Shown piece by piece: positions 1 to 53,643 of a stretch of 53,643 bases of DNA. The notes under the pieces are model-generated. The model was given only the letters and a program-made list of their open reading frames with translations, had not been told where the DNA came from and ran no database searches. The DNA comes from Sulfurimonas sp. GTDB lineage: Bacteria > Campylobacterota > Campylobacteria > Campylobacterales > Sulfurimonadaceae. Numbering within the stretch: position 1 is the first letter of the stretch; each line of letters starts with the position of its first letter. The position numbers and the translations under genes were made by a program. The stretch lies in contig JAMOQK010000026.1 in NCBI GenBank assembly GCA_027064045.1, forward strand, positions 1 through 53,643, given 5' to 3'.

Positions 1-1
1 C

Positions 2-802
2 CTCGATAATTTTAGCACAATTGAGATTTTAGATTTGGGGCTTGAAGTAAAACCACAAAACTCTACTCTACATAATTTTGATATAAAGCCATCACAAGCT
101 ATAAACAAAGGTGCTGACATAGATGCCAAAGATATTTTTCAAAAGGGGATGAAATTTGGTAAGGAATATGAACTAAAAGGTAGTTATCTCATCTTAGGGG
201 AAAGCACTCCAAGTGGTACAACTACGGCAACCACCTCAGCTTTAGCTTTAGGGTATGATTTAAAAGATTGTTTCTCATCAAGCTTTTTAAATGTTCCAAA
301 CAACATAAAAAATAAAACAATAGAGGAAGCACTCTCTTTGGTTAATGACAAGATGGACAACTTTGAAAAACTTGGCATAGTAAGTGATAATATGCTCATA
401 TTTTGTGCAGGTTTTTTACTTGAAGCTACAAAAAGGTTTCATGTAGTTTTAGCAGGTGGAACTCAGATGGCAGCTTGTTTGCTCATAGCTGACAAACTAA
501 GAGAAGATGTATTGATGAGACTAAATGCAGACAACCTAACACTGGCTACAACCCAATGGGTAGCAAAAGATAAAAACTCAGATATAAAAAAGATTTTGGA
601 GCAACTAAGCTACACTCCACATGCCATATACACATCATTTAGTTTTGAAAATGCCAAGATACCTGTACTTAAAAAATATGATGAAGGTGAAGCAAAAGAG
701 GGTGTAGGTGCTGGAGCAACTCTAGCTTATGCAGTGGCATGTGGCTTAAAAAATAAAGAAGTAGTAGAAGCTGTTGAGCTTATTATGTATGGGATGGTTT
801 AA
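2..802 (+). CDS. cobT: Nicotinate-nucleotide:dimethylbenzimidazole phosphoribosyltransferase (CobT), 5' truncated by window edge
   Basis: The reading frame is open from base 2, so the N-terminus lies outside the window. The visible part holds the glycine/threonine-rich stretch GESTPSGTTTATTSALALGY and a second glycine motif, AGGTQMAA, as in the TIGR00303-type CobT proteins. CobT activates the lower-ligand base as alpha-ribazole phosphate for cobalamin assembly in the cytoplasm. It heads a run of late cobalamin genes (cobU, cobS, cobC) on the same strand, which supports the call. Its TAA stop overlaps the ATG of the RhuM-like relic by one base. A start at TTG 35 is possible on paper but is unlikely, because homologous-looking sequence continues upstream of it. 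Confidence 0.88.
   Translation, partial: LDNFSTIEILDLGLEVKPQNSTLHNFDIKPSQAINKGADIDAKDIFQKGMKFGKEYELKGSYLILGESTPSGTTTATTSALALGYDLKDCFSSSFLNVPNNIKNKTIEEALSLVNDKMDNFEKLGIVSDNMLIFCAGFLLEATKRFHVVLAGGTQMAACLLIADKLREDVLMRLNADNLTLATTQWVAKDKNSDIKKILEQLSYTPHAIYTSFSFENAKIPVLKKYDEGEAKEGVGAGATLAYAVACGLKNKEVVEAVELIMYGMV
617..626 (+). repeat. Dispersed decamer CCACATGCCA
   Basis: Exact copy inside cobT, in the frame that encodes Pro-His-Ala. Confidence 0.8.
735..744 (-). repeat. Dispersed decamer CCACATGCCA (reverse)
   Basis: Exact reverse copy inside cobT, 118 bases from the previous copy and in the opposite orientation. Confidence 0.8.
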
Positions 803-1162
803 TGAATAATATAGAAATATATCAAGCACCAAATGGCGAAATTGAATTTAAAGGTGATTTGCAACATGAAACTGTTTGGGCAAATTTAGACCAAATAGCA
901 AAACTTTTTAGTAGAGACAAATCTGGTATTTCAAGACATATTAAAAATATATTTAATAGTAGTGAGTTGGATAAAGATTCAGCTGTTGCAATTTTTGCAA
1001 CAACTGCCAATGATGGTAAAACATATCAAGTAGAATATTACAACTTAGATATGATTTTATCCATAGGCTATAGAGTAGATTCAAAAGGAGTTACTAAACC
1101 TACTACAAAACTATACAAAGACCTTATCTCTCTTAGAAAGTTACGACTTTGAAAAGATTTAA
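802..1162 (+). pseudogene. RhuM-family protein relic (N-terminal fragment)
   Basis: The open frame 802-1152 (116 aa) matches only the start of the RhuM virulence/Fic-associated family. Recognisable pieces are IEIYQAPNGEIEF, DKSGISRHIKNIF, TTANDGKTYQVEYYNLDMIL and IGYRVDSK. RhuM proteins are usually about 330 aa. Here similarity stops after GYRVDSK and the frame ends 23 residues later. In the +1 frame, bases up to the TAA at 1160-1162 read LSLLESYDFEKI, which faintly resembles the LLDDYDHE segment further along RhuM, so an internal deletion plus frameshift is likely. The ATG overlaps the cobT stop and cobU starts just downstream, so the fragment is still co-transcribed with the cobalamin genes. 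It could instead be a functional short protein. Confidence 0.6.
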
Positions 1163-1165
1163 AAT

Positions 1166-1660
1166 ATGAAAACCCTATTTCTAGGTGGTATAAAAAGTGG
1201 TAAAAGCAAAGAGGCTGAGAAATACACCAAAAAACATGCTGAAAAAAAACCTTACTATCTTGCTACTACCCAGCTTTTAGATGAGGGGATGAAAAAAAGG
1301 ATAAAAAAGCATAAAAAACAAAGAAAAAATAATTTTATAACGATAGAGGAAAGTTTAAAACTAAACAAAACTATCTCCACATGCCAAGATATAGTTTTAA
1401 TAGAGTGTATGGGAATGTGGATAAACAATATGCTTTTTCACGGTTTTGGATACAAAGAGATAAAAAAAGAGGTAAAAAAGCTACTTAAACAAGATAAAGA
1501 TATAGTTTTTGTAATGAATGATGTGGGAGCTGGTATCATCCCAGATAATCACCTCTCAAGAGAGTTTGCAGATATAAATGGTAAAATCTCCCAATTTGTA
1601 GCCAAAAATTGCGATGAGGTTTTTTATACTATTGCAGGGATAGGTCTCAAGATAAAATGA
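1166..1660 (+). CDS. cobU: Adenosylcobinamide kinase / adenosylcobinamide-phosphate guanylyltransferase
   Basis: This 164-aa protein starts with the P-loop GGIKSGKS (residues 7-14) typical of CobU/CobP. Later come the ECMGMWINN segment and, near the C-terminus, NDVGAGIIPDN, which fits the conserved VGxGIVP region of the family. The enzyme phosphorylates adenosylcobinamide and then attaches GMP, making the substrate of CobS. It lies in the cobalamin run between the RhuM relic and cobS, and its TGA overlaps the cobS ATG (ATGA at 1657-1660), so the two are translationally coupled. There is no strong Shine-Dalgarno sequence before its ATG, only an A-rich stretch. Confidence 0.93.
   Translation: MKTLFLGGIKSGKSKEAEKYTKKHAEKKPYYLATTQLLDEGMKKRIKKHKKQRKNNFITIEESLKLNKTISTCQDIVLIECMGMWINNMLFHGFGYKEIKKEVKKLLKQDKDIVFVMNDVGAGIIPDNHLSREFADINGKISQFVAKNCDEVFYTIAGIGLKIK
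1377..1386 (+). repeat. Dispersed decamer CCACATGCCA
   Basis: Exact copy inside cobU. Confidence 0.8.
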
Positions 1661-2379
1661 TAAAATTTTTCAAAGGTTTTTCCCTCGCTTTTAACATGCT
1701 GAGTATCATCCCATTTTTTAAAACACACGATTTTTTTAAAGGGATAAACGGTTATGCCGTAATGTCTTATCCTTTGGTTGGTCTTATACTAGGCTTTATT
1801 TTGTGGGGGATACACTCCCTCCTTGCCCCCTTTATCCCATTTTCGCACCTTGGTATCATTATCTTTAGCATGTGGGTTTTAATAACTGGAGCTTTACATC
1901 TTGATGGATTTTGCGATACGGTAGATGGACTTTTTGTGCCAAAAGAAAAAGCACTTAAAGTGATGAAAGACCCTCACAACGGTGGAATGGGAATGATATT
2001 TGGTGGAGTGTTTTTGATACTAAAAGCATCTTCACTGGCTGCTTTTAACGCTTTTTATCTTCTGCCTGTAATCCTTATGCTCTCAAGATTTAATGCCTCT
2101 CTTGCCATCTATCTCTACCCATATCTTAACAAAAACGGCATAGGTTCACTTGCAAAAAAAGAGTTTAATCACAATCTTTTTTTTATAACCACACTTTATA
2201 CTATCATTATTGGCATGTGGGTATCTTGGAGTTTAGTCGTTATAAGTATATTGGTTTTACTTCTTAGCAAATACTTTTTTCTCAAGCGTTATGGTGGTTT
2301 TACAGGCGATATTTACGGATTTGTGATAGAACTAACAGAACTAACTCTTTTAAATGTAATTATAATTGGACTAACTTGA
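1657..2379 (+). CDS. cobS: Adenosylcobinamide-GDP ribazoletransferase (cobalamin synthase)
   Basis: This 240-aa polytopic membrane protein has the CobS hallmarks: a LDGFCDTVDGLF segment (aspartate-rich, the likely metal/substrate site) around residues 83-94, followed by KDPHNGGMGMIFGG. The rest is hydrophobic, with several membrane spans. The enzyme joins AdoCbi-GDP to alpha-ribazole (phosphate) at the membrane to complete the nucleotide loop of cobalamin. The start overlaps the end of cobU (ATGA), and the stop overlaps the TTG start of cobC (TTGA). Confidence 0.94.
   Translation: MIKFFKGFSLAFNMLSIIPFFKTHDFFKGINGYAVMSYPLVGLILGFILWGIHSLLAPFIPFSHLGIIIFSMWVLITGALHLDGFCDTVDGLFVPKEKALKVMKDPHNGGMGMIFGGVFLILKASSLAAFNAFYLLPVILMLSRFNASLAIYLYPYLNKNGIGSLAKKEFNHNLFFITTLYTIIIGMWVSWSLVVISILVLLLSKYFFLKRYGGFTGDIYGFVIELTELTLLNVIIIGLT
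2211..2220 (-). repeat. Dispersed decamer CCACATGCCA (reverse)
   Basis: Exact reverse copy inside cobS. Confidence 0.8.
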
Positions 2380-2924
2380 AAATAACACTTGTTCGTCATG
2401 CAGAAGTAGAAGAAAAATACCAAGGTTGCTATAACGGACATATAGATATAGGACTCTCACACAAAGGACATCTACAAGCCAAAGAGTTAGCAGAAAAACT
2501 AAAAAATGAAAAATATGATGCCATATTTTGCTCAGACCTAAAAAGAGCCAGACAAACACTCTCTTACTTTACACATGCCAAAGATACTATCTACACCCCA
2601 AAACTCAGAGAAAAATCTTGGGGCAAACATGAAGGACTTACATTTGATGAAATAATCTCTCAAGGTGAGATAAAATATGAAAACTTTTTACAATGGATAG
2701 AAGCACTAGACGGAGAAGATTATACAATCTATGTCAATCGTATTGAAGAGTTTTTAACAACTTTTTTAAAAGCACAAAAAAAAGAAAATATACTTATCGT
2801 TACTCACTCAGGAGTTATAAAAACAATCATATCTATCATAGAAAACATATCCCTAGAAAAAGCATTTTCCAAAAAACTACCATATAGCTCATCTGTAATT
2901 TATGATGATTTTAAGATTAAATAA
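2376..2924 (+). CDS. cobC: Alpha-ribazole phosphatase-like histidine phosphatase
   Basis: This 182-aa member of the histidine phosphatase (phosphoglycerate mutase-like) superfamily has the RHG-type motif as LVRHAEV at residues 4-10, with Arg7-His8 catalytic. A second conserved histidine lies in VTHSGVI. Its place as last gene of a cobalamin operon points to removal of phosphate from alpha-ribazole phosphate or adenosylcobalamin phosphate (CobC role). The start codon is TTG at 2376, overlapping the TGA of cobS, so translation probably depends on coupling. A generic phosphoglycerate mutase-like role cannot be excluded from sequence alone. Confidence 0.85.
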   Translation: MKITLVRHAEVEEKYQGCYNGHIDIGLSHKGHLQAKELAEKLKNEKYDAIFCSDLKRARQTLSYFTHAKDTIYTPKLREKSWGKHEGLTFDEIISQGEIKYENFLQWIEALDGEDYTIYVNRIEEFLTTFLKAQKKENILIVTHSGVIKTIISIIENISLEKAFSKKLPYSSSVIYDDFKIK

Positions 2925-2973
2925 GAGTTTTTTTGTTACAATCGCTGTGCATTAAATTATTAGGAAGTCAAAT

Positions 2974-4563
2974 ATGTTTACAACAGTTAAATCAAAAGTA
3001 GTTATTTCCGTTATCTCTTTAAGTATTGTAGGTCTTATTGGTATCACTTACTACCTTTCAACAACCCTTCATGAACTATCCAACAAAACAACCAAAACAT
3101 CATTAAATATGCTTAGTAAATCAATTTTCCAAACAATGACAGGAAGTATGATGATGGGTGATTCTGCTGTTGTTAAAGATGCTTTTAAAGCAGCAAGAAG
3201 CATAGATGGCATAGAATCTCTTGATATTGCAAAATCAAAATTTGTTTTAGAAGTTTATGCACCAGATGAACCATTTACTACAGATCCTTTACTTCAAGAT
3301 GTTTTAAAAGATAAAAAGATAAAAGTTATAGAAAAAAATGAAAATAATCATCATAGCATAAGGATGATAAGACCAATGATAGCTGAAAAGAAATGTTTAA
3401 CTTGTCACTACAATGCAAAAGTTGGCGATTCTCTTGGTGCGATGGACTTAGTTATCTCATTAGATAAAAATGATGAGAGTATAGAGTCAACAAAGGCAAC
3501 ACTTCTTATACTTCTTATTATAAGTTCGATTTTATTTGCTATTGGTGCTTATATATTTTTTATGAAAGAGATATTCACACCTCTGACAACCCTTAAAACT
3601 CGTATTTCAGAACTCGTAAAGGGAGATAAAGATTTAACAAAACGATTAACTCATAAAAACAAAGATGAGTTTGGAGATACTGCAAATGAAGTAAATAATT
3701 TTATAGAGATGATTCAATCAACCATAAATGATGTAAAAACTTTAGGGCAACAAAACTCATCTATTGCTTCGGAAATTGAACTATCTAGCCATGTAATTCG
3801 CAAAGGAACACAACAAGAAAAAGAGATAGTTGCAGAAACAACACAAAAAGGGCAAAGCGTCAAAGAGATGTTGTCAAAAACTATTGAAACTGCTCAAACA
3901 ACTCAAGAAACAGTTGAATCAGCAAATAAAGAACTTGATATTGCCAGAGACTCACTTAATCAATTAAGTACCGAAGTCAGCTCTTTTGTTGAAACAGAAA
4001 ATGAACTTTCAGATGAACTATCAAGTCTAAAAAGTAATGCAGACCAAGTAAAAGATGTTTTAAGTGTTATTAAAGAGATAGCAGAACAAACCAACTTACT
4101 TGCTCTAAATGCTGCCATAGAAGCGGCTCGTGCAGGGGAACATGGACGAGGTTTTGCTGTTGTTGCTGATGAAGTTAGAAAACTAGCCGAAAGAACTCAA
4201 AAGAGTTTAGTTGAGATAGATATGAGTGTTAGTACTATTGTCCAATCTATAAATGATGTTAGTGACAAGATGAACAGCAATGCTCAAAACATAGAAAGCT
4301 TAACAAACATTTCATATGAAGTTGAAGAAAAAATCAATATAACTTCCCAAGCTATCTCAAGCTCAAATGAAGTAGCAAAAGAATCACGAGAAGATAGCAT
4401 ACAGATGTCAAAACATATCCAAGAGATGATAAATGATATAGCAGATATGGAAACTCTCTCTACTGCCAATGGAACCAGCGCACAAGATATTGAAGAAGAT
4501 CTAAAAAGATTAGTAAATGTAGCTAAATCTCTCCAAACAACAATCAACGAATTTAAGAGTTAG
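2974..4563 (+). CDS. Methyl-accepting chemotaxis protein with periplasmic CxxCH heme motif
   Basis: This 529-aa chemoreceptor has one membrane helix at about residues 9-30 and another at about 174-197, enclosing a periplasmic domain. That domain contains Cys141-Leu-Thr-Cys144-His145, the c-type heme attachment motif, in a setting like the DUF3365/Tll0287-like heme sensors. A HAMP region follows, then a long coiled-coil signalling domain whose hairpin tip begins near residue 370 ([20 protein letters not shown]). This tip binds CheA/CheW. A redox or gas signal sensed through heme is inferred. An AGGAAG ribosome site sits before the ATG. The gene stands alone between cobC and the convergent helicase. 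No C-terminal CheR/CheB-binding pentapeptide is seen. Confidence 0.92.
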
Positions 4564-4581
4564 AGAAGAATCTATCTTCTC
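4563..4581. terminator. Short hairpin between convergent genes
   Basis: GAGAAGA (4563-4569) pairs with TCTTCTC (4575-4581) across a 5-base loop, where the chemoreceptor and the convergent helicase gene end 8 bases apart. It could stop transcription in both directions, but there is no clear T-run. Confidence 0.35.
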
Positions 4582-7370
4582 CTATCTCTTCTAGCACTAC
4601 TTTTATTGTGGGCATAGTACTTTTTAAAACATGATTGACAAATATCATATCTTGAGTTTAATGGAAGTGGCGCACCACAAATACGACATCTTCTCACAAA
4701 ATATTTTTGCTCAAGAGACTCTTCTATAAACTTATTTAATACCCCTCTATATTGTTTTGCTTTTTGAACATCTAAAAAATAATCTTTAAACCTATATGAA
4801 AGCCATAAATAAAGAGAGATTTCTTTTACCATATCTTCAGCTCTTAAAAGTTCATCTGCTGTTTGAGCAAAACTGCCTACGAGTTTTGGTGGATTATAAA
4901 AAATAGGCTGTTTCTTTTCTAAAGCTAAAACATAACTCTCAAAAGCACTCAAAATATAGGGAGACTTGAGCGTTAACGGCGCACATGCCAAGTGATATTT
5001 GGTTGTAATATTTAAATCATAACTATCTACAATAGCAGCAACTTCCATCATATCATCAAGATTTGTTGCACAAAATGGACCATTAAACTCCATATTTTCA
5101 ACAAAAAACTTAAGTATCTCACTAAGTGAATTTTCTTCTAAAATATGCCCAACAAGCTTTACATGCTCCAAATTTGCCATAACTTTAAATGGTAATGATA
5201 TAGCTTTATCTTCTTTATAAAAATTCTTTTTTACAATTTTCAAAACATCATTATTTAAAGCCCCAACAAATCCCTCATCATCCAAACCAAACCGTCCCGC
5301 TCTTCCAGAGATTTGATGAACTTCTGAAGGTCTAAGATTTCTTTGTGTTATACCATCAAACTTCTCAGCTTTTGAAAAGAGTATAGTTTTTATGGGTAAG
5401 TTCATGCCCATAGCTATGGCATCTGTTGCGATTAGGATTTGTGTTTGTTTTTCCCTAAATCGCCTTGCTTCTTCCCGTCTAACTTCAGGAGAAAGATTTC
5501 CATAAACTACACTTACACTAAAATGTTTTGAGAACTTTTGCTTAAGTTTTAAAACATCCCTTCTGCTAAAAGCGATAATAGCACTACCCTCTTTTACATC
5601 TTTTATATCTGTTGGAAATTCTAAAAGCGTAAGTGGATTTTTTCTCTCAAACTCAACTATTTCAAGCTCTTCACCAAGGTATGAGGCTAAGGCGACAATA
5701 GCCTCTTTAACATTTAATGAACCTGTCATAATAACCTCTTTTGCAGGTGTACCGATGATAGCATTTGCCCAAGCCCAACCACGGTCTCTATCATCAATCA
5801 TCTGTACCTCATCTATAACACAAACATCAACATCAACTTCAAAATTCAGCATCTCAATAGTTGAACTTATATGTGTAGCATCTTCATTTAAAAGCTGTTC
5901 CTCACCTGTTATTAGAGATACATCAACACCCTGTTCTTTTAAATCTTCATACCCCTCCAATGCCAAAAGTCTAAGTGGTGCAAGGTAGTAACCTGTATCT
6001 GCATCTTTTAATTTTTGCATAGCTTCATAAGTTTTTCCACTATTTGTTGGACCTATGTGAAGTGTCAGTTTTCTTCTCATCCCTCGTGCTAATGGAAACA
6101 AGTTTTTAAAATCCCTTATCGTTCCAGCTAAAAGTTCTTGTCGTTGCTTTTTAACAAGTTGTGCTTGAATATTGTGTATAAAAATTCGTATCGCTTTTCT
6201 TGTGATTTTTGGACTGAACATAAGATTTTTTGGCAACATATCTAACAAAAATTCATAAACTTTTTTATATAACTCTTCATCACTAAGGTGTAATAAAGAA
6301 GCATAACCACGGCACTGTTCTATAAGTTGTGCTAAATCATCTAAAAAATATTTTTCATGTTGAGCCTTAGCTTCTTTTAGCACCTCACTAAAATCCAACT
6401 CTTGTGAAGTCCAAATATCTTTTAAAATAGAATTTAACTCTATATGTATCTCTAATGAGTATGGTAATATCACATCACTAAAAGGGAGACTTATATGTTC
6501 TTGAACCTCTAAAATCAACTCTTCATCATGTACTTCTATCCATGAAACATCAATAAAGTTTTTTATAACATCCTTTAAAACACCCTCTTTTAGTGTAGGA
6601 AAATCCACTTTACTCTTTGGTGCAGAAGCACGCAAAGCTGTTACAATCTGCTTGTGGGTTAGATACTTATGAGGCTCTGCTAAAGATGATATAAAATCGT
6701 TTATGGAGCGTTGTTTAAGCTCAATAAGCTCCTCTTTGTCTTGTGAAATTTTTTCCACAATCTCATCTTGAGGTGTCTCTTTGATATATTCATAACTATA
6801 CGGTTTGGTGTTTAGAGTTAAAATCTTATGAAAATGGTACTCATAAATCTGATAAACAAAAGAAGCATTAAACTCAAAACTATCATCAATATCAAAAAAA
6901 CCATCAAGCAACTTCTCAATCTTTTGTTTTTTAATCTCAAATCTGATATGGCGAAGTTTTGATTCCATCTTTTCAAGAGTAATTTTTTTACTTCTTACAT
7001 TTATAAAAGCATCTATCAAAAGAGTTGCCTCTTCATGAGAAACATCAAGCTTCTCTAGTATTGCATTTATCTTTTCATCTCTATCATAAATTGGTTCTTT
7101 TACCTTATCTGATGGGTAAACCTTCCCATCATTTTCAAAAAAAGTCAATATATCCTTACGAAGAGAGATATCTGGTTCACTCCACAAAGTTCTCACAGCC
7201 TTTAAAAGAGACTTTTTATCGTGTGAGACATCGTATATACCAAGAGTAGCAAAAAGTTCACTAAGCGTCTCAGAGCTAACTCTATCTACACCAACATCAA
7301 AAGGATCACCATCAAAAAGTTTTTTTATCTTTTGATTTATTTTTGTAAGTTTTTTATTTTTTTTACCCAT
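4572..7370 (-). CDS. SUV3-like ATP-dependent RNA helicase with C-terminal zinc finger
   Basis: The protein is about 932 aa when started at ATG 7370. The N-terminal half is charged and helical with no motif I recognise. The helicase core begins with Walker A GPTNSGKT (about residues 440-447) and the DEVQ box (about 520-523). It also has MTGS and the motif VI-like QISGRAGRFG, the arrangement of the SUV3/DOB1-related helicases. SUV3 is the mitochondrial RNA-degradosome helicase, and Campylobacterota are among the few bacteria known to carry homologues. The extreme C-terminus has CRICGAP and CQSC, a probable four-cysteine zinc finger, then a basic tail. A longer start (TTG 7385) is possible, but a -10 box at 7376-7381 falls inside it. 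Confidence 0.88.
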   Translation of the reverse strand: MGKKNKKLTKINQKIKKLFDGDPFDVGVDRVSSETLSELFATLGIYDVSHDKKSLLKAVRTLWSEPDISLRKDILTFFENDGKVYPSDKVKEPIYDRDEKINAILEKLDVSHEEATLLIDAFINVRSKKITLEKMESKLRHIRFEIKKQKIEKLLDGFFDIDDSFEFNASFVYQIYEYHFHKILTLNTKPYSYEYIKETPQDEIVEKISQDKEELIELKQRSINDFISSLAEPHKYLTHKQIVTALRASAPKSKVDFPTLKEGVLKDVIKNFIDVSWIEVHDEELILEVQEHISLPFSDVILPYSLEIHIELNSILKDIWTSQELDFSEVLKEAKAQHEKYFLDDLAQLIEQCRGYASLLHLSDEELYKKVYEFLLDMLPKNLMFSPKITRKAIRIFIHNIQAQLVKKQRQELLAGTIRDFKNLFPLARGMRRKLTLHIGPTNSGKTYEAMQKLKDADTGYYLAPLRLLALEGYEDLKEQGVDVSLITGEEQLLNEDATHISSTIEMLNFEVDVDVCVIDEVQMIDDRDRGWAWANAIIGTPAKEVIMTGSLNVKEAIVALASYLGEELEIVEFERKNPLTLLEFPTDIKDVKEGSAIIAFSRRDVLKLKQKFSKHFSVSVVYGNLSPEVRREEARRFREKQTQILIATDAIAMGMNLPIKTILFSKAEKFDGITQRNLRPSEVHQISGRAGRFGLDDEGFVGALNNDVLKIVKKNFYKEDKAISLPFKVMANLEHVKLVGHILEENSLSEILKFFVENMEFNGPFCATNLDDMMEVAAIVDSYDLNITTKYHLACAPLTLKSPYILSAFESYVLALEKKQPIFYNPPKLVGSFAQTADELLRAEDMVKEISLYLWLSYRFKDYFLDVQKAKQYRGVLNKFIEESLEQKYFVRRCRICGAPLPLNSRYDICQSCFKKYYAHNKSSARRDRRR

Positions 7371-7375
7371 GTCAA

Positions 7376-7381
7376 ATTGTA
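7376..7381 (-). promoter_or_regulatory. -10 box TACAAT five bases before the helicase ATG
   Basis: On the minus strand TACAAT is followed by TTGAC and then the ATG at 7370. Transcription would begin at about the start codon, giving a leaderless or nearly leaderless mRNA. This is inferred from spacing only. Confidence 0.45.
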
Positions 7382-7464
7382 GCAAAGTTTGTAGTAATAT
7401 ATTATAAAACTTTTAAGTGGAGTGCTAACAATTCTAAGTTAAAATTTAGTCCATAATTAAGTTT

Positions 7465-7473
7465 TGATATAAT
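7465..7473 (+). promoter_or_regulatory. Extended -10 promoter (TGATATAAT)
   Basis: TGaTATAAT lies 28 bases before the DUF481 gene. It is followed by an AAAGAGAG ribosome site at about 7491-7498. Confidence 0.6.
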
Positions 7474-7501
7474 TTCAAAAAAATTATTTTAAAGAGAGAA
7501 A

Positions 7502-8326
7502 ATGGAGAAAATCTACCAAAGCAAATATGCTTTAAGAACTTTATTAAGCAGTGTTATTTTAAGTTCCTTGGCTGTGGCTGCTCCAGAAAATATAAAAAAA
7601 GACAATGAAATAGTTACACATACAGAGTTTGGTTACATTGAAACTCAGGGCAACACAAGAACACAAACTTTCAACCTTGAATCAAAAATCAAAAAAGGTT
7701 GGGATAAAAATGTGCTTCATCTTCTCTTTGATGGACACTATGCAAGTGATAAAAGTGATGAGATTAAAAATGCATATTTTATTGAACTAGAATATGATTA
7801 CAAATTTGCCGAAAATCTCGCATTTAGTTATCTAATAGGGTATAAAAAAGATAAATTTTCAGGCTATGACTACCAGTTTTACACAGGTCCTGGTATAAAG
7901 TATAAAGCTATAAAAACAGATAAACAAAACCTTAGCATAGAAGCAAGTCTTTTGTACTCAAGTGATGATATACAAGATACAGACTATGATAGTGCAGGAA
8001 ATATTATCGAGTATCCAAATCCAGATGACAAAACAACATTCAGAACTGTATCTGGATACACGGATGAGTATGCCGCTACAAGAGCAAAACTAGTCTATCA
8101 ATGGCAAATTTCAACCAATCTTAAATTCAATCAAGAACTTAGCTATAGAGCCAACCTAAAAGATACTGATGTTTATTTTATATTTTCAAAAACTGCACTA
8201 TCTACAAAAATATCTGATATTTTTTCTGCTGGTATAAACTACAAAGTAAACTACTCAAATAATCCATCAACAGGTAAAGATTATACAGATAGAACTTTTA
8301 CTGCAAATCTAATCATTGATTATTAA
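7502..8326 (+). CDS. DUF481-family outer-membrane beta-barrel protein
   Basis: This 274-aa protein has a signal peptide (hydrophobic segment LLSSVILSSLAVA, cut probably near residue 27). The mature part is built of alternating amphipathic strands rich in Tyr, Ser and Lys, as in DUF481 (YdiY-like) outer-membrane proteins. Typical pieces are TEFGYIETQGNTRTQTFNLES near the start and a final strand ending in IDY, the aromatic end expected for barrel insertion. The function of the family is unknown; induction by salt or acid is reported for some members. It has its own promoter and ribosome site. Its last 18 bases overlap the 3' end of the convergent MFS gene. Confidence 0.85.
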   Translation: MEKIYQSKYALRTLLSSVILSSLAVAAPENIKKDNEIVTHTEFGYIETQGNTRTQTFNLESKIKKGWDKNVLHLLFDGHYASDKSDEIKNAYFIELEYDYKFAENLAFSYLIGYKKDKFSGYDYQFYTGPGIKYKAIKTDKQNLSIEASLLYSSDDIQDTDYDSAGNIIEYPNPDDKTTFRTVSGYTDEYAATRAKLVYQWQISTNLKFNQELSYRANLKDTDVYFIFSKTALSTKISDIFSAGINYKVNYSNNPSTGKDYTDRTFTANLIIDY

Positions 8327-9424
8327 GTTCCTAGATTTTCTAGCAAAACTATATAAACTCCCACATGCCATAAGTGCGATGAAAGCAGCACTTAAAAATA
8401 GGTATTTGGGGTATAACTCATAAACATATCCAGCATACAAAGCCCCAATGAAACCACCTAAACCGTAAGTAATTCCAGAAAAAAACTGTTGAGCCAAAGA
8501 TTTATGTTTATATAAATGAAAAAGATAGCTAATAGCCGCAGAGTGAAAAAGTGCAAAACTAAGGGCATGAAGAGACTGTGCAAAAAACAAAATGGTTAAA
8601 TTTTGTGGAAACATAAAAAGTAAAAACCATCTTATAGCACTTGCTAAAGTTGTTATTTGTAAGATTAAAAGTAAGTTTGTATGTAAAAATCTACCTTGAA
8701 AAAACAGCATAAAAACTTCAACAATAACGCCAAAACTCCACAAATATACAGTCATATCCAAACTAACACCAAAATTTGTTTCATAGATGGTAAAAAAGTT
8801 ATAAAACGCCCCAAAACTTACCTGCATAAGAGTTAAACCAAGCCATAACTTCCAATCTGCCAAAAGTGTAATGTCATTTTCAACATCCTCCACTTTAGTG
8901 TTATCTTTATGTTTTCTTTTAACTATAAAAAATGCGACAATAGAGGTTAAAAAAGATAAAGCTAAAAGGTAATTTAATGCTATCTGAGGTGAACTTAAAA
9001 ACTTCACCAATACAAGTGCCACTAAAATAAAGCCTAAAGAGCCAAAAAGTCTAATCTTGCCATATTTTTCTTTACCCACACACTCTAAAGAGATAACCTC
9101 AATATATGGAAGGATTAAACTAAGACCTATCCCCAAACCAATACTTGAAGATAAAAGTTTATAAAAATCATCTATGGAAAAATAAAAAGAGATACTGCTA
9201 AAAAGCATGATAAGAAGAGCTATATTAAAACTCTTAGCATTTAGTTTCAATCCTTTTATAAAAGCAAAAGGCAACAAAAATCTAACTAATGGACCAGCTC
9301 CAAATATAATTCCAATCTCACTGGCACTATACCCAACCATCATTAAAACTTTTGGCATGAATATGATATAGACACCTATAATTGAAAAATAAAAAAAATA
9401 AAAAATCGATAATAATATTGGCAT
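8309..9424 (-). CDS. MFS transporter of the HcaT/PPP-like type
   Basis: This 371-aa, highly hydrophobic protein has about 12 membrane helices. It resembles the MFS_1-like/3-phenylpropionate-permease (HcaT) group of short MFS proteins. Visible conserved pieces are GASxxGxxF-like spacing in helix 2 (SEIGIIFGAGPLVRFLLP) and the GKIRLFGSLGFI loop before helix 4-5. The substrate cannot be read from the sequence. The gene is transcribed divergently from the radical SAM gene and overlaps the DUF481 gene by 18 bases tail to tail. Its ATG lies six bases after a TACAAT box. Confidence 0.85.
   Translation of the reverse strand: MPILLSIFYFFYFSIIGVYIIFMPKVLMMVGYSASEIGIIFGAGPLVRFLLPFAFIKGLKLNAKSFNIALLIMLFSSISFYFSIDDFYKLLSSSIGLGIGLSLILPYIEVISLECVGKEKYGKIRLFGSLGFILVALVLVKFLSSPQIALNYLLALSFLTSIVAFFIVKRKHKDNTKVEDVENDITLLADWKLWLGLTLMQVSFGAFYNFFTIYETNFGVSLDMTVYLWSFGVIVEVFMLFFQGRFLHTNLLLILQITTLASAIRWFLLFMFPQNLTILFFAQSLHALSFALFHSAAISYLFHLYKHKSLAQQFFSGITYGLGGFIGALYAGYVYELYPKYLFLSAAFIALMACGSLYSFARKSRNLIIND
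8361..8370 (+). repeat. Dispersed decamer CCACATGCCA
   Basis: Exact copy inside the MFS gene, which runs on the opposite strand. Confidence 0.8.
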
Positions 9425-9430
9425 ATGCGA

Positions 9431-9436
9431 ATTGTA
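9431..9436 (-). promoter_or_regulatory. -10 box TACAAT six bases before the MFS ATG
   Basis: The minus strand reads TACAAT, TCGCAT, ATG. The start point is predicted to fall on or next to the start codon (leaderless candidate). Confidence 0.45.
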
Positions 9437-9459
9437 GTAATATTTACTTATTATTAACT

Positions 9460-9474
9460 TATAATAATTATAAT
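9460..9474 (+). promoter_or_regulatory. Two overlapping -10-like boxes upstream of the radical SAM gene
   Basis: TATAAT occurs at 9460-9465 and again at 9469-9474. A transcript starting near 9481 would have a leader of about 120 bases that contains the hairpin at 9537-9577. Confidence 0.4.
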
Positions 9475-9536
9475 TTTACATCTCAATTATGTTTACCCCC
9501 TTTCATAAGTGAGTGTATAAACTCCTAAAAATTTTT

Positions 9537-9577
9537 AAAACTTCTCAAGCTTTTCCTTTTTTAGCTTGGGGAGTTTT
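9537..9577 (+). other. Long stem-loop in the radical SAM gene leader
   Basis: Bases 9539-9551 (AACTTCTCAAGCT) pair with 9563-9575 (AGCTTGGGGAGTT) over 13 positions, two of them G-U, with two extra A-T pairs at the base. The loop is 11 bases and pyrimidine-rich. A T/C-rich run follows. It could be a terminator/attenuator in the leader, or a protein-binding site. Confidence 0.6.
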
Positions 9578-9598
9578 CCCTTTTATTATGTTAAACTT

Positions 9599-9608
9599 CC
9601 ACATGCCA
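9599..9608 (+). repeat. Dispersed decamer CCACATGCCA, spanning a start codon
   Basis: The ATG within this exact copy (9603-9605) is the likely start codon of the B12-binding radical SAM gene, which begins Met-Pro-Lys. Confidence 0.8.
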
Positions 9609-11105
9609 AAGATTTTACTTACAACTTTAAATTCAAGATACACACACACTTCCATTGCTCTTAGATACCTGTATGCAAACCTTAAAGAGTTTCAAAAAGA
9701 TACAAAGATTTTAGAATTTAGTATAAATGATGCTATCCAAACTATCGCAGAAAAACTACTTATAAATGAGCCTGAAATCATAGGTATAGGTGTGTATATC
9801 TGGAATGTTTCTTTTGTAAAAGAACTAATCCACATCATAAAAAAAGTATCTCCCAAGACAACCATTGTACTTGGTGGTCCAGAAGTTACACATGAGCCAT
9901 TTCGTGTAAAATTTGATGATGCAGATTTTATCATTCAAGGTGAAGGAGATTTAGCATTTTATCAACTGTGCAAAAAAATCTTTGATAAAACTCCACCAAA
10001 AGAAAAAATCATAAAAATGAGTATGCCGACGCTAAAGGAGCTTAAACTTCCATACAAATATTACACAGATGCAGATATAAAAAACCGTTATATCTATGTT
10101 GAAGCTTCAAGAGGTTGCCCATTTGAGTGTGAATTTTGTCTATCCTCCATGGATGAAAGAGTTAGAGCTTTTAACATAGATGAACTTTTAAAAGAGTTTG
10201 AAATACTATGGCAAAGAGGTGCTAGAAACTTTAAGTTCATAGATAGAACTTTTAACTTAAATATAAAAACAGCCTCAAAACTACTTGATTTTTTCTTAGA
10301 AAAAGAGCCACCATATTTTGCTCACTTTGAAGTTGTACCAGACCATTTTCCAGCTTCACTAAAAGAAAAAATTGCTAGGTTTGGGCATGGAGCATTACAG
10401 CTTGAAATAGGGATACAAACACTAAATCCAGAGATAGCAAACAACATATCAAGAAACCTAAATCTTCAAAAGATACAACAAAATATCTCATTTTTAGAAA
10501 ATGAAACACAAGCACATATACACCTTGATTTGATAGTCGGACTCCCTGGTGAAAGTTTAGAAAGTTTTGGAAAAAATCTTGATAAATTAGTAAGCCTCAG
10601 TAGTTGCGAAATTCAAATAGGGATACTAAAAAAACTATCAGGAACACATATCAACCGTCATGACATAAAACATGGGATGGTTTATAGCGATATACCACCA
10701 TACGATATACTCAAAAACAATCAACTAAGCTTTAACGATATACAAATCATGAAAAGATTTGCAAGATTTTGGGATTTGACCTACAACAGTGGAAATTTTA
10801 AAAACACAGCACCTCTTATTTGGAAAGATGAAAGTGTTTTTGAAAATTTTTATGCTTTTGGCATGTGGGTTTACAACAAAACAGATTCTACATATAAAAT
10901 CTCACTTCAAAGGTTGGCAGAACTGATTTTCACATATCTAAAAGAGGTTAAAAAACTTCAAGAGGAATTTATAGCACAACATATGCTAAAAGATATAATG
11001 AAACTAAAAGGTAGAGCTATCCCACCGTACCTTAAAAAATATGCCAAAAATTTCACAATAAATGCAAAAGATGGAACATCAGGTTTTAACAAAAGGCAAC
11101 TCTAA
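9603..11105 (+). CDS. B12-binding-domain radical SAM protein (DUF4080 type)
   Basis: The protein is 500 aa from ATG 9603. The N-terminal 130 residues form a cobalamin-binding-like Rossmann domain (LLTTLNSRYTHTSIALRYL, then VLGGPEVT). The radical SAM core follows, with the CxxxCxxC cluster in RGCPFECEFCLSS. A C-terminal region resembles DUF4080. Proteins of this build transfer or rearrange carbon groups using a 4Fe-4S cluster and often B12, but the substrate is unknown. A frame open from 9513 would add 30 residues, but these cover the hairpin and lack the conserved start (MPKILLTT). No clear ribosome site precedes ATG 9603. The cobalamin genes at the window start are in keeping with a B12 user, though not linked. 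Confidence 0.85.
   Translation: MPKILLTTLNSRYTHTSIALRYLYANLKEFQKDTKILEFSINDAIQTIAEKLLINEPEIIGIGVYIWNVSFVKELIHIIKKVSPKTTIVLGGPEVTHEPFRVKFDDADFIIQGEGDLAFYQLCKKIFDKTPPKEKIIKMSMPTLKELKLPYKYYTDADIKNRYIYVEASRGCPFECEFCLSSMDERVRAFNIDELLKEFEILWQRGARNFKFIDRTFNLNIKTASKLLDFFLEKEPPYFAHFEVVPDHFPASLKEKIARFGHGALQLEIGIQTLNPEIANNISRNLNLQKIQQNISFLENETQAHIHLDLIVGLPGESLESFGKNLDKLVSLSSCEIQIGILKKLSGTHINRHDIKHGMVYSDIPPYDILKNNQLSFNDIQIMKRFARFWDLTYNSGNFKNTAPLIWKDESVFENFYAFGMWVYNKTDSTYKISLQRLAELIFTYLKEVKKLQEEFIAQHMLKDIMKLKGRAIPPYLKKYAKNFTINAKDGTSGFNKRQL
10859..10868 (-). repeat. Dispersed decamer CCACATGCCA (reverse)
   Basis: Exact reverse copy inside the radical SAM gene. Confidence 0.8.
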
Positions 11106-11142
11106 TTCATGCTCTTTCAATTTGTATTAATATATAACAATA

Positions 11143-11148
11143 TATAAT
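11143..11148 (+). promoter_or_regulatory. -10 box TATAAT before the REC-PAS-EAL gene
   Basis: TATAAT lies 18 bases before ATG 11167. No good -35 is visible. Confidence 0.45.
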
Positions 11149-11166
11149 CCACTCTTTATCTAAACA

Positions 11167-13155
11167 ATGGATGTGTATATGCAAGATTTACAAAGTATCA
11201 TAAAATATTCTTCACAACTAAAATTACTTTATGTAGAAGACGATGAAATAGCGAGAAGTTCTACTCTTTTAGTGCTTGAAGAATTCTTTAATGATATTAT
11301 CGTAGCAAACGATGGTCAAGATGGTCTTGAAAAATATGAACAAAATCATATTGATATGGTTATAACAGATATAAACATGCCTCATCTTAGCGGTCTTGAT
11401 ATGATAGAAAAAATCAGAGGCTATGATAGTGAAGCTTTCATACTCATTCTATCTGCTTATAATGAAGCTGATTTTTTCACACAAAGCATAAAAATGGATG
11501 TGCAGGGGTATCTACTAAAACCACTAAATACTGAAAAATTTTTAGGAATCTTAAAAAAGATTTTAGACAAAATAAAACTACAAGATGAAGTTGCAAAAAA
11601 CCTTCATTTACTAAACCAATACCAACAAATTACAGATAAAAACTCTATCGTTTCAAAAACAGACACAGATGGCATAATAACTTACGCTAATGATGAATTT
11701 TGTAAAATCTCAGGCTATACTAAAGAGGAATTAATCGGAAGCAATCATAATATTGTAAAACATCCAGATACACCTATTTCCACATATGAAGATATGTGGC
11801 ACACCATAAAAGACAAAAAAGAGGTATGGCAAGGAAATATAAGAAATAAAACAAAAAATGGAAACAGTTATTATATCCGTTCAACCATAAAACCCATCAC
11901 CGATAAAGATGGAAATATTGTAGAATATATTGGTTTACAATACAATATAACAGATATTATGAATCCCAAAAAACAACTTCAAGATTTAACAAACTCCACA
12001 GAAGAAAGTTTGGTTCTTATCATAAAGATTGAAGGGTTTGATGATATAGAAAAATATTATGGACATATACTATCTCAAAAAATTGAAAATAAGTTTGCAG
12101 ATAAAGTTTTGGAGTTTATCCCAGATAAATGTAAATTTGAAAAAATATATATTTTAGATGATGGGGAATATGCTTTTACAAAATACAAAAAAGAGTGTGA
12201 TTTAGATGAAGAAGATATTGTTTCAGAACTTAAAAAATTTCAACATGAGATTAATGATGTAGATATAAATGTTGGAGATGTTGATTACGATGTATCTATT
12301 CTTATTAGCTTTGCCTATGGGAGTGACGCCCTTGAAAATGCAAAATATGGTTTAAAAGAACTTCTAAAAACAAATCAAGATTTCATAAATGCAACCAGTC
12401 TCATAGAACAAAATCGTTTATCTGCAGAAAAAAACATAAAAACACTAAAAATGGTAAAAAAAGCGATAGATAACTTTAAAATCATCTCATATTTTCAACC
12501 AATCATAAATAACAAAACAAAAAAGATAGAAAAATATGAGTCACTTGTAAGACTTATTAATGAAGATGGAGAAGTATTGTCTCCTTTTGTCTTTTTAGAT
12601 ATTGCCAAAAAAGGTAAATACTACGCACAGATAACACATCTAGTTCTTGAAAATTCATTTAATGCTCTTAAAAACACAAACATGGATATATCCATAAATC
12701 TATCTGCACTAGATATTGAAAAACCACTAACAAGAGAAAAATTACATACACTTTTAGAAGAAAATAAAAAAGATGCCAATAGAATTGTTTTTGAACTACT
12801 AGAAGATGAAAAGATAAAAGATTTTGAAGTAATCAAAAGTTTTATAACAGAAATAAAAAGTTATGGTGCAAAAATAGCCATAGATGACTTTGGATCTGGT
12901 TATTCAAACTTTGAAAGATTACTAAACTATCAACCAGATATACTGAAAATCGATGGTTCTTTAGTCAAAAACATTGAAACAAACAGTTACTCTCTTTCTG
13001 TTGTAAAAACCATTGTAGCCTTTGCAAAAGAACAAAATATAAAAATCATAGCAGAGTATGTTGAAAATGAAAATATATACAACATTTTGTCTTCACTTGG
13101 TGTTGATTATTCACAAGGATACTACTTTGGTAAGCCAGAGAATAACCTAACCTAA
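11167..13155 (+). CDS. Response regulator with REC, PAS, degenerate GGDEF and EAL domains (c-di-GMP phosphodiesterase)
   Basis: This 662-aa protein opens with a receiver domain: acidic pocket E24-D25-D26 and phospho-acceptor D68 in VITDINMP. A PAS domain spans about 155-270 (GYTKEELIG, then NGNSYYIRS). A degenerate GGDEF-like region follows (DDGEYA where GGDEF is expected). A full EAL domain runs from about 430 to 660, with ESLVRL in place of EAL, the Asn of NLSALD, FELLE, DDFGSGYSN, the Lys of LKIDG and AEYVE. These are the metal- and substrate-binding residues, so c-di-GMP hydrolysis is likely. It lies directly upstream of lapG/lapD, whose control depends on c-di-GMP. ATG 11179 is an alternative start. 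Confidence 0.9.
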   Translation: MDVYMQDLQSIIKYSSQLKLLYVEDDEIARSSTLLVLEEFFNDIIVANDGQDGLEKYEQNHIDMVITDINMPHLSGLDMIEKIRGYDSEAFILILSAYNEADFFTQSIKMDVQGYLLKPLNTEKFLGILKKILDKIKLQDEVAKNLHLLNQYQQITDKNSIVSKTDTDGIITYANDEFCKISGYTKEELIGSNHNIVKHPDTPISTYEDMWHTIKDKKEVWQGNIRNKTKNGNSYYIRSTIKPITDKDGNIVEYIGLQYNITDIMNPKKQLQDLTNSTEESLVLIIKIEGFDDIEKYYGHILSQKIENKFADKVLEFIPDKCKFEKIYILDDGEYAFTKYKKECDLDEEDIVSELKKFQHEINDVDINVGDVDYDVSILISFAYGSDALENAKYGLKELLKTNQDFINATSLIEQNRLSAEKNIKTLKMVKKAIDNFKIISYFQPIINNKTKKIEKYESLVRLINEDGEVLSPFVFLDIAKKGKYYAQITHLVLENSFNALKNTNMDISINLSALDIEKPLTREKLHTLLEENKKDANRIVFELLEDEKIKDFEVIKSFITEIKSYGAKIAIDDFGSGYSNFERLLNYQPDILKIDGSLVKNIETNSYSLSVVKTIVAFAKEQNIKIIAEYVENENIYNILSSLGVDYSQGYYFGKPENNLT

Positions 13156-13173
13156 AAAAATAGTTTTTTTTAG

Positions 13174-13179
13174 TATAAT
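13174..13179 (+). promoter_or_regulatory. -10 box TATAAT six bases before the lapG ATG
   Basis: The sequence reads TATAAT, AACTCT, ATG. The usual start-point distance would place the RNA 5' end at the start codon (leaderless candidate). Confidence 0.5.
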
Positions 13180-13185
13180 AACTCT

Positions 13186-13830
13186 ATGAGTATTAAAAAA
13201 GTATATCTATTTTTATTTTTAATAATTGGAGCTACACTTTTCGCAAAAGAACCATATGTTGATAAACAACTAAATACAAAGATTGCAAAAAAGTATAAAA
13301 TATTTGCAAAAAGAAGGTTTTTTTATCAACAAAAGATGCTTGATTTGGTTGAAAATGCAACTGACTTGGAAAAACTAAATGCTGTCAATGAATTTTTTAA
13401 TGGTGTAAAATATGCATCAGACAAAAAAATCTATCACAAAAAAGATTATTGGGCTACTCCGTGGGAGTTTTTAGGCAAAGACAGAGGGGATTGTGAAGAT
13501 TATGTGATAAGTAAATATTTTGCTCTTAGATACCTAGGGATACCATCTAAAAAACTTTTTTTTACATATGTAAAATCTACAAAATTTAAAGCAGCTCATA
13601 TGGTATTAACCTACTTTAAAACACCTAGAAGTGAACCACTAATCTTAGATAACAACAACCATAGAATCTTTCCTGCTTCAAAAAGAAAAGATTTAATTCC
13701 TATTTATAACTTTAATGGTGAATTACTTTATAAAGCATCCAAAACAGGTACTGGAAAAAGATTAAAAAATAAAAAAACTCATAAAAAATGGGATGAACTA
13801 AAACTTAATATGAAAAGGAAAAAGATATGA
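13186..13830 (+). CDS. lapG: Periplasmic LapG-type cysteine protease (bacterial transglutaminase-like)
   Basis: This 214-aa protein has a signal peptide (residues 1-20, ending LFA). The BTLCP/LapG fold has its catalytic triad visible as Cys103 (DRGDCEDY), His138 (AAHMVL) and Asp155 (LILDN). In Pseudomonas, LapG cuts the N-terminus of the LapA surface adhesin and so releases cells from biofilm. Pairing with a LapD-like gene (ATGA overlap at 13827-13830) makes the assignment firm. No LapA-like adhesin is in the window. A -10 box six bases before the ATG suggests a leaderless start. Confidence 0.88.
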   Translation: MSIKKVYLFLFLIIGATLFAKEPYVDKQLNTKIAKKYKIFAKRRFFYQQKMLDLVENATDLEKLNAVNEFFNGVKYASDKKIYHKKDYWATPWEFLGKDRGDCEDYVISKYFALRYLGIPSKKLFFTYVKSTKFKAAHMVLTYFKTPRSEPLILDNNNHRIFPASKRKDLIPIYNFNGELLYKASKTGTGKRLKNKKTHKKWDELKLNMKRKKI

Positions 13831-15752
13831 CATTTTTTAAAGAGATAGCGGCTATGCTCTCAATTTTTTTACTTATAATTTTAACAACTGTTTTATCACT
13901 TAATTTTATTAGTGCAAACCAATCTGCTCAAGATAGACTCTATGAGGATGCTAAAAATACAGCTAGTTCCCTCAGCCTATCACTTGGAAGTACAAATGGT
14001 GACCTAGCAATGATGTCAACCATGATAAATGCCAACTTCGATAGTGGAAACTATGCTGATATTTCACTTGTTGATGTTGATAACAAGATATTATACGAAA
14101 GAAAAAGTGAAAATACACAGATAGATGTGCCACAATGGTTTTTAAACATTATAAAAATAGAAGCACCTGTAGCATCTGCCAATGTATCAGCAGGATGGAG
14201 CCAAGTTGGAATTTTAAATGTTCAAAGTGATGTATCATATGCCTACAAACAATTATATACAGTTTTAATCAACCTTCTTATCTCTTTTAGTATTTTAGCT
14301 ATTGTTGGTCTCATACTCTTAAATATCCTCCTAGCAACAGCATTAAAACCTTTAAAACAAGTTCAACTTCAAGCTGAAGCAGTAACACGAAATGAGTTTA
14401 TCATACAAGAAAAAATTCCAAAAACAAAAGAGTTTAAAGATGTTGTTTTAGGGATGAACAATATGGTCTCAAAAGTAAAAGCGATGTTTGACAAAGGAAA
14501 TGAAGAACTTAAAAGACAAAAAGAATTAGAATACATAGACCCAACCACAAAACTAAAAAATCGTAAATATCTCATAGATAAACTGCCAGAATATCTTAAA
14601 ATTGATGCAACTTCTAAAGGTGGGGTTATGATGATGATTTCCCTAAGTGGTGTGATAGAGGCAAACGAGGAGATAGGTCATCAAAAAGTTGATAAACTTT
14701 TTATAGAGATTGCAAAAATATTTACTACATATGCAACCAATTATGAGAATTCTATAGTATGCAGAATGAATGGTACAGAATTTTCCATACTACTTCCAAA
14801 CTGCACAGATCATCATGCACTAAAATTAGCTTATGGCATTTGTGATTCAACAAACAACATTATAGAAAAAGCCACTCTTAACAATGATGTAACTTTTATA
14901 TCAATTGGACTATACGAATACAACTATAAACAAAGTATTGGACAACTGTTATCACTCTGTGATAATGCACTGACTCAAGCAAAATTCAACAACTCACATA
15001 TCCATCTTGATAAAGCCCAAACAGCAACAGAAGTTATGGGTAAAGATGCATGGAGAAAAATCATAAACGAAACACTAAATGCTAATGGTTTTTGTTTTAC
15101 ATTATGGACAGCAATTGATGTTAAAAAAGAAAAAATAGACCATGATGTTATAAGTATAACGATGCAAACAACAGATGGAACTGTTTACTCTTATGGTCAG
15201 TTCATGGCATCTGCAAATCAAGTTGGACTTAGCTCTAAAATCTACCAAAATATTATAGATATGATATTTGCATCACCAGATATGCGTCTTAAGGGAAAAA
15301 CATGTTCCATTAGACTATCGTATGAGTACCTTAATCATCAAAATACATATCTCAAACTAACTACACTTTTTAAAAAACATGCATCAAAACTTCCATTTAA
15401 ATTGGTTATAGAGATGCCAGATAAGCTTGTTAGACAAAATTCTGAACAAATTAAACTTTATAAAAAACTATTTGAAGATTATAATATTGAGATGGGTATC
15501 TTTGAATTTATTGGTGAAAATGTTGATTATCAATACCTTCAAGATTTAAGACCTCTATACATAAAAGCCGAAGCAAACTACTTCATAAATCAAAGTGATC
15601 AAGCTATCTCTGCTCTTAGACTTATAACAGACACTGTTGGTATCTCTTTAGTCGCTACAAGTGTTATGGATATGACTACACTAAAAAAACTAAAAGAAAA
15701 AGATATTTATATCGTTCAAGGGCGTATTACAGAAACAATAAACATCGTATAG
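13827..15752 (+). CDS. lapD: LapD-like inner-membrane c-di-GMP receptor (periplasmic domain, HAMP, degenerate GGDEF-EAL)
   Basis: This 641-aa protein has membrane helices at about 8-30 and 145-172 enclosing a LapD/MoxY-type periplasmic domain, with a conserved tryptophan region AGWSQVG near 122. A HAMP domain follows. The GGDEF domain is degenerate (MNGTEF in RMNGTEFSILLP), and so is the EAL domain, where the EAL motif and most metal ligands are absent. Such a protein binds rather than makes or breaks c-di-GMP. In the known system, c-di-GMP binding makes LapD sequester LapG in the periplasm and protects the adhesin. It is translationally coupled to lapG, and the preceding REC-PAS-EAL enzyme could tune the signal. 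Confidence 0.88.
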   Translation: MTFFKEIAAMLSIFLLIILTTVLSLNFISANQSAQDRLYEDAKNTASSLSLSLGSTNGDLAMMSTMINANFDSGNYADISLVDVDNKILYERKSENTQIDVPQWFLNIIKIEAPVASANVSAGWSQVGILNVQSDVSYAYKQLYTVLINLLISFSILAIVGLILLNILLATALKPLKQVQLQAEAVTRNEFIIQEKIPKTKEFKDVVLGMNNMVSKVKAMFDKGNEELKRQKELEYIDPTTKLKNRKYLIDKLPEYLKIDATSKGGVMMMISLSGVIEANEEIGHQKVDKLFIEIAKIFTTYATNYENSIVCRMNGTEFSILLPNCTDHHALKLAYGICDSTNNIIEKATLNNDVTFISIGLYEYNYKQSIGQLLSLCDNALTQAKFNNSHIHLDKAQTATEVMGKDAWRKIINETLNANGFCFTLWTAIDVKKEKIDHDVISITMQTTDGTVYSYGQFMASANQVGLSSKIYQNIIDMIFASPDMRLKGKTCSIRLSYEYLNHQNTYLKLTTLFKKHASKLPFKLVIEMPDKLVRQNSEQIKLYKKLFEDYNIEMGIFEFIGENVDYQYLQDLRPLYIKAEANYFINQSDQAISALRLITDTVGISLVATSVMDMTTLKKLKEKDIYIVQGRITETINIV

Positions 15753-15753
15753 G

Positions 15754-16200
15754 TTATATCCCTCTTGAATTCAGACCTTTAGTAATAGAATCGTTTATCT
15801 CTTTTTTGTACTCAGGGTTGAGTTTTTCTAGTGCTGAATCAAAATTAACTATCAGATTTTTGTTTGTATGGGGATGTCTGCAAATAGTAAAAAGAATATC
15901 CATGTATATATCAAAATCTGGATGCGCTCTTAAACCTAACTTTTTATGCACCACCCCATGATGTTTTAAAACCAAATCTAAAGCTACTTTTAACTCTTCT
16001 GCAGAGGATTTTTTATCTTTTATGATTTTTAATAATGTTGGTAAATCCGTTTTTATATCACTACTTTGAGGTGTATCTTTTAGCTGTTTTTTTAAAACAA
16101 CACTTTTTTTCTTTTTCTTAGAAGACAGAAGCAACACTAATAACAACCCCAAGACTACAACAAGCCCCAAGATAGATTTTATAACTAATGTAACTTCCAT
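15754..16200 (-). CDS. Conserved hypothetical single-pass membrane protein
   Basis: This 148-aa protein has one N-terminal membrane helix (about residues 7-26), a lysine-rich stretch (SSKKKKK) that should lie in the cytoplasm, and a soluble helical domain of about 100 residues with a HxHP-like segment (CRHPHTNKNLIV). I do not recognise a family with a known function. It is convergent with lapD (one base between the stops). It has its own extended -10 box at 16220-16225 and an AGAGG ribosome site just before the ATG. Confidence 0.7.
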   Translation of the reverse strand: MEVTLVIKSILGLVVVLGLLLVLLLSSKKKKKSVVLKKQLKDTPQSSDIKTDLPTLLKIIKDKKSSAEELKVALDLVLKHHGVVHKKLGLRAHPDFDIYMDILFTICRHPHTNKNLIVNFDSALEKLNPEYKKEINDSITKGLNSRGI

Positions 16201-16219
16201 GAAACCTCTTTTTTATAAC

Positions 16220-16225
16220 ATTATA
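16220..16225 (-). promoter_or_regulatory. Extended -10 box GGGTATAAT before the 148-aa membrane protein gene
   Basis: The minus strand reads GGGTATAAT about 20 bases before the ATG, with an AGAGG ribosome site in between. Confidence 0.5.
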
Positions 16226-16241
16226 CCCATATCAAACAACA

Positions 16242-16667
16242 TTATAGAAACTGTGACACAAGTTGTTTGATCCCAACTTCATCCAATGCTCCAGATATTC
16301 TATGAACCTCTTTTGAATTTTTAAAGACTATAATGGTTGGGATACTTCTTATTCCAAACCTAGCACCTAATTCCTGCTCATTTTCAGTATTTACCTTTGC
16401 AAAAAGTGCTTTTAATGGAAAATTTGTTGCACCTTTTTCAAAATTTGGAGCCATCATTTTACATGGACCACACCAAGGCGCCCAAAAATCTACAATCACA
16501 GGTATATCGCTATTTACAACCACCTCATCAAAATTTGCACTATTTAACTCTATAGGTTTTGTATCAAGAAGTGATTTTTTACACTTCCCACAATTTGCTT
16601 TTTTATATGAATCTTTTTTAGGTACATTGTTAACACTTAAACAGTGTGGACAAACTATTCTCATCAT
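16242..16667 (-). CDS. trxC: Thioredoxin 2 (zinc-finger thioredoxin)
   Basis: This 141-aa protein has an N-terminal zinc finger of two CxxC pairs (Cys6/Cys9 and Cys26/Cys29), then a thioredoxin fold with the active site WCGPC (residues 65-69) and the cis-proline loop SIPT. This layout is that of TrxC, a cytoplasmic disulfide reductase linked to oxidative stress. ATG 16667 and ATG 16664 are adjacent; an AAGGA ribosome site lies upstream. Its promoter is back to back with that of modA. Confidence 0.92.
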   Translation of the reverse strand: MMRIVCPHCLSVNNVPKKDSYKKANCGKCKKSLLDTKPIELNSANFDEVVVNSDIPVIVDFWAPWCGPCKMMAPNFEKGATNFPLKALFAKVNTENEQELGARFGIRSIPTIIVFKNSKEVHRISGALDEVGIKQLVSQFL

Positions 16668-16698
16668 CTATATCCTTATCATTAAATTACTCTACATA

Positions 16699-16713
16699 AT
16701 TATAGGATATAAT
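16699..16713. promoter_or_regulatory. Back-to-back -10 boxes of trxC and modA (ATTATAGGATATAAT)
   Basis: A TATAAT reading left (16699-16704) serves trxC. A TATAAT reading right (16708-16713, extended GGATATAAT) serves modA. They are three bases apart and form a palindrome, so polymerase could occupy only one at a time. Confidence 0.55.
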
Positions 16714-16743
16714 TCTAACTATATTTTTAATCAAAGAAAAAAA

Positions 16744-17490
16744 ATGAAAAAAACTGCCTTTTTAGTGTTATTCTTCTCAATCAGTGTTTTTGCAACCACT
16801 ATAAATATAGCTGTTGCAGCAAATGTAAGCTATGCCATAGATGACTTAAAAGCAAAATTTAAACAAACTCATCCAAATATAGATGTACAAACAACTCTTG
16901 GTAGTAGCGGAAAACTAACTACTCAAATAAAAAATGGCGCACCTTATGGACTTTTTATCTCTGCAAATACAAAATATCCACAAACTCTTTATGATGAAAA
17001 AATAGCAATAACAAAACCTGTTATATATGCTCAAGGAGCTTTAGCCTTTTTTAGCATTAAAAAATATAACTTAAACAATGGTATAACTCTTTTAACAAAC
17101 AAAAATATACAAAGAATTGCTATTGCAAACCCAAAAACTGCACCATATGGCAAAGCAGCATTTAAAGCTATAAAAAATGCAAAGATATTAGATAAAATCA
17201 AACAAAAATTAATCTATGCAGAGTCTATCTCCCAAACTCTTTCTTATACTATCACAGCAACAGATATTGGAATTGTTGCTAAATCCTCGCTATACAGTTC
17301 GAAAATGAAAAACTATAAAAGAGGAATAAACTGGATAGAAGTCGATACAAAACTATATACACCTATTGAACAAGCTATGGTCTTATTAAAGTACAGCAAT
17401 AATTCTAAGGAGTATAAAGCTTTTTACGATTTTATCCTAAGTGATGAAGCAAAAATAATTTTTAAAAAATATGGATATATTACACAATGA
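16744..17490 (+). CDS. modA: Molybdate ABC transporter, periplasmic substrate-binding protein
   Basis: This 248-aa protein has a signal peptide (MKKTAFLVLFFSISVFA) and the ModA fold: IAVAANVSYAIDDL after the cleavage site, then GSSGKLTTQI and later IANPKTAPYGKAA, the residues that wrap the oxyanion. It delivers molybdate (or tungstate) to ModBC. A start at 16744 is chosen over a longer frame from 16333, because the extra part lacks homology and lies antisense to trxC. The TGA overlaps the next ATG (17487-17490). Confidence 0.93.
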   Translation: MKKTAFLVLFFSISVFATTINIAVAANVSYAIDDLKAKFKQTHPNIDVQTTLGSSGKLTTQIKNGAPYGLFISANTKYPQTLYDEKIAITKPVIYAQGALAFFSIKKYNLNNGITLLTNKNIQRIAIANPKTAPYGKAAFKAIKNAKILDKIKQKLIYAESISQTLSYTITATDIGIVAKSSLYSSKMKNYKRGINWIEVDTKLYTPIEQAMVLLKYSNNSKEYKAFYDFILSDEAKIIFKKYGYITQ

Positions 17491-17891
17491 ACTATATACC
17501 TGCAATATTAGACGATATTCAAAGTATTGATAATCTAGCCATAGTTACTTTTGAAGTACAAAAACAAAAGATGTGTATGATGTCACTTGGAATAGACAGT
17601 TCATTATCCATTGGTTCTGAAGTAACATTAGGCATAAAAGCATCAAATATAGCCTTGGCAAAAGATTTAAAAGGGATGATTAGCCTCTCAAACCAACTAG
17701 AGGGTGTTGTAAAAAATATAAAAAATGGTCTCTTGTTATCAAGTATCAAACTAGAAATAGCTGATAATTTAATCATAGAAAGTATCATAACATTAGAATC
17801 AGCAAAAAAAATGAATTTGCAAAATGGAGACAAAGTGCTAACTTTGATTAAATCAAGTGAACTCTCCATTGTAAAAGTAGAAAATATATGA
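17487..17891 (+). CDS. TOBE-domain molybdate-binding protein (molbindin-like)
   Basis: This 134-aa protein appears to consist of two MOP/TOBE-like repeats (about 1-65 with IKASNIALAK, and about 66-134 ending KSSELSIVKV). This is like the di-MOP part of ModE and the free molbindins that store or sense molybdate. There is no DNA-binding domain. It sits between modA and modB with ATGA overlaps on both sides, so it is made in step with the transporter. A role as intracellular molybdate buffer or regulator of transport is inferred. Confidence 0.75.
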   Translation: MNYIPAILDDIQSIDNLAIVTFEVQKQKMCMMSLGIDSSLSIGSEVTLGIKASNIALAKDLKGMISLSNQLEGVVKNIKNGLLLSSIKLEIADNLIIESIITLESAKKMNLQNGDKVLTLIKSSELSIVKVENI

Positions 17892-18568
17892 ACCAATTAG
17901 ACCTAGAACCTTTTTTACTCTCTTTTAAATTAGCTAGTGTAGTAACCATTATCCTTTTTATCATTGCTATACCTGTTAGTTGGTGGCTTTCAAGAACAAC
18001 ATGCAGATGTAAACCATTTGTGGAAGCAGTTGTTTCTCTACCTATCGTTTTACCACCCTCTGTACTTGGTTTTTACATCCTCTATGCCCTCTCCTACAAC
18101 TCACCTATTGGTGCATTTTTTGAAGAAACTTTTGGAATAAAACTTGTTTTTAACTTTACTGGTCTTGTGATTGCAAGTTGTTTCTACTCCTTTCCTTTTA
18201 TGGTTCAACCTCTTCAAGGTGGATTTGAATCACTAAACAAAAACATGCTTGAGGCTTCTTATATTGCAGGAAAAAGTAAATTAAAAACACTTTGGCATGT
18301 GGCATTACCAAACATAAAACCTGCACTTCTAACAGCTCTCATAATCACATTTGCACATACAGTTGGAGAATTTGGTGTAGTTCTAATGGTTGGAGGTTCA
18401 ATCCCAAATGAAACAAAAGTTGCTTCTGTTGCCATCTACGAAATGGTTGAAATCATGGACTATAAAATGGCTCATATCTACAGTGCAATTATGTTGGGTA
18501 TAAGTTTTACAGTACTTTTTAGTGTTTACCTTTTTAATCAACGACACGCCAAAAGAATTGGAGTTTAA
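17888..18568 (+). CDS. modB: Molybdate ABC transporter permease
   Basis: This 226-aa membrane protein has five or six helices. It shows the early LPIVLPPSVLGFYIL segment and the cytoplasmic EAA loop EASYIAGKSKLKTLWHVALP, followed by GEFGVVLMVGG, both typical of ModB. It forms the transmembrane channel for molybdate. The start overlaps the TOBE gene (ATGA). Unusually, its ATPase partner modC is not next but follows a 1.7-kb unknown gene. Confidence 0.93.
   Translation: MNQLDLEPFLLSFKLASVVTIILFIIAIPVSWWLSRTTCRCKPFVEAVVSLPIVLPPSVLGFYILYALSYNSPIGAFFEETFGIKLVFNFTGLVIASCFYSFPFMVQPLQGGFESLNKNMLEASYIAGKSKLKTLWHVALPNIKPALLTALIITFAHTVGEFGVVLMVGGSIPNETKVASVAIYEMVEIMDYKMAHIYSAIMLGISFTVLFSVYLFNQRHAKRIGV
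18293..18302 (-). repeat. Dispersed decamer CCACATGCCA (reverse)
   Basis: Exact reverse copy inside modB. Confidence 0.8.
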
Positions 18569-18587
18569 GCCACATCTTTGATAGTAA

Positions 18588-18596
18588 TGCTATAAT
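18588..18596 (+). promoter_or_regulatory. Extended -10 promoter TGCTATAAT
   Basis: This is a consensus extended -10 located 36 bases before the TTG start of the 561-aa gene. It is downstream of modB, so the insert and modC can be expressed apart from modAB. Confidence 0.6.
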
Positions 18597-18632
18597 TTTT
18601 TTCGCTAAAGAAAACAAAAAGGTAGGTTTCTT

Positions 18633-20318
18633 TTGAAAAAAAGCATAAATATATACGCATATCTTGAGGACAATGCGCAATTATGGAAAGTTTTAGATGA
18701 TTCTTATAACTATATAAAGATAAAAGATTATAACGAGTTTTTAGATATATTATCTAAAATCAGGCGAGATGATATGTATCTTTACATAATTGATATTGCA
18801 AAACTTAAAGATAAAAAATATAGTTATTTTAAAAATGAGCTATTAAACAATGAACATCTTTCTGTTGTGATCTATGGTGAAAACATCTCTCAAGCTATAA
18901 AAACAAAACTTTACTCATTGGAAGTTAGTGCTGTTGTTGAAGACAAATCACATAATCAAAAAAATATTATTGATTATGTAATTGCCAAAGCAAATTTGTA
19001 TATGGCTACTTTAGATAATCGTTTTGCAGAAGGTTTTTTTGAGTATCATGATCTCAAAAGAGATATAGAGGTACAAATAAAGTATCTGTTATCTTTTTTA
19101 TCTTATAAATATAAAATAGATGAAAACAATATCTCAGATATCCACTTACTTCTTTCTAGTCTGCTTGTGGCATTTAAAAGAGATAAAATTCTAAAAATCT
19201 CAAAAATATTACATAAAATAATAAGATCAGAGAGTATAGATATGTTGTATAAAACATATACTCATCCACAAAGTTTTGAACAGAATATTATAGCTATATT
19301 GCTGATGATATTTCAAGATGAAGATACTCAAAAACATGTAGAACAAATTAATATGAAAAATATAGAAAAGAATCTTATTGATGAAGTTCAAAATATTTAT
19401 GATACAAAAGCAACAGTTATTATATCCCATAAAGATGTAAATTACTTTTGGGAACAATTAGAAATAGATCTCATAAAAAAATGTGAAAACAAAGACAATA
19501 TAAATATTTTAGACAATCACATTGTTATGGCTTGTAAATTCCTAACACATATACTCTCTAGTTTGGATTACATGGAAGTATATACAGTTATGAATTTTTC
19601 AGATAAACAAATTCAAGTACATATAACACTCTTTGGAGCCACAAACAATGTATTTAAAGAGTACATAGAGTCTAATTTTTTATCAATCGATGAATTTACC
19701 GTAGAAATGAAAGAGAATAATAAAATTATATTGACTTTAAAATCACTTAATTCTAAAAATAAAAAAGTTACAAAAACAGCCACAAATAAAACAATCATAG
19801 ACAAAAGTATTATAAACAGTATGCATTATAAAGATGAGCATAAGATAAGTGCAGAAGATTTTTTAAAAGAGTTTGAAATAGACCAATATTTGCTAGATGA
19901 TTTAAATGATTTAGAAGCTGAAATCAGAAATAAACTTTATACACAAGATACTCTTTCCAAAGAGATCCTATTGACTGTATCAACTGCCTTAGACGGATAT
20001 GTACGAGTTTTAAATGAAACCATAGAGTTTAAAGATATAGCCTACTCACTTCAATCACTTTCACTTGTATTTCAAGAATTATCATTAGAAACACTTGATG
20101 ATACAAAAAATAGTACCCTAAGATTTTATATTCAAGGTCTAATTGATGATTTAAGCAATTGGAAAAGATATATATTTATAGAACCAAATGCACCCGATAT
20201 TCACTATTTGGATGCATCATTGCTTGAAAATTGTGTAACAATAGAAAAATTTATATCATCTGATACAGAAGAGGAAAGCCTAGAAGAAGGAGATGACGAT
20301 GATTTGGAATTTTTTTAG
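18633..20318 (+). CDS. Unknown protein with receiver-like N-terminus and acidic tail, inserted between modB and modC
   Basis: This 561-aa protein is of unknown function. The first 120 residues alternate strands and helices (MYLYIIDIAKL, LSVVIYGENIS, LEVSAVVED), in the manner of a receiver fold but without a clear phospho-acceptor set. The middle is helical. A C-terminal helical region ends in a strongly acidic tail (EEESLEEGDDDDLEFF). There are no membrane spans or signal peptide. The start is TTG 18633, behind an AAGGTAGG-like site, and a strong extended -10 precedes it. It may be a response-regulator-like scaffold, but I cannot name a family. A role in molybdenum metabolism is suggested only by position. 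Confidence 0.7.
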   Translation: MKKSINIYAYLEDNAQLWKVLDDSYNYIKIKDYNEFLDILSKIRRDDMYLYIIDIAKLKDKKYSYFKNELLNNEHLSVVIYGENISQAIKTKLYSLEVSAVVEDKSHNQKNIIDYVIAKANLYMATLDNRFAEGFFEYHDLKRDIEVQIKYLLSFLSYKYKIDENNISDIHLLLSSLLVAFKRDKILKISKILHKIIRSESIDMLYKTYTHPQSFEQNIIAILLMIFQDEDTQKHVEQINMKNIEKNLIDEVQNIYDTKATVIISHKDVNYFWEQLEIDLIKKCENKDNINILDNHIVMACKFLTHILSSLDYMEVYTVMNFSDKQIQVHITLFGATNNVFKEYIESNFLSIDEFTVEMKENNKIILTLKSLNSKNKKVTKTATNKTIIDKSIINSMHYKDEHKISAEDFLKEFEIDQYLLDDLNDLEAEIRNKLYTQDTLSKEILLTVSTALDGYVRVLNETIEFKDIAYSLQSLSLVFQELSLETLDDTKNSTLRFYIQGLIDDLSNWKRYIFIEPNAPDIHYLDASLLENCVTIEKFISSDTEEESLEEGDDDDLEFF

Positions 20319-20387
20319 AAGAAACAGTTGTGAATAGAGATAAAATTTTATTTAAATCTGCACAAAAGATTAAAGGTGATACAAATT

Positions 20388-21245
20388 TTGATAAACATCA
20401 ATATTCATAAAACACTTCAAGGTGCTAGGGGGGAGATGAACCTAGATATAAATCTATCTATAAAAGAGCATGAATTTGTTACCCTTAGTGGAAAAAGTGG
20501 CAGTGGAAAAACAACTCTACTTAGAGTCCTAGCTGGATTAGAAGATGCAAAAGGGGAGATAAAAGTTGCTAACAAAATTTGGCTTGATAAAAAAAACTCC
20601 TTAGCCGTACAAAAAAGAGATATAGGTTTTGTTTTTCAAGATTATGCACTATTTCCAAACATGAGTGTTGAAGAAAATCTACTCTATGTCAACAAAGATA
20701 AAACTTTAGCAAAACAACTACTTGAGCTAACTCAACTTACAGCTATGGCAAAACGATTACCAAATAAACTTAGTGGGGGACAAAAACAAAGAGTATCTTT
20801 ATGTCGTGCTTTCATGGCTCGTCCAAAACTTTTACTTATGGATGAACCACTTTCTGCACTAGATGTGGATATGCGATTAAAACTACAACATGACATCTTA
20901 GCCCTACATAAAAAGTTTGGTACAACTACTATAATGGTAAGCCATGACCCTAGTGAAATTTATAAACTGTCAAATCGTGTAGTAATACTTGAAAATGGTA
21001 AAATAACTCAAGATGGTACACCCAAAAATATTTTACTAAAAACACAAGGTAGTCAAAAATTTTCTCTAATAGGTGAACTTCTTGAGATTATACAAGCAGA
21101 TATTATTTTCATCGCCGTAGTAGCTATAGGACAACAAATAGTTGAGGTTGTGTTAGACGAAAAAGAAGCTTCTAATTTTCACACAGGAGATAAAGTTCAA
21201 GTTAGCACAAAGGCTTTCGCTCCAATGTTAAGTTTAGCACATTAG
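20388..21245 (+). CDS. modC: Molybdate ABC transporter ATP-binding protein
   Basis: This ATPase has Walker A GKSGSGKTT, the Q-loop FVFQDYALF, signature LSGGQKQR, Walker B LLLMDEP and the switch His in VSHDP. A short TOBE region follows at the C-terminus (about 225-285), as in ModC. It powers ModB. I chose TTG 20388 as the start because AAAGGTGA (20372-20379) lies eight bases before it. The GTG at 20376 would fall inside that ribosome site. The protein is then 285 aa and begins INININ-like, followed by HKTLQGARGEM, as ModC proteins do. Confidence 0.9.
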   Translation: MININIHKTLQGARGEMNLDINLSIKEHEFVTLSGKSGSGKTTLLRVLAGLEDAKGEIKVANKIWLDKKNSLAVQKRDIGFVFQDYALFPNMSVEENLLYVNKDKTLAKQLLELTQLTAMAKRLPNKLSGGQKQRVSLCRAFMARPKLLLMDEPLSALDVDMRLKLQHDILALHKKFGTTTIMVSHDPSEIYKLSNRVVILENGKITQDGTPKNILLKTQGSQKFSLIGELLEIIQADIIFIAVVAIGQQIVEVVLDEKEASNFHTGDKVQVSTKAFAPMLSLAH

Positions 21246-21282
21246 TTAAATGAAATAGAAATTATATAGGATGGCGATACTG

Positions 21283-21372
21283 TGGAGGTTCAGGCGGGAG
21301 TCGAACCCGCGGTGGATTTAACTCCACACAACCTTTCCAAGGTTGCACCATAGACCACTCGGACACTGAACC
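21283..21372 (-). tRNA. tRNA-Ser (GGA anticodon)
   Basis: On the minus strand the acceptor arms GGTTCAG and CTGAACC pair fully over 7 bp. The D-arm begins TCCGAGTGG. The anticodon loop CTTGGAAAG-like context gives GGA, between ACCTT and AAGGT. A long variable arm (GTGGA/TCCAC) marks a class II tRNA. The T-arm is GCGGG-TTCGACT-CCCGC, and CCA is encoded (21283-21285). The base before CCA is T, not the G usual for serine tRNAs. Confidence 0.93.
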
Positions 21373-21391
21373 ATTTTATTTATATCTAAAG

Positions 21392-21412
21392 TCTCTACTA
21401 TATTTGTAGAGA
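21392..21412. other. 7-bp inverted repeat upstream of tRNA-Ser
   Basis: TCTCTAC (21392-21398) and GTAGAGA (21406-21412) flank a 7-base AT loop. It lies between the tRNA and the end of the HTH gene on the same strand. It could be a weak terminator or an operator. Confidence 0.35.
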
Positions 21413-21489
21413 TGGAATTTTATCTATTTTGATATTTAATCCTACTGAAACCTTTAGTATTTTTAGAAAATATCAATAGAATCAAGTAT

Positions 21490-22143
21490 CTATCCAAACA
21501 AATCTTCATAAGAGTATTTAGATAAATTTAGATAATATTTTTTTCCAACCATAATAATCCGTTCATCTTTTTTGGCTATTTTATTAAATCTAGCTTTTAC
21601 TTTTTGAACTTTTTTATCACTATATTTTAATTGTTTTAAATATTTTTTTAGAGATATGATTTTATCTTTAACTTTTTCTTCAACATCTTCACTATCTACC
21701 TCTATCTCTGCTTCAAGATGTTCTTCTTGCTCTTTTAAAAGGGGAGCATTTAGCATAAATTTTGAAGATATGGCATTTAGTATGTTTTTAAGTTGCTCAT
21801 CTTTATCTTTGTATATCTGTTCTATCTTTATTCGCTCATCTATAAGCATCCGTTCTTTTTGGTCTCTTAGCGTCCTGGTTTCACACTCCAACACCTCTAC
21901 TCTGTTTTGAAGCCTGTCATTTTGTTCTTCTAAAAATTTATAATATTTATCAGTAGCAGATGCCACAACCTTTTTTGGTGCTTTTCTAACAGTATTCTTT
22001 GATGATAAGGTATTGTCAATATTAACAAACTTTACACCATTTTCCACAACACTTTGCAGTGAACCCCGTCTTATACGATTATGTATAGCTTCTTTTGATA
22101 TACCAAAATACTCAGCAGCTTCGTTTATGGTCATCTTTGGCAT
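21490..22143 (-). CDS. HTH/coiled-coil DNA-binding protein (DUF3972-like)
   Basis: This 217-aa protein opens with a helix-turn-helix of excisionase/MerR style (TINEAAEYFGISKEAIHNRIRRGSL). This is followed by a long coiled coil at about 65-125 (KYYKFLEEQNDRLQNRVEVLE) and a basic C-terminal part. It resembles proteins annotated DUF3972 in Campylobacterota; I am not certain of the family name. A DNA-binding structural or regulatory role is inferred. The start codon lies inside an exact copy of the dispersed decamer. The gene begins nine bases after the stop of yajQ. Confidence 0.65.
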   Translation of the reverse strand: MPKMTINEAAEYFGISKEAIHNRIRRGSLQSVVENGVKFVNIDNTLSSKNTVRKAPKKVVASATDKYYKFLEEQNDRLQNRVEVLECETRTLRDQKERMLIDERIKIEQIYKDKDEQLKNILNAISSKFMLNAPLLKEQEEHLEAEIEVDSEDVEEKVKDKIISLKKYLKQLKYSDKKVQKVKARFNKIAKKDERIIMVGKKYYLNLSKYSYEDLFG

Positions 22144-22147
22144 GTGG
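22138..22147 (-). repeat. Dispersed decamer CCACATGCCA (reverse), spanning a start codon
   Basis: The ATG of the HTH coiled-coil gene (Met-Pro-Lys) lies inside this exact copy. Confidence 0.8.
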
Positions 22148-22152
22148 ACTCC

Positions 22153-22650
22153 CTATCTCATATTTTCAAAAACTATTGGAGCTTCCCACTCACCCTCTCT
22201 AACCATTTTCATCACTTTTTGCAAATCATCAAGCTTAGCACCTTTTACACGGATAGAATCACCCTCTATCTGAGCATTTACTTTTAACTTCATCTTTTTT
22301 ATATCAGCTGTGATTTTTTTAGCTTCTTTTGACTCTATATAATCTACCACTTTAAAAGTAGCTTTTCTAGTGCCACCACTAGCATCTTCAACTTTTAACT
22401 CATCTAAAACTTTTGAACTCAACCCTTGTTTTAGGAATTTCGCTATAACTATATCTTTTAAAGCATCTAGTTTGTTATCACTAGAAGCCACTAACACCAA
22501 AGTTTTTGCTTTTTCATTGAAAGTGACTTCATAGGTAGTCCCCTTAAAATCATAACGGTTAGCAACTTCCCTATCTACTAAGTTTATAGCATTTTTGAAG
22601 TTTTGCATATCTATCTTTGCACTTATATCAAATGAGTGTTCTTTTGCCAT
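22153..22650 (-). CDS. yajQ: YajQ-family nucleotide-binding protein
   Basis: This 165-aa protein matches YajQ along its whole length: HSFDISAKIDMQNFKNAI at the start, NRYDFKGT, then KITADIKKMKLKVNAQI and GAKLDDLQ. YajQ proteins bind nucleotides, and in Xanthomonas and Pseudomonas they bind c-di-GMP. The c-di-GMP link fits the number of such genes in the window. It is encoded between the sdhB-like gene and the HTH gene on the same strand. Confidence 0.93.
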   Translation of the reverse strand: MAKEHSFDISAKIDMQNFKNAINLVDREVANRYDFKGTTYEVTFNEKAKTLVLVASSDNKLDALKDIVIAKFLKQGLSSKVLDELKVEDASGGTRKATFKVVDYIESKEAKKITADIKKMKLKVNAQIEGDSIRVKGAKLDDLQKVMKMVREGEWEAPIVFENMR

Positions 22651-22696
22651 AACAACATCCTTTTTTAAAACTTTTTGTTATTATAACATGTTAGTT

Positions 22697-23392
22697 TTAA
22701 AAACCAAGCCCACCATCAAATCCACCAAAATTACCAAAATTTGGATCCATATAACCATATTGTGCAGATTTCATTCTGAGTTTTTCTATATCTGCTTTAC
22801 TAGATATGCCTTGTGGACAGGCAAGAGTGCATTCATTGCATAATGTACAATCCCAGACACCATTGGTTTGAATGTTATCTATTTTAGATTTTTCATCATC
22901 TCCCCTTTTATCACTCACATACTTCCAAACTCTTGTAAGTGCAAACGGTCCTAAAAAATCTCCATTAACTGCATAAACGGGACAAGCTGAAAAACATGAA
23001 CCACACAATATGCAATCACTCTGAACTTCATTGATCTTTTCATCTTCATTTGTTAGTGATATGTTATTACTTTGTTTATTTTGCCAAGCTTTTGCTTTTT
23101 TGTTAAACTCATAAGCTTTATCCATATCTACAACCAAATCTCGAATAACTTCTAAATTTTTAAGCGGCTCTACCTTATCGCCATCTTGCACTTTATATCC
23201 ACATGCCAAAACTTCTTTTTCATTTACCCTAACAGCACAACTTCCACAAACACTACTTTTACATCCACTGTTATAGGTCAGGGTATTATCCATAGTTTCT
23301 TTTATCTCATCAAGAATTTTCAACAAAGTTGTATCACTCTGTTTTACTTCATACTCTTGATAACCATTATCTCTTTTTATACTTATCTTCAT
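22697..23392 (-). CDS. Iron-sulfur subunit of a succinate dehydrogenase/fumarate reductase of the Mfr/Tfr type
   Basis: The protein is 231 aa from ATG 23392. A [2Fe-2S] motif is formed by Cys44, Cys49, Cys52 and Cys64. The first ferredoxin-like motif has Cys127, Cys130, Cys133 and Cys137. The second has Cys182, Cys185, Cys188 and Cys192 (CTLCNECTLACP). Classical SdhB/FrdB proteins lack the second cysteine here and bind [3Fe-4S]; this one has all four and should hold a [4Fe-4S]. That is the pattern of class E, methylmenaquinol and thiol fumarate reductases. The start overlaps no gene but lies one base after the flavoprotein stop; ATG 23401 is an alternative. No membrane subunit or CCG-domain gene follows. 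Confidence 0.85.
   Translation of the reverse strand: MKISIKRDNGYQEYEVKQSDTTLLKILDEIKETMDNTLTYNSGCKSSVCGSCAVRVNEKEVLACGYKVQDGDKVEPLKNLEVIRDLVVDMDKAYEFNKKAKAWQNKQSNNISLTNEDEKINEVQSDCILCGSCFSACPVYAVNGDFLGPFALTRVWKYVSDKRGDDEKSKIDNIQTNGVWDCTLCNECTLACPQGISSKADIEKLRMKSAQYGYMDPNFGNFGGFDGGLGF
23199..23208 (+). repeat. Dispersed decamer CCACATGCCA
   Basis: Exact copy inside the iron-sulfur subunit gene. Confidence 0.8.
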
Positions 23393-23393
23393 C

Positions 23394-24917
23394 TTACTCA
23401 TCCACTCTAAAATGAGCGCCACAGCTCACTTCCCTTTTTAATGCACTCTCAATTACAACTTCACAAATATCAATCATATTTATAAATTCTAAAAACTCTA
23501 TAAAGTTTGTATTGTAGATTTTTGATTTATCATTTACACCCATTTGTGGGATTTTACTTTTTATATCTTTTATCATCTCTTGAGCCTCTTTCAACTCTTT
23601 TTTAGTTCTTATAATCCCAACTTTATTATAAAATAACTCACCAATAAAAGCTTTTTGTTTATAAAAATCTATCTCATTTCCAAAATCTTCTATTTTTCGT
23701 AAAAACTCATTTTGTTTCGTTTTTTCTTTGGAAACATCAAGTTTATTACTGTTTTTCTTTGAGTATTCACTAGCATTAATACCTGTTTGTTTACCAAAAA
23801 CAATAAGTTCAAGCAACGAATTACCACCTAAACGGTTAGCGCCATGTACTTTATGGTTTGCACACTCACCAACTGCAAAAAGTCCAGCTATATTTGTTTG
23901 TGAATTTTTATCAACTTCTATTCCACCCATAGTATAATGAGCCACTGGTTTAATTGGAATGAGTTCATTTACTGGATCTATATTTTCATAAAGAAGTGAT
24001 AGTTTTCTCTCTTGTGGAAGTTCTTCATCTATAAAACTCTCTCCCAAATGGCGAATATCTAAAAATATATCTTCACCTTTTTTTATCTGTTCATCTATCG
24101 CTCTTGCTACTTCATCTCTTGGTGCTAACTCATTTGTAAATCTCTCGCCCTTTGAGTTTAAAAGGTAACCACCCTCACCTCTTGCACTCTCACTTATAAG
24201 TATGGCTGAATTTTTAAGTGCTGTTGGATGAAACTGCACAAACTCCATATCTATACATTTTACACCACATCTCATAGCTACTGCTATCCCGTCACCTGTT
24301 GTACTTTTTGAGTTTGTAGTTTGTTTATCGTAGATTTTTGAGTATCCACCAGTTGCTAAAATAACAGCTGAACTCTCATAAATTTCAACCTTTTTATTTC
24401 TGATGTTTAAAACGCTAACACCACTAACACCATCTTCAGCAGTTATTATCTCCAACAAAAATCTCTCATTTAAAATCTCTATCCCACATGCCAATACTTG
24501 ATCATATAAAGTGTGTAAGATTTTCAATCCTGTATAATCTTGAGCGTAACAGGCTCTACTACCACTAGCACCACCCAATCTTCTTTGGGCAATTTCACCA
24601 TCTTTGGTTCTACTAAATACCACGCCTATGCTATCTAACCACTCTATTGCCTCTGGGGCTTGTTGACATAAAAACTCCACCATCTCTTCATCTGCAAGTC
24701 CGTGAGCTGATTTTAATGTGTTTTTTATATGCTCTTCAATAGTATCATCTTTGGCATGTGGAAGCACAGCATTTATCCCACCCTGAGCCATACAGGTTTG
24801 GGATCTTGTGGGATACTCTTTTGTTATTATTTTAACTTTTGCACCGTTATAGTGGGCATGAAGAGCAGATACTAAACCAGCCCCACCTGCTCCTATAATT
24901 AAAACATCACTTTTCAT
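23394..24917 (-). CDS. Flavoprotein subunit of a succinate dehydrogenase/fumarate reductase, lacking the FAD-linking histidine
   Basis: The protein is 507 aa from ATG 24917, which has an AGAGGA ribosome site. The longer frame to 25034 overlaps yqaA and is rejected. The FAD site is GAGGAG (residues 9-14). The catalytic region includes FVQFHPTAL and SARGEGGYL, and a late HGANRLGGNSLLE. In classical SdhA/FrdA the FAD is bound to the His of RSHT; here the segment reads TRSQTCMAQGG, with Gln40 in that place, so FAD is probably not covalent. That favours fumarate reduction over succinate oxidation. There is no Tat or Sec signal, so a cytoplasmic location is expected. The next gene on the strand is the iron-sulfur subunit. 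Confidence 0.87.
   Translation of the reverse strand: MKSDVLIIGAGGAGLVSALHAHYNGAKVKIITKEYPTRSQTCMAQGGINAVLPHAKDDTIEEHIKNTLKSAHGLADEEMVEFLCQQAPEAIEWLDSIGVVFSRTKDGEIAQRRLGGASGSRACYAQDYTGLKILHTLYDQVLACGIEILNERFLLEIITAEDGVSGVSVLNIRNKKVEIYESSAVILATGGYSKIYDKQTTNSKSTTGDGIAVAMRCGVKCIDMEFVQFHPTALKNSAILISESARGEGGYLLNSKGERFTNELAPRDEVARAIDEQIKKGEDIFLDIRHLGESFIDEELPQERKLSLLYENIDPVNELIPIKPVAHYTMGGIEVDKNSQTNIAGLFAVGECANHKVHGANRLGGNSLLELIVFGKQTGINASEYSKKNSNKLDVSKEKTKQNEFLRKIEDFGNEIDFYKQKAFIGELFYNKVGIIRTKKELKEAQEMIKDIKSKIPQMGVNDKSKIYNTNFIEFLEFINMIDICEVVIESALKREVSCGAHFRVDE
24484..24493 (+). repeat. Dispersed decamer CCACATGCCA
   Basis: Exact copy inside the flavoprotein gene. Confidence 0.8.
24752..24761 (-). 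repeat. Dispersed decamer CCACATGCCA (reverse)
   Basis: Exact reverse copy inside the flavoprotein gene, 259 bases from the previous copy. Confidence 0.8.
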
Positions 24918-24943
24918 TTTTCCTCTTTTTTTAAATTTCTTCA

Positions 24944-24967
24944 GAGGTACGACTAAAGTCGTGGCTC
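24944..24967 (-). repeat. REP-like palindrome, copy 1
   Basis: ACGACT-AA-AGTCGT (24949-24962) with an outer GAG/CTC pairing lies four bases after the yqaA stop. On the minus strand it continues CGTACCTC and then an A/T-rich run, as does copy 2 at 42815-42832. Confidence 0.5.
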
Positions 24968-24970
24968 CTG

Positions 24971-25372
24971 TTAAAACGATAACAAAGCATAATACCTCGC
25001 AACTCTCAAACCACCAGCTATTAAAACAAACCAAACAAACTTTAACCTAACAACACCTGCTACAAGTGTTAGTGGATCACCTATGATTGGCAACCAAGAA
25101 AAAAACAAAGCACCATAACCATACTTGTGTCCACATGCCAAAGAGTGTCTTCCTATTTTTGAAGATTTTAACTTGGTTTTTGTTTTTTCATATAACCAAT
25201 ACCCTAAATAATAATTCACAACTATCGCTAAAATATTTCCACTTGATGCAAAAACCATAGCATTAAAACTACTCATCCCATTTTGTAAAGCAACTAAAAA
25301 AGCCACTTCTGAAGAAAAAGGCAATATGGTTGCTGCTAAAAAAGCAGAGAAAAAAAGTGCGACCTCTGCCAT
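24971..25372 (-). CDS. yqaA: YqaA-type DedA/VTT-family membrane protein
   Basis: This 133-aa membrane protein has the DedA/VTT signature with an acidic residue in FSSEVAFLVAL and the later GHKYGYGALFFSWLPIIGDPLT segment, typical of the short YqaA branch. DedA-superfamily proteins are linked to lipid-carrier flipping and membrane homeostasis; the exact substrate of YqaA is unknown. It starts a few bases after the hydroxyacid dehydrogenase gene and is followed by a palindromic element and the flavoprotein gene. Confidence 0.85.
   Translation of the reverse strand: MAEVALFFSAFLAATILPFSSEVAFLVALQNGMSSFNAMVFASSGNILAIVVNYYLGYWLYEKTKTKLKSSKIGRHSLACGHKYGYGALFFSWLPIIGDPLTLVAGVVRLKFVWFVLIAGGLRVARYYALLSF
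25131..25140 (+). repeat. Dispersed decamer CCACATGCCA
   Basis: Exact copy inside yqaA. Confidence 0.8.
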
Positions 25373-25378
25373 ATAAAT

Positions 25379-26305
25379 CTAACTAAAAACTGATTTAATA
25401 TTTGATATAACACCATCTATGAGTTTTTCTCTAGCCTCAACACTTGTCCATGCTATGTGTGGAGTAAGATAAAGTCTCTGTTTGTTTTTTACACTCAAAA
25501 GTGGCGATTTTTCATCCAATGGCTCCTTGGTAAATACATCCAAACCAAAACTTATATTTTTCTCATCTACTAACTTGGCAACTGCTTCCTCATTGACTAT
25601 ACCCCCACGACCTAGGTTCAAAACCACTGCTCCATCTTTACATGTTAACAACTGTTCATACCCCAAAAGGTTGTTTGTTTTTTCATTTAAAGGTGCATGA
25701 ATAGAGATAATATCACAACTTTTAAGAAGGTTATCTAAAGTTGTTCTTTGATAGTCATAGTTTCGATTTTTCCCACTTGTTGAGTAGTAAAAAACATCTG
25801 CTCCAAAAGCCTGAGCTATATTTGCCACACCTTGACCTATCTCACCCAAACCAATAATGCCCCACTTTTTACCTTTTATTTCAAAAAATGGTTTTGAAAC
25901 ATCTGTAAAGATTTGACTTTTTGAGTATGTACCATCTTTTACACTTTCATCATAATATTTTGAGTGTCCCAAAAGATAAAATAACATCGAGAATGTATGT
26001 TGAATTACGGAAGATGTTGAATATCCAGATACATTTTTAACCTCTATATCTCTTCTTTTTGCAGCTTCAAGATCAACATTGTTCACCCCTGTTGCAGCCA
26101 CACAGATAAGCTTTAAATCTTTCGCACATGCCATAAACTCATCTGTTATAACAACTTTGTTAGTTACTATAACATCAGCGTTAGTTATGCGTTGTTTTGT
26201 TTGTTCTTTTGAAGTTGTTTGGTAAATCTTCACATCTCCAAACTGATTAAATCCACTTAAACTTGTATCTCCAAAAGTCAAAGCATCTAAAATAACAACT
26301 CTCAT
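25379..26305 (-). CDS. D-isomer-specific 2-hydroxyacid dehydrogenase
   Basis: This 308-aa protein has the NAD-binding motif GLGEIGQG (about residues 151-158). The catalytic set of the D-2-hydroxyacid dehydrogenase family is visible: Arg in NLGRGGIVNEEAV, Glu in DVFTKEPLDEKSPLL and His in LTPHIAW. The short length and domain order resemble glycerate/hydroxypyruvate reductases more than phosphoglycerate dehydrogenase (no ACT domain). The substrate is not determined. The stop is directly followed by yqaA, and the start abuts purT, so these form one minus-strand run. Confidence 0.87.
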   Translation of the reverse strand: MRVVILDALTFGDTSLSGFNQFGDVKIYQTTSKEQTKQRITNADVIVTNKVVITDEFMACAKDLKLICVAATGVNNVDLEAAKRRDIEVKNVSGYSTSSVIQHTFSMLFYLLGHSKYYDESVKDGTYSKSQIFTDVSKPFFEIKGKKWGIIGLGEIGQGVANIAQAFGADVFYYSTSGKNRNYDYQRTTLDNLLKSCDIISIHAPLNEKTNNLLGYEQLLTCKDGAVVLNLGRGGIVNEEAVAKLVDEKNISFGLDVFTKEPLDEKSPLLSVKNKQRLYLTPHIAWTSVEAREKLIDGVISNIKSVFS

Positions 26306-27469
26306 CTAAGCATCTTTAACTTTTTCTATAAGTTCACGAGCTTTTGATAGTGCTTCATCTACTTCATCAAAAACAAGTGCTACTGCCAAACGGCGACCTT
26401 TATGGGATTCTGGTTTTGAAAACACTCTCACAAAAGAGTTATCACTAAACAAACTTTCATCTACATCTACAACTGGTGCATAGTTGTGTACATCTGATTT
26501 AAAAGCAGCACTTGCACCATCTCCATAAAAAGTAAACCCTAAAGGAAGTCCCAAAACAGCTCTTAAATGCAATGCAAATTCACTTTGAGACTGAGTTATT
26601 AGTGTTACCATCCCAGTATCATGTGGGCGAGGGGAAACCTCACTAAAATAAACTTCATCCCCTTTTACAAACAACTCAACACCAAAAAGTCCCTGACCAC
26701 CTAAACCATCAGTGATAGTTTTTGCCATATCCTGAGCTTTTTGTTTAGCAATTTCGCTCATTGCCATTGGTTGCCATGAAAAAACATAATCTCCATCTTT
26801 TTGCTCATGCCCTATCGGCTCACAAAAAACTGTTTCTTTAGCATTTCTAGCAGTAAGAAGAGTTATCTCATAATCAAAATCTACAAAAGCTTCAACTATC
26901 AACTCACTAGCATCACCTCTAGCTTCTTTTGCTTGAACCCATGACGCAGGAATATCTTCTATCGTTTTTGCTATACTTTGACCATGCCCACTCGAACTCA
27001 TAACAGGTTTTATAACACATGGAAACCCTAGTTTTTGAGCTGCTTTTCTCAGTCCATCTTCAGTGCTTACAAACTCATAAGCACCAGTTTTTAGTCCTAA
27101 AACCTCTGCAGCAAATGTTCTTATGTTTTTTCTATTCATAGTTTTATTTACAGCGTCTGCATTTGGAATAACATTATATCCTTTAGCTTCTGCTTCAAAT
27201 AAAGCATCTATGCTTATAGCTTCTATCTCTGGTAAAATATAGTGTGGTTTTTCACGATAGATAATCTCTAAAATAGCATCTTTATCCTGCATATTTACAA
27301 CATAACTTCTATGTGCAACATGGTGTGCAGGTGCATTTTGGTATCTGTCAACTGCTATCACTTCAAGACCTAGTCTTTGTGCTTCAATAGCTACTTCTTT
27401 ACCAAGTTCACCAGAACCTAGCAACATAATTTTTTTAGAATTTGATTTTAGGGGAGCAGAAAATTGCAT
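26306..27469 (-). CDS. purT: Formate-dependent phosphoribosylglycinamide formyltransferase
   Basis: This 387-aa ATP-grasp enzyme has an N-terminal [12 protein letters not shown], the central MSSSGHGQS loop and the metal-binding [15 protein letters not shown]. All are characteristic of PurT. It formylates GAR with formate and ATP in purine synthesis, avoiding formyl-tetrahydrofolate. It has a promoter of its own inside a 12-bp palindrome and a GAAGGA ribosome site. The next gene (hydroxyacid dehydrogenase) starts one base after its stop. Confidence 0.95.
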
Positions 27470-27472
27470 GGG

Positions 27473-27505
27473 TATAATTCCTTCTTTTATATTGAAGGAA
27501 TTATA
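27473..27505 (-). promoter_or_regulatory. purT promoter embedded in a 12-bp inverted repeat
   Basis: TATAATTCCTTC (27473-27484) and GAAGGAATTATA (27494-27505) are perfect inverted arms 9 bases apart. On the minus strand the left arm supplies an extended -10 (TGATATAAT) and the right arm supplies the AAGGA ribosome site nine bases before the ATG. It could be an operator, or in longer transcripts from flgE a site-hiding hairpin. Confidence 0.6.
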
Positions 27506-27522
27506 TCAAAAGAGAGGTAAAC

Positions 27523-29685
27523 TTATCGTTTTAATCCGATAAGAGTTTCAAGAAGCTGATCTGAAGTAGTAATTGTTTTACCATTTGCCTGAAAACCTCT
27601 TTGGATAATGATAAGCTGAGTCAATGCTCTTGAAAGGTCAACATTACTAGCTTCAAGTGCAGACGATTGGATAAATCCACGCCCAGCAGTAGCAGCAGTA
27701 CCTATGATAGGATCTCCTGAGTTTGCAGTCTGTATAAACACATTTCCACCTTCAGTTGAAAGTCCCTCATTATTTGTAAATTTTGCCATAGCAATTTGAG
27801 CTAAACCAAAACTTCTACCATTGGAAAATGAACCAACTAAAGTTCCAGATTGATCAATCCTGATACCAACTAAATCACCACCAGTAAAACCATCCTGACT
27901 TATCCCTGAAGTAGCACTTCTGCTATCAAAACTTGTCATCCCGTCAAAAGCATTTGATGTACCAAATCTAAGATTTATCTGTTGATCTGGTGCTGAACCA
28001 TTATTTCCACTAAAAGAAACATTTGGTGGACTGTAAGTAGCTAAAGAACCATCATTATTAAATCTTACAGAGCCTGTTTTTTCATTAGTAGGAGCTACTG
28101 TATCAATAGTTGCTGGATTTGGAACAGATACAACCATATTCCAAGTGCTGCCTGTATTTTTATCAAGTGCAGTTTTTCTAAACTCCATTCTAAGTGTATG
28201 TTTAGAACCAAGTGAATCAAAAACATCTATAGAACTTGAGTGAGTAGCAGCATTAAATGCTTGAGAAAATGCTTTACCAGTTGTTCCAACAGGAAGTACA
28301 GCATTCATAGCTATCATATTTGTTGTAAGTCTAGTATTTTCAACTATATCCCCAGCAACTGTACTATCTGGATTTATCCCAGTAATTTTCAAATCCATAT
28401 CATATGAATCATCAGCACCACCAGGGTTTATGAGTTGAAATTTACCCTGATCATTTACAGTTACCTCTACATTACATCCCTCTAAAGTTCCATCTCCATC
28501 TCCATCAATATTATTAGCTTCTAATTCCATAGCATAACGAAGATCAGACATTGTTTTAAATTTTTTATCAGCTCCTGCTGCTGTTGCTGAACCAGATGGA
28601 TCATATTGGTATCTATAAGCAGTTTTTACATTTTCATCATTTATACCACTACTGTCACCAGAATCATTATCTTTAAAATAAATATTATGTGAAGCTGATG
28701 GATTGGCATTTGTATTGACTAAATCTATATAATAATCAGACCCATTTTCCACTCTAACAGAAGCTGAAACACCGGTTGTTGATGTTTGTGCATTTATAGC
28801 TGACACAAATCTATTAGCATTATCTGCTTCTGAATTTCCTGCATCCCCACCAGAAGTTGTAATCTGTTTTTCAGTGCCATCATCAAGTGTTAAAGTAATA
28901 TCTAAATCAATATCACCATCAGCAACCTTGGTGTCACCATCTACTTTTGAATTAACAAAAGAAACCCAGATACCTTGATCTTTTTGAAGAGAAAATGCTT
29001 CTCCAGATTCATTAAACATAACACCAACATCACCTGACTCTACAGGATTACCATTTGCATCAATTGCCGCTGGTGTCGGAACTGCTGGAGGCGCACCCGT
29101 TTTAACTCTATAAGCAGGTGAAAAACTCTCAACTATTGGTCCAGAATTTAAATTTGCTTTTAAAACAACCTCTTGAGTTGGTTGTGCAGGAGTTGTAAGT
29201 CCTGGTGGGATATTTATATCTTGTATCGGTGCAGTTGAGTCAACCTTACCAGTTGCCTGATCTCTAAGCCATCCCTGAGCAATAAATCCATTATTATCAA
29301 CAAAGTTCCCACCTGCATCAAATTTAAAATCTCCTGCACGGGTATATTTATAAGTATTACCACCATCGGGAGAAATTATAAAAAAACCATCCCCCTGAAT
29401 AGCAACATCAGTATTTTTATCACTATTTTGAACTGAACCTTGAGAAAATATTTTTGTCATAGATGAAGCACTTGAACCTAAACCAACTTGGACTGGATTT
29501 TTACCACCTAATTGCCCTTGTGGAGCAGTTGCAATAGCTTTTGTTTGAGCTAATAGATCTGAAAAATTTGCTCTTGAATATTTAAAACCGACCGTATTTA
29601 CATTTGCAATATTATTTGATTCTACATCCATCGCCACTTGGTGCGATTGTAGTCCGGATACACCGGAGAAAAGTGATTTCAACAT
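27523..29685 (-). CDS. flgE: Flagellar hook protein FlgE (long Campylobacterota form)
   Basis: This 720-aa protein has the N-terminal flagellar rod/hook motif (SGVSGLQSHQVAMDVESNNI, ANVNTVGFK), the FlgE/F/G core near 90-150 (VAIQGDGFFII) and the C-terminal coiled segment (TQLIIIQRGFQANGKTITT). The length matches the long FlgE of Helicobacter and Campylobacter. It polymerises outside the cell into the hook. It has its own sigma-54 promoter between it and the upstream flgE-like gene, as expected for middle flagellar genes. Confidence 0.95.
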   Translation of the reverse strand: MLKSLFSGVSGLQSHQVAMDVESNNIANVNTVGFKYSRANFSDLLAQTKAIATAPQGQLGGKNPVQVGLGSSASSMTKIFSQGSVQNSDKNTDVAIQGDGFFIISPDGGNTYKYTRAGDFKFDAGGNFVDNNGFIAQGWLRDQATGKVDSTAPIQDINIPPGLTTPAQPTQEVVLKANLNSGPIVESFSPAYRVKTGAPPAVPTPAAIDANGNPVESGDVGVMFNESGEAFSLQKDQGIWVSFVNSKVDGDTKVADGDIDLDITLTLDDGTEKQITTSGGDAGNSEADNANRFVSAINAQTSTTGVSASVRVENGSDYYIDLVNTNANPSASHNIYFKDNDSGDSSGINDENVKTAYRYQYDPSGSATAAGADKKFKTMSDLRYAMELEANNIDGDGDGTLEGCNVEVTVNDQGKFQLINPGGADDSYDMDLKITGINPDSTVAGDIVENTRLTTNMIAMNAVLPVGTTGKAFSQAFNAATHSSSIDVFDSLGSKHTLRMEFRKTALDKNTGSTWNMVVSVPNPATIDTVAPTNEKTGSVRFNNDGSLATYSPPNVSFSGNNGSAPDQQINLRFGTSNAFDGMTSFDSRSATSGISQDGFTGGDLVGIRIDQSGTLVGSFSNGRSFGLAQIAMAKFTNNEGLSTEGGNVFIQTANSGDPIIGTAATAGRGFIQSSALEASNVDLSRALTQLIIIQRGFQANGKTITTSDQLLETLIGLKR

Positions 29686-29737
29686 TTTAAATCCTTTAAA
29701 ATATATCTTAAAAAGACATAGTTAGTAAAAAAATAAA

Positions 29738-29751
29738 GCATTTAATGTTCC
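29738..29751 (-). promoter_or_regulatory. Sigma-54 promoter of flgE
   Basis: The minus strand reads TGGAAC-ATTAA-ATGCTTT. The -24 GG (29751-29750) and -12 GC (29739-29738) are separated by the required ten bases. This fits the RpoN control of hook genes in this phylum. Confidence 0.75.
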
Positions 29752-29760
29752 ACTTTTTTA

Positions 29761-31014
29761 TCAAGCATCCATACTAAGAGCTTTTTGCATCATCTCGTCA
29801 GCCGTAGTTATCGACTTTGAATTTGCATCAAAACCTCTTTGCAAAATTATTAGTTGTGTTAGTCCCACTTCCATTTTATAGTTTGAACCCTCAAGTACAA
29901 AGTTAGATATATTTGTACCAATAATATTTTTACCAGATTTATCTTGAAAAAAGAGTGCTTTACCACTATTTGAACTTTCTTGAAATCTTGTACCACTTAA
30001 TCTTTCTAACCCTTGGTTATTTTGAAAATGATATACAGCAATTTTACCAACACTACTTTGCTTACCATTTGTAAAAGTAGCTACAACTTCACCATTTTTA
30101 TTTATATCATATCCCATAAGTTCTCCACCTATAGTACCATCAGAATTAGTAGAGCCAGAAACAACAGGAACACTTATAGCAATAATTCCACTAAAATCTG
30201 AACCTAAATCCATAGCCACACTAGCTCCGTTATTGTCTATACTTGAAAGAGTATTTGAAATTAATCCCCCCGAAGAATCAAATTCTACTCTACCATTTTT
30301 TGTATCATAAATAGTTTCTCCATAGAGTGTCTGTGTTGTTGCCCTAACATTCCACTGACTGCCAGGAGGATTTTGAACAGGATCTTTTGTAAATTCCAAT
30401 TTCAATTCATTTTTTATTCCTTTTGGGTCAATAACAGCAGCACTTATAGTTCTTACCTCAGGATCAACACCAAGATTTGCAGAAAAACTGGCTTTAGTTG
30501 TTGGTTCGGGAGGGTAGTTTAAATATTTAGGAAAGCGAAGTTTCTCTTGCTTATCTACATCTCCAAGAGCAACTTCATTTAGTGTAGAAGTAAGTGTTTT
30601 TCCATTTATATTTCCACCCATAGTCCCTAAAACATGATAACCATCGACACTTACTAAATTATCATTGGCATCAAAAGTAAAAGCACCATCACGAGTATAA
30701 ACAGGTTTCCCCTCTCTTTGGATTCCAAACCAACCATCACCATCTATGGCTAAATCAGTACTTCTTTCACTTAATGCCAAAGAACCATTCCCTTGTATCA
30801 TAGCAGTTGCCTGAACTTGAGAACCAACACCAACTGTGCTATCAATAACTGAATTTGTTGAGCTATTTTGCATATTTTCAAATAGGGATTTAAACTCTAC
30901 ATCGTATCCGCGATAACCAACAGTATTGGTATTAGCTAAATTATCACTTACAACATCAATACCTGTAGAGTGTGTTTTTACTCCAGAAATACCACTATAA
31001 AAAGCTTGAATCAT
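29761..31014 (-). CDS. Second FlgE-like flagellar hook/basal-body protein
   Basis: This 417-aa protein has the same frame as flgE: SGISGVKTHSTGIDVVSDNL, ANTNTVGYRG, LAIDGDGWFGI and a C-terminal TQLIILQRGFDANSKSITT. It is of standard FlgE size and follows flgD directly (10 bases), the usual place for flgE. Campylobacterota often carry a second hook-like gene here (called FlgE2 in some annotations). Whether it is a minor hook part or a hook-assembly factor cannot be told from sequence. Confidence 0.88.
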   Translation of the reverse strand: MIQAFYSGISGVKTHSTGIDVVSDNLANTNTVGYRGYDVEFKSLFENMQNSSTNSVIDSTVGVGSQVQATAMIQGNGSLALSERSTDLAIDGDGWFGIQREGKPVYTRDGAFTFDANDNLVSVDGYHVLGTMGGNINGKTLTSTLNEVALGDVDKQEKLRFPKYLNYPPEPTTKASFSANLGVDPEVRTISAAVIDPKGIKNELKLEFTKDPVQNPPGSQWNVRATTQTLYGETIYDTKNGRVEFDSSGGLISNTLSSIDNNGASVAMDLGSDFSGIIAISVPVVSGSTNSDGTIGGELMGYDINKNGEVVATFTNGKQSSVGKIAVYHFQNNQGLERLSGTRFQESSNSGKALFFQDKSGKNIIGTNISNFVLEGSNYKMEVGLTQLIILQRGFDANSKSITTADEMMQKALSMDA

Positions 31015-31024
31015 AATAAGACTC

Positions 31025-31693
31025 CTAATAAACTTCTTTTACATTCTCTAAAGGAATATAACTTGAACCAAGTTTTAACAAAGTTTTTCCACCATCAAAC
31101 CTTACAGATTCTATGGGATATGTTCCAAGTCTTGTAGTTTGTGCTTCATTGTTAGAATCTGTATATGATGCACTTGCATAATATATCCCACCATCTACTT
31201 TATCACCTGAACTATTTGTTCCATCCCATGTAAATTTGTAAACTCCTGCTGGATTTGTCCCAACATCAAGAGTTTTAATTACATTTCCATCAACATCTTT
31301 AATTTCAACATTTCCAGATGAAATATCAGAAGGAAAATACATCTCAAAAGTTGAACTGCTTCCCTCATCAATAGATATTGCGTTACTACCTAGGTCTGCT
31401 GTTTTTCCTATGGCAGAAATAGTTGAGAAGTCATTAGAAGCTGAAAGTGATGTCGCTAACTCTTCTAAAGCTTTATTAGTTTTATCTGTTGCTTCCAATG
31501 ATGCAAGTTGTGATGTTTGAGTTAAAATTTGTTCGGTATCTGTTGGTTTTGTTGGATCTTGATACTGCAACTGAACCAAAAGAAGAGTCATAAAATCATC
31601 TTTATTTAAATTTGTTTTATTATCAACAGAATCTGCCTTTGTTACATAATCACCATAAACTGCCTGATCTAAACCTACTGAATTAATAGCCAT
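31025..31693 (-). CDS. flgD: Flagellar hook capping protein FlgD
   Basis: This 222-aa protein has the FlgD N-terminal signature (LNKDDFMTLLLVQLQYQDPTKP, given here in two parts: LNKDDFMTLL and LQYQDPTKP), needed for export. A FlgD Ig-like part follows, with the YKFTWDGTNSSGDKVDGGIY segment. It caps the growing hook while FlgE subunits insert. It lies between fliK and the flgE-like gene with 10-base gaps, so one operon is likely. Confidence 0.93.
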   Translation of the reverse strand: MAINSVGLDQAVYGDYVTKADSVDNKTNLNKDDFMTLLLVQLQYQDPTKPTDTEQILTQTSQLASLEATDKTNKALEELATSLSASNDFSTISAIGKTADLGSNAISIDEGSSSTFEMYFPSDISSGNVEIKDVDGNVIKTLDVGTNPAGVYKFTWDGTNSSGDKVDGGIYYASASYTDSNNEAQTTRLGTYPIESVRFDGGKTLLKLGSSYIPLENVKEVY

Positions 31694-31703
31694 AATATAT
31701 CCT

Positions 31704-33116
31704 TTATGCGTAGTTAGGAACTACAATTTCCAAAGAGTTTAAAATCTCTTCATTTTCATCTTCTGTATCAAAATAGCCATACTCTTTATGAGCATTATTT
31801 TGTTGTTGGTGTTGAGCCTGTTCACCACTTTGAGAGTTATTACTAAAATTCAATGAAGCATTATTTATTCCACTATTTTGTAATTGAGTCTTTAATTCGT
31901 TTGCATTCAGAGATAAAGTGTTAATAGCTGCATTGTTTGAAGAAAGGTTAACATGCAAGTTTTTCCCCCTTTGCACAACTGTCAAATCTATCTCACCAAA
32001 TCTCTGTGGGTTTAATTGAATTTTTACTCTTGTAAATGGTGATTTATAATCTTCTATGGCCGTTTTAACATCATGAGATAGATGTTTTACCATCTGTTTT
32101 GCTTCGTTTAATTTCACTTCAAAACTATCCGCTTTGTGAGCTGTGATATTATGCTCTGTTTTAGGATTAATAATGTTATCTTTAGATGATGTTGTTTTAT
32201 CATGAAGCAAGGACTCTAACTCTTTTGAACTCTCAGTTGTAGCTTTTGGTGCTATAACTTTTGCTGTTTCAACAGAAAAATCAGCAGTTAAATTTTTAGT
32301 TTCAGAGGATGGTTTTTCACCATTTAAAAGAAGCTTCAATGTTTCATTTGCTTTATCTTTTGGAGTTTTTTTGTCCTCTTTAAACTGCTTTATCTCAACA
32401 AGTTGTTGCGTTGTATGTTGTTCTTCATTTACTAAAGATTTAGTCTGAAATATAGGTGTGTTTTTTATCTTTTCAAATCGTTTTGGAACTTTTTCTTCTC
32501 TTGGAAGCTCTTTTTCAACATCAATCTCTTTTAAACTTGTATTTTGTACTTTTTCTATTGAGTTCTTTTTAGTAACCTCTGATGATATTTTAAGTTCTAC
32601 TTTTTTAATAGCTTTTTTAATTTCTACTTTTGACTGAACATCTTGCAAAGTTATTTTACTAACATCAATACCAATCTTCTCAGCTAAAGAAACCAAACCT
32701 TTTAATGTTTTAGGAAGTTCTTTTATCTGTAATTGTTTATAATCATCACTCTGTGTAATCTTAGTTTTTAAATAATTTTTTGCATTTGACACTAAACCCT
32801 TTAATTCATTTGAAGAAAGAGTATTTACTAATTTTGGATTTATATCCAAAACTTCTTTTGTATCTTTTAAATCTAAATCATCATTTTTCAACAGAGAAAG
32901 AAGTGTATCGTTTTTTTCAACAGATTTTTTAGTTTTTACAACTTTTTCTTCACCATCCAAAGACAAAACCAAAGCACCATTTTGTATAACTTTACCATCT
33001 TTTTGTCCAACCTGTTTTAAAAACTTGGAAAAATCTACTGAAGGTTCATCCTGAGAATCTTTTAAACCTGAAACGGAAGATGAAGTTACTTCTGCTTTTG
33101 TATCGACTAAAATCAT
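31704..33116 (-). CDS. fliK: Flagellar hook-length control protein FliK
   Basis: This 470-aa protein has a long lysine/glutamate-rich, low-complexity N-terminal region, as expected for the ruler part. A C-terminal FliK domain carries the family motif as LNPQRFGEIDLTVVQRG. The end is glutamine/asparagine-rich. FliK measures hook length and switches the export gate. The gene starts the flagellar run fliK-flgD-flgE-like-flgE and has a sigma-54 promoter upstream plus an AGGAGA ribosome site. Confidence 0.87.
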   Translation of the reverse strand: MILVDTKAEVTSSSVSGLKDSQDEPSVDFSKFLKQVGQKDGKVIQNGALVLSLDGEEKVVKTKKSVEKNDTLLSLLKNDDLDLKDTKEVLDINPKLVNTLSSNELKGLVSNAKNYLKTKITQSDDYKQLQIKELPKTLKGLVSLAEKIGIDVSKITLQDVQSKVEIKKAIKKVELKISSEVTKKNSIEKVQNTSLKEIDVEKELPREEKVPKRFEKIKNTPIFQTKSLVNEEQHTTQQLVEIKQFKEDKKTPKDKANETLKLLLNGEKPSSETKNLTADFSVETAKVIAPKATTESSKELESLLHDKTTSSKDNIINPKTEHNITAHKADSFEVKLNEAKQMVKHLSHDVKTAIEDYKSPFTRVKIQLNPQRFGEIDLTVVQRGKNLHVNLSSNNAAINTLSLNANELKTQLQNSGINNASLNFSNNSQSGEQAQHQQQNNAHKEYGYFDTEDENEEILNSLEIVVPNYA

Positions 33117-33166
33117 CTTATTCTCCTACTTATATCCCATGAAAAAAGGGATTTTTTATAAGTAAA

Positions 33167-33180
33167 GCATATATTATTCC
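33167..33180 (-). promoter_or_regulatory. Sigma-54 promoter of fliK-flgD-flgE-like operon
   Basis: The minus strand reads TGGAATAATATATGCTTT. GG (33180-33179) and GC (33168-33167) are ten bases apart, and the -12 side (ATGCTTT) is identical to that of the flgE promoter. Confidence 0.72.
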
Positions 33181-33188
33181 ATAATATC

Positions 33189-33215
33189 TAAAATTTATCT
33201 CTATTAAGCCGATGT
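33189..33215 (+). promoter_or_regulatory. Sigma-28 (FliA) promoter
   Basis: TAAAATTT starts at 33189, and GCCGATGT is at 33208-33215. The TAAA and GCCGAT elements are exactly 15 bases apart, as in the FliA consensus TAAA-N15-GCCGATAA. It points to the small exported-protein gene and lies back to back with the fliK sigma-54 promoter. Confidence 0.7.
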
Positions 33216-33222
33216 TGTGAGA

Positions 33223-33471
33223 ATGAAAAAGATTTTATTTTTAATATTTTATTGTATTTTATTTGCAAAATCGCCATTTGAGTCGAAAGAGCCGAGGAGT
33301 TTTGATCTGTCTGCATACGAGACAAAAGGAAGTGTTGAAAACAAAAAAGCTGTCAATAATCCAAAAATAAAATGTAGATGGGTGTGTGATAAAAAAATAT
33401 ATACCAAACAGAAGATAGCTGAAGCTATCTCTTTTTATAAAAATTCTAAAAATTACAATTTTTCTAAATAA
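33223..33471 (+). CDS. Small exported protein under a FliA-type promoter
   Basis: This protein is 82 aa from ATG 33223 (GTG 33217 is the alternative). It has a hydrophobic signal peptide (KKILFLIFYCILFA). The short mature part contains two cysteines in CRWVCDKK and then KIAEAISFYKNSKNYNF. I do not recognise a characterised family. The sigma-28 promoter directly upstream suggests expression with late flagellar genes. The RNA start would fall within a few bases of the ATG, so translation may be leaderless. Its 3' end overlaps the opposite gene by eight bases. Confidence 0.65.
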   Translation: MKKILFLIFYCILFAKSPFESKEPRSFDLSAYETKGSVENKKAVNNPKIKCRWVCDKKIYTKQKIAEAISFYKNSKNYNFSK

Positions 33472-33883
33472 TACTCGCAAGTTTATCTAAACAATTTAGA
33501 TCATTTTTATAAAAAAGACTTACACTGTCTTGCAACATTCCTAAAATCTCTTCTGGTGTTTCACCATCAGCTGGGTAGCTAAGCACAAAAGAGTTTAAAT
33601 ACTTTGCAAAAAATTCATCAAACATCTTTTTAACTATATCTGCACCATATTTATCTGTATATGGTAATACAAAAAAGTAATTTGCCTCGTGATTAACTAT
33701 AGAATCTGATGTTCTTAAAATATCTTCTAAAGAACTTTTAACAACCTCCTCATCTATACCAGAAAAATCACAATAAAGCAGAGTAAAACTCTCTGCTCTA
33801 TTCTCATCTAATCTATCAGATATACCTATATTTAAATTTAATAGTTGCTTAAAGTTATCAAATGAAAAATGGATTCCAGCCAT
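33464..33883 (-). CDS. Conserved hypothetical protein
   Basis: This 139-aa soluble protein has mixed strands and helices (FTLLYCDFSGIDEEVV, ANYFFVLPYTDKYGADIVKKM). The order is somewhat like a shortened GGDEF-type fold, but no active-site motif is present. It starts 48 bases downstream of the PP-loop gene stop, on the same strand, and overlaps the small exported-protein gene at the 3' ends. No function can be assigned. Confidence 0.6.
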   Translation of the reverse strand: MAGIHFSFDNFKQLLNLNIGISDRLDENRAESFTLLYCDFSGIDEEVVKSSLEDILRTSDSIVNHEANYFFVLPYTDKYGADIVKKMFDEFFAKYLNSFVLSYPADGETPEEILGMLQDSVSLFYKNDLNCLDKLASII

Positions 33884-33931
33884 AAAATACCCCTATAGTT
33901 TTAAGTAAGTACGCATAGTATATCTAAAAAT

Positions 33932-34909
33932 TTATAAAATACTAAAAACCTTTATCTCATTTTTTGAATTAAATGGACAACCTTGTATTTCTTTCCCATC
34001 AAAAGAGAGTGTATAGCTATTTTGAGATGATGTTTTACAATATGTAAGTATTATTTTTGTGGCTAATTCTACATCGCCATCTGTTGCATTTTTACTAAGC
34101 ATGGCATGTGGACCTGGTAAACCTACTGTTTTGATATGATAATACTTATCGTTTTGAATATCTTGGAGGTATCCATTTTCCTCTTTATCTCTACCAACAA
34201 CAAGCTTTGCCCCATCTTTTAGTCTAAAATGGCGACCATATTTCATCAAGGGTATATCTTTTACCTCAAACTTATCATGCTTTATAAAATCAACCATCTT
34301 TTTAGCAAAATTTGCATCTGTTAAAAGACATCCCCCTCCTGGACTTTCAAAATCTTTTAAACCTATTTCCTTTACCATCTCCAACTGTCTATCACGACTT
34401 CTACCAACTATAGCTTCTAGTTTTTCCCTATCAACCCAGCCATTTTCTTCTGCTATGGTTGGTTTTAACATTTTTGCACTCAGTGGACGAAGCAAAAGTC
34501 CATCACAGTCACTTTCATTAAGAACTTTTTGTAGTGCATCTTTATTTTGGCTCATTGGTCTTTGCCCCATAACCTCACCACTTATCAAAAACGATGCTCC
34601 CTCAGCTTCCATAACTCTTTTTGCCACTTCAAACATCTTGGCATGACAATCTATACAGGGATTAAAATGTTTTCCATATCCATGTTTGGGATTAAAAAGT
34701 ACACTTTGTAAAAACTCATCTTGAATATCTATAAGTTTTAGCTCAACACCAATCTGCTCACACATATTTTGCATATGTTCTAATTTCTCATTTTTGGAAC
34801 TAAAACCCATATTTATATTTAATGCTATTACTTCTATCCCTTGATCAACTATAAGTTTCATTGCAAGTACAGAATCAAGTCCTCCGCTAAAAAGTGCTAT
34901 CGCCTTCAT
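33932..34909 (-). CDS. PP-loop ATPase, 2-thiouridylase-like (MnmA/ThiI-related)
   Basis: This 325-aa protein starts with the PP-loop SGGLDS (residues 8-13) that binds ATP and activates RNA or substrate for sulfur transfer. CIDCHAKMF (about 86-94) and a later GGGCLLTD supply cysteines where thiouridylases hold catalytic or cluster-binding residues. The C-terminal part (KYGRHFRLKDGAKLVVGRDK) is like the NFACT-R type domain found in related Campylobacterota proteins. A role in tRNA thiolation is likely but not proven; it is not a canonical MnmA. It overlaps the dnaG stop by four bases (ATGA). Confidence 0.75.
   Translation of the reverse strand: MKAIALFSGGLDSVLAMKLIVDQGIEVIALNINMGFSSKNEKLEHMQNMCEQIGVELKLIDIQDEFLQSVLFNPKHGYGKHFNPCIDCHAKMFEVAKRVMEAEGASFLISGEVMGQRPMSQNKDALQKVLNESDCDGLLLRPLSAKMLKPTIAEENGWVDREKLEAIVGRSRDRQLEMVKEIGLKDFESPGGGCLLTDANFAKKMVDFIKHDKFEVKDIPLMKYGRHFRLKDGAKLVVGRDKEENGYLQDIQNDKYYHIKTVGLPGPHAMLSKNATDGDVELATKIILTYCKTSSQNSYTLSFDGKEIQGCPFNSKNEIKVFSIL
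34112..34121 (-). repeat. Dispersed decamer CCACATGCCA (reverse)
   Basis: Exact reverse copy inside the PP-loop gene. Confidence 0.8.
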
Positions 34910-36543
34910 TTTAGTATCCCCTTTTTTAATGCTGAAATCTTACCACGAAACTGACGAATATAAAAAGCTTTCTCTTCAAATGATATATTTGTTTGCATAT
35001 TCACTTTTTTTAACTCCCTCTCATAATATCTTGATAGAAAAGTTATAAGTTCAGCTTTTAAGGCATCTTCATCTTTTAATGAGGTTATACTCTCATCTAT
35101 TAAAATTGCCATTAATTCTGGTGCTTGTGTTTCCCCAGCCAATGCTAATTTAAACTCTCGTGAATGAAACTGCAACAAAGATGGGTCTAAAACATCTAAA
35201 ATCTGATCTATAAAGTTTGGATGTTCTAGTACGGTTTTTACAAGGCTTAACTCCCACATATCTTTATGAGTATTTTTTTGTAAAAATTGTGTATTTATTT
35301 GATTAGTTTGATTTGTTAGCCTAATAAAAGATGGACTGATACCCAAACAAGATGCCAAATAAGTTTTATACTCCTCTTGCAATAAAGCCGATAGAGTTTT
35401 TAGATAAGCCACACCCTCTTGCATAGCACTCTCTTTTGCTTTTGGGTCTCTTAGATTATGCAATGAGATTATCTCATCAAGCACAAACTCTATAAATGGT
35501 TTTGCCTCTCTAAACATATTGGAAAGTTCTTCTGTTGCACCATTTTTAACCATATCAGCAGGGTCTAATCCCTCTGCAAATATAACAACTCCACCAATAA
35601 ATCCAGCAGCACTTAAAAGTTTACTAGCCTTTAATGCGGCATTTCTTCCTGCTTTATCCCCATCATATGCCATTACAACTCTAGGCTCACCTTTTCTTAA
35701 AAGTGGTAGATGTTCAGGGGTTAAAGCTGTCCCCAAAGTTGCAACTGCATTGTTAAAGCCAGCTTGATGAAGCATAATAACATCAAGATAACCCTCTGTT
35801 ATGATTATCTCATTTGTTTTATAGAGGGCTTGTTTGGCATGATGATATGCATACAAAAGTCTTGATTTATTAAAAAACGGTGTCTCTGGGGAGTTTACAT
35901 ATTTTGCTTGATGCCCTGTGATAGTCCTACCACCAAAACCAACCAAAGTTCCATTTGCAGAGTGTATGGGAAATGTTATCCTCTCTATAAACCTAGCAAA
36001 ATTTCTCCCACCATCATACCCTACAATACCAGCTTCAACAGCTTCACCCATATTTAAAAACTGATTTTTTATATAGTTTATGGTCTCGTTTGAACTAGGT
36101 GCATAACCTATACCAAACTTCTCAACACTGCTCTCATAAATACCTCTATCTTTTATGTAAGATAATGCCGTTTGATTTGTAGTTAAAAGTTTTTGATACC
36201 ACTCATTTATCTTATCCATAACTTGTGAGCGAGGTTTGTTGTGTTTGTTATCGGTGTAACTTAGTGAAAAGTTATAAGAATCTGCTAACTTTTCTAACGC
36301 TTCAGGGTAGTTAAGCTTTTCATATTCCATAACAAATTTAACACTATCTCCACCAGCTCCACATCCAAAACAATGATAAATCTGCTTAGCTGGGCTAACT
36401 ACAAAAGAAGCTGTTTTCTCATCATGGAAAGGGCAAGGTGCCTTAAAATTTGCCCCTGCTTTTTTTAACTCTATATAGCTTCCTACAACATCAACAACAT
36501 CAAGTCTAGCTTTTAAGGCTTCTATGGATTCTTGGGTAATCAT
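34906..36543 (-). CDS. dnaG: DNA primase
   Basis: This 545-aa protein has an N-terminal CHC2 zinc finger (CPFHDEKTASFVVSP, then YHCFGCGAGGDSVKF), the primase core (VGFGGRTI), and the TOPRIM domain with IITEGYLDVI and AYDGDKAGRNAA. It makes RNA primers at the replication fork. The C-terminal helicase-binding region is poorly conserved, as usual in this phylum. The gene has an extended -10 only six bases before its ATG and overlaps the following PP-loop gene. Confidence 0.96.
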   Translation of the reverse strand: MITQESIEALKARLDVVDVVGSYIELKKAGANFKAPCPFHDEKTASFVVSPAKQIYHCFGCGAGGDSVKFVMEYEKLNYPEALEKLADSYNFSLSYTDNKHNKPRSQVMDKINEWYQKLLTTNQTALSYIKDRGIYESSVEKFGIGYAPSSNETINYIKNQFLNMGEAVEAGIVGYDGGRNFARFIERITFPIHSANGTLVGFGGRTITGHQAKYVNSPETPFFNKSRLLYAYHHAKQALYKTNEIIITEGYLDVIMLHQAGFNNAVATLGTALTPEHLPLLRKGEPRVVMAYDGDKAGRNAALKASKLLSAAGFIGGVVIFAEGLDPADMVKNGATEELSNMFREAKPFIEFVLDEIISLHNLRDPKAKESAMQEGVAYLKTLSALLQEEYKTYLASCLGISPSFIRLTNQTNQINTQFLQKNTHKDMWELSLVKTVLEHPNFIDQILDVLDPSLLQFHSREFKLALAGETQAPELMAILIDESITSLKDEDALKAELITFLSRYYERELKKVNMQTNISFEEKAFYIRQFRGKISALKKGILK

Positions 36544-36549
36544 AGAAGG

Positions 36550-36555
36550 ATTATA
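36550..36555 (-). promoter_or_regulatory. -10 box TATAAT six bases before the dnaG ATG
   Basis: The minus strand reads GATATAAT, CCTTCT, ATG. RNA is predicted to start at or beside the initiation codon (leaderless candidate). Confidence 0.5.
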
Positions 36556-36597
36556 TCTCTTATATATTAAAAATTAGGTATATCGAGATATTTTAGA

Positions 36598-36603
36598 TAT
36601 ACT
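36598..36603 (+). promoter_or_regulatory. -10 box TATACT before rpsU
   Basis: TATACT lies 37 bases before the rpsU ATG, with a GTGGGTGATGG ribosome site between. The promoter is divergent from that of dnaG. Confidence 0.45.
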
Positions 36604-36639
36604 TTCATTTCAAATTTTAAAGAAAGTGGGTGATGGGAT

Positions 36640-36852
36640 ATGCCAGGTATCGTTCTTAGAAGCGATGACAATTTTGATGCATCTTACCGTCGTTTTAAAA
36701 AGCAAACTGACCGTAACTTAATCGTTACAGAAGCTCGTGCTAGAAGATTTCACGAAACTGAAACTGAAAAACGCAAGAAATTCAAAATTGCATCTCGCAA
36801 GAAAATGCTTAAGCGTCTTTATATGATGAGACGCTACGAATCTCGCCTGTAA
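36640..36852 (+). CDS. rpsU: 30S ribosomal protein S21
   Basis: This 70-aa, very basic protein has the S21 signature [22 protein letters not shown] at its start (cited here as [20 protein letters not shown]) and a [16 protein letters not shown] segment. S21 helps base pairing of mRNA with the 16S tail. The gene is divergent from dnaG, recalling the rpsU-dnaG neighbourhood of other bacteria, and is followed by a clear hairpin terminator. Confidence 0.97.
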
Positions 36853-36876
36853 ACGATAGCCTTCGGGCTTTCGTTT
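36851..36876 (+). terminator. Rho-independent terminator of rpsU
   Basis: AAACGA and AGCC pair with GGCT and TCGTTT around a TTCG loop, with one T-T mismatch. A T-rich run follows. The hairpin overlaps the rpsU stop codon. Confidence 0.8.
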
Positions 36877-36895
36877 ATCTTTTACTTTTAAATCT

Positions 36896-36905
36896 CCACA
36901 TGCCA
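36896..36905 (+). repeat. Dispersed decamer CCACATGCCA
   Basis: Exact copy in the gap between the rpsU terminator and the end of dgt. Confidence 0.8.
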
Positions 36906-36929
36906 TAAACCTAAAAATATTTGAAAAAG

Positions 36930-37997
36930 TTATATCTTTCCGTACATCTCATTATAAAAAGTAAGTGCATACCTGTCACTCATAGAAGCGATATAGTCAG
37001 CTACAACCCTATGCTTGTTTTTAAACTCTAACTGTTTATAGTAAAAAGATGGCAACATTTTTGGCTCTTGCATAAGTCCACTATAAAGCCCTTTTATTGC
37101 TTGTTTTCCTGCATACATTTTTGTAACTATTTTTTTATGTTGATATAATTTTGTAAAAAGAATCTTTTTAAGTTTTTTTATCTGTGTCTCAAGTGATACT
37201 TCAAAACCAATAGGAAACTCTTTATTAAGCTCTATAGATTTTTGTGAATAATCCAACAAAGAGTATATAAGATGATTTATAAGGTGTGAACTAAATCTAT
37301 ACCGAAACATCTCATCCTCTTTCTTTTTTATCCCCTCATCTTTTACTTTTTGTAAAATCACACATGCCAACTCACTTTTCTTTAAATCATCAAAAGTGAT
37401 AAATCCAGAGTTTACTCCATCATCAATATCGTGACTTATATAAGCTATCTCATCAGCTCTATCAACTATCATAGCCTCTAATGATGGATGTTTTTCTAAA
37501 TCAAACTGCTCATCAATCTCTTTTGGCAAAAAAGATTTTTTGTATGGATAAGAGTGTTTTAAAATCCCCTCCAATGTCGCAAAAGTAAGGTTTAATCCAT
37601 CAAAATCTTTATATCGTTTTTCTAAAGAAGAAACAACTCTAAAGCTTTGAAAATTATGCTCAAATCCATTTTCAAAACCATCTGCTTTTAAACACTCATC
37701 TAGTGTATCGCCTCCCACATGCCCAAAAGGGGTATGCCCCAAGTCATGAGCCAAAGCGATAGCTTCTGCTAGAGATTCGTTAAGATTTAACTGCGAAGTA
37801 ATTGAACGAGCAATTTGTGAAACCTCGATGGAATGGGTGAGACGGGTACGAAAAAAGTCCCCATCACTATTTAAAAAAACCTGAGTTTTATACTCTAGTT
37901 TTCTAAAACTTCCAGAATGAATAATCCTGTCTCTGTCCCTTGCATAAGGATTACGAAAATCCTTATCTATCTTATAAAATCTATCTGTTGGTTGCAT
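36930..37997 (-). CDS. dgt: Deoxyguanosinetriphosphate triphosphohydrolase-like protein
   Basis: This 355-aa HD-domain protein begins with the YARDRDRIIHSGSFRKLEYK segment (DxDRIIHSxxFRxL) and has the metal ligands in RLTHSIEV and AHDLGHTPFGHVG, plus DRADEIAYISHDIDDG. These features place it in the dGTPase/SAMHD1-like dNTP triphosphohydrolases, which trim dNTP pools. It overlaps the next upstream gene (phnA-like) at one base. Confidence 0.92.
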   Translation of the reverse strand: MQPTDRFYKIDKDFRNPYARDRDRIIHSGSFRKLEYKTQVFLNSDGDFFRTRLTHSIEVSQIARSITSQLNLNESLAEAIALAHDLGHTPFGHVGGDTLDECLKADGFENGFEHNFQSFRVVSSLEKRYKDFDGLNLTFATLEGILKHSYPYKKSFLPKEIDEQFDLEKHPSLEAMIVDRADEIAYISHDIDDGVNSGFITFDDLKKSELACVILQKVKDEGIKKKEDEMFRYRFSSHLINHLIYSLLDYSQKSIELNKEFPIGFEVSLETQIKKLKKILFTKLYQHKKIVTKMYAGKQAIKGLYSGLMQEPKMLPSFYYKQLEFKNKHRVVADYIASMSDRYALTFYNEMYGKI

Positions 37998-38509
37998 TAT
38001 GATTTTTTAAGAAACTTTGTAAGGATTTGGATTTTTACACCGTTTACACGACCCTCTATAAGTTCAGCATTATCTTTAACAAGTGCTATATTTCTAACAG
38101 CTGTTCCTCTTTTTGCTACAAATGAAGTACCTTTTACATCCAAATCTTTTGTAACAACAACAGTATCTCCACTATTTAAAACCACACCGTTTGCATCTTT
38201 GTGAATAACTTTCTCGCCACTCTCCAAACCTGATTCTGCCCACTCTCTCTCATCATCTTCTAGGTACATCATATCAAGTAAATCTTGACGAGTAAGTTGA
38301 TTTAGTAGTCTAAAAGTAAGCACTTTTACAGCACTGTTTTCACTCCACATGCTATCATTTAGACAATTAAAATGGTTTTCATCAAGTTCGCCACTCTCTA
38401 TCTGAGTTTTACAAGTTGCACAAAGTGTTACAACTGCTCCATCTTTTCCACTAACTTCAAATTCACTTAGATCTTCACTACTTCCACACAATTCACAAAT
38501 TTCACTCAT
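37997..38509 (-). CDS. PhnA/YjdM-family zinc-ribbon protein
   Basis: This 170-aa protein has an N-terminal zinc ribbon (CELCG at residues 5-9, and CATCK) and a C-terminal PhnA domain with the DANGVVLNSGDTVVVTKDLDVKG stretch (key part DANGVVLNSGDTV). PhnA/YjdM proteins are widespread; the name from phosphonate use is historical and the true role is unclear. It shares one base with the dgt start. Confidence 0.85.
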   Translation of the reverse strand: MSEICELCGSSEDLSEFEVSGKDGAVVTLCATCKTQIESGELDENHFNCLNDSMWSENSAVKVLTFRLLNQLTRQDLLDMMYLEDDEREWAESGLESGEKVIHKDANGVVLNSGDTVVVTKDLDVKGTSFVAKRGTAVRNIALVKDNAELIEGRVNGVKIQILTKFLKKS

Positions 38510-38530
38510 TTTTATTCCTTATTTTAAATT

Positions 38531-39439
38531 TTATGATGATAAAAGCATTTCTACTGCATAACCTGATCTATCCTCTCCTGCACCACAATGTATCAAAACT
38601 GGTTTCAACATTTTATTATATTCATATTGCACTTTCTTAACTTCATCATTGCTTAATGGTGGCTTTTGAAAATCTTTTACATAAATACAATAAGCATTAA
38701 ATCCTTTTTTTTTGTAAAAATCAACTAAATTATATTTGATAGATTCATAATATTCATTAATTTCTTTTTTACTCAATAAACAAATAATAGATTTTATACC
38801 TTCCCCTTTCCATTTTTCAAGCGTATCATTAAAGACCTTTACTGAAACTATTTTATTTGGATATCCAGGTCTTGCACTAAACGCAAGAAAATTCATCTTT
38901 GCCCATTTTATATTATTATGCAAAAAATCATTATTGTTCGAAGAATCTAAAATCTTTTTAGATGACTGTGCACTCTTTGTATCATCCAATTCTAAATCTT
39001 TTCGTAATGCTCTCCTTGCAATATAATAACTATCTATCAAAACATTAAGTTTTATTTTATCATCAGCATACCTATAAGAATTTTGATAAACTTTTAAAAT
39101 AATTGAACGAGTTTCATAAGACATAAACAAACCTGCTTCTCCATAAAGTTCTGTTAAAATTAAATCTGCAATGTTTTTTAAATGCTTTTTATCTTTTTCT
39201 AATATTTTGTAATGTTCAAAAGGATAATCTATATCCCTTACCTCTCCTAACAACTGAAAAATCTTTGCATACAATCCATATCTTTTATCAATAACTTTTA
39301 AATAAATATCTTTATGTAAAGAAATACTTTTCTCTTTTTCCCATTTTTTATAGTCTCGCTTATGTTTATAATAATTAAAAAAAACACTCGCTACAGAAAC
39401 GATTAAAGCACCCGTTGCTGTTATCAGTTCAATTTTCAT
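38531..39439 (-). CDS. Membrane-anchored dual-specificity-phosphatase-like protein
   Basis: This 302-aa protein has an N-terminal membrane helix (about residues 5-24), a helical middle of about 150 residues, and a C-terminal domain from about 190 with the phosphatase loop HCGAGEDRSG (CX5R). An upstream segment, LSKKEINEYY, and a PPLSND segment hold the place of the acid loop of dual-specificity phosphatases. It should face the cytoplasm and remove phosphate from protein or another substrate. The ATG overlaps the stop of argB (four bases), so translation is coupled to arginine synthesis genes, which is unexpected. The family of the N-terminal part is not recognised. Confidence 0.7.
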   Translation of the reverse strand: MKIELITATGALIVSVASVFFNYYKHKRDYKKWEKEKSISLHKDIYLKVIDKRYGLYAKIFQLLGEVRDIDYPFEHYKILEKDKKHLKNIADLILTELYGEAGLFMSYETRSIILKVYQNSYRYADDKIKLNVLIDSYYIARRALRKDLELDDTKSAQSSKKILDSSNNNDFLHNNIKWAKMNFLAFSARPGYPNKIVSVKVFNDTLEKWKGEGIKSIICLLSKKEINEYYESIKYNLVDFYKKKGFNAYCIYVKDFQKPPLSNDEVKKVQYEYNKMLKPVLIHCGAGEDRSGYAVEMLLSS

Positions 39440-40284
39440 TTTATAACTGTTCCAATACCTTCACTAGTTAGTATCTCTAGCAAAAGTGAATGTTCAACTC
39501 TACCATCTATAATGTGTGCTTTTTCAACTCCACCATCTACGGCTTCAAGACAGGCATCCACTTTTGGTATCATCCCTCCGTGTATTGTTCCATCAGCTTT
39601 ATAACTTTGTATCTCCTCTTTAGTAAGAGTATCAAGTAAATTTTTATCTTTATCTAAAACACCAATAATATCTGTCATAAATATAACTTTTTTTGCTCCG
39701 ACAGCAGCTGCTACCTTACTAGCTGCCAAATCTGCATTTATATTAAACCCTGGATGACCTATCTCATTGGCCGAAGCAATAGGTGCAATAACTGGGATAA
39801 AATTATCTTTCACAAGGTTTGTCACAACCTTACCATCAATATTTACAACCTCCCCAACCAAGCCGTATTTACCATCTGCTTTTGGCACAGCAGTTATGAA
39901 ATTAGCATCTTTGCCACTCATACCCAAAGCTTTTGCACCATGAGTATTTAAAAGTGTAGTTATCTCACTGTTGATATTACCACTAAGAACCATCTCAACA
40001 ACTTCCATAGCTTTTTCATCTGTAACTCTCATCCCATCAACAAACTCACTATGAATTTCAAGTTTATCTAACATCTCGTTGATTTTTTTACCACCACCGT
40101 GAACAATAACAGGTTTAATCCCAACAAGATAGAGTAAAATTATATCTTGTGCAAATTTATCTTTTAGCTCAGGATTTATTTGTGCTGAACCACCATACTT
40201 TATGACAAATACTTCGTCTTTATATTTTTTAATATAAGGTAAAGCTTCAAGAAGTGTCTGAGCTGTTTCAATCTTCTTTTTCAT
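39436..40284 (-). CDS. argB: Acetylglutamate kinase
   Basis: This 282-aa amino-acid kinase has FVIKYGGSAQ near the start (phosphate-binding lysine), VIVHGGGKKIN and NINADLAASKVAAA, all typical ArgB motifs. It phosphorylates N-acetylglutamate in arginine synthesis. Its first 17 bases overlap the small lipoprotein gene upstream, and its stop overlaps the phosphatase-like gene. Confidence 0.96.
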   Translation of the reverse strand: MKKKIETAQTLLEALPYIKKYKDEVFVIKYGGSAQINPELKDKFAQDIILLYLVGIKPVIVHGGGKKINEMLDKLEIHSEFVDGMRVTDEKAMEVVEMVLSGNINSEITTLLNTHGAKALGMSGKDANFITAVPKADGKYGLVGEVVNIDGKVVTNLVKDNFIPVIAPIASANEIGHPGFNINADLAASKVAAAVGAKKVIFMTDIIGVLDKDKNLLDTLTKEEIQSYKADGTIHGGMIPKVDACLEAVDGGVEKAHIIDGRVEHSLLLEILTSEGIGTVIK

Positions 40285-40504
40285 CTTCTTTCCTTTTAAA
40301 TTTTATAATACTTTCTTTGGATTCTAGTTTTTCATTATTTACTTTATCGAAGGCTTTTTGAGCTTTTTCTTCACTATATCTTTTGCACTCTTTGGGTATT
40401 ATTGCTCCTGGTTCTGAGGCTATTTTATCACACATAGCTGCACTAAATTCGATGTTTGAACATCCACCAAATATAAATACTACCCCTATTAAATATTTCC
40501 ACAT
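40268..40504 (-). CDS. Small predicted lipoprotein
   Basis: This 78-aa protein has a short signal segment ending in the lipobox-like IFGGC (Cys15), then a charged, lysine/glutamate-rich domain with two more cysteines. It is probably anchored to the outer or inner membrane. There is no known function. The ATG is inside an exact copy of the dispersed decamer, and the 3' end overlaps argB by 17 bases. It is the kind of small gene often conserved within a genus. Confidence 0.6.
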   Translation of the reverse strand: MWKYLIGVVFIFGGCSNIEFSAAMCDKIASEPGAIIPKECKRYSEEKAQKAFDKVNNEKLESKESIIKFKRKEDEKED

Positions 40505-40508
40505 GCCA
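40499..40508 (+). repeat. Dispersed decamer CCACATGCCA, spanning a start codon
   Basis: The minus-strand ATG of the small lipoprotein gene (Met-Trp) lies inside this exact copy. Confidence 0.8.
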
Positions 40509-40513
40509 AGCCT

Positions 40514-41347
40514 TTATTTGTTTTTAACTATAAGATCTAAATATTTTGATGGGGTTACCCTCATCATCTCTTGAGCCAACCATCTTATCTGAAAATATGC
40601 TGCCCCACTGTCTCTGAGTGTAAAATAGTTTTTTAAACTTCTAAGATTAAAAGTAACAACCATATCCACTTTTACATTATCTGTTATAATATGCTTAAAA
40701 GCATCACCAACATTTCTCTTCTTCTTACCATTTTCAAGGGCTTTATATAGTGCTTCACAGTCTCCACTAAACTCATCCAAAAAATCAAGAGAACTTTTAG
40801 CAACTGCGATGGAGTAAAAATCATCAACTTTTTTTGATTGAAAATCAAGCTTGTCATACATAGCTGAAATCTCAAGTCTATTGTAATCCTCATCGCTTAT
40901 AACAAACATATCAAAACCTAAAATTTTAGAGATAAAAAACTCTTTATTACCCCCATGTTTTGAAGCTACAAAAGCATTTATAATTGAACTCATAGTATAT
41001 CTTGTACTTCTTACACTTATAGCCTGAATACGGTGTCTTGCATGTTCTTGAAGCACCCCTCGGCTTGTTCCTCTCACAAGGTAGCTAAGGTTTGCATGTT
41101 CTAAAATGGAATGATGAAAATATGTCCATGCCAAATCACCAAGCAGTGAAGACTCTTCAATCTCATTTATCTCACTACACATCTCTACATCTGGCATGTG
41201 AGTTTTTATATTTTTTATAACTTCATTTTCACTATTATCAAACGAATCATAGCAAGTTCTAGCAGCTGTTTCACTGACACCTATACCTGTATCTTGAAGT
41301 AAAACAACCTCTGGTTTAGAATATTTTATACCATATATATCTTCCAT
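40514..41347 (-). CDS. thyX: Flavin-dependent thymidylate synthase
   Basis: This 277-aa protein contains the ThyX signature in RHRIQAISVRSTRY (RHRX7S) and the preceding HHSILEHANLSYLV. It converts dUMP to dTMP with FAD, NADPH and methylene-tetrahydrofolate, replacing ThyA. It has a good -10 (TACAAT) about 20 bases before its ATG. Length fits the longer ThyX branch. Confidence 0.95.
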   Translation of the reverse strand: MEDIYGIKYSKPEVVLLQDTGIGVSETAARTCYDSFDNSENEVIKNIKTHMPDVEMCSEINEIEESSLLGDLAWTYFHHSILEHANLSYLVRGTSRGVLQEHARHRIQAISVRSTRYTMSSIINAFVASKHGGNKEFFISKILGFDMFVISDEDYNRLEISAMYDKLDFQSKKVDDFYSIAVAKSSLDFLDEFSGDCEALYKALENGKKKRNVGDAFKHIITDNVKVDMVVTFNLRSLKNYFTLRDSGAAYFQIRWLAQEMMRVTPSKYLDLIVKNK

Positions 41348-41368
41348 TAGCTCTACACCCTAAATTTA

Positions 41369-41374
41369 ATTGTA
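41369..41374 (-). promoter_or_regulatory. -10 box TACAAT before thyX
   Basis: The minus strand reads TACTACAAT about 21 bases before the thyX ATG. Confidence 0.4.
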
Positions 41375-41424
41375 GTATTTTACAACAATAATATAGTATC
41401 TATCTTGAAACACCAAAGACTTTT

Positions 41425-42063
41425 TTATTTTTGAACACCATCAAGCACAGGTACAAAATCACATGCTTCTAACTCTTCAGAGCGTATAGTACCTGACTTT
41501 TTTACAAAACGGGTAATTACCTGCTTATTCCCCTTTTGAAGTGGTGCTACTAAAATTCCACCATCTGCTAACTGTTCAAAAAGCTTTTTGGGTATCTCTT
41601 TTGCTGTTGCTGAAAATAAAATCCTATCATAAGGAGCATACTGAATCCAACCATTTTGACCATCATCTGTTCTTGTATGGATGTTGCTTATCTCAAGGGA
41701 ACGAAACTTACTTTTAGCCTCTATCATAAGCGATTCTATCCTCTCTATAGTAAAGACACCACGAAAAAGGTTTGATAAAACTGCAGCCTGGTAACCACTA
41801 CCACAACCAAGTTCCAACACTCTATCAGCACCTTTAGGTTGTAGATACTCAGTCATTTTAGCAACTGTAAGTGGTGAACTTATCCATTGTGCGGCACCTA
41901 TTGGAAGAGCATCTAATTTATAAGCATTATGTTTAAAACCAACAGGAACAAAAGCTTCCCTGTTTGTTGAAGCTATCGCTTTTTTTACATCATCACTAAG
42001 TGAAAAAACCTTGTTGCATTCTTCAGCTAATCTTGCTGTTTTTGTTGCTGTTATTCTATCCAA
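41425..42063 (-). CDS. pcm: Protein-L-isoaspartate O-methyltransferase
   Basis: This 212-aa SAM-dependent enzyme has the motif LELGCGSGYQAAVLS (about residues 80-94) and the Pcm substrate-side segment around PIGAAQWISSP, where the family usually has GxxQTISxP. It methylates damaged isoaspartyl residues for repair. It overlaps the C-N hydrolase gene upstream by eight bases. Confidence 0.9.
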   Translation of the reverse strand: MDRITATKTARLAEECNKVFSLSDDVKKAIASTNREAFVPVGFKHNAYKLDALPIGAAQWISSPLTVAKMTEYLQPKGADRVLELGCGSGYQAAVLSNLFRGVFTIERIESLMIEAKSKFRSLEISNIHTRTDDGQNGWIQYAPYDRILFSATAKEIPKKLFEQLADGGILVAPLQKGNKQVITRFVKKSGTIRSEELEACDFVPVLDGVQK

Positions 42064-42781
42064 TACCTACATCCATATATCTTCTCATCAACTCTATCTC
42101 TTTTTCATTGTATGGTACTTCTAAGCAAGGGTTATTCCCATTTCTTTGCACTTCCCCTTGAGGATTTATAATCCCACTCATTTTAGTACAATCATCATTT
42201 TGTGAATCACTTGCAACTACATAGCACTGATTTATGATGGCTAAAGTCTGAGTAATAGCTTTAAAATGTTCTGTACGCAAAACACCCCAATATGATGGAG
42301 TTGCTATCACATCAGCACCCTCGCTTTTTTGCCAAAGTTCTTTAAATCTCATCTCAAAACATATAAAAATAGCTATCTTTATACCATCAATTTCAACTAT
42401 TTTTATATCTTCATCTTTACCTTCAGACATATATTTATGCTCATCTCCAAAACGAAAAAGTCTAGCTTTTGCTCTTTCATAAACCACTTTACCATTATGA
42501 AAAATCTTAGCAAAATTAAAAATTTCGCCATCCCGTCTTTCTATCATAGTTAAAATTATAATTTTATCATATGAGACTTTTTTTATCTCATCTATAGCAT
42601 GTTCTGCAAAATCCAAAACAGCTTCAAAGTTTTCATAGTCATAAGCACTCAAACAAACTTCAGAAGCAACTATAAGCGTGTTAGCATCAGTTTGTTTTAT
42701 GAGTGTTAGTAATGTTTGTAAATTCTCTTCATAATTTGGAGTTGTTTTAAATAACAAAGAACATAGTTTATATGGTTTCAA
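42056..42781 (-). CDS. Carbon-nitrogen hydrolase (nitrilase superfamily)
   Basis: This 241-aa protein has the Glu-Lys-Cys triad of the superfamily: Glu in VASEVCLSAYDY, Lys in ERAKARLFRFGDEH and Cys in AIFICFEMRF. These enzymes cut amides or nitriles; the substrate is not clear, though it resembles the small omega-amidase-like members of Campylobacterota. It is coupled to pcm by an overlap and is preceded by a palindromic element. Confidence 0.85.
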   Translation of the reverse strand: MKPYKLCSLLFKTTPNYEENLQTLLTLIKQTDANTLIVASEVCLSAYDYENFEAVLDFAEHAIDEIKKVSYDKIIILTMIERRDGEIFNFAKIFHNGKVVYERAKARLFRFGDEHKYMSEGKDEDIKIVEIDGIKIAIFICFEMRFKELWQKSEGADVIATPSYWGVLRTEHFKAITQTLAIINQCYVVASDSQNDDCTKMSGIINPQGEVQRNGNNPCLEVPYNEKEIELMRRYMDVGIG

Positions 42782-42814
42782 ACTTATTTAACCTTTTTTA
42801 ATTTTTCTCTGGAG

Positions 42815-42832
42815 GTACGGTTTTAACCGTAC
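42815..42832 (-). repeat. REP-like palindrome, copy 2
   Basis: GTACGGTTTTAACCGTAC is an 8-bp perfect inverted repeat nine bases after the nrdB stop. The minus strand continues CGTACCTC and an A/T-rich run as in copy 1 at 24944-24967. Confidence 0.55.
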
Positions 42833-42841
42833 TTTTAAACT

Positions 42842-43864
42842 CTAAAAATCATCATCAAAAGATAAACTTCCTTTAGAATAGTTAGTTACTGTACCCTCAA
42901 AAAAGTTAGTTTTCTGGTCATTAAATTTTGCAAAATCATCTACCCATTTGATTGGATTTTCAACATTATAGAGTTTATCAAAACCAACAGCATTAAGTCT
43001 ATCATCTGCTAAATATTTGATATATTGTTCAACTATATCATCAGTTAAACCTAAAATTTGCCCTTGAGTTATATATTTACCCCAGTCAGCCTCTAAGCGA
43101 ACTGCTTTTTTAAACATATCTATAACTTCCTCTTTTAGTTTGTCAGTAAAAAGGTCTGGTCTCTCACGGCGAAGTGAGTTTATGAGATTTTGAAACAGCA
43201 TAAGGTGAGTTACCTCATCCCTTTGGATAAATCTAATCATTTGAGCCGAACCAAGCATCTTTCCACTTCTAGCAAGTGTATAAAGATAAGTAAAACCACT
43301 ATAAAAGTATATACCCTCTAAAATCTGATTTGCAAAACAAGCTTTTACAAAATTATGTTCAGTTGGATTTGCTGCAAGTTCATCATAAACTCCAGCAATA
43401 GCATCATTTTTGCCCTTTAGCATCATATCTCTACGCCAAAGTTCATAAATCTCTTCACCATTTGTTGAGATAGAATCAACCATAACAGCATAAGACTGAG
43501 AATGAAGTGCTTCTTCAAAAGATTGGCGAACAAGTATAAGATTTATCTCTGGGGCTGTTACATAAGGGTTCACATTATCTATAAGATTATTAGTTTGAAG
43601 TGAATCCATAAAAATAAGCTGAGACAGTGTTTTATCATAAGCTACTTTTTCGGCTTCTGTAAGGTTTTTGTAGTCTATAACATCTTTTGTCATATCTACC
43701 TCTTTTGGAAACCAAGTGTTGTTTAACATCACTTCCCAAAGGTTATATGCCCATTGGTATTTAATGTTATTTAACTCAAAAATACCTGTTGGATCACCAC
43801 CAAAAATCTTTCTGTTATTTACATCTTCTGATGATTTAGGATTATATATTTTTTTTCTGTTCAT
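42842..43864 (-). CDS. nrdB: Ribonucleoside-diphosphate reductase, beta subunit (class I)
   Basis: This 340-aa protein has the conserved iron/tyrosine region [18 protein letters not shown], with Glu, His and radical Tyr spaced as in E. coli NrdB (E115, H118, Y122). Late metal ligands are in [13 protein letters not shown]. It provides the radical for ribonucleotide reduction by the alpha subunit, which is not in the window. A GGAGC ribosome site precedes the ATG. Confidence 0.95.
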
Positions 43865-43906
43865 ATTTTCTGCTCCAAAAATTTAGTTTATTATTTTATA
43901 ATTTAA

Positions 43907-44158
43907 TTAGTTATATGTATCTTCCACATCAAAAGATTTATTTGAGTGTGTCTTATCAAACTCTTTTGCCTCACTATCAATAGAATTTACAACATCATTT
44001 TTAAATTCAGTTGCAGTATGTCCTGTTTCTTGTGAGTAAACAATATAAATTCCAATAACGATAGCTATAAACATCAACATATTGTTTCGACCTTGATAAA
44101 AAACAAAAGCTAATATAACTAAAAAGATTATTGAAGCTGGATAGATTATCCCTTCCAT
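43907..44158 (-). CDS. Small membrane protein of unknown function
   Basis: This protein is 83 aa from ATG 44158, chosen because AAGGA lies eight bases upstream. A longer frame to 44236 would run into the hairpin after typA. Two membrane helices (about 5-22 and 29-43) are followed by an acidic, soluble tail. I do not recognise a family. It lies between typA and nrdB on the same strand. Confidence 0.6.
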   Translation of the reverse strand: MEGIIYPASIIFLVILAFVFYQGRNNMLMFIAIVIGIYIVYSQETGHTATEFKNDVVNSIDSEAKEFDKTHSNKSFDVEDTYN

Positions 44159-44211
44159 ATTTACATCCTTGAATAAAAAAGTTTCTGGTAGTATAACATA
44201 AAATGCGATTT

Positions 44212-44240
44212 CCACATGCCTGAGTATTTGTGGCATGTGG
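44212..44240 (-). terminator. Hairpin made of two inverted copies of the dispersed motif
   Basis: CCACATGCC (44212-44220) pairs with GGCATGTGG (44232-44240) over 9 bp with an 11-base loop, 11 bases after the typA stop. The right half is an exact decamer copy (44231-44240) and the left half is one base short of it. There is no T-run, so termination is a guess. Confidence 0.6.
44231..44240 (-). repeat. Dispersed decamer CCACATGCCA (reverse), part of an inverted pair
   Basis: Exact reverse copy just after typA, facing the near-exact copy at 44212-44221. Confidence 0.8.
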
Positions 44241-44251
44241 GAGTTAAAAAT

Positions 44252-46060
44252 TTATTTAGTTTTGCGTGATTCTCTTTTTCTTTCGTTTTCACTTAAGAAT
44301 TTTTTACGAATACGGATAGATTTTGGAGTAATTTCAAGAAGTTCATCATCTTCTATCCACTCTAAAGCTCTCTCAAGACTCATATCACGATATGGAACAA
44401 GTTTAATCGCTTCATCTGCACCAGATGAACGAACATTTGATTGTGCTTTACCTTTGATAGGATTAACAACTAAATCGTTTGAACGACTATGTTCACCAAT
44501 AACCATACCCTCATAAACTTTAGTTTGAACACCGATAAATAAAACACCTCTATCTTGAATACCAAACAATGAGAATGCTAAAGTTTCACCATCAACCATA
44601 GAGATTAATGCACCATAACTTCTAGACTCAACACCACCACTATATGGACGAAATTCTAAGAAAGAGTGGTTCATCACACCCTCACCTTTTGTATCTGTTA
44701 AAAATTGCCCTCTAAAACCTATTAAAGCTCTTGCTGGAATTTCAAACTCTATTCTTTGGAAACCTTGACCCATAGGAAGCATAGATTTCATCTCAGCTTT
44801 TCTTTTACCAAGCCTCTCAATAACTGTACCACTTAAATCTTCAGGAACATCTATAACTAAATGCTCAAACGGTTCACACTTAACACCCTCAATCTCTTTA
44901 ACAATAACTTCAGGACGACTGATTGAAAATTCATAATCTTCACGACGCATATTTTCAGCAAGAACCGTGATTTGAAGTTCACCACGACCACTAACTTTAA
45001 ATTTACCCTCACCAACAGTCTCTAACTTCATAGCAACATTTGTACGCATCTCAGCTTCAAGTCTGTCTTTTAATTTATTTGAAGTTACATGTTTACCTTC
45101 TTGACCAGCAAGTGGAGAGTCATTTACAGCAAATACAACTGTAAGAGTAGGCTCTTCAATGTGCATAGGATCTAATGCAACAGGATTTTCAGAATCTGCT
45201 ACTGTATCGCCAACATCAACAGTTTCCATACCTGCAAATGCTACAATATCACCAGCTTCTGCTTCATCAATTTCCATACGATTAAGACCGTGAAAACCAA
45301 TAAGTTTAGAGATTTTACCCTTAACCATAGCTCCATCACTCTTAGCAAGCATAACATTGTCACCTTTTCTAACAGTACCATTAAAAATACGACTAATGCC
45401 TATCTTACCTACATAGTTATCATAATCAAGTGTAAAAACTTGTGCCTGAAGTGAATTTGCTGCATCACCTTCTGGCTCTGGAACTTCATTGAGAATAGTT
45501 TCAAAAATACATTGAAAATCTCCACCCTCTTCATCCATATCCATCTTAGCTATACCATCTCTAGCAGCTGCATAGATAATTGGAAAATCTTGTTGCTCAT
45601 CAGTAGCACCCATATCAGCGAACAGGTCAAACATCTCATCAACAACACGATCTGGTTCTGCTGATGGTTTATCAATTTTATTAATAACAACAATCGGTTT
45701 TTTACCAAGTGCTAACATTTTTTTAACAACAAATTTAGTTTGAGGCATAACACCTTCATAAGCATCAACAAGCACTAAAACACCATCAACCATTTTAAGT
45801 ACACGCTCAACTTCACCACCAAAATCGGCATGACCCGGAGTATCAATAATATTGATTTTATAATCTTTATAACGAATAGCTGTATTTTTTGAAAGGATTG
45901 TAATCCCTCTTTCTTTTTCTAAATCATTACTATCCATAGCTCTTTCATCATGTTGTTCATGTGAAGCAAATGTACCAGATTGTTCTAGTAATCCATCAAC
46001 CAATGTAGTTTTACCATGGTCAACATGGGCAATAACTGCGATATTTCTAATTTTTTGCAT
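44252..46060 (-). CDS. typA: Translational GTPase TypA/BipA
   Basis: This 602-aa protein has the GTPase motifs AHVDHGKTT (G1), EKERGITI (G2), [12 protein letters not shown] (G3) and [10 protein letters not shown] (G4). EF-G-like domains and the unique TypA C-terminus follow. It binds ribosomes and aids assembly and stress growth. It has an extended -10 promoter and an AAGGA ribosome site, and ends just before an inverted pair of the dispersed motif. Confidence 0.97.
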
Positions 46061-46093
46061 TAAGCGTTTCCTTCTTTGGGAAAATTTTTCGCG

Positions 46094-46099
46094 ATTATA
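46094..46099 (-). promoter_or_regulatory. Extended -10 box GGGTATAAT before typA
   Basis: The minus strand reads GGGTATAAT about 34 bases before the typA ATG, with a GAAGGA ribosome site downstream. Confidence 0.55.
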
Positions 46100-46162
46100 C
46101 CCAAATAAATATTATAAGTAGCTATCAGAAACTTTAAAAAATTATGTCATAATTACATTACA

Positions 46163-47188
46163 ATGATACAATATCCTAAAAAATTAGATAATATTTTTTA
46201 TAAATTAAAAAAATTTCAAATAACACCTATTATTGTTGGTGGGTATGTAAGAGACTTTTTTTTAAACATTAGTTCCAAAGATATAGACATAGAACTTTAT
46301 GGTATAGACTCTTTAGAAAAAGTTACAAAACTTTTAAAAGAGTTTGGAACCATAAACCTTGTTGGCAAAAGTTTTGGTGTTTGTAAGCTTACTTTAGACG
46401 GTTTGGATTTAGATTTTTCGCTGCCAAGAAAAGATAATAAAATTTCATCTGGACATAAAGGTTTTAATATTGAAGTAGATAGTTCTTTAAGCTTTAAAGA
46501 AGCTTCAAGAAGACGGGATTTTACCATTAATACCATGGGATATGATCCCTTAGCTAAAAAGATTTTAGACCCATTTAATGCTCAAAAAGATTTAAAAAAC
46601 CATATTTTAAAAGCAGTAGATTTAGAAAAATTTGTTGAAGATCCATTAAGAGTTTTAAGGGGTATTGTTTTTTGTGCGAGGTTTGAAATGAAAATGGATA
46701 ATGAACTAAAAAAACTATGTTCATATATGATAGAACAAAATATGTTAAAAGAGTTAGAAACTCAAAGAATTTTTCAAGAGATAAAAAAGTTACTGACTAA
46801 ATCAAAAAAACCATCCATAGGTTTTAAACTTTTAAAAGAGTTGTCTAATAACAAACTTTTAAATATAAAACAAAATGATTTTAAAAAGTTTTTAGAACTA
46901 ACAGATAAAATCACAACTTTAAAACTAACACAAAAACAACTAAATAAACTAACAAACATCATACTAACTATTGTAAACAACTCCACATGCCAAAACACAC
47001 TTCAAAAAGAACTAACAAATATAACAAACCCTCCTCAAATTTTACAAGGAAGAGATCTTATCGAACTCGGACTAACCCCTTCAAAAGAGTTTTCTATCAT
47101 ACTAAAAAAAGCATATCAAGCACAATTAGAAGGGAAATTTAAAGAGCTTGATGATGCAAAAAAATATTTAAGAAAATTAATTTCCTGA
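46163..47188 (+). CDS. tRNA nucleotidyltransferase/poly(A) polymerase family protein (class II)
   Basis: This 341-aa protein has the nucleotidyltransferase head IIVGGYVRDFFL and DIDIELYG (two catalytic aspartates). ASRRRDFTINTMGYDP, the neck motif of class II enzymes, and EDPLRVLRG follow. It adds or repairs CCA at tRNA ends, or one part of that job. The C-terminal half is shorter and less conserved than in E. coli Cca. A CATAAT box nine bases before the ATG implies an mRNA leader of only about three bases. Confidence 0.88.
   Translation: MIQYPKKLDNIFYKLKKFQITPIIVGGYVRDFFLNISSKDIDIELYGIDSLEKVTKLLKEFGTINLVGKSFGVCKLTLDGLDLDFSLPRKDNKISSGHKGFNIEVDSSLSFKEASRRRDFTINTMGYDPLAKKILDPFNAQKDLKNHILKAVDLEKFVEDPLRVLRGIVFCARFEMKMDNELKKLCSYMIEQNMLKELETQRIFQEIKKLLTKSKKPSIGFKLLKELSNNKLLNIKQNDFKKFLELTDKITTLKLTQKQLNKLTNIILTIVNNSTCQNTLQKELTNITNPPQILQGRDLIELGLTPSKEFSIILKKAYQAQLEGKFKELDDAKKYLRKLIS
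46983..46992 (+). repeat. Dispersed decamer CCACATGCCA
   Basis: Exact copy inside the CCA-enzyme gene. It is the last copy in the window. Confidence 0.8.
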
Positions 47189-47198
47189 GATTACTTAT

Positions 47199-47241
47199 AT
47201 GTTACTTTTTGTAAAGTTAAAAATTTAATTTCTTGTAACAT
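47199..47241. other. Inverted repeat between the CCA gene and the HD-GYP operon
   Basis: ATGTTAC (47199-47205) and GTAACAT (47235-47241) are 29 bases apart. They could be an operator for the operon or part of a terminator; no clear promoter could be recognised here. Confidence 0.3.
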
Positions 47242-47309
47242 CAGTTTTTATATAAAACTTTATCTTAAACTAAGTACAGTATGCTTTATTAGTATTTGAA
47301 AGTAGATAA

Positions 47310-48380
47310 GTGAAAGTTCAAAAGCAGAAGTATAATATAGATGAGATTGTCCCCCTTATTACGGCGACAGAGATTCGTGATGCTTATACACAGGGACACT
47401 CTCAAAGAGTTGCTTATTATGCCTATCTCTTGACACATTCGCTTCAGTTTGATGAAAAGATATGCAAAAATGTCTATATAGCCGGTTTGTTGCATGATGT
47501 AGGTAAAATAGGCATTCCTGATAATATTCTCCTTAAACCTGGAGAGCTTGATGGTGAAGAGTTTGAACTTATCAAACTTCACAGTTCCATCAGTGGTAAA
47601 ATTGTCAAAACAATTCCACACTATAGTCATCTAAGTGAGATAGTATCTGCACACCATGAAAATTATGACGGAAGTGGCTATCCTTTGGGATTAAAAGCAC
47701 AAGAGATACCCATAGAAGCCAGACTTCTTACAATTTCAGATGTTTTTGATGCACTTACCACAAGAAGAGTTTATAGAGCCCCTATCCCTTTTGAAAAATC
47801 TTTGACAATTTTAACAGAGCTAGATGGAAAATTTGATCCTATTTTTTTGGATGCTTTTATAAAAATGATTCGCAAACATGGCATTGCAAAGGATGATATT
47901 GAGGCAATAAAATTTAATGAACTTGAAGAGTTGAGAAATAGTTTTTTCTTTTTAGATCCCCTTACAAAAGCTTTAAATCGAGATGGGCTTCTTGCGATTT
48001 TGCGTAGATCATCAGACTATGAATACAAAGTGGTCTTAACATTTATAAATATAAAACATTTTAAAGACTATAACAAACTTTATGGTTTAAAAAAAGGAGA
48101 CACTCTCCTCAATGAAATATCCAAAAAGTTTCAACATGCTTTTTCCTGTAAACACATAATGAATGAGCCAAAACATCATGATGCCTATTTCGCGCGTATT
48201 CATGCCGATAAATTTGCACTTTTGTATATAGGGCAGAGAGAAGATTTTATATCATACAAATTACAAGAGATTGTTAGTGAGTGTAAAAAAGAATTTGGAG
48301 TTGAAATTAGCTCAGATATTATTATTAAAAATAAAAAACTCTCTCACCATATAAAAAATGAATTAGGATATCTTTTATGA
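47310..48380 (+). CDS. HD-GYP c-di-GMP phosphodiesterase with degenerate GGDEF-like C-terminus
   Basis: This 356-aa protein has the HD-GYP set: GLLHDVGKIGIP (His62, Asp63), HHENYDGSGYP (115-125) and EARLLTISDVFDALTTRR. A partial GGDEF-like region (about 215-340) shows RIHADKFALLY where the signature should be, so it is not a cyclase. The HD-GYP part should break c-di-GMP. The start is GTG 47310; no strong ribosome site is seen. The last bases overlap the ATG of the next gene (ATGA at 48377-48380). It is the first of a four-gene operon. Confidence 0.88.
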   Translation: MKVQKQKYNIDEIVPLITATEIRDAYTQGHSQRVAYYAYLLTHSLQFDEKICKNVYIAGLLHDVGKIGIPDNILLKPGELDGEEFELIKLHSSISGKIVKTIPHYSHLSEIVSAHHENYDGSGYPLGLKAQEIPIEARLLTISDVFDALTTRRVYRAPIPFEKSLTILTELDGKFDPIFLDAFIKMIRKHGIAKDDIEAIKFNELEELRNSFFFLDPLTKALNRDGLLAILRRSSDYEYKVVLTFINIKHFKDYNKLYGLKKGDTLLNEISKKFQHAFSCKHIMNEPKHHDAYFARIHADKFALLYIGQREDFISYKLQEIVSECKKEFGVEISSDIIIKNKKLSHHIKNELGYLL

Positions 48381-49345
48381 AAATTATTGAAGAGTTTTCT
48401 ATTAAGCAAAGGGCTGATATTATCTATGTAAAAAGAACATTGCAGAGTCATTTTTGTGAGGAAAAATTTAAAGATAAAAGTTTTTTTCTCTTGGCCTTTA
48501 TGGAACTTGCAACAAATCTTATCAAACATACACAGGGTGGCAAAGTATTGCTTTTGGAGTCTGGCGGATACTATATGCTCGGTGTTGCAGATTATGGAGA
48601 TGGAATAAAGAGCGTGGCACACTCTTTACAAAGAGGTTATACCACCGCAGAAAATTCACTCGGACTTGGACTCTATCAGCTTAGTATCAATGGTCTTTAT
48701 GATTTTGAGATATTTTCTACACAGAAAAAGAACTTTCATGGTACGGTTATACTACTAAAACCAAAAGAGTTGCAAGAGAGTATTATCTGTTTTTCAAAAC
48801 CTTATATTGATGAAGATAATAATGGTGATTTTTACGCAAAAAAAGGAAAGTTTTTACTTTTTGGAGATGCAGCAGGTCACAATAAGAAATCACATAAAAC
48901 AGCTAAACTAATAGAAAAAAAGTTTTACTCCTCACAACTCTCTTGTATAATGGTTGACAGATTTTTTGAGCAAATTCATCAGGAACTACATGAAAAAAAG
49001 ATGCGAGGTGCTGTTTTTGTAGTTGCAGAAATTATAAAAAATCATATCTCTTTGTGTGGTGTAGGTGATTTGAATGTATGGATAAAAACACAAAATCACT
49101 TAGTATTCAAAACATTAAAAAGTGGTATAATCGGAGAAGTGTTTTCAAGTGTTGAAAAATTTCATTATGAACTCAAGGATGGAGTGTTTTGCATCGTAAC
49201 AACCGATGGTATGCAGACTCAAAAAATGGAATATTTCAAAAGTGAGATGATGGGTAATTATTCGGCGTATTTTATGGCATTTGTAATGTGGCATTTTGCA
49301 ACATCGCAATTTGATGATAGTTCTATTGTTGTTATTAAAAATTAA
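48377..49345 (+). CDS. Fusion of an RsbT-like kinase domain and an RsbX/SpoIIE-like phosphatase
   Basis: This 322-aa protein has an N-terminal GHKL ATPase of the RsbT/RsbW type: N-box FMELATNLIKH (Asn47), G1 DYGDGI (72-77) and G2 SLGLGLY (94-100). From about 150, a PP2C-like domain shows FGDAAGHNKKSHKTA and VTTDGM, the metal-binding aspartate motifs of RsbX/SpoIIE. RsbT phosphorylates STAS proteins and RsbX removes the phosphate; here both are in one chain. The substrate is probably the STAS protein encoded next. It is translationally coupled to the HD-GYP gene. Confidence 0.82.
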   Translation: MKIIEEFSIKQRADIIYVKRTLQSHFCEEKFKDKSFFLLAFMELATNLIKHTQGGKVLLLESGGYYMLGVADYGDGIKSVAHSLQRGYTTAENSLGLGLYQLSINGLYDFEIFSTQKKNFHGTVILLKPKELQESIICFSKPYIDEDNNGDFYAKKGKFLLFGDAAGHNKKSHKTAKLIEKKFYSSQLSCIMVDRFFEQIHQELHEKKMRGAVFVVAEIIKNHISLCGVGDLNVWIKTQNHLVFKTLKSGIIGEVFSSVEKFHYELKDGVFCIVTTDGMQTQKMEYFKSEMMGNYSAYFMAFVMWHFATSQFDDSSIVVIKN

Positions 49346-49360
49346 AAAAAGGAAAAGAAG

Positions 49361-50158
49361 ATGAGTAGAGAGTTTTGTAGTGCATTAAAAGATATTGTTA
49401 CAAACCAGAGTGAGGAGTTAATTCATTATTGGCTTGAGTATTTTGATGATGAACAAAAAGATGAAGCGTATCGTTATTATGATGATTTTTTAGGATTTTT
49501 TGAAGAGTGTCTGGATGTTGAACTGGATATAAAAAGTGACGAAGTACATGCAATGCTTCTCTTTTTAACAAAACTGCAAGAGACCATAGGAATAGATAAT
49601 TTTTTTCATTTTAAAGATTCTATGTATAGTTGTTATATCAAGTTTCCACTTTTAAAGGCTATGGATCAAGCTTCATTGTTTTCATTGGAAAATGTCTCTG
49701 TCCTGACAGCTTTTTTTGAAAGCCTGACAGCTTCTTTAATACTTAAAGAGCATCATAAAAACAGTGCGTCAAAAGAACAGTCAAGTTATGAATTAGAACA
49801 AAGAGAAGCACCGTTAAGTGAGTTATGGGATGGTGTTTTTATGGTTAGTATTGTGGGAACGCTTGACTCTGACAGGGTTTTAAAAATTATTGACAAGGTA
49901 TTAGACTATTTAGAAGTCAAAGAGAGCAGTTATGTTGTTATTGATATTGGTGCTATTTTTGACATAAACTCAGAAGTAACCAATCAGATTATGAAGCTAA
50001 ACAGTGCTGTCCGTTTTATGGGAGCAACACCAATGCTTACAGGTATTACCAAAAACATAGCAAAAAGTTTGACACATCTTAATATTTCATTGGGTGAGAT
50101 TAAAACTTTTCCTAGCACAAAAACGGCATTAAAAACTATATTGGATCTGAAAAATTGA
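49361..50158 (+). CDS. RsbR-type protein with C-terminal STAS domain
   Basis: This 265-aa protein has an N-terminal helical part (about 1-140, like the RsbR/RsbRD sensory domain). A C-terminal STAS domain from about 150 contains VSIVGTLDSDRV, then VVIDIGAIFDINSEV and FMGATPMLTGI. In RsbR the conserved DxTG has a phosphorylated threonine; here DIGAI replaces it, so that site is missing. The second threonine, in LTGITKNIAKS, is kept. It is preceded by AAAAAAGGAAAAG and followed by the GGDEF gene with a TTGA overlap. It is a likely partner of the RsbT-RsbX fusion. Confidence 0.8.
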   Translation: MSREFCSALKDIVTNQSEELIHYWLEYFDDEQKDEAYRYYDDFLGFFEECLDVELDIKSDEVHAMLLFLTKLQETIGIDNFFHFKDSMYSCYIKFPLLKAMDQASLFSLENVSVLTAFFESLTASLILKEHHKNSASKEQSSYELEQREAPLSELWDGVFMVSIVGTLDSDRVLKIIDKVLDYLEVKESSYVVIDIGAIFDINSEVTNQIMKLNSAVRFMGATPMLTGITKNIAKSLTHLNISLGEIKTFPSTKTALKTILDLKN

Positions 50159-50934
50159 TAAAAATGCTCTGTATTTATGATGTATATATAGTGATAGATA
50201 TCGAACAAATGGTTATTACGAATGCCTATTTAAAAGAACCTTTTAATGGTATGCAGATTCGATCACTTGATGATTTATCATATTTTTTAGAAATATTTTT
50301 TGATAAAGGTTCATGCCCTTTTGCAAGGGAGTTTGAGCATAGAGGAAAATGCTACTTCTTTATGTCACATACATTTAATAATATTGTTATTTTAACTATT
50401 CAAAATATTGACAAAATTAAAAATATTTTACTTGATAAAAAGGAGATACTTTTTGATGGTTTGACAAAATGCTATCTTAAAAAAGAGCTAGAACTCTTTT
50501 TAGAACAGGCATTAGAGAATTTTGTGCGTTATAAAAAAGAGAAGTTTTCTATTTTAATGTTTGATATTGATTTTTTTAAAAAAGTCAATGATACCTATGG
50601 ACATCTTGCTGGAGATTTCATCTTGAAAGAGCTTGCATCATTGGTAAAAAGTTCACTAAGAAAGTCAGATATCTGTGGACGATTTGGTGGGGAAGAGTTT
50701 TTAATACTTCTTCCAAACACAAATGTAAGCGGTGCCTTAAAATTGGCCACGAAACTAAATAAACTCGTAAAAGAACATGCTTTTATTTATAATGAGACAA
50801 ACATTTCTATAACTATCAGCTTAGGCATAACATCGGTAAGTTTTAGTGATTCATACCACTCTATAGTGCAAAGATGTGATGAAACACTTTATAAAGCAAA
50901 GGAAAATGGACGAGACAGAATAGAATATACATAA
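50155..50934 (+). CDS. Diguanylate cyclase (GGDEF)
   Basis: This 259-aa protein has an unrecognised N-terminal domain of about 95 residues with two cysteines, then a GGDEF domain from about 100 to 259. FDIDFFKKVNDTYGHLAGD and RFGGEEFLILLPN carry the metal and nucleotide residues. GGEEF is the active form, so c-di-GMP synthesis is expected. There is no membrane helix. The start is TTG 50155, overlapping the TGA of the STAS gene, so its translation probably depends on the gene before it. Confidence 0.88.
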   Translation: MIKMLCIYDVYIVIDIEQMVITNAYLKEPFNGMQIRSLDDLSYFLEIFFDKGSCPFAREFEHRGKCYFFMSHTFNNIVILTIQNIDKIKNILLDKKEILFDGLTKCYLKKELELFLEQALENFVRYKKEKFSILMFDIDFFKKVNDTYGHLAGDFILKELASLVKSSLRKSDICGRFGGEEFLILLPNTNVSGALKLATKLNKLVKEHAFIYNETNISITISLGITSVSFSDSYHSIVQRCDETLYKAKENGRDRIEYT

Positions 50935-50944
50935 GTACCTCTCC

Positions 50945-51187
50945 ACAAATAACCCCAACTTCAGAAGCTATTTTTAACCTGTCAAGTTTCACCAATTTTT
51001 TGGTACCCAATGCTTGAGGAATTACATAAAAAAGGAGCCTTAAATGGACTAATTATTACCTTTTTATATGCCCGTTCTACCACTAATGATAAGCTATTTC
51101 GGTGTTACTTTTACCCTTGTTCTCAGTTTTTATGTCATTTTAGGCGCATTTGTACAAGGCATTATTGTAAACAAGCTTTTTAATTAA
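50945..51187 (+). pseudogene. Frameshifted relic of a permease C-terminus
   Basis: This 300-base gap between genes is not empty. Three consecutive frames add up to one hydrophobic protein tail: TPTSEAIFNLSS, then (frame +1) SPIFWYPMLEELHKK and GALNGLIITFLYARS, then LPLMISYFGVTFTL and VLSFYVILGAFVQGIIVN, ending at TAA 51185-51187. Short elements such as PTSEA and ITFLYARS are reminiscent of DUF318-like/efflux permeases, but the family call is tentative. At least two frameshifts separate the pieces, so it is dead. An AGGAG-ATG at 51033-51046 starts in the last frame but meets TAA at codon 3. Confidence 0.6.
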
Positions 51188-51206
51188 AATTTAATACAAA
51201 ACCTAT

Positions 51207-51233
51207 TATAATCATTGAACGATAGTCGGTCAA
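51207..51233 (+). promoter_or_regulatory. tetR promoter with palindromic operator
   Basis: The -10 TATAAT (51207-51212) is followed at once by TTGAACGATAGTCGGTCAA (51215-51233), an inverted repeat matching at 7 of 8 positions about a 3-base centre. It covers the expected RNA start. The TetR protein encoded next probably binds here and represses its own operon. Confidence 0.65.
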
Positions 51234-51253
51234 AATAAATTTGGAGGTTAGTA

Positions 51254-51847
51254 TTGGCAATTATAGTTGACAAAGAACAAAAGAAAAGAGACATTGCACT
51301 TGGAACGAAACAGTTGATTTTAAATGATGGAATTAACAATATAACTATCTCTCAAATAGCAAAAGCAGCAAATATCGGCAAAGGTACAGTCTATGAATAC
51401 TTTAAAAACAAAGATGAAATTGTTTTTGAATTAGTTGAGATTTTGATGCAAGAGCATAATAAGCAAAAAGAAGCAAGACTTAACAAACTTACATCAACCA
51501 GAGAGAAAGTTAAAAGTTTTTTTAGTTTCTTCTATGTTGATGAAGATAAAGAGTTGCGTGAAATATATAAACAATTTACCGCTATTGCACTTAGTAGCAT
51601 AAATGAAGATATGCTTAACTTTCAAACGGAATGTTATATTCTATATGAAAAATGGATGCAAAATATTATAGATGAAGGTATAAAAAATAATGAATTAAAG
51701 CCTAGAGCAAAAAATCTTATTATGGGAATTTTTGCTTTTACTCAGGGGGTATTTATTATGAGTGTTACAACAAATGCTATAAAAAATTTACAACAAAAAA
51801 TAGATACTCAGATAGATATACTATTTGATTTAATGGAGAAAAAATAA
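51254..51847 (+). CDS. TetR-family transcriptional regulator
   Basis: This 197-aa protein has a TetR helix-turn-helix at about 27-50 (TISQIAKAANIGKGTVYEYF) and a helical ligand-binding half. The start is TTG 51254, fixed by GGAGG (51243-51247) six bases before it. It heads an efflux-type operon (TolC, HlyD-like adaptor), with its stop overlapping the tolC-like ATG by one base. Repression of this operon, relieved by a transported compound, is inferred from the layout and the operator upstream. Confidence 0.88.
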   Translation: MAIIVDKEQKKRDIALGTKQLILNDGINNITISQIAKAANIGKGTVYEYFKNKDEIVFELVEILMQEHNKQKEARLNKLTSTREKVKSFFSFFYVDEDKELREIYKQFTAIALSSINEDMLNFQTECYILYEKWMQNIIDEGIKNNELKPRAKNLIMGIFAFTQGVFIMSVTTNAIKNLQQKIDTQIDILFDLMEKK

Positions 51848-53085
51848 TGAAAAAACTACTACTACTTGGTATTATACCAGCTCTTTTGCTTAGTGATGAT
51901 TTACACTCACTTTTAGAGTTTGCAAAACAAAATAACAACCTTATGAATGCTTCAAAAATCTCAGCTCATGCAAAAGAAAAAGAGCTTGAGAGTGCAAAAA
52001 ACAACTACTACCCTACTTTAGATGTGAGTGGTTTTTATAAGAAAGATGACGATGCAAGTCCATTTCAGCCTGGAACTGTGTATGGAGCAAATGCAAAAAT
52101 TGCAGTTGATTTATATGACGGTGGGAAAAAATCCTATACAAAAAAACAAAAGACAAATGAACATCAGTCAGCTTTATATAGTTCCAAAGATACACAAAAA
52201 TCAATTTTACTCACCATTGCACAAGATTATTTCAACTTAAAAAGTCTTAAATCTTCTCTTAAAGCAAGAGTAGAAGCTGCCCAAGCAGTAAAAGCACAGC
52301 TTGAAAGAATGCAACATTTTTATGAAGCTGAACTTGCAACAAGTGATGATGTTGATAGACTTCAGTCTGCATATGACAGCAATATTTATGCAATTGAATC
52401 TATAAAATTTCAAATCAAAGCACTAAAAAAATCTTTAGAGATAAAAGTTGGTAAAAAAGTACCTTCCCTAGGAAACTCTACATTTCAAAAAATATTACAA
52501 CAAAACAAAAAGGAACTTGACAGTATCCAAGCTCTTAAATACAATAAAACAGCCCTTTTAAATTTAAGTCAAACAGTTGATAGTTATTACTATCCAACAG
52601 TTCACATAGAAGATACATACTCTGTTTACAAGTATAAAGATGAACCAACTATGGCAAATCGTCCTATACCACTTCTCGCTAATCAAAACGAGATTATGGC
52701 TACTGTTGGTTTAAGACTTTTTGACTTTGGAACGCTTAAAGAGCAAAAAGAAGCTATAAAACTTCAAGCAGATGCACTAAATGAGCAAATCATCTATAAA
52801 TCAAAAGAGCAACAGATGCAACTTGAACTCTCCCTTGATAGAATTCATACAGCAAACCTTAATATAAAAAGTTCAAAAAGTGCATTAAAAGCGGCAAAAA
52901 GTGCATTAAAAACAATCACTGAAAAATACAGTGCAGGAATTGTAGATAATGTCGTCTATCTTGATGCACTCTCATCTAAAACACAAGCACAAGCAGTGTA
53001 CAAAAAAGCACTTAATGATTTAGAGATCGCTTATGCAATTTATTACTATTACAGCAACAAAAACATAGAGGAATTTTTAGAATGA
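51847..53085 (+). CDS. TolC-family outer-membrane efflux protein
   Basis: This 412-aa protein has a signal peptide (KKLLLLGIIPALLLS). Two repeats of long alpha-helical hairpins with short strands are typical of TolC/OEP proteins, including KNNYYPTLDVSGFY and YYYPTVHIEDTYSVY. Near the end is YSAGIVDNVVYLDALSSKTQAQ, a conserved OEP repeat. It forms the outer-membrane channel of an RND or ABC efflux pump. It overlaps the adaptor gene by four bases (ATGA). Confidence 0.92.
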   Translation: MKKLLLLGIIPALLLSDDLHSLLEFAKQNNNLMNASKISAHAKEKELESAKNNYYPTLDVSGFYKKDDDASPFQPGTVYGANAKIAVDLYDGGKKSYTKKQKTNEHQSALYSSKDTQKSILLTIAQDYFNLKSLKSSLKARVEAAQAVKAQLERMQHFYEAELATSDDVDRLQSAYDSNIYAIESIKFQIKALKKSLEIKVGKKVPSLGNSTFQKILQQNKKELDSIQALKYNKTALLNLSQTVDSYYYPTVHIEDTYSVYKYKDEPTMANRPIPLLANQNEIMATVGLRLFDFGTLKEQKEAIKLQADALNEQIIYKSKEQQMQLELSLDRIHTANLNIKSSKSALKAAKSALKTITEKYSAGIVDNVVYLDALSSKTQAQAVYKKALNDLEIAYAIYYYYSNKNIEEFLE

Positions 53086-53643
53086 GAAAAATACTATTAA
53101 ATTTGCTTACACTAGTAAGTTTTACATATGCACAAAATATTTACGCAACATTTGATGTAGTTGCACAAAAGAGTGCCAATCTTGCTTTTACGGCCAGTGG
53201 TATTGTTAAAAAAGTTAATGTTGATATTGGCTCAATAATGAGTAAAAATCAAACTTTGGCATCACTTGATAATAATGATATTAAAGCGATGCTCAAAAAG
53301 ACACAGATTGTTCTTAAATTTGCCTCACGCGAGTTAAAAAGACAAGAGAAAATTAAAAAACTTATAGATGCAAGCAAATATGATAAAGTGCTTAGCAATT
53401 ATGAAAATGCAAAAGCTTCTGTAGCTTATCAACAGGCACTTTATGAAAAGACAATTTTAAAAGCTCCGTTTGATGGGATTATCTATGATAAAGCTATCGA
53501 AGTTGGAGATGCAGTCAGTGGTATGATGCTTAAAACCGTTTTTAAAATCCAAAGCCTTCATGCAAGAAAACTCATCTTAGAGTTTGATCAAAAGTATCAT
53601 AGTATTGTCAAGGTGGGACAGACATTTGAGTATAAAGTAGATG
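53082..53643 (+). CDS. Efflux periplasmic adaptor (HlyD/RND type), 3' end beyond the window
   Basis: The start overlaps the tolC-like stop (ATGA). The visible 187 codons give a signal peptide (RKILLNLLTLVSFTYA). Then comes a lipoyl/biotinyl-like half (VKKVNVDIGSIMSKNQTLASLD), a helical stretch, and the returning half with LKAPFDGIIYDKAIEVGDAV, the usual adaptor signature. It links an inner-membrane pump, probably encoded just downstream, to the TolC-like channel. The C-terminus is cut off by the window edge. Confidence 0.9.
   Translation, partial: MRKILLNLLTLVSFTYAQNIYATFDVVAQKSANLAFTASGIVKKVNVDIGSIMSKNQTLASLDNNDIKAMLKKTQIVLKFASRELKRQEKIKKLIDASKYDKVLSNYENAKASVAYQQALYEKTILKAPFDGIIYDKAIEVGDAVSGMMLKTVFKIQSLHARKLILEFDQKYHSIVKVGQTFEYKVD

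What the first reader, a model, noticed from the sequence alone, without database searches (positions are those of the whole stretch)
47310..50934. A four-gene operon joining partner switching with c-di-GMP turnover
The order is HD-GYP phosphodiesterase, RsbT-RsbX fusion, RsbR-type STAS protein and GGDEF cyclase. Genes 1-2 overlap by ATGA and genes 3-4 by TTGA; genes 2-3 are 15 bases apart. Kinase and phosphatase in one chain could set the phosphorylation of the STAS protein, which in turn could control the cyclase, the phosphodiesterase or both. No anti-sigma factor or sigma factor is nearby, so the output is probably c-di-GMP rather than transcription. I know of partner switches that act on a cyclase (HsbR-HsbA-HsbD in Pseudomonas), but not of this gene set.
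Basis: partly seen in the sequence, partly recalled or inferred. Interest (0 to 1): 0.75.

Follow-up and report, generated by a model that had tools for sequence, protein, structure and literature searches.

The report
Partner-switch operon controlling c-di-GMP enzymes
Four co-transcribed genes in a Sulfurimonas-like bacterium join a protein-phosphorylation switch to the enzymes that make and break the signal c-di-GMP; the block is real and conserved in scattered relatives, and is a new variant of a circuit already known from a few other bacteria.

Summary
Window 47310-50934 encodes, with ATGA, 15-bp and TTGA junctions, an HD-GYP protein, a HATPase-PP2C fusion, an RsbR-like STAS protein and a GGEEF diguanylate cyclase. 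Ten other loci (Sulfurimonas, Nitratiruptor, Nautiliaceae) carry the complete order down to 30-40% protein identity; the 4-bp overlap of genes 1 and 2 is kept in 13 of 13 loci. Catalytic residues of kinase and phosphatase are invariant in 18 of 18. Both residues aligned with the phosphosites of Listeria RsbR stay hydroxylated in 19 of 19 STAS proteins. The kinase/phosphatase-STAS pair is the constant core: four Nautiliaceae loci lack the HD-GYP gene, two others lack the downstream cyclase. Two 98-99% complete module genomes show no RsbS-like protein. Partner switches on cyclases were already known (SiaABCD, HsbRAD, BgrUVWR, Moorella MtRST-X/MtG), as were rsbRSTX clusters next to c-di-GMP enzymes. 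What is new is a bifunctional kinase-phosphatase with one RsbR-like STAS, no RsbS, and both opposing c-di-GMP enzymes in one operon. Whether the STAS protein or the kinase domain touches the enzymes is not settled by sequence.

The parts
47310..48380 (+). gene 1: HD-GYP phosphodiesterase with C-terminal degenerate GGDEF domain (356 aa, GTG start)
   Evidence: ORF; HD_5, GGDEF; profile vs 4mcw/5z7c HD-GYP structures; metal ligands
47370..47840 (+). HD-GYP domain (aa 21-177); metal-ligand positions H30, H62, D63, H91, H115, H116, D144 conserved except in L056
47952..48284 (+). degenerate GGDEF domain (aa 215-325), motif xADKF/xGDKF in place of GG(D/E)EF; protein ends in a conserved GYLL tail
48377..49345 (+). 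gene 2: kinase-phosphatase fusion (322 aa), RsbT-like HATPase then RsbX/SpoIIE-like PP2C
48377..48766 (+). HATPase (GHKL) kinase domain, aa 1-130; E43, N47, D72, G74, G76, G96, G98 invariant in 18 of 18
48773..49342 (+). PP2C phosphatase domain, aa 133-322; D151, D164, G167, H168, D277, G278, D313, D314 invariant in 18 of 18
49361..50158 (+). gene 3: RsbR-like STAS protein (265 aa) with helical N-terminal domain and long linker helix
49802..50155 (+). STAS domain (aa 148-265)
49868..49870 (+). Ser170 codon, aligned with Thr175 of Listeria RsbR; Ser in 19 of 19
49970..49972 (+). Ser204 codon, aligned with Thr209 of Listeria RsbR; Ser or Thr in 19 of 19
50155..50934 (+). gene 4: diguanylate cyclase (259 aa, TTG start overlapping the gene 3 stop)
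50659..50670 (+). RxxD product-inhibition (I-site) motif, aa 169-172, invariant in 14 of 14
50686..50700 (+). GGEEF active-site motif, aa 178-182, invariant in 14 of 14

Best explanation
A self-contained partner switch that sets c-di-GMP. Gene 3 senses a cytoplasmic signal through its N-terminal domain. Gene 2 phosphorylates its STAS domain (Ser204, perhaps Ser170) with the kinase half and removes the phosphate with the PP2C half. The phosphorylation state decides whether the STAS protein docks on the co-encoded c-di-GMP enzymes, the cyclase of gene 4 and the HD-GYP protein of gene 1 (plausibly through its dead GGDEF domain), so that one switch can move synthesis and breakdown together. Shown by sequence: gene content, coupling, intact catalytic residues, conserved phosphoacceptor positions, conserved linkage. 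Inferred: that gene 2 acts on gene 3, that gene 3 rather than gene 2 is the effector, the sign of control, and the signal. I put about 0.8 on the wider statement that this is a phospho-STAS switch with a c-di-GMP output, and 0.45 on the specific version with the STAS protein as effector.
For: Complete four-gene order in the window and ten other loci, with the same 4-bp gene 1-2 overlap in 13 of 13 loci that have both genes. Flanking genes of the window (poly-A polymerase-like, TetR, TolC) gave no match in any fetched module locus, so the block is kept although its surroundings change. Gene 1 full-length homologues (E below 1e-80, about 350 aa) in 135 genus genomes are all in module-bearing genomes. 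The gene 4 GGDEF is 50-60% identical to module cyclases against at most about 47% to any other GGDEF in four genomes. Both Listeria RsbR phosphosite positions are hydroxylated in 19 of 19, with Ser/Thr swaps at 204; in Listeria, T209 matters for signalling (PMC8942246). STAS-as-effector precedents: SiaC on SiaD, HsbA on HsbD, BgrV on BgrR (PMC8457831, PMC6482189, PMC7647112). HsbR also carries kinase and phosphatase in one chain.
Against: No interaction or activity is tested. The closest relatives by sequence are stressosome proteins (RsbR; the Moorella and Bacillus RsbX phosphatases), where the kinase rather than the STAS protein leaves to act on the target. The gene 4 N-terminal domain is poorly conserved and gives no hint of a docking site. 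In L056 gene 1 has lost two metal-ligand positions, so an active phosphodiesterase is not always part of the module.
Confidence: 0.45

Rival explanations
1. Stressosome logic: unphosphorylated gene 3 holds gene 2; on a signal gene 2 phosphorylates it and is freed, and its kinase domain binds and changes the cyclase (and/or the HD-GYP protein), while the fused PP2C resets the STAS protein.
For: Gene 3 is RsbR-like over its full length and the gene 2 phosphatase half matches the Moorella PP2C 3zt9 and RsbX. In Moorella the RsbT-like MtT binds and attenuates the cyclase MtG (PMC7647112; PMC4976288, describes it as phosphorylation).
Against: No RsbS, the subunit that sequesters RsbT in stressosomes, was found in the module or elsewhere in two near-complete module genomes. 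Gene 4 shows no RsbU_N domain, the RsbT-docking domain modelled on MtG (PMC12143880). The kinase is tied to the phosphatase.
Confidence: 0.35
2. The switch acts mainly on an unlinked target such as an anti-sigma factor (HsbA acts on FlgM), and the c-di-GMP enzymes are secondary.
For: HsbA binds both FlgM and HsbD (PMC6482189). No search for unlinked targets was made.
Against: All module variants keep at least one c-di-GMP enzyme within the operon, and genes 1 and 4 are dedicated lineages that travel with the switch. No sigma or anti-sigma factor among the neighbouring ORFs scanned.
Confidence: 0.1
3. Reverse direction: c-di-GMP or GTP level, read by the dead GGDEF domain of gene 1, is an input that sets the phosphorylation of gene 3.
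For: The gene 1 GGDEF domain is degenerate yet retained in 13 of 13, as in nucleotide-sensing GGDEF domains known from other proteins (general knowledge).
Against: Four Nautiliaceae-type loci run the switch without gene 1. Gene 4 keeps an intact GGEEF motif and I-site in every module examined.
Confidence: 0.08
4. Chance neighbours sharing a transcript without functional coupling.
For: GGDEF and HD-GYP genes are abundant in these genomes (20 to 56 GGDEF matches per genome).
Against: Order and overlaps are conserved while flanks change and proteins diverge to 30-40% identity; genes 1 and 4 are dedicated lineages.
Confidence: 0.02

Closest known systems
Moorella thermoacetica stressosome MtR-MtS-MtT-MtX with diguanylate cyclase MtG (Quin et al. 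2012)
   Same: RsbR-type STAS sensor, RsbT-like kinase, RsbX-like phosphatase and a cyclase target; the gene 2 PP2C half has the Moorella structure 3zt9 as its top Foldseek hit
   Different: Kinase and phosphatase fused here; no RsbS; no RsbU_N or GAF on the cyclase; an HD-GYP protein is added
rsbRSTX clusters with globin-coupled RsbR and downstream GGDEF/EAL/HDc proteins (Heinz et al. 2022, PMC9237108)
   Same: Partner-switch genes directly beside c-di-GMP enzymes, proposed to control c-di-GMP
   Different: Those encode separate RsbS, RsbT and RsbX; here one STAS and one fusion
SiaABCD of Pseudomonas aeruginosa
   Same: Four-gene operon in which kinase, phosphatase and a STAS-like protein control an adjacent GGDEF cyclase
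   Different: Kinase and phosphatase are separate proteins, SiaC is a DUF1987 protein, and there is no phosphodiesterase
HsbR-HsbA-HsbD of Pseudomonas aeruginosa
   Same: One chain with kinase and PP2C domains acting on a STAS protein that binds a cyclase
   Different: HsbR is receiver-PP2C-kinase, HsbA is not an RsbR-type protein, and HsbA also acts on FlgM
BgrU/BgrW/BgrV/BgrR of Sinorhizobium meliloti
   Same: Phosphatase/kinase couple sets a STAS protein that controls a cyclase
   Different: Separate kinase and phosphatase; no HD-GYP protein or RsbR-type sensor described in the papers read

Membership tests
RsbRST(X) stressosome | RsbR-type protein: N-terminal sensor domain, linker helix and STAS | tested here: met
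   Profile match to Listeria RsbR over residues 7-262; top structural match 7b0u over 258 residues, rmsd 10.3 so domain orientation differs
RsbRST(X) stressosome | Conserved phosphoacceptor positions (Listeria T175, T209) | tested here: met
   S170 in 19/19, S/T204 in 19/19
RsbRST(X) stressosome | Separate RsbS subunit | tested here: not met
   None in the modules; STAS census of module genomes G143 (99% complete) and G078 (98%) shows only gene 3 and larger STAS-containing frames. A diverged RsbS below E 1e-3 could be missed
RsbRST(X) stressosome | Free-standing RsbT kinase | tested here: not met
   The kinase domain is fused to PP2C in 18/18 aligned loci
RsbRST(X) stressosome | RsbX-type PP2C phosphatase | tested here: met
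   catalytic residues 18/18
RsbRST(X) stressosome | Megadalton icosahedral assembly | not testable with these tools
   Needs purified complex and electron microscopy
SiaABCD | SiaC-type DUF1987 protein | tested here: not met
   Gene 3 hits STAS PF01740; no DUF1987 hit at E up to 1
SiaABCD | Adjacent SiaD-like GGDEF cyclase | tested here: inconclusive
   Gene 4 matches NF038266 SiaD at 151 bits, below its cut-off of 290; the stalk binding motif was not tested
HsbRAD | Receiver-PP2C-HATPase regulator | tested here: not met
   Gene 2 is HATPase-PP2C without a receiver domain
Moorella MtG-type target | RsbU_N dimerisation domain on the cyclase | tested here: not met
   No RsbU_N hit in gene 4 at E up to 1; a diverged domain is not excluded
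HD-GYP phosphodiesterase | Metal-ligand H/D set and GYP motif | tested here: met
   12 of 13 gene 1 proteins keep all positions; L056 has H91Y and H116R
active diguanylate cyclase | GG(D/E)EF motif | tested here: met
   GGEEF and RxxD invariant in 14/14 gene 4 proteins

The most novel reading that the evidence does not exclude
A minimal, RsbS-less stressosome relative in which one bifunctional kinase-phosphatase and one RsbR-like STAS protein reciprocally gate two opposing enzymes (cyclase on, HD-GYP off, or the reverse) from a single operon, with the enzyme set exchangeable between lineages (cyclase only, HD-GYP only, or both).
Probability: 0.3. Interest if true: 0.7.

Novelty: new variant of a known kind. 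Interest (0 to 1): 0.5.

Why it matters
Partner switches that act on cyclases are known in a few bacteria, but I know of none shown to steer both synthesis and breakdown of c-di-GMP, and I found no paper on stressosome proteins in Campylobacterota. The natural variants (switch plus cyclase, switch plus HD-GYP, switch plus both) give a ready comparative system for asking which partner carries the signal, and whether RsbR-type proteins can work without RsbS.

Tried and rejected
The search for related loci with the single gene 2 sequence found nothing in genome contigs; the gene 3 alignment found 18 loci. Plasmid search with gene 2 gave only two distant matches at 23% identity. Phmmer with the gene 2 sequence alone found no meaningful solved structure; the profile did. 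VIA-align on the gene 2 model tested only the PP2C half, so the kinase half rests on sequence motifs and the BceS/SpoIIAB profile matches. Promoter and terminator scan was at shuffle level. Literature searches for an RsbT-RsbX fusion with c-di-GMP and for stressosomes in Epsilonproteobacteria found nothing relevant. The distance correlation among the four proteins (r 0.90-0.97) is not used as proof of interaction, because shared species history gives the same.
Full report
OBSERVATION. Domain scans give HD-GYP plus a second, unreported GGDEF domain in gene 1, HATPase and SpoIIE-type PP2C below cut-off in gene 2, STAS in gene 3, and a strong GGDEF in gene 4. The weak gene 2 calls were firmed up by a ten-sequence profile, which finds B. 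subtilis RsbX, the Moorella PP2C 3zt9 and the HATPase of BceS in the PDB, and by an AlphaFold model (mean pLDDT 87) whose residues 133-322 superpose on 3zt9 (Z 18.3, rmsd 2.7, 182 residues) and RsbX (Z 17.8). Gene 3 as a profile matches Listeria RsbR from residue 7 to 262. Its model is a helical N-domain, a long helix 109-148 and a STAS domain, with RsbR of the Listeria stressosome as top structural match over 258 residues; the rmsd of 10 shows that domain orientation differs.

LINKAGE. In genomes of the same genus, gene 2 relatives at E below 1e-30 occur in 11 of 135 genomes including the window's own. The genus is most likely Sulfurimonas: fetched contigs have the same lengths as Sulfurimonas MAG records. 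Across the phylum the gene 3 profile finds only 6 of 397 sampled genomes, so the module is rare and patchy. A gene 3 profile search of named genome contigs adds loci in Nitratiruptor, Nautiliaceae, Sulfuricurvum and other Campylobacterales. The complete order is present in the window and in L004, L026, L027, L029, L030, L031, L032, L033, L051 and L056; L049 is complete except that gene 1 is cut by the contig end. L028, L034 and L060 fit but are truncated. Genes 1 and 2 overlap by exactly 4 bp in all 13 loci that have both with readable ends. The window's flanking genes gave no match in these loci: the block stays together while its surroundings change.

VARIANTS. Four Nautiliaceae-type loci (L040, L052, L053, L057) have genes 2-3-4 without gene 1. 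Two loci (L055, L059) have genes 1-2-3 without gene 4; L059 has another GGDEF gene ending at the start of gene 1, and both have a convergent PAS/HD-GYP gene next door. The kinase/phosphatase-STAS pair is therefore the constant core, and the c-di-GMP enzymes are the exchangeable part. In L056 gene 1 has lost two metal-ligand positions (H91Y, H116R).

DEDICATED ENZYMES. In 135 genus genomes, full-length gene 1 homologues (about 350 aa, 41-72% identity, E below 1e-80) occur only in module-bearing genomes; other HD-GYP proteins reach at most 1e-61 and sit mostly in longer frames. In four genomes the module cyclases share 50-60% identity in the GGDEF domain with the window's, against at most about 47% for any other GGDEF domain, including in a different family.

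CATALYTIC AND PHOSPHORYLATION SITES. Gene 2: E43, N47, D72-G74-G76, G96 and G98 of the GHKL fold and D151, D164, G167, H168, D277, G278, D313, D314 of the PP2C fold are invariant in 18 of 18. Gene 3: S170 aligns with T175 and S204 with T209 of Listeria RsbR, without gaps; residue 170 is Ser in 19 of 19 and residue 204 is Ser (16) or Thr (3). In Listeria both threonines are phosphorylated by RsbT, and T209 matters for signalling (PMC8942246). Gene 4 keeps GGEEF and the RxxD I-site in 14 of 14; gene 1 keeps the HD-GYP ligands in 12 of 13, while its GGDEF motif is replaced by xADKF-like sequences throughout. Two cysteines of the gene 3 N-domain are nearly invariant (C50 19/19, C91 18/19), a possible clue to the input, untested.

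NO RsbS. A STAS census of module-bearing genomes finds, in G143 (99% complete) and G078 (98%), only gene 3 and larger STAS-containing frames of 382-562 aa. The switch seems to run on one RsbR-type STAS protein. Other module genomes have short STAS frames of 93-116 aa elsewhere, whose identity was not pursued.

MECHANISM. Well supported by sequence and established family knowledge: a kinase-phosphatase chain and a STAS protein with conserved phosphoacceptor positions, made with a cyclase and an HD-GYP protein. Not shown: direction and partner. Precedents split. STAS-like proteins act on cyclases in SiaABCD, HsbRAD and BgrUVWR (PMC8457831, PMC6482189, PMC7647112); the kinase acts on the cyclase in Moorella (PMC7647112; PMC4976288). 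Gene 3 and the phosphatase half resemble the stressosome side by sequence. The missing RsbS, the fused phosphatase (as in HsbR) and the absence of RsbU_N on the cyclase resemble the other side. I favour the STAS protein as effector only slightly (0.45 against 0.35).

NOVELTY. Partner switches on c-di-GMP enzymes are known, and rsbRSTX clusters beside GGDEF, EAL or HDc proteins have been described (PMC9237108). The combination here (fusion enzyme, lone RsbR-like STAS, both opposing enzymes, modular loss of either) I did not find in the papers searched. The library holds open-licence papers only. I rate it a new variant of a known kind.

Noticed in passing
L035:4253-7284 and L005:3625-7883: A second, more distant switch type in the same genus: single-domain STAS (141 aa), HATPase-PP2C fusion, then a c-di-GMP or kinase output. 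A similar N-terminal segment (ALHQYL..INIPYGI) is fused to GGDEF-EAL in L035 and to a histidine kinase in L005, suggesting a swapped target domain.
   Followed up: partly
L029, L030, L033, L059 (directly upstream of gene 1): An extra GGDEF gene precedes gene 1 on the same strand in several modules; in L059 it ends at the gene 1 start codon.
   Followed up: partly
L056:5990-7051: The gene 1 copy has H91Y and H116R at metal-ligand positions, probably a dead phosphodiesterase kept in a complete four-gene module.
   Followed up: partly
window 49361-50158 (residues 50 and 91): Two nearly invariant cysteines in the sensor domain of the STAS protein, a possible redox or metal input.
   Followed up: no
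L049 (JALWLM010000292.1): A module on a 3.6-kb low-coverage contig labelled Crocinitomicaceae (Bacteroidota); more likely a binning error than transfer.
   Followed up: no
window 51254-53085: A TetR-type regulator followed by a TolC-like outer-membrane protein, probably the start of an efflux operon that runs towards the window end.
   Followed up: no
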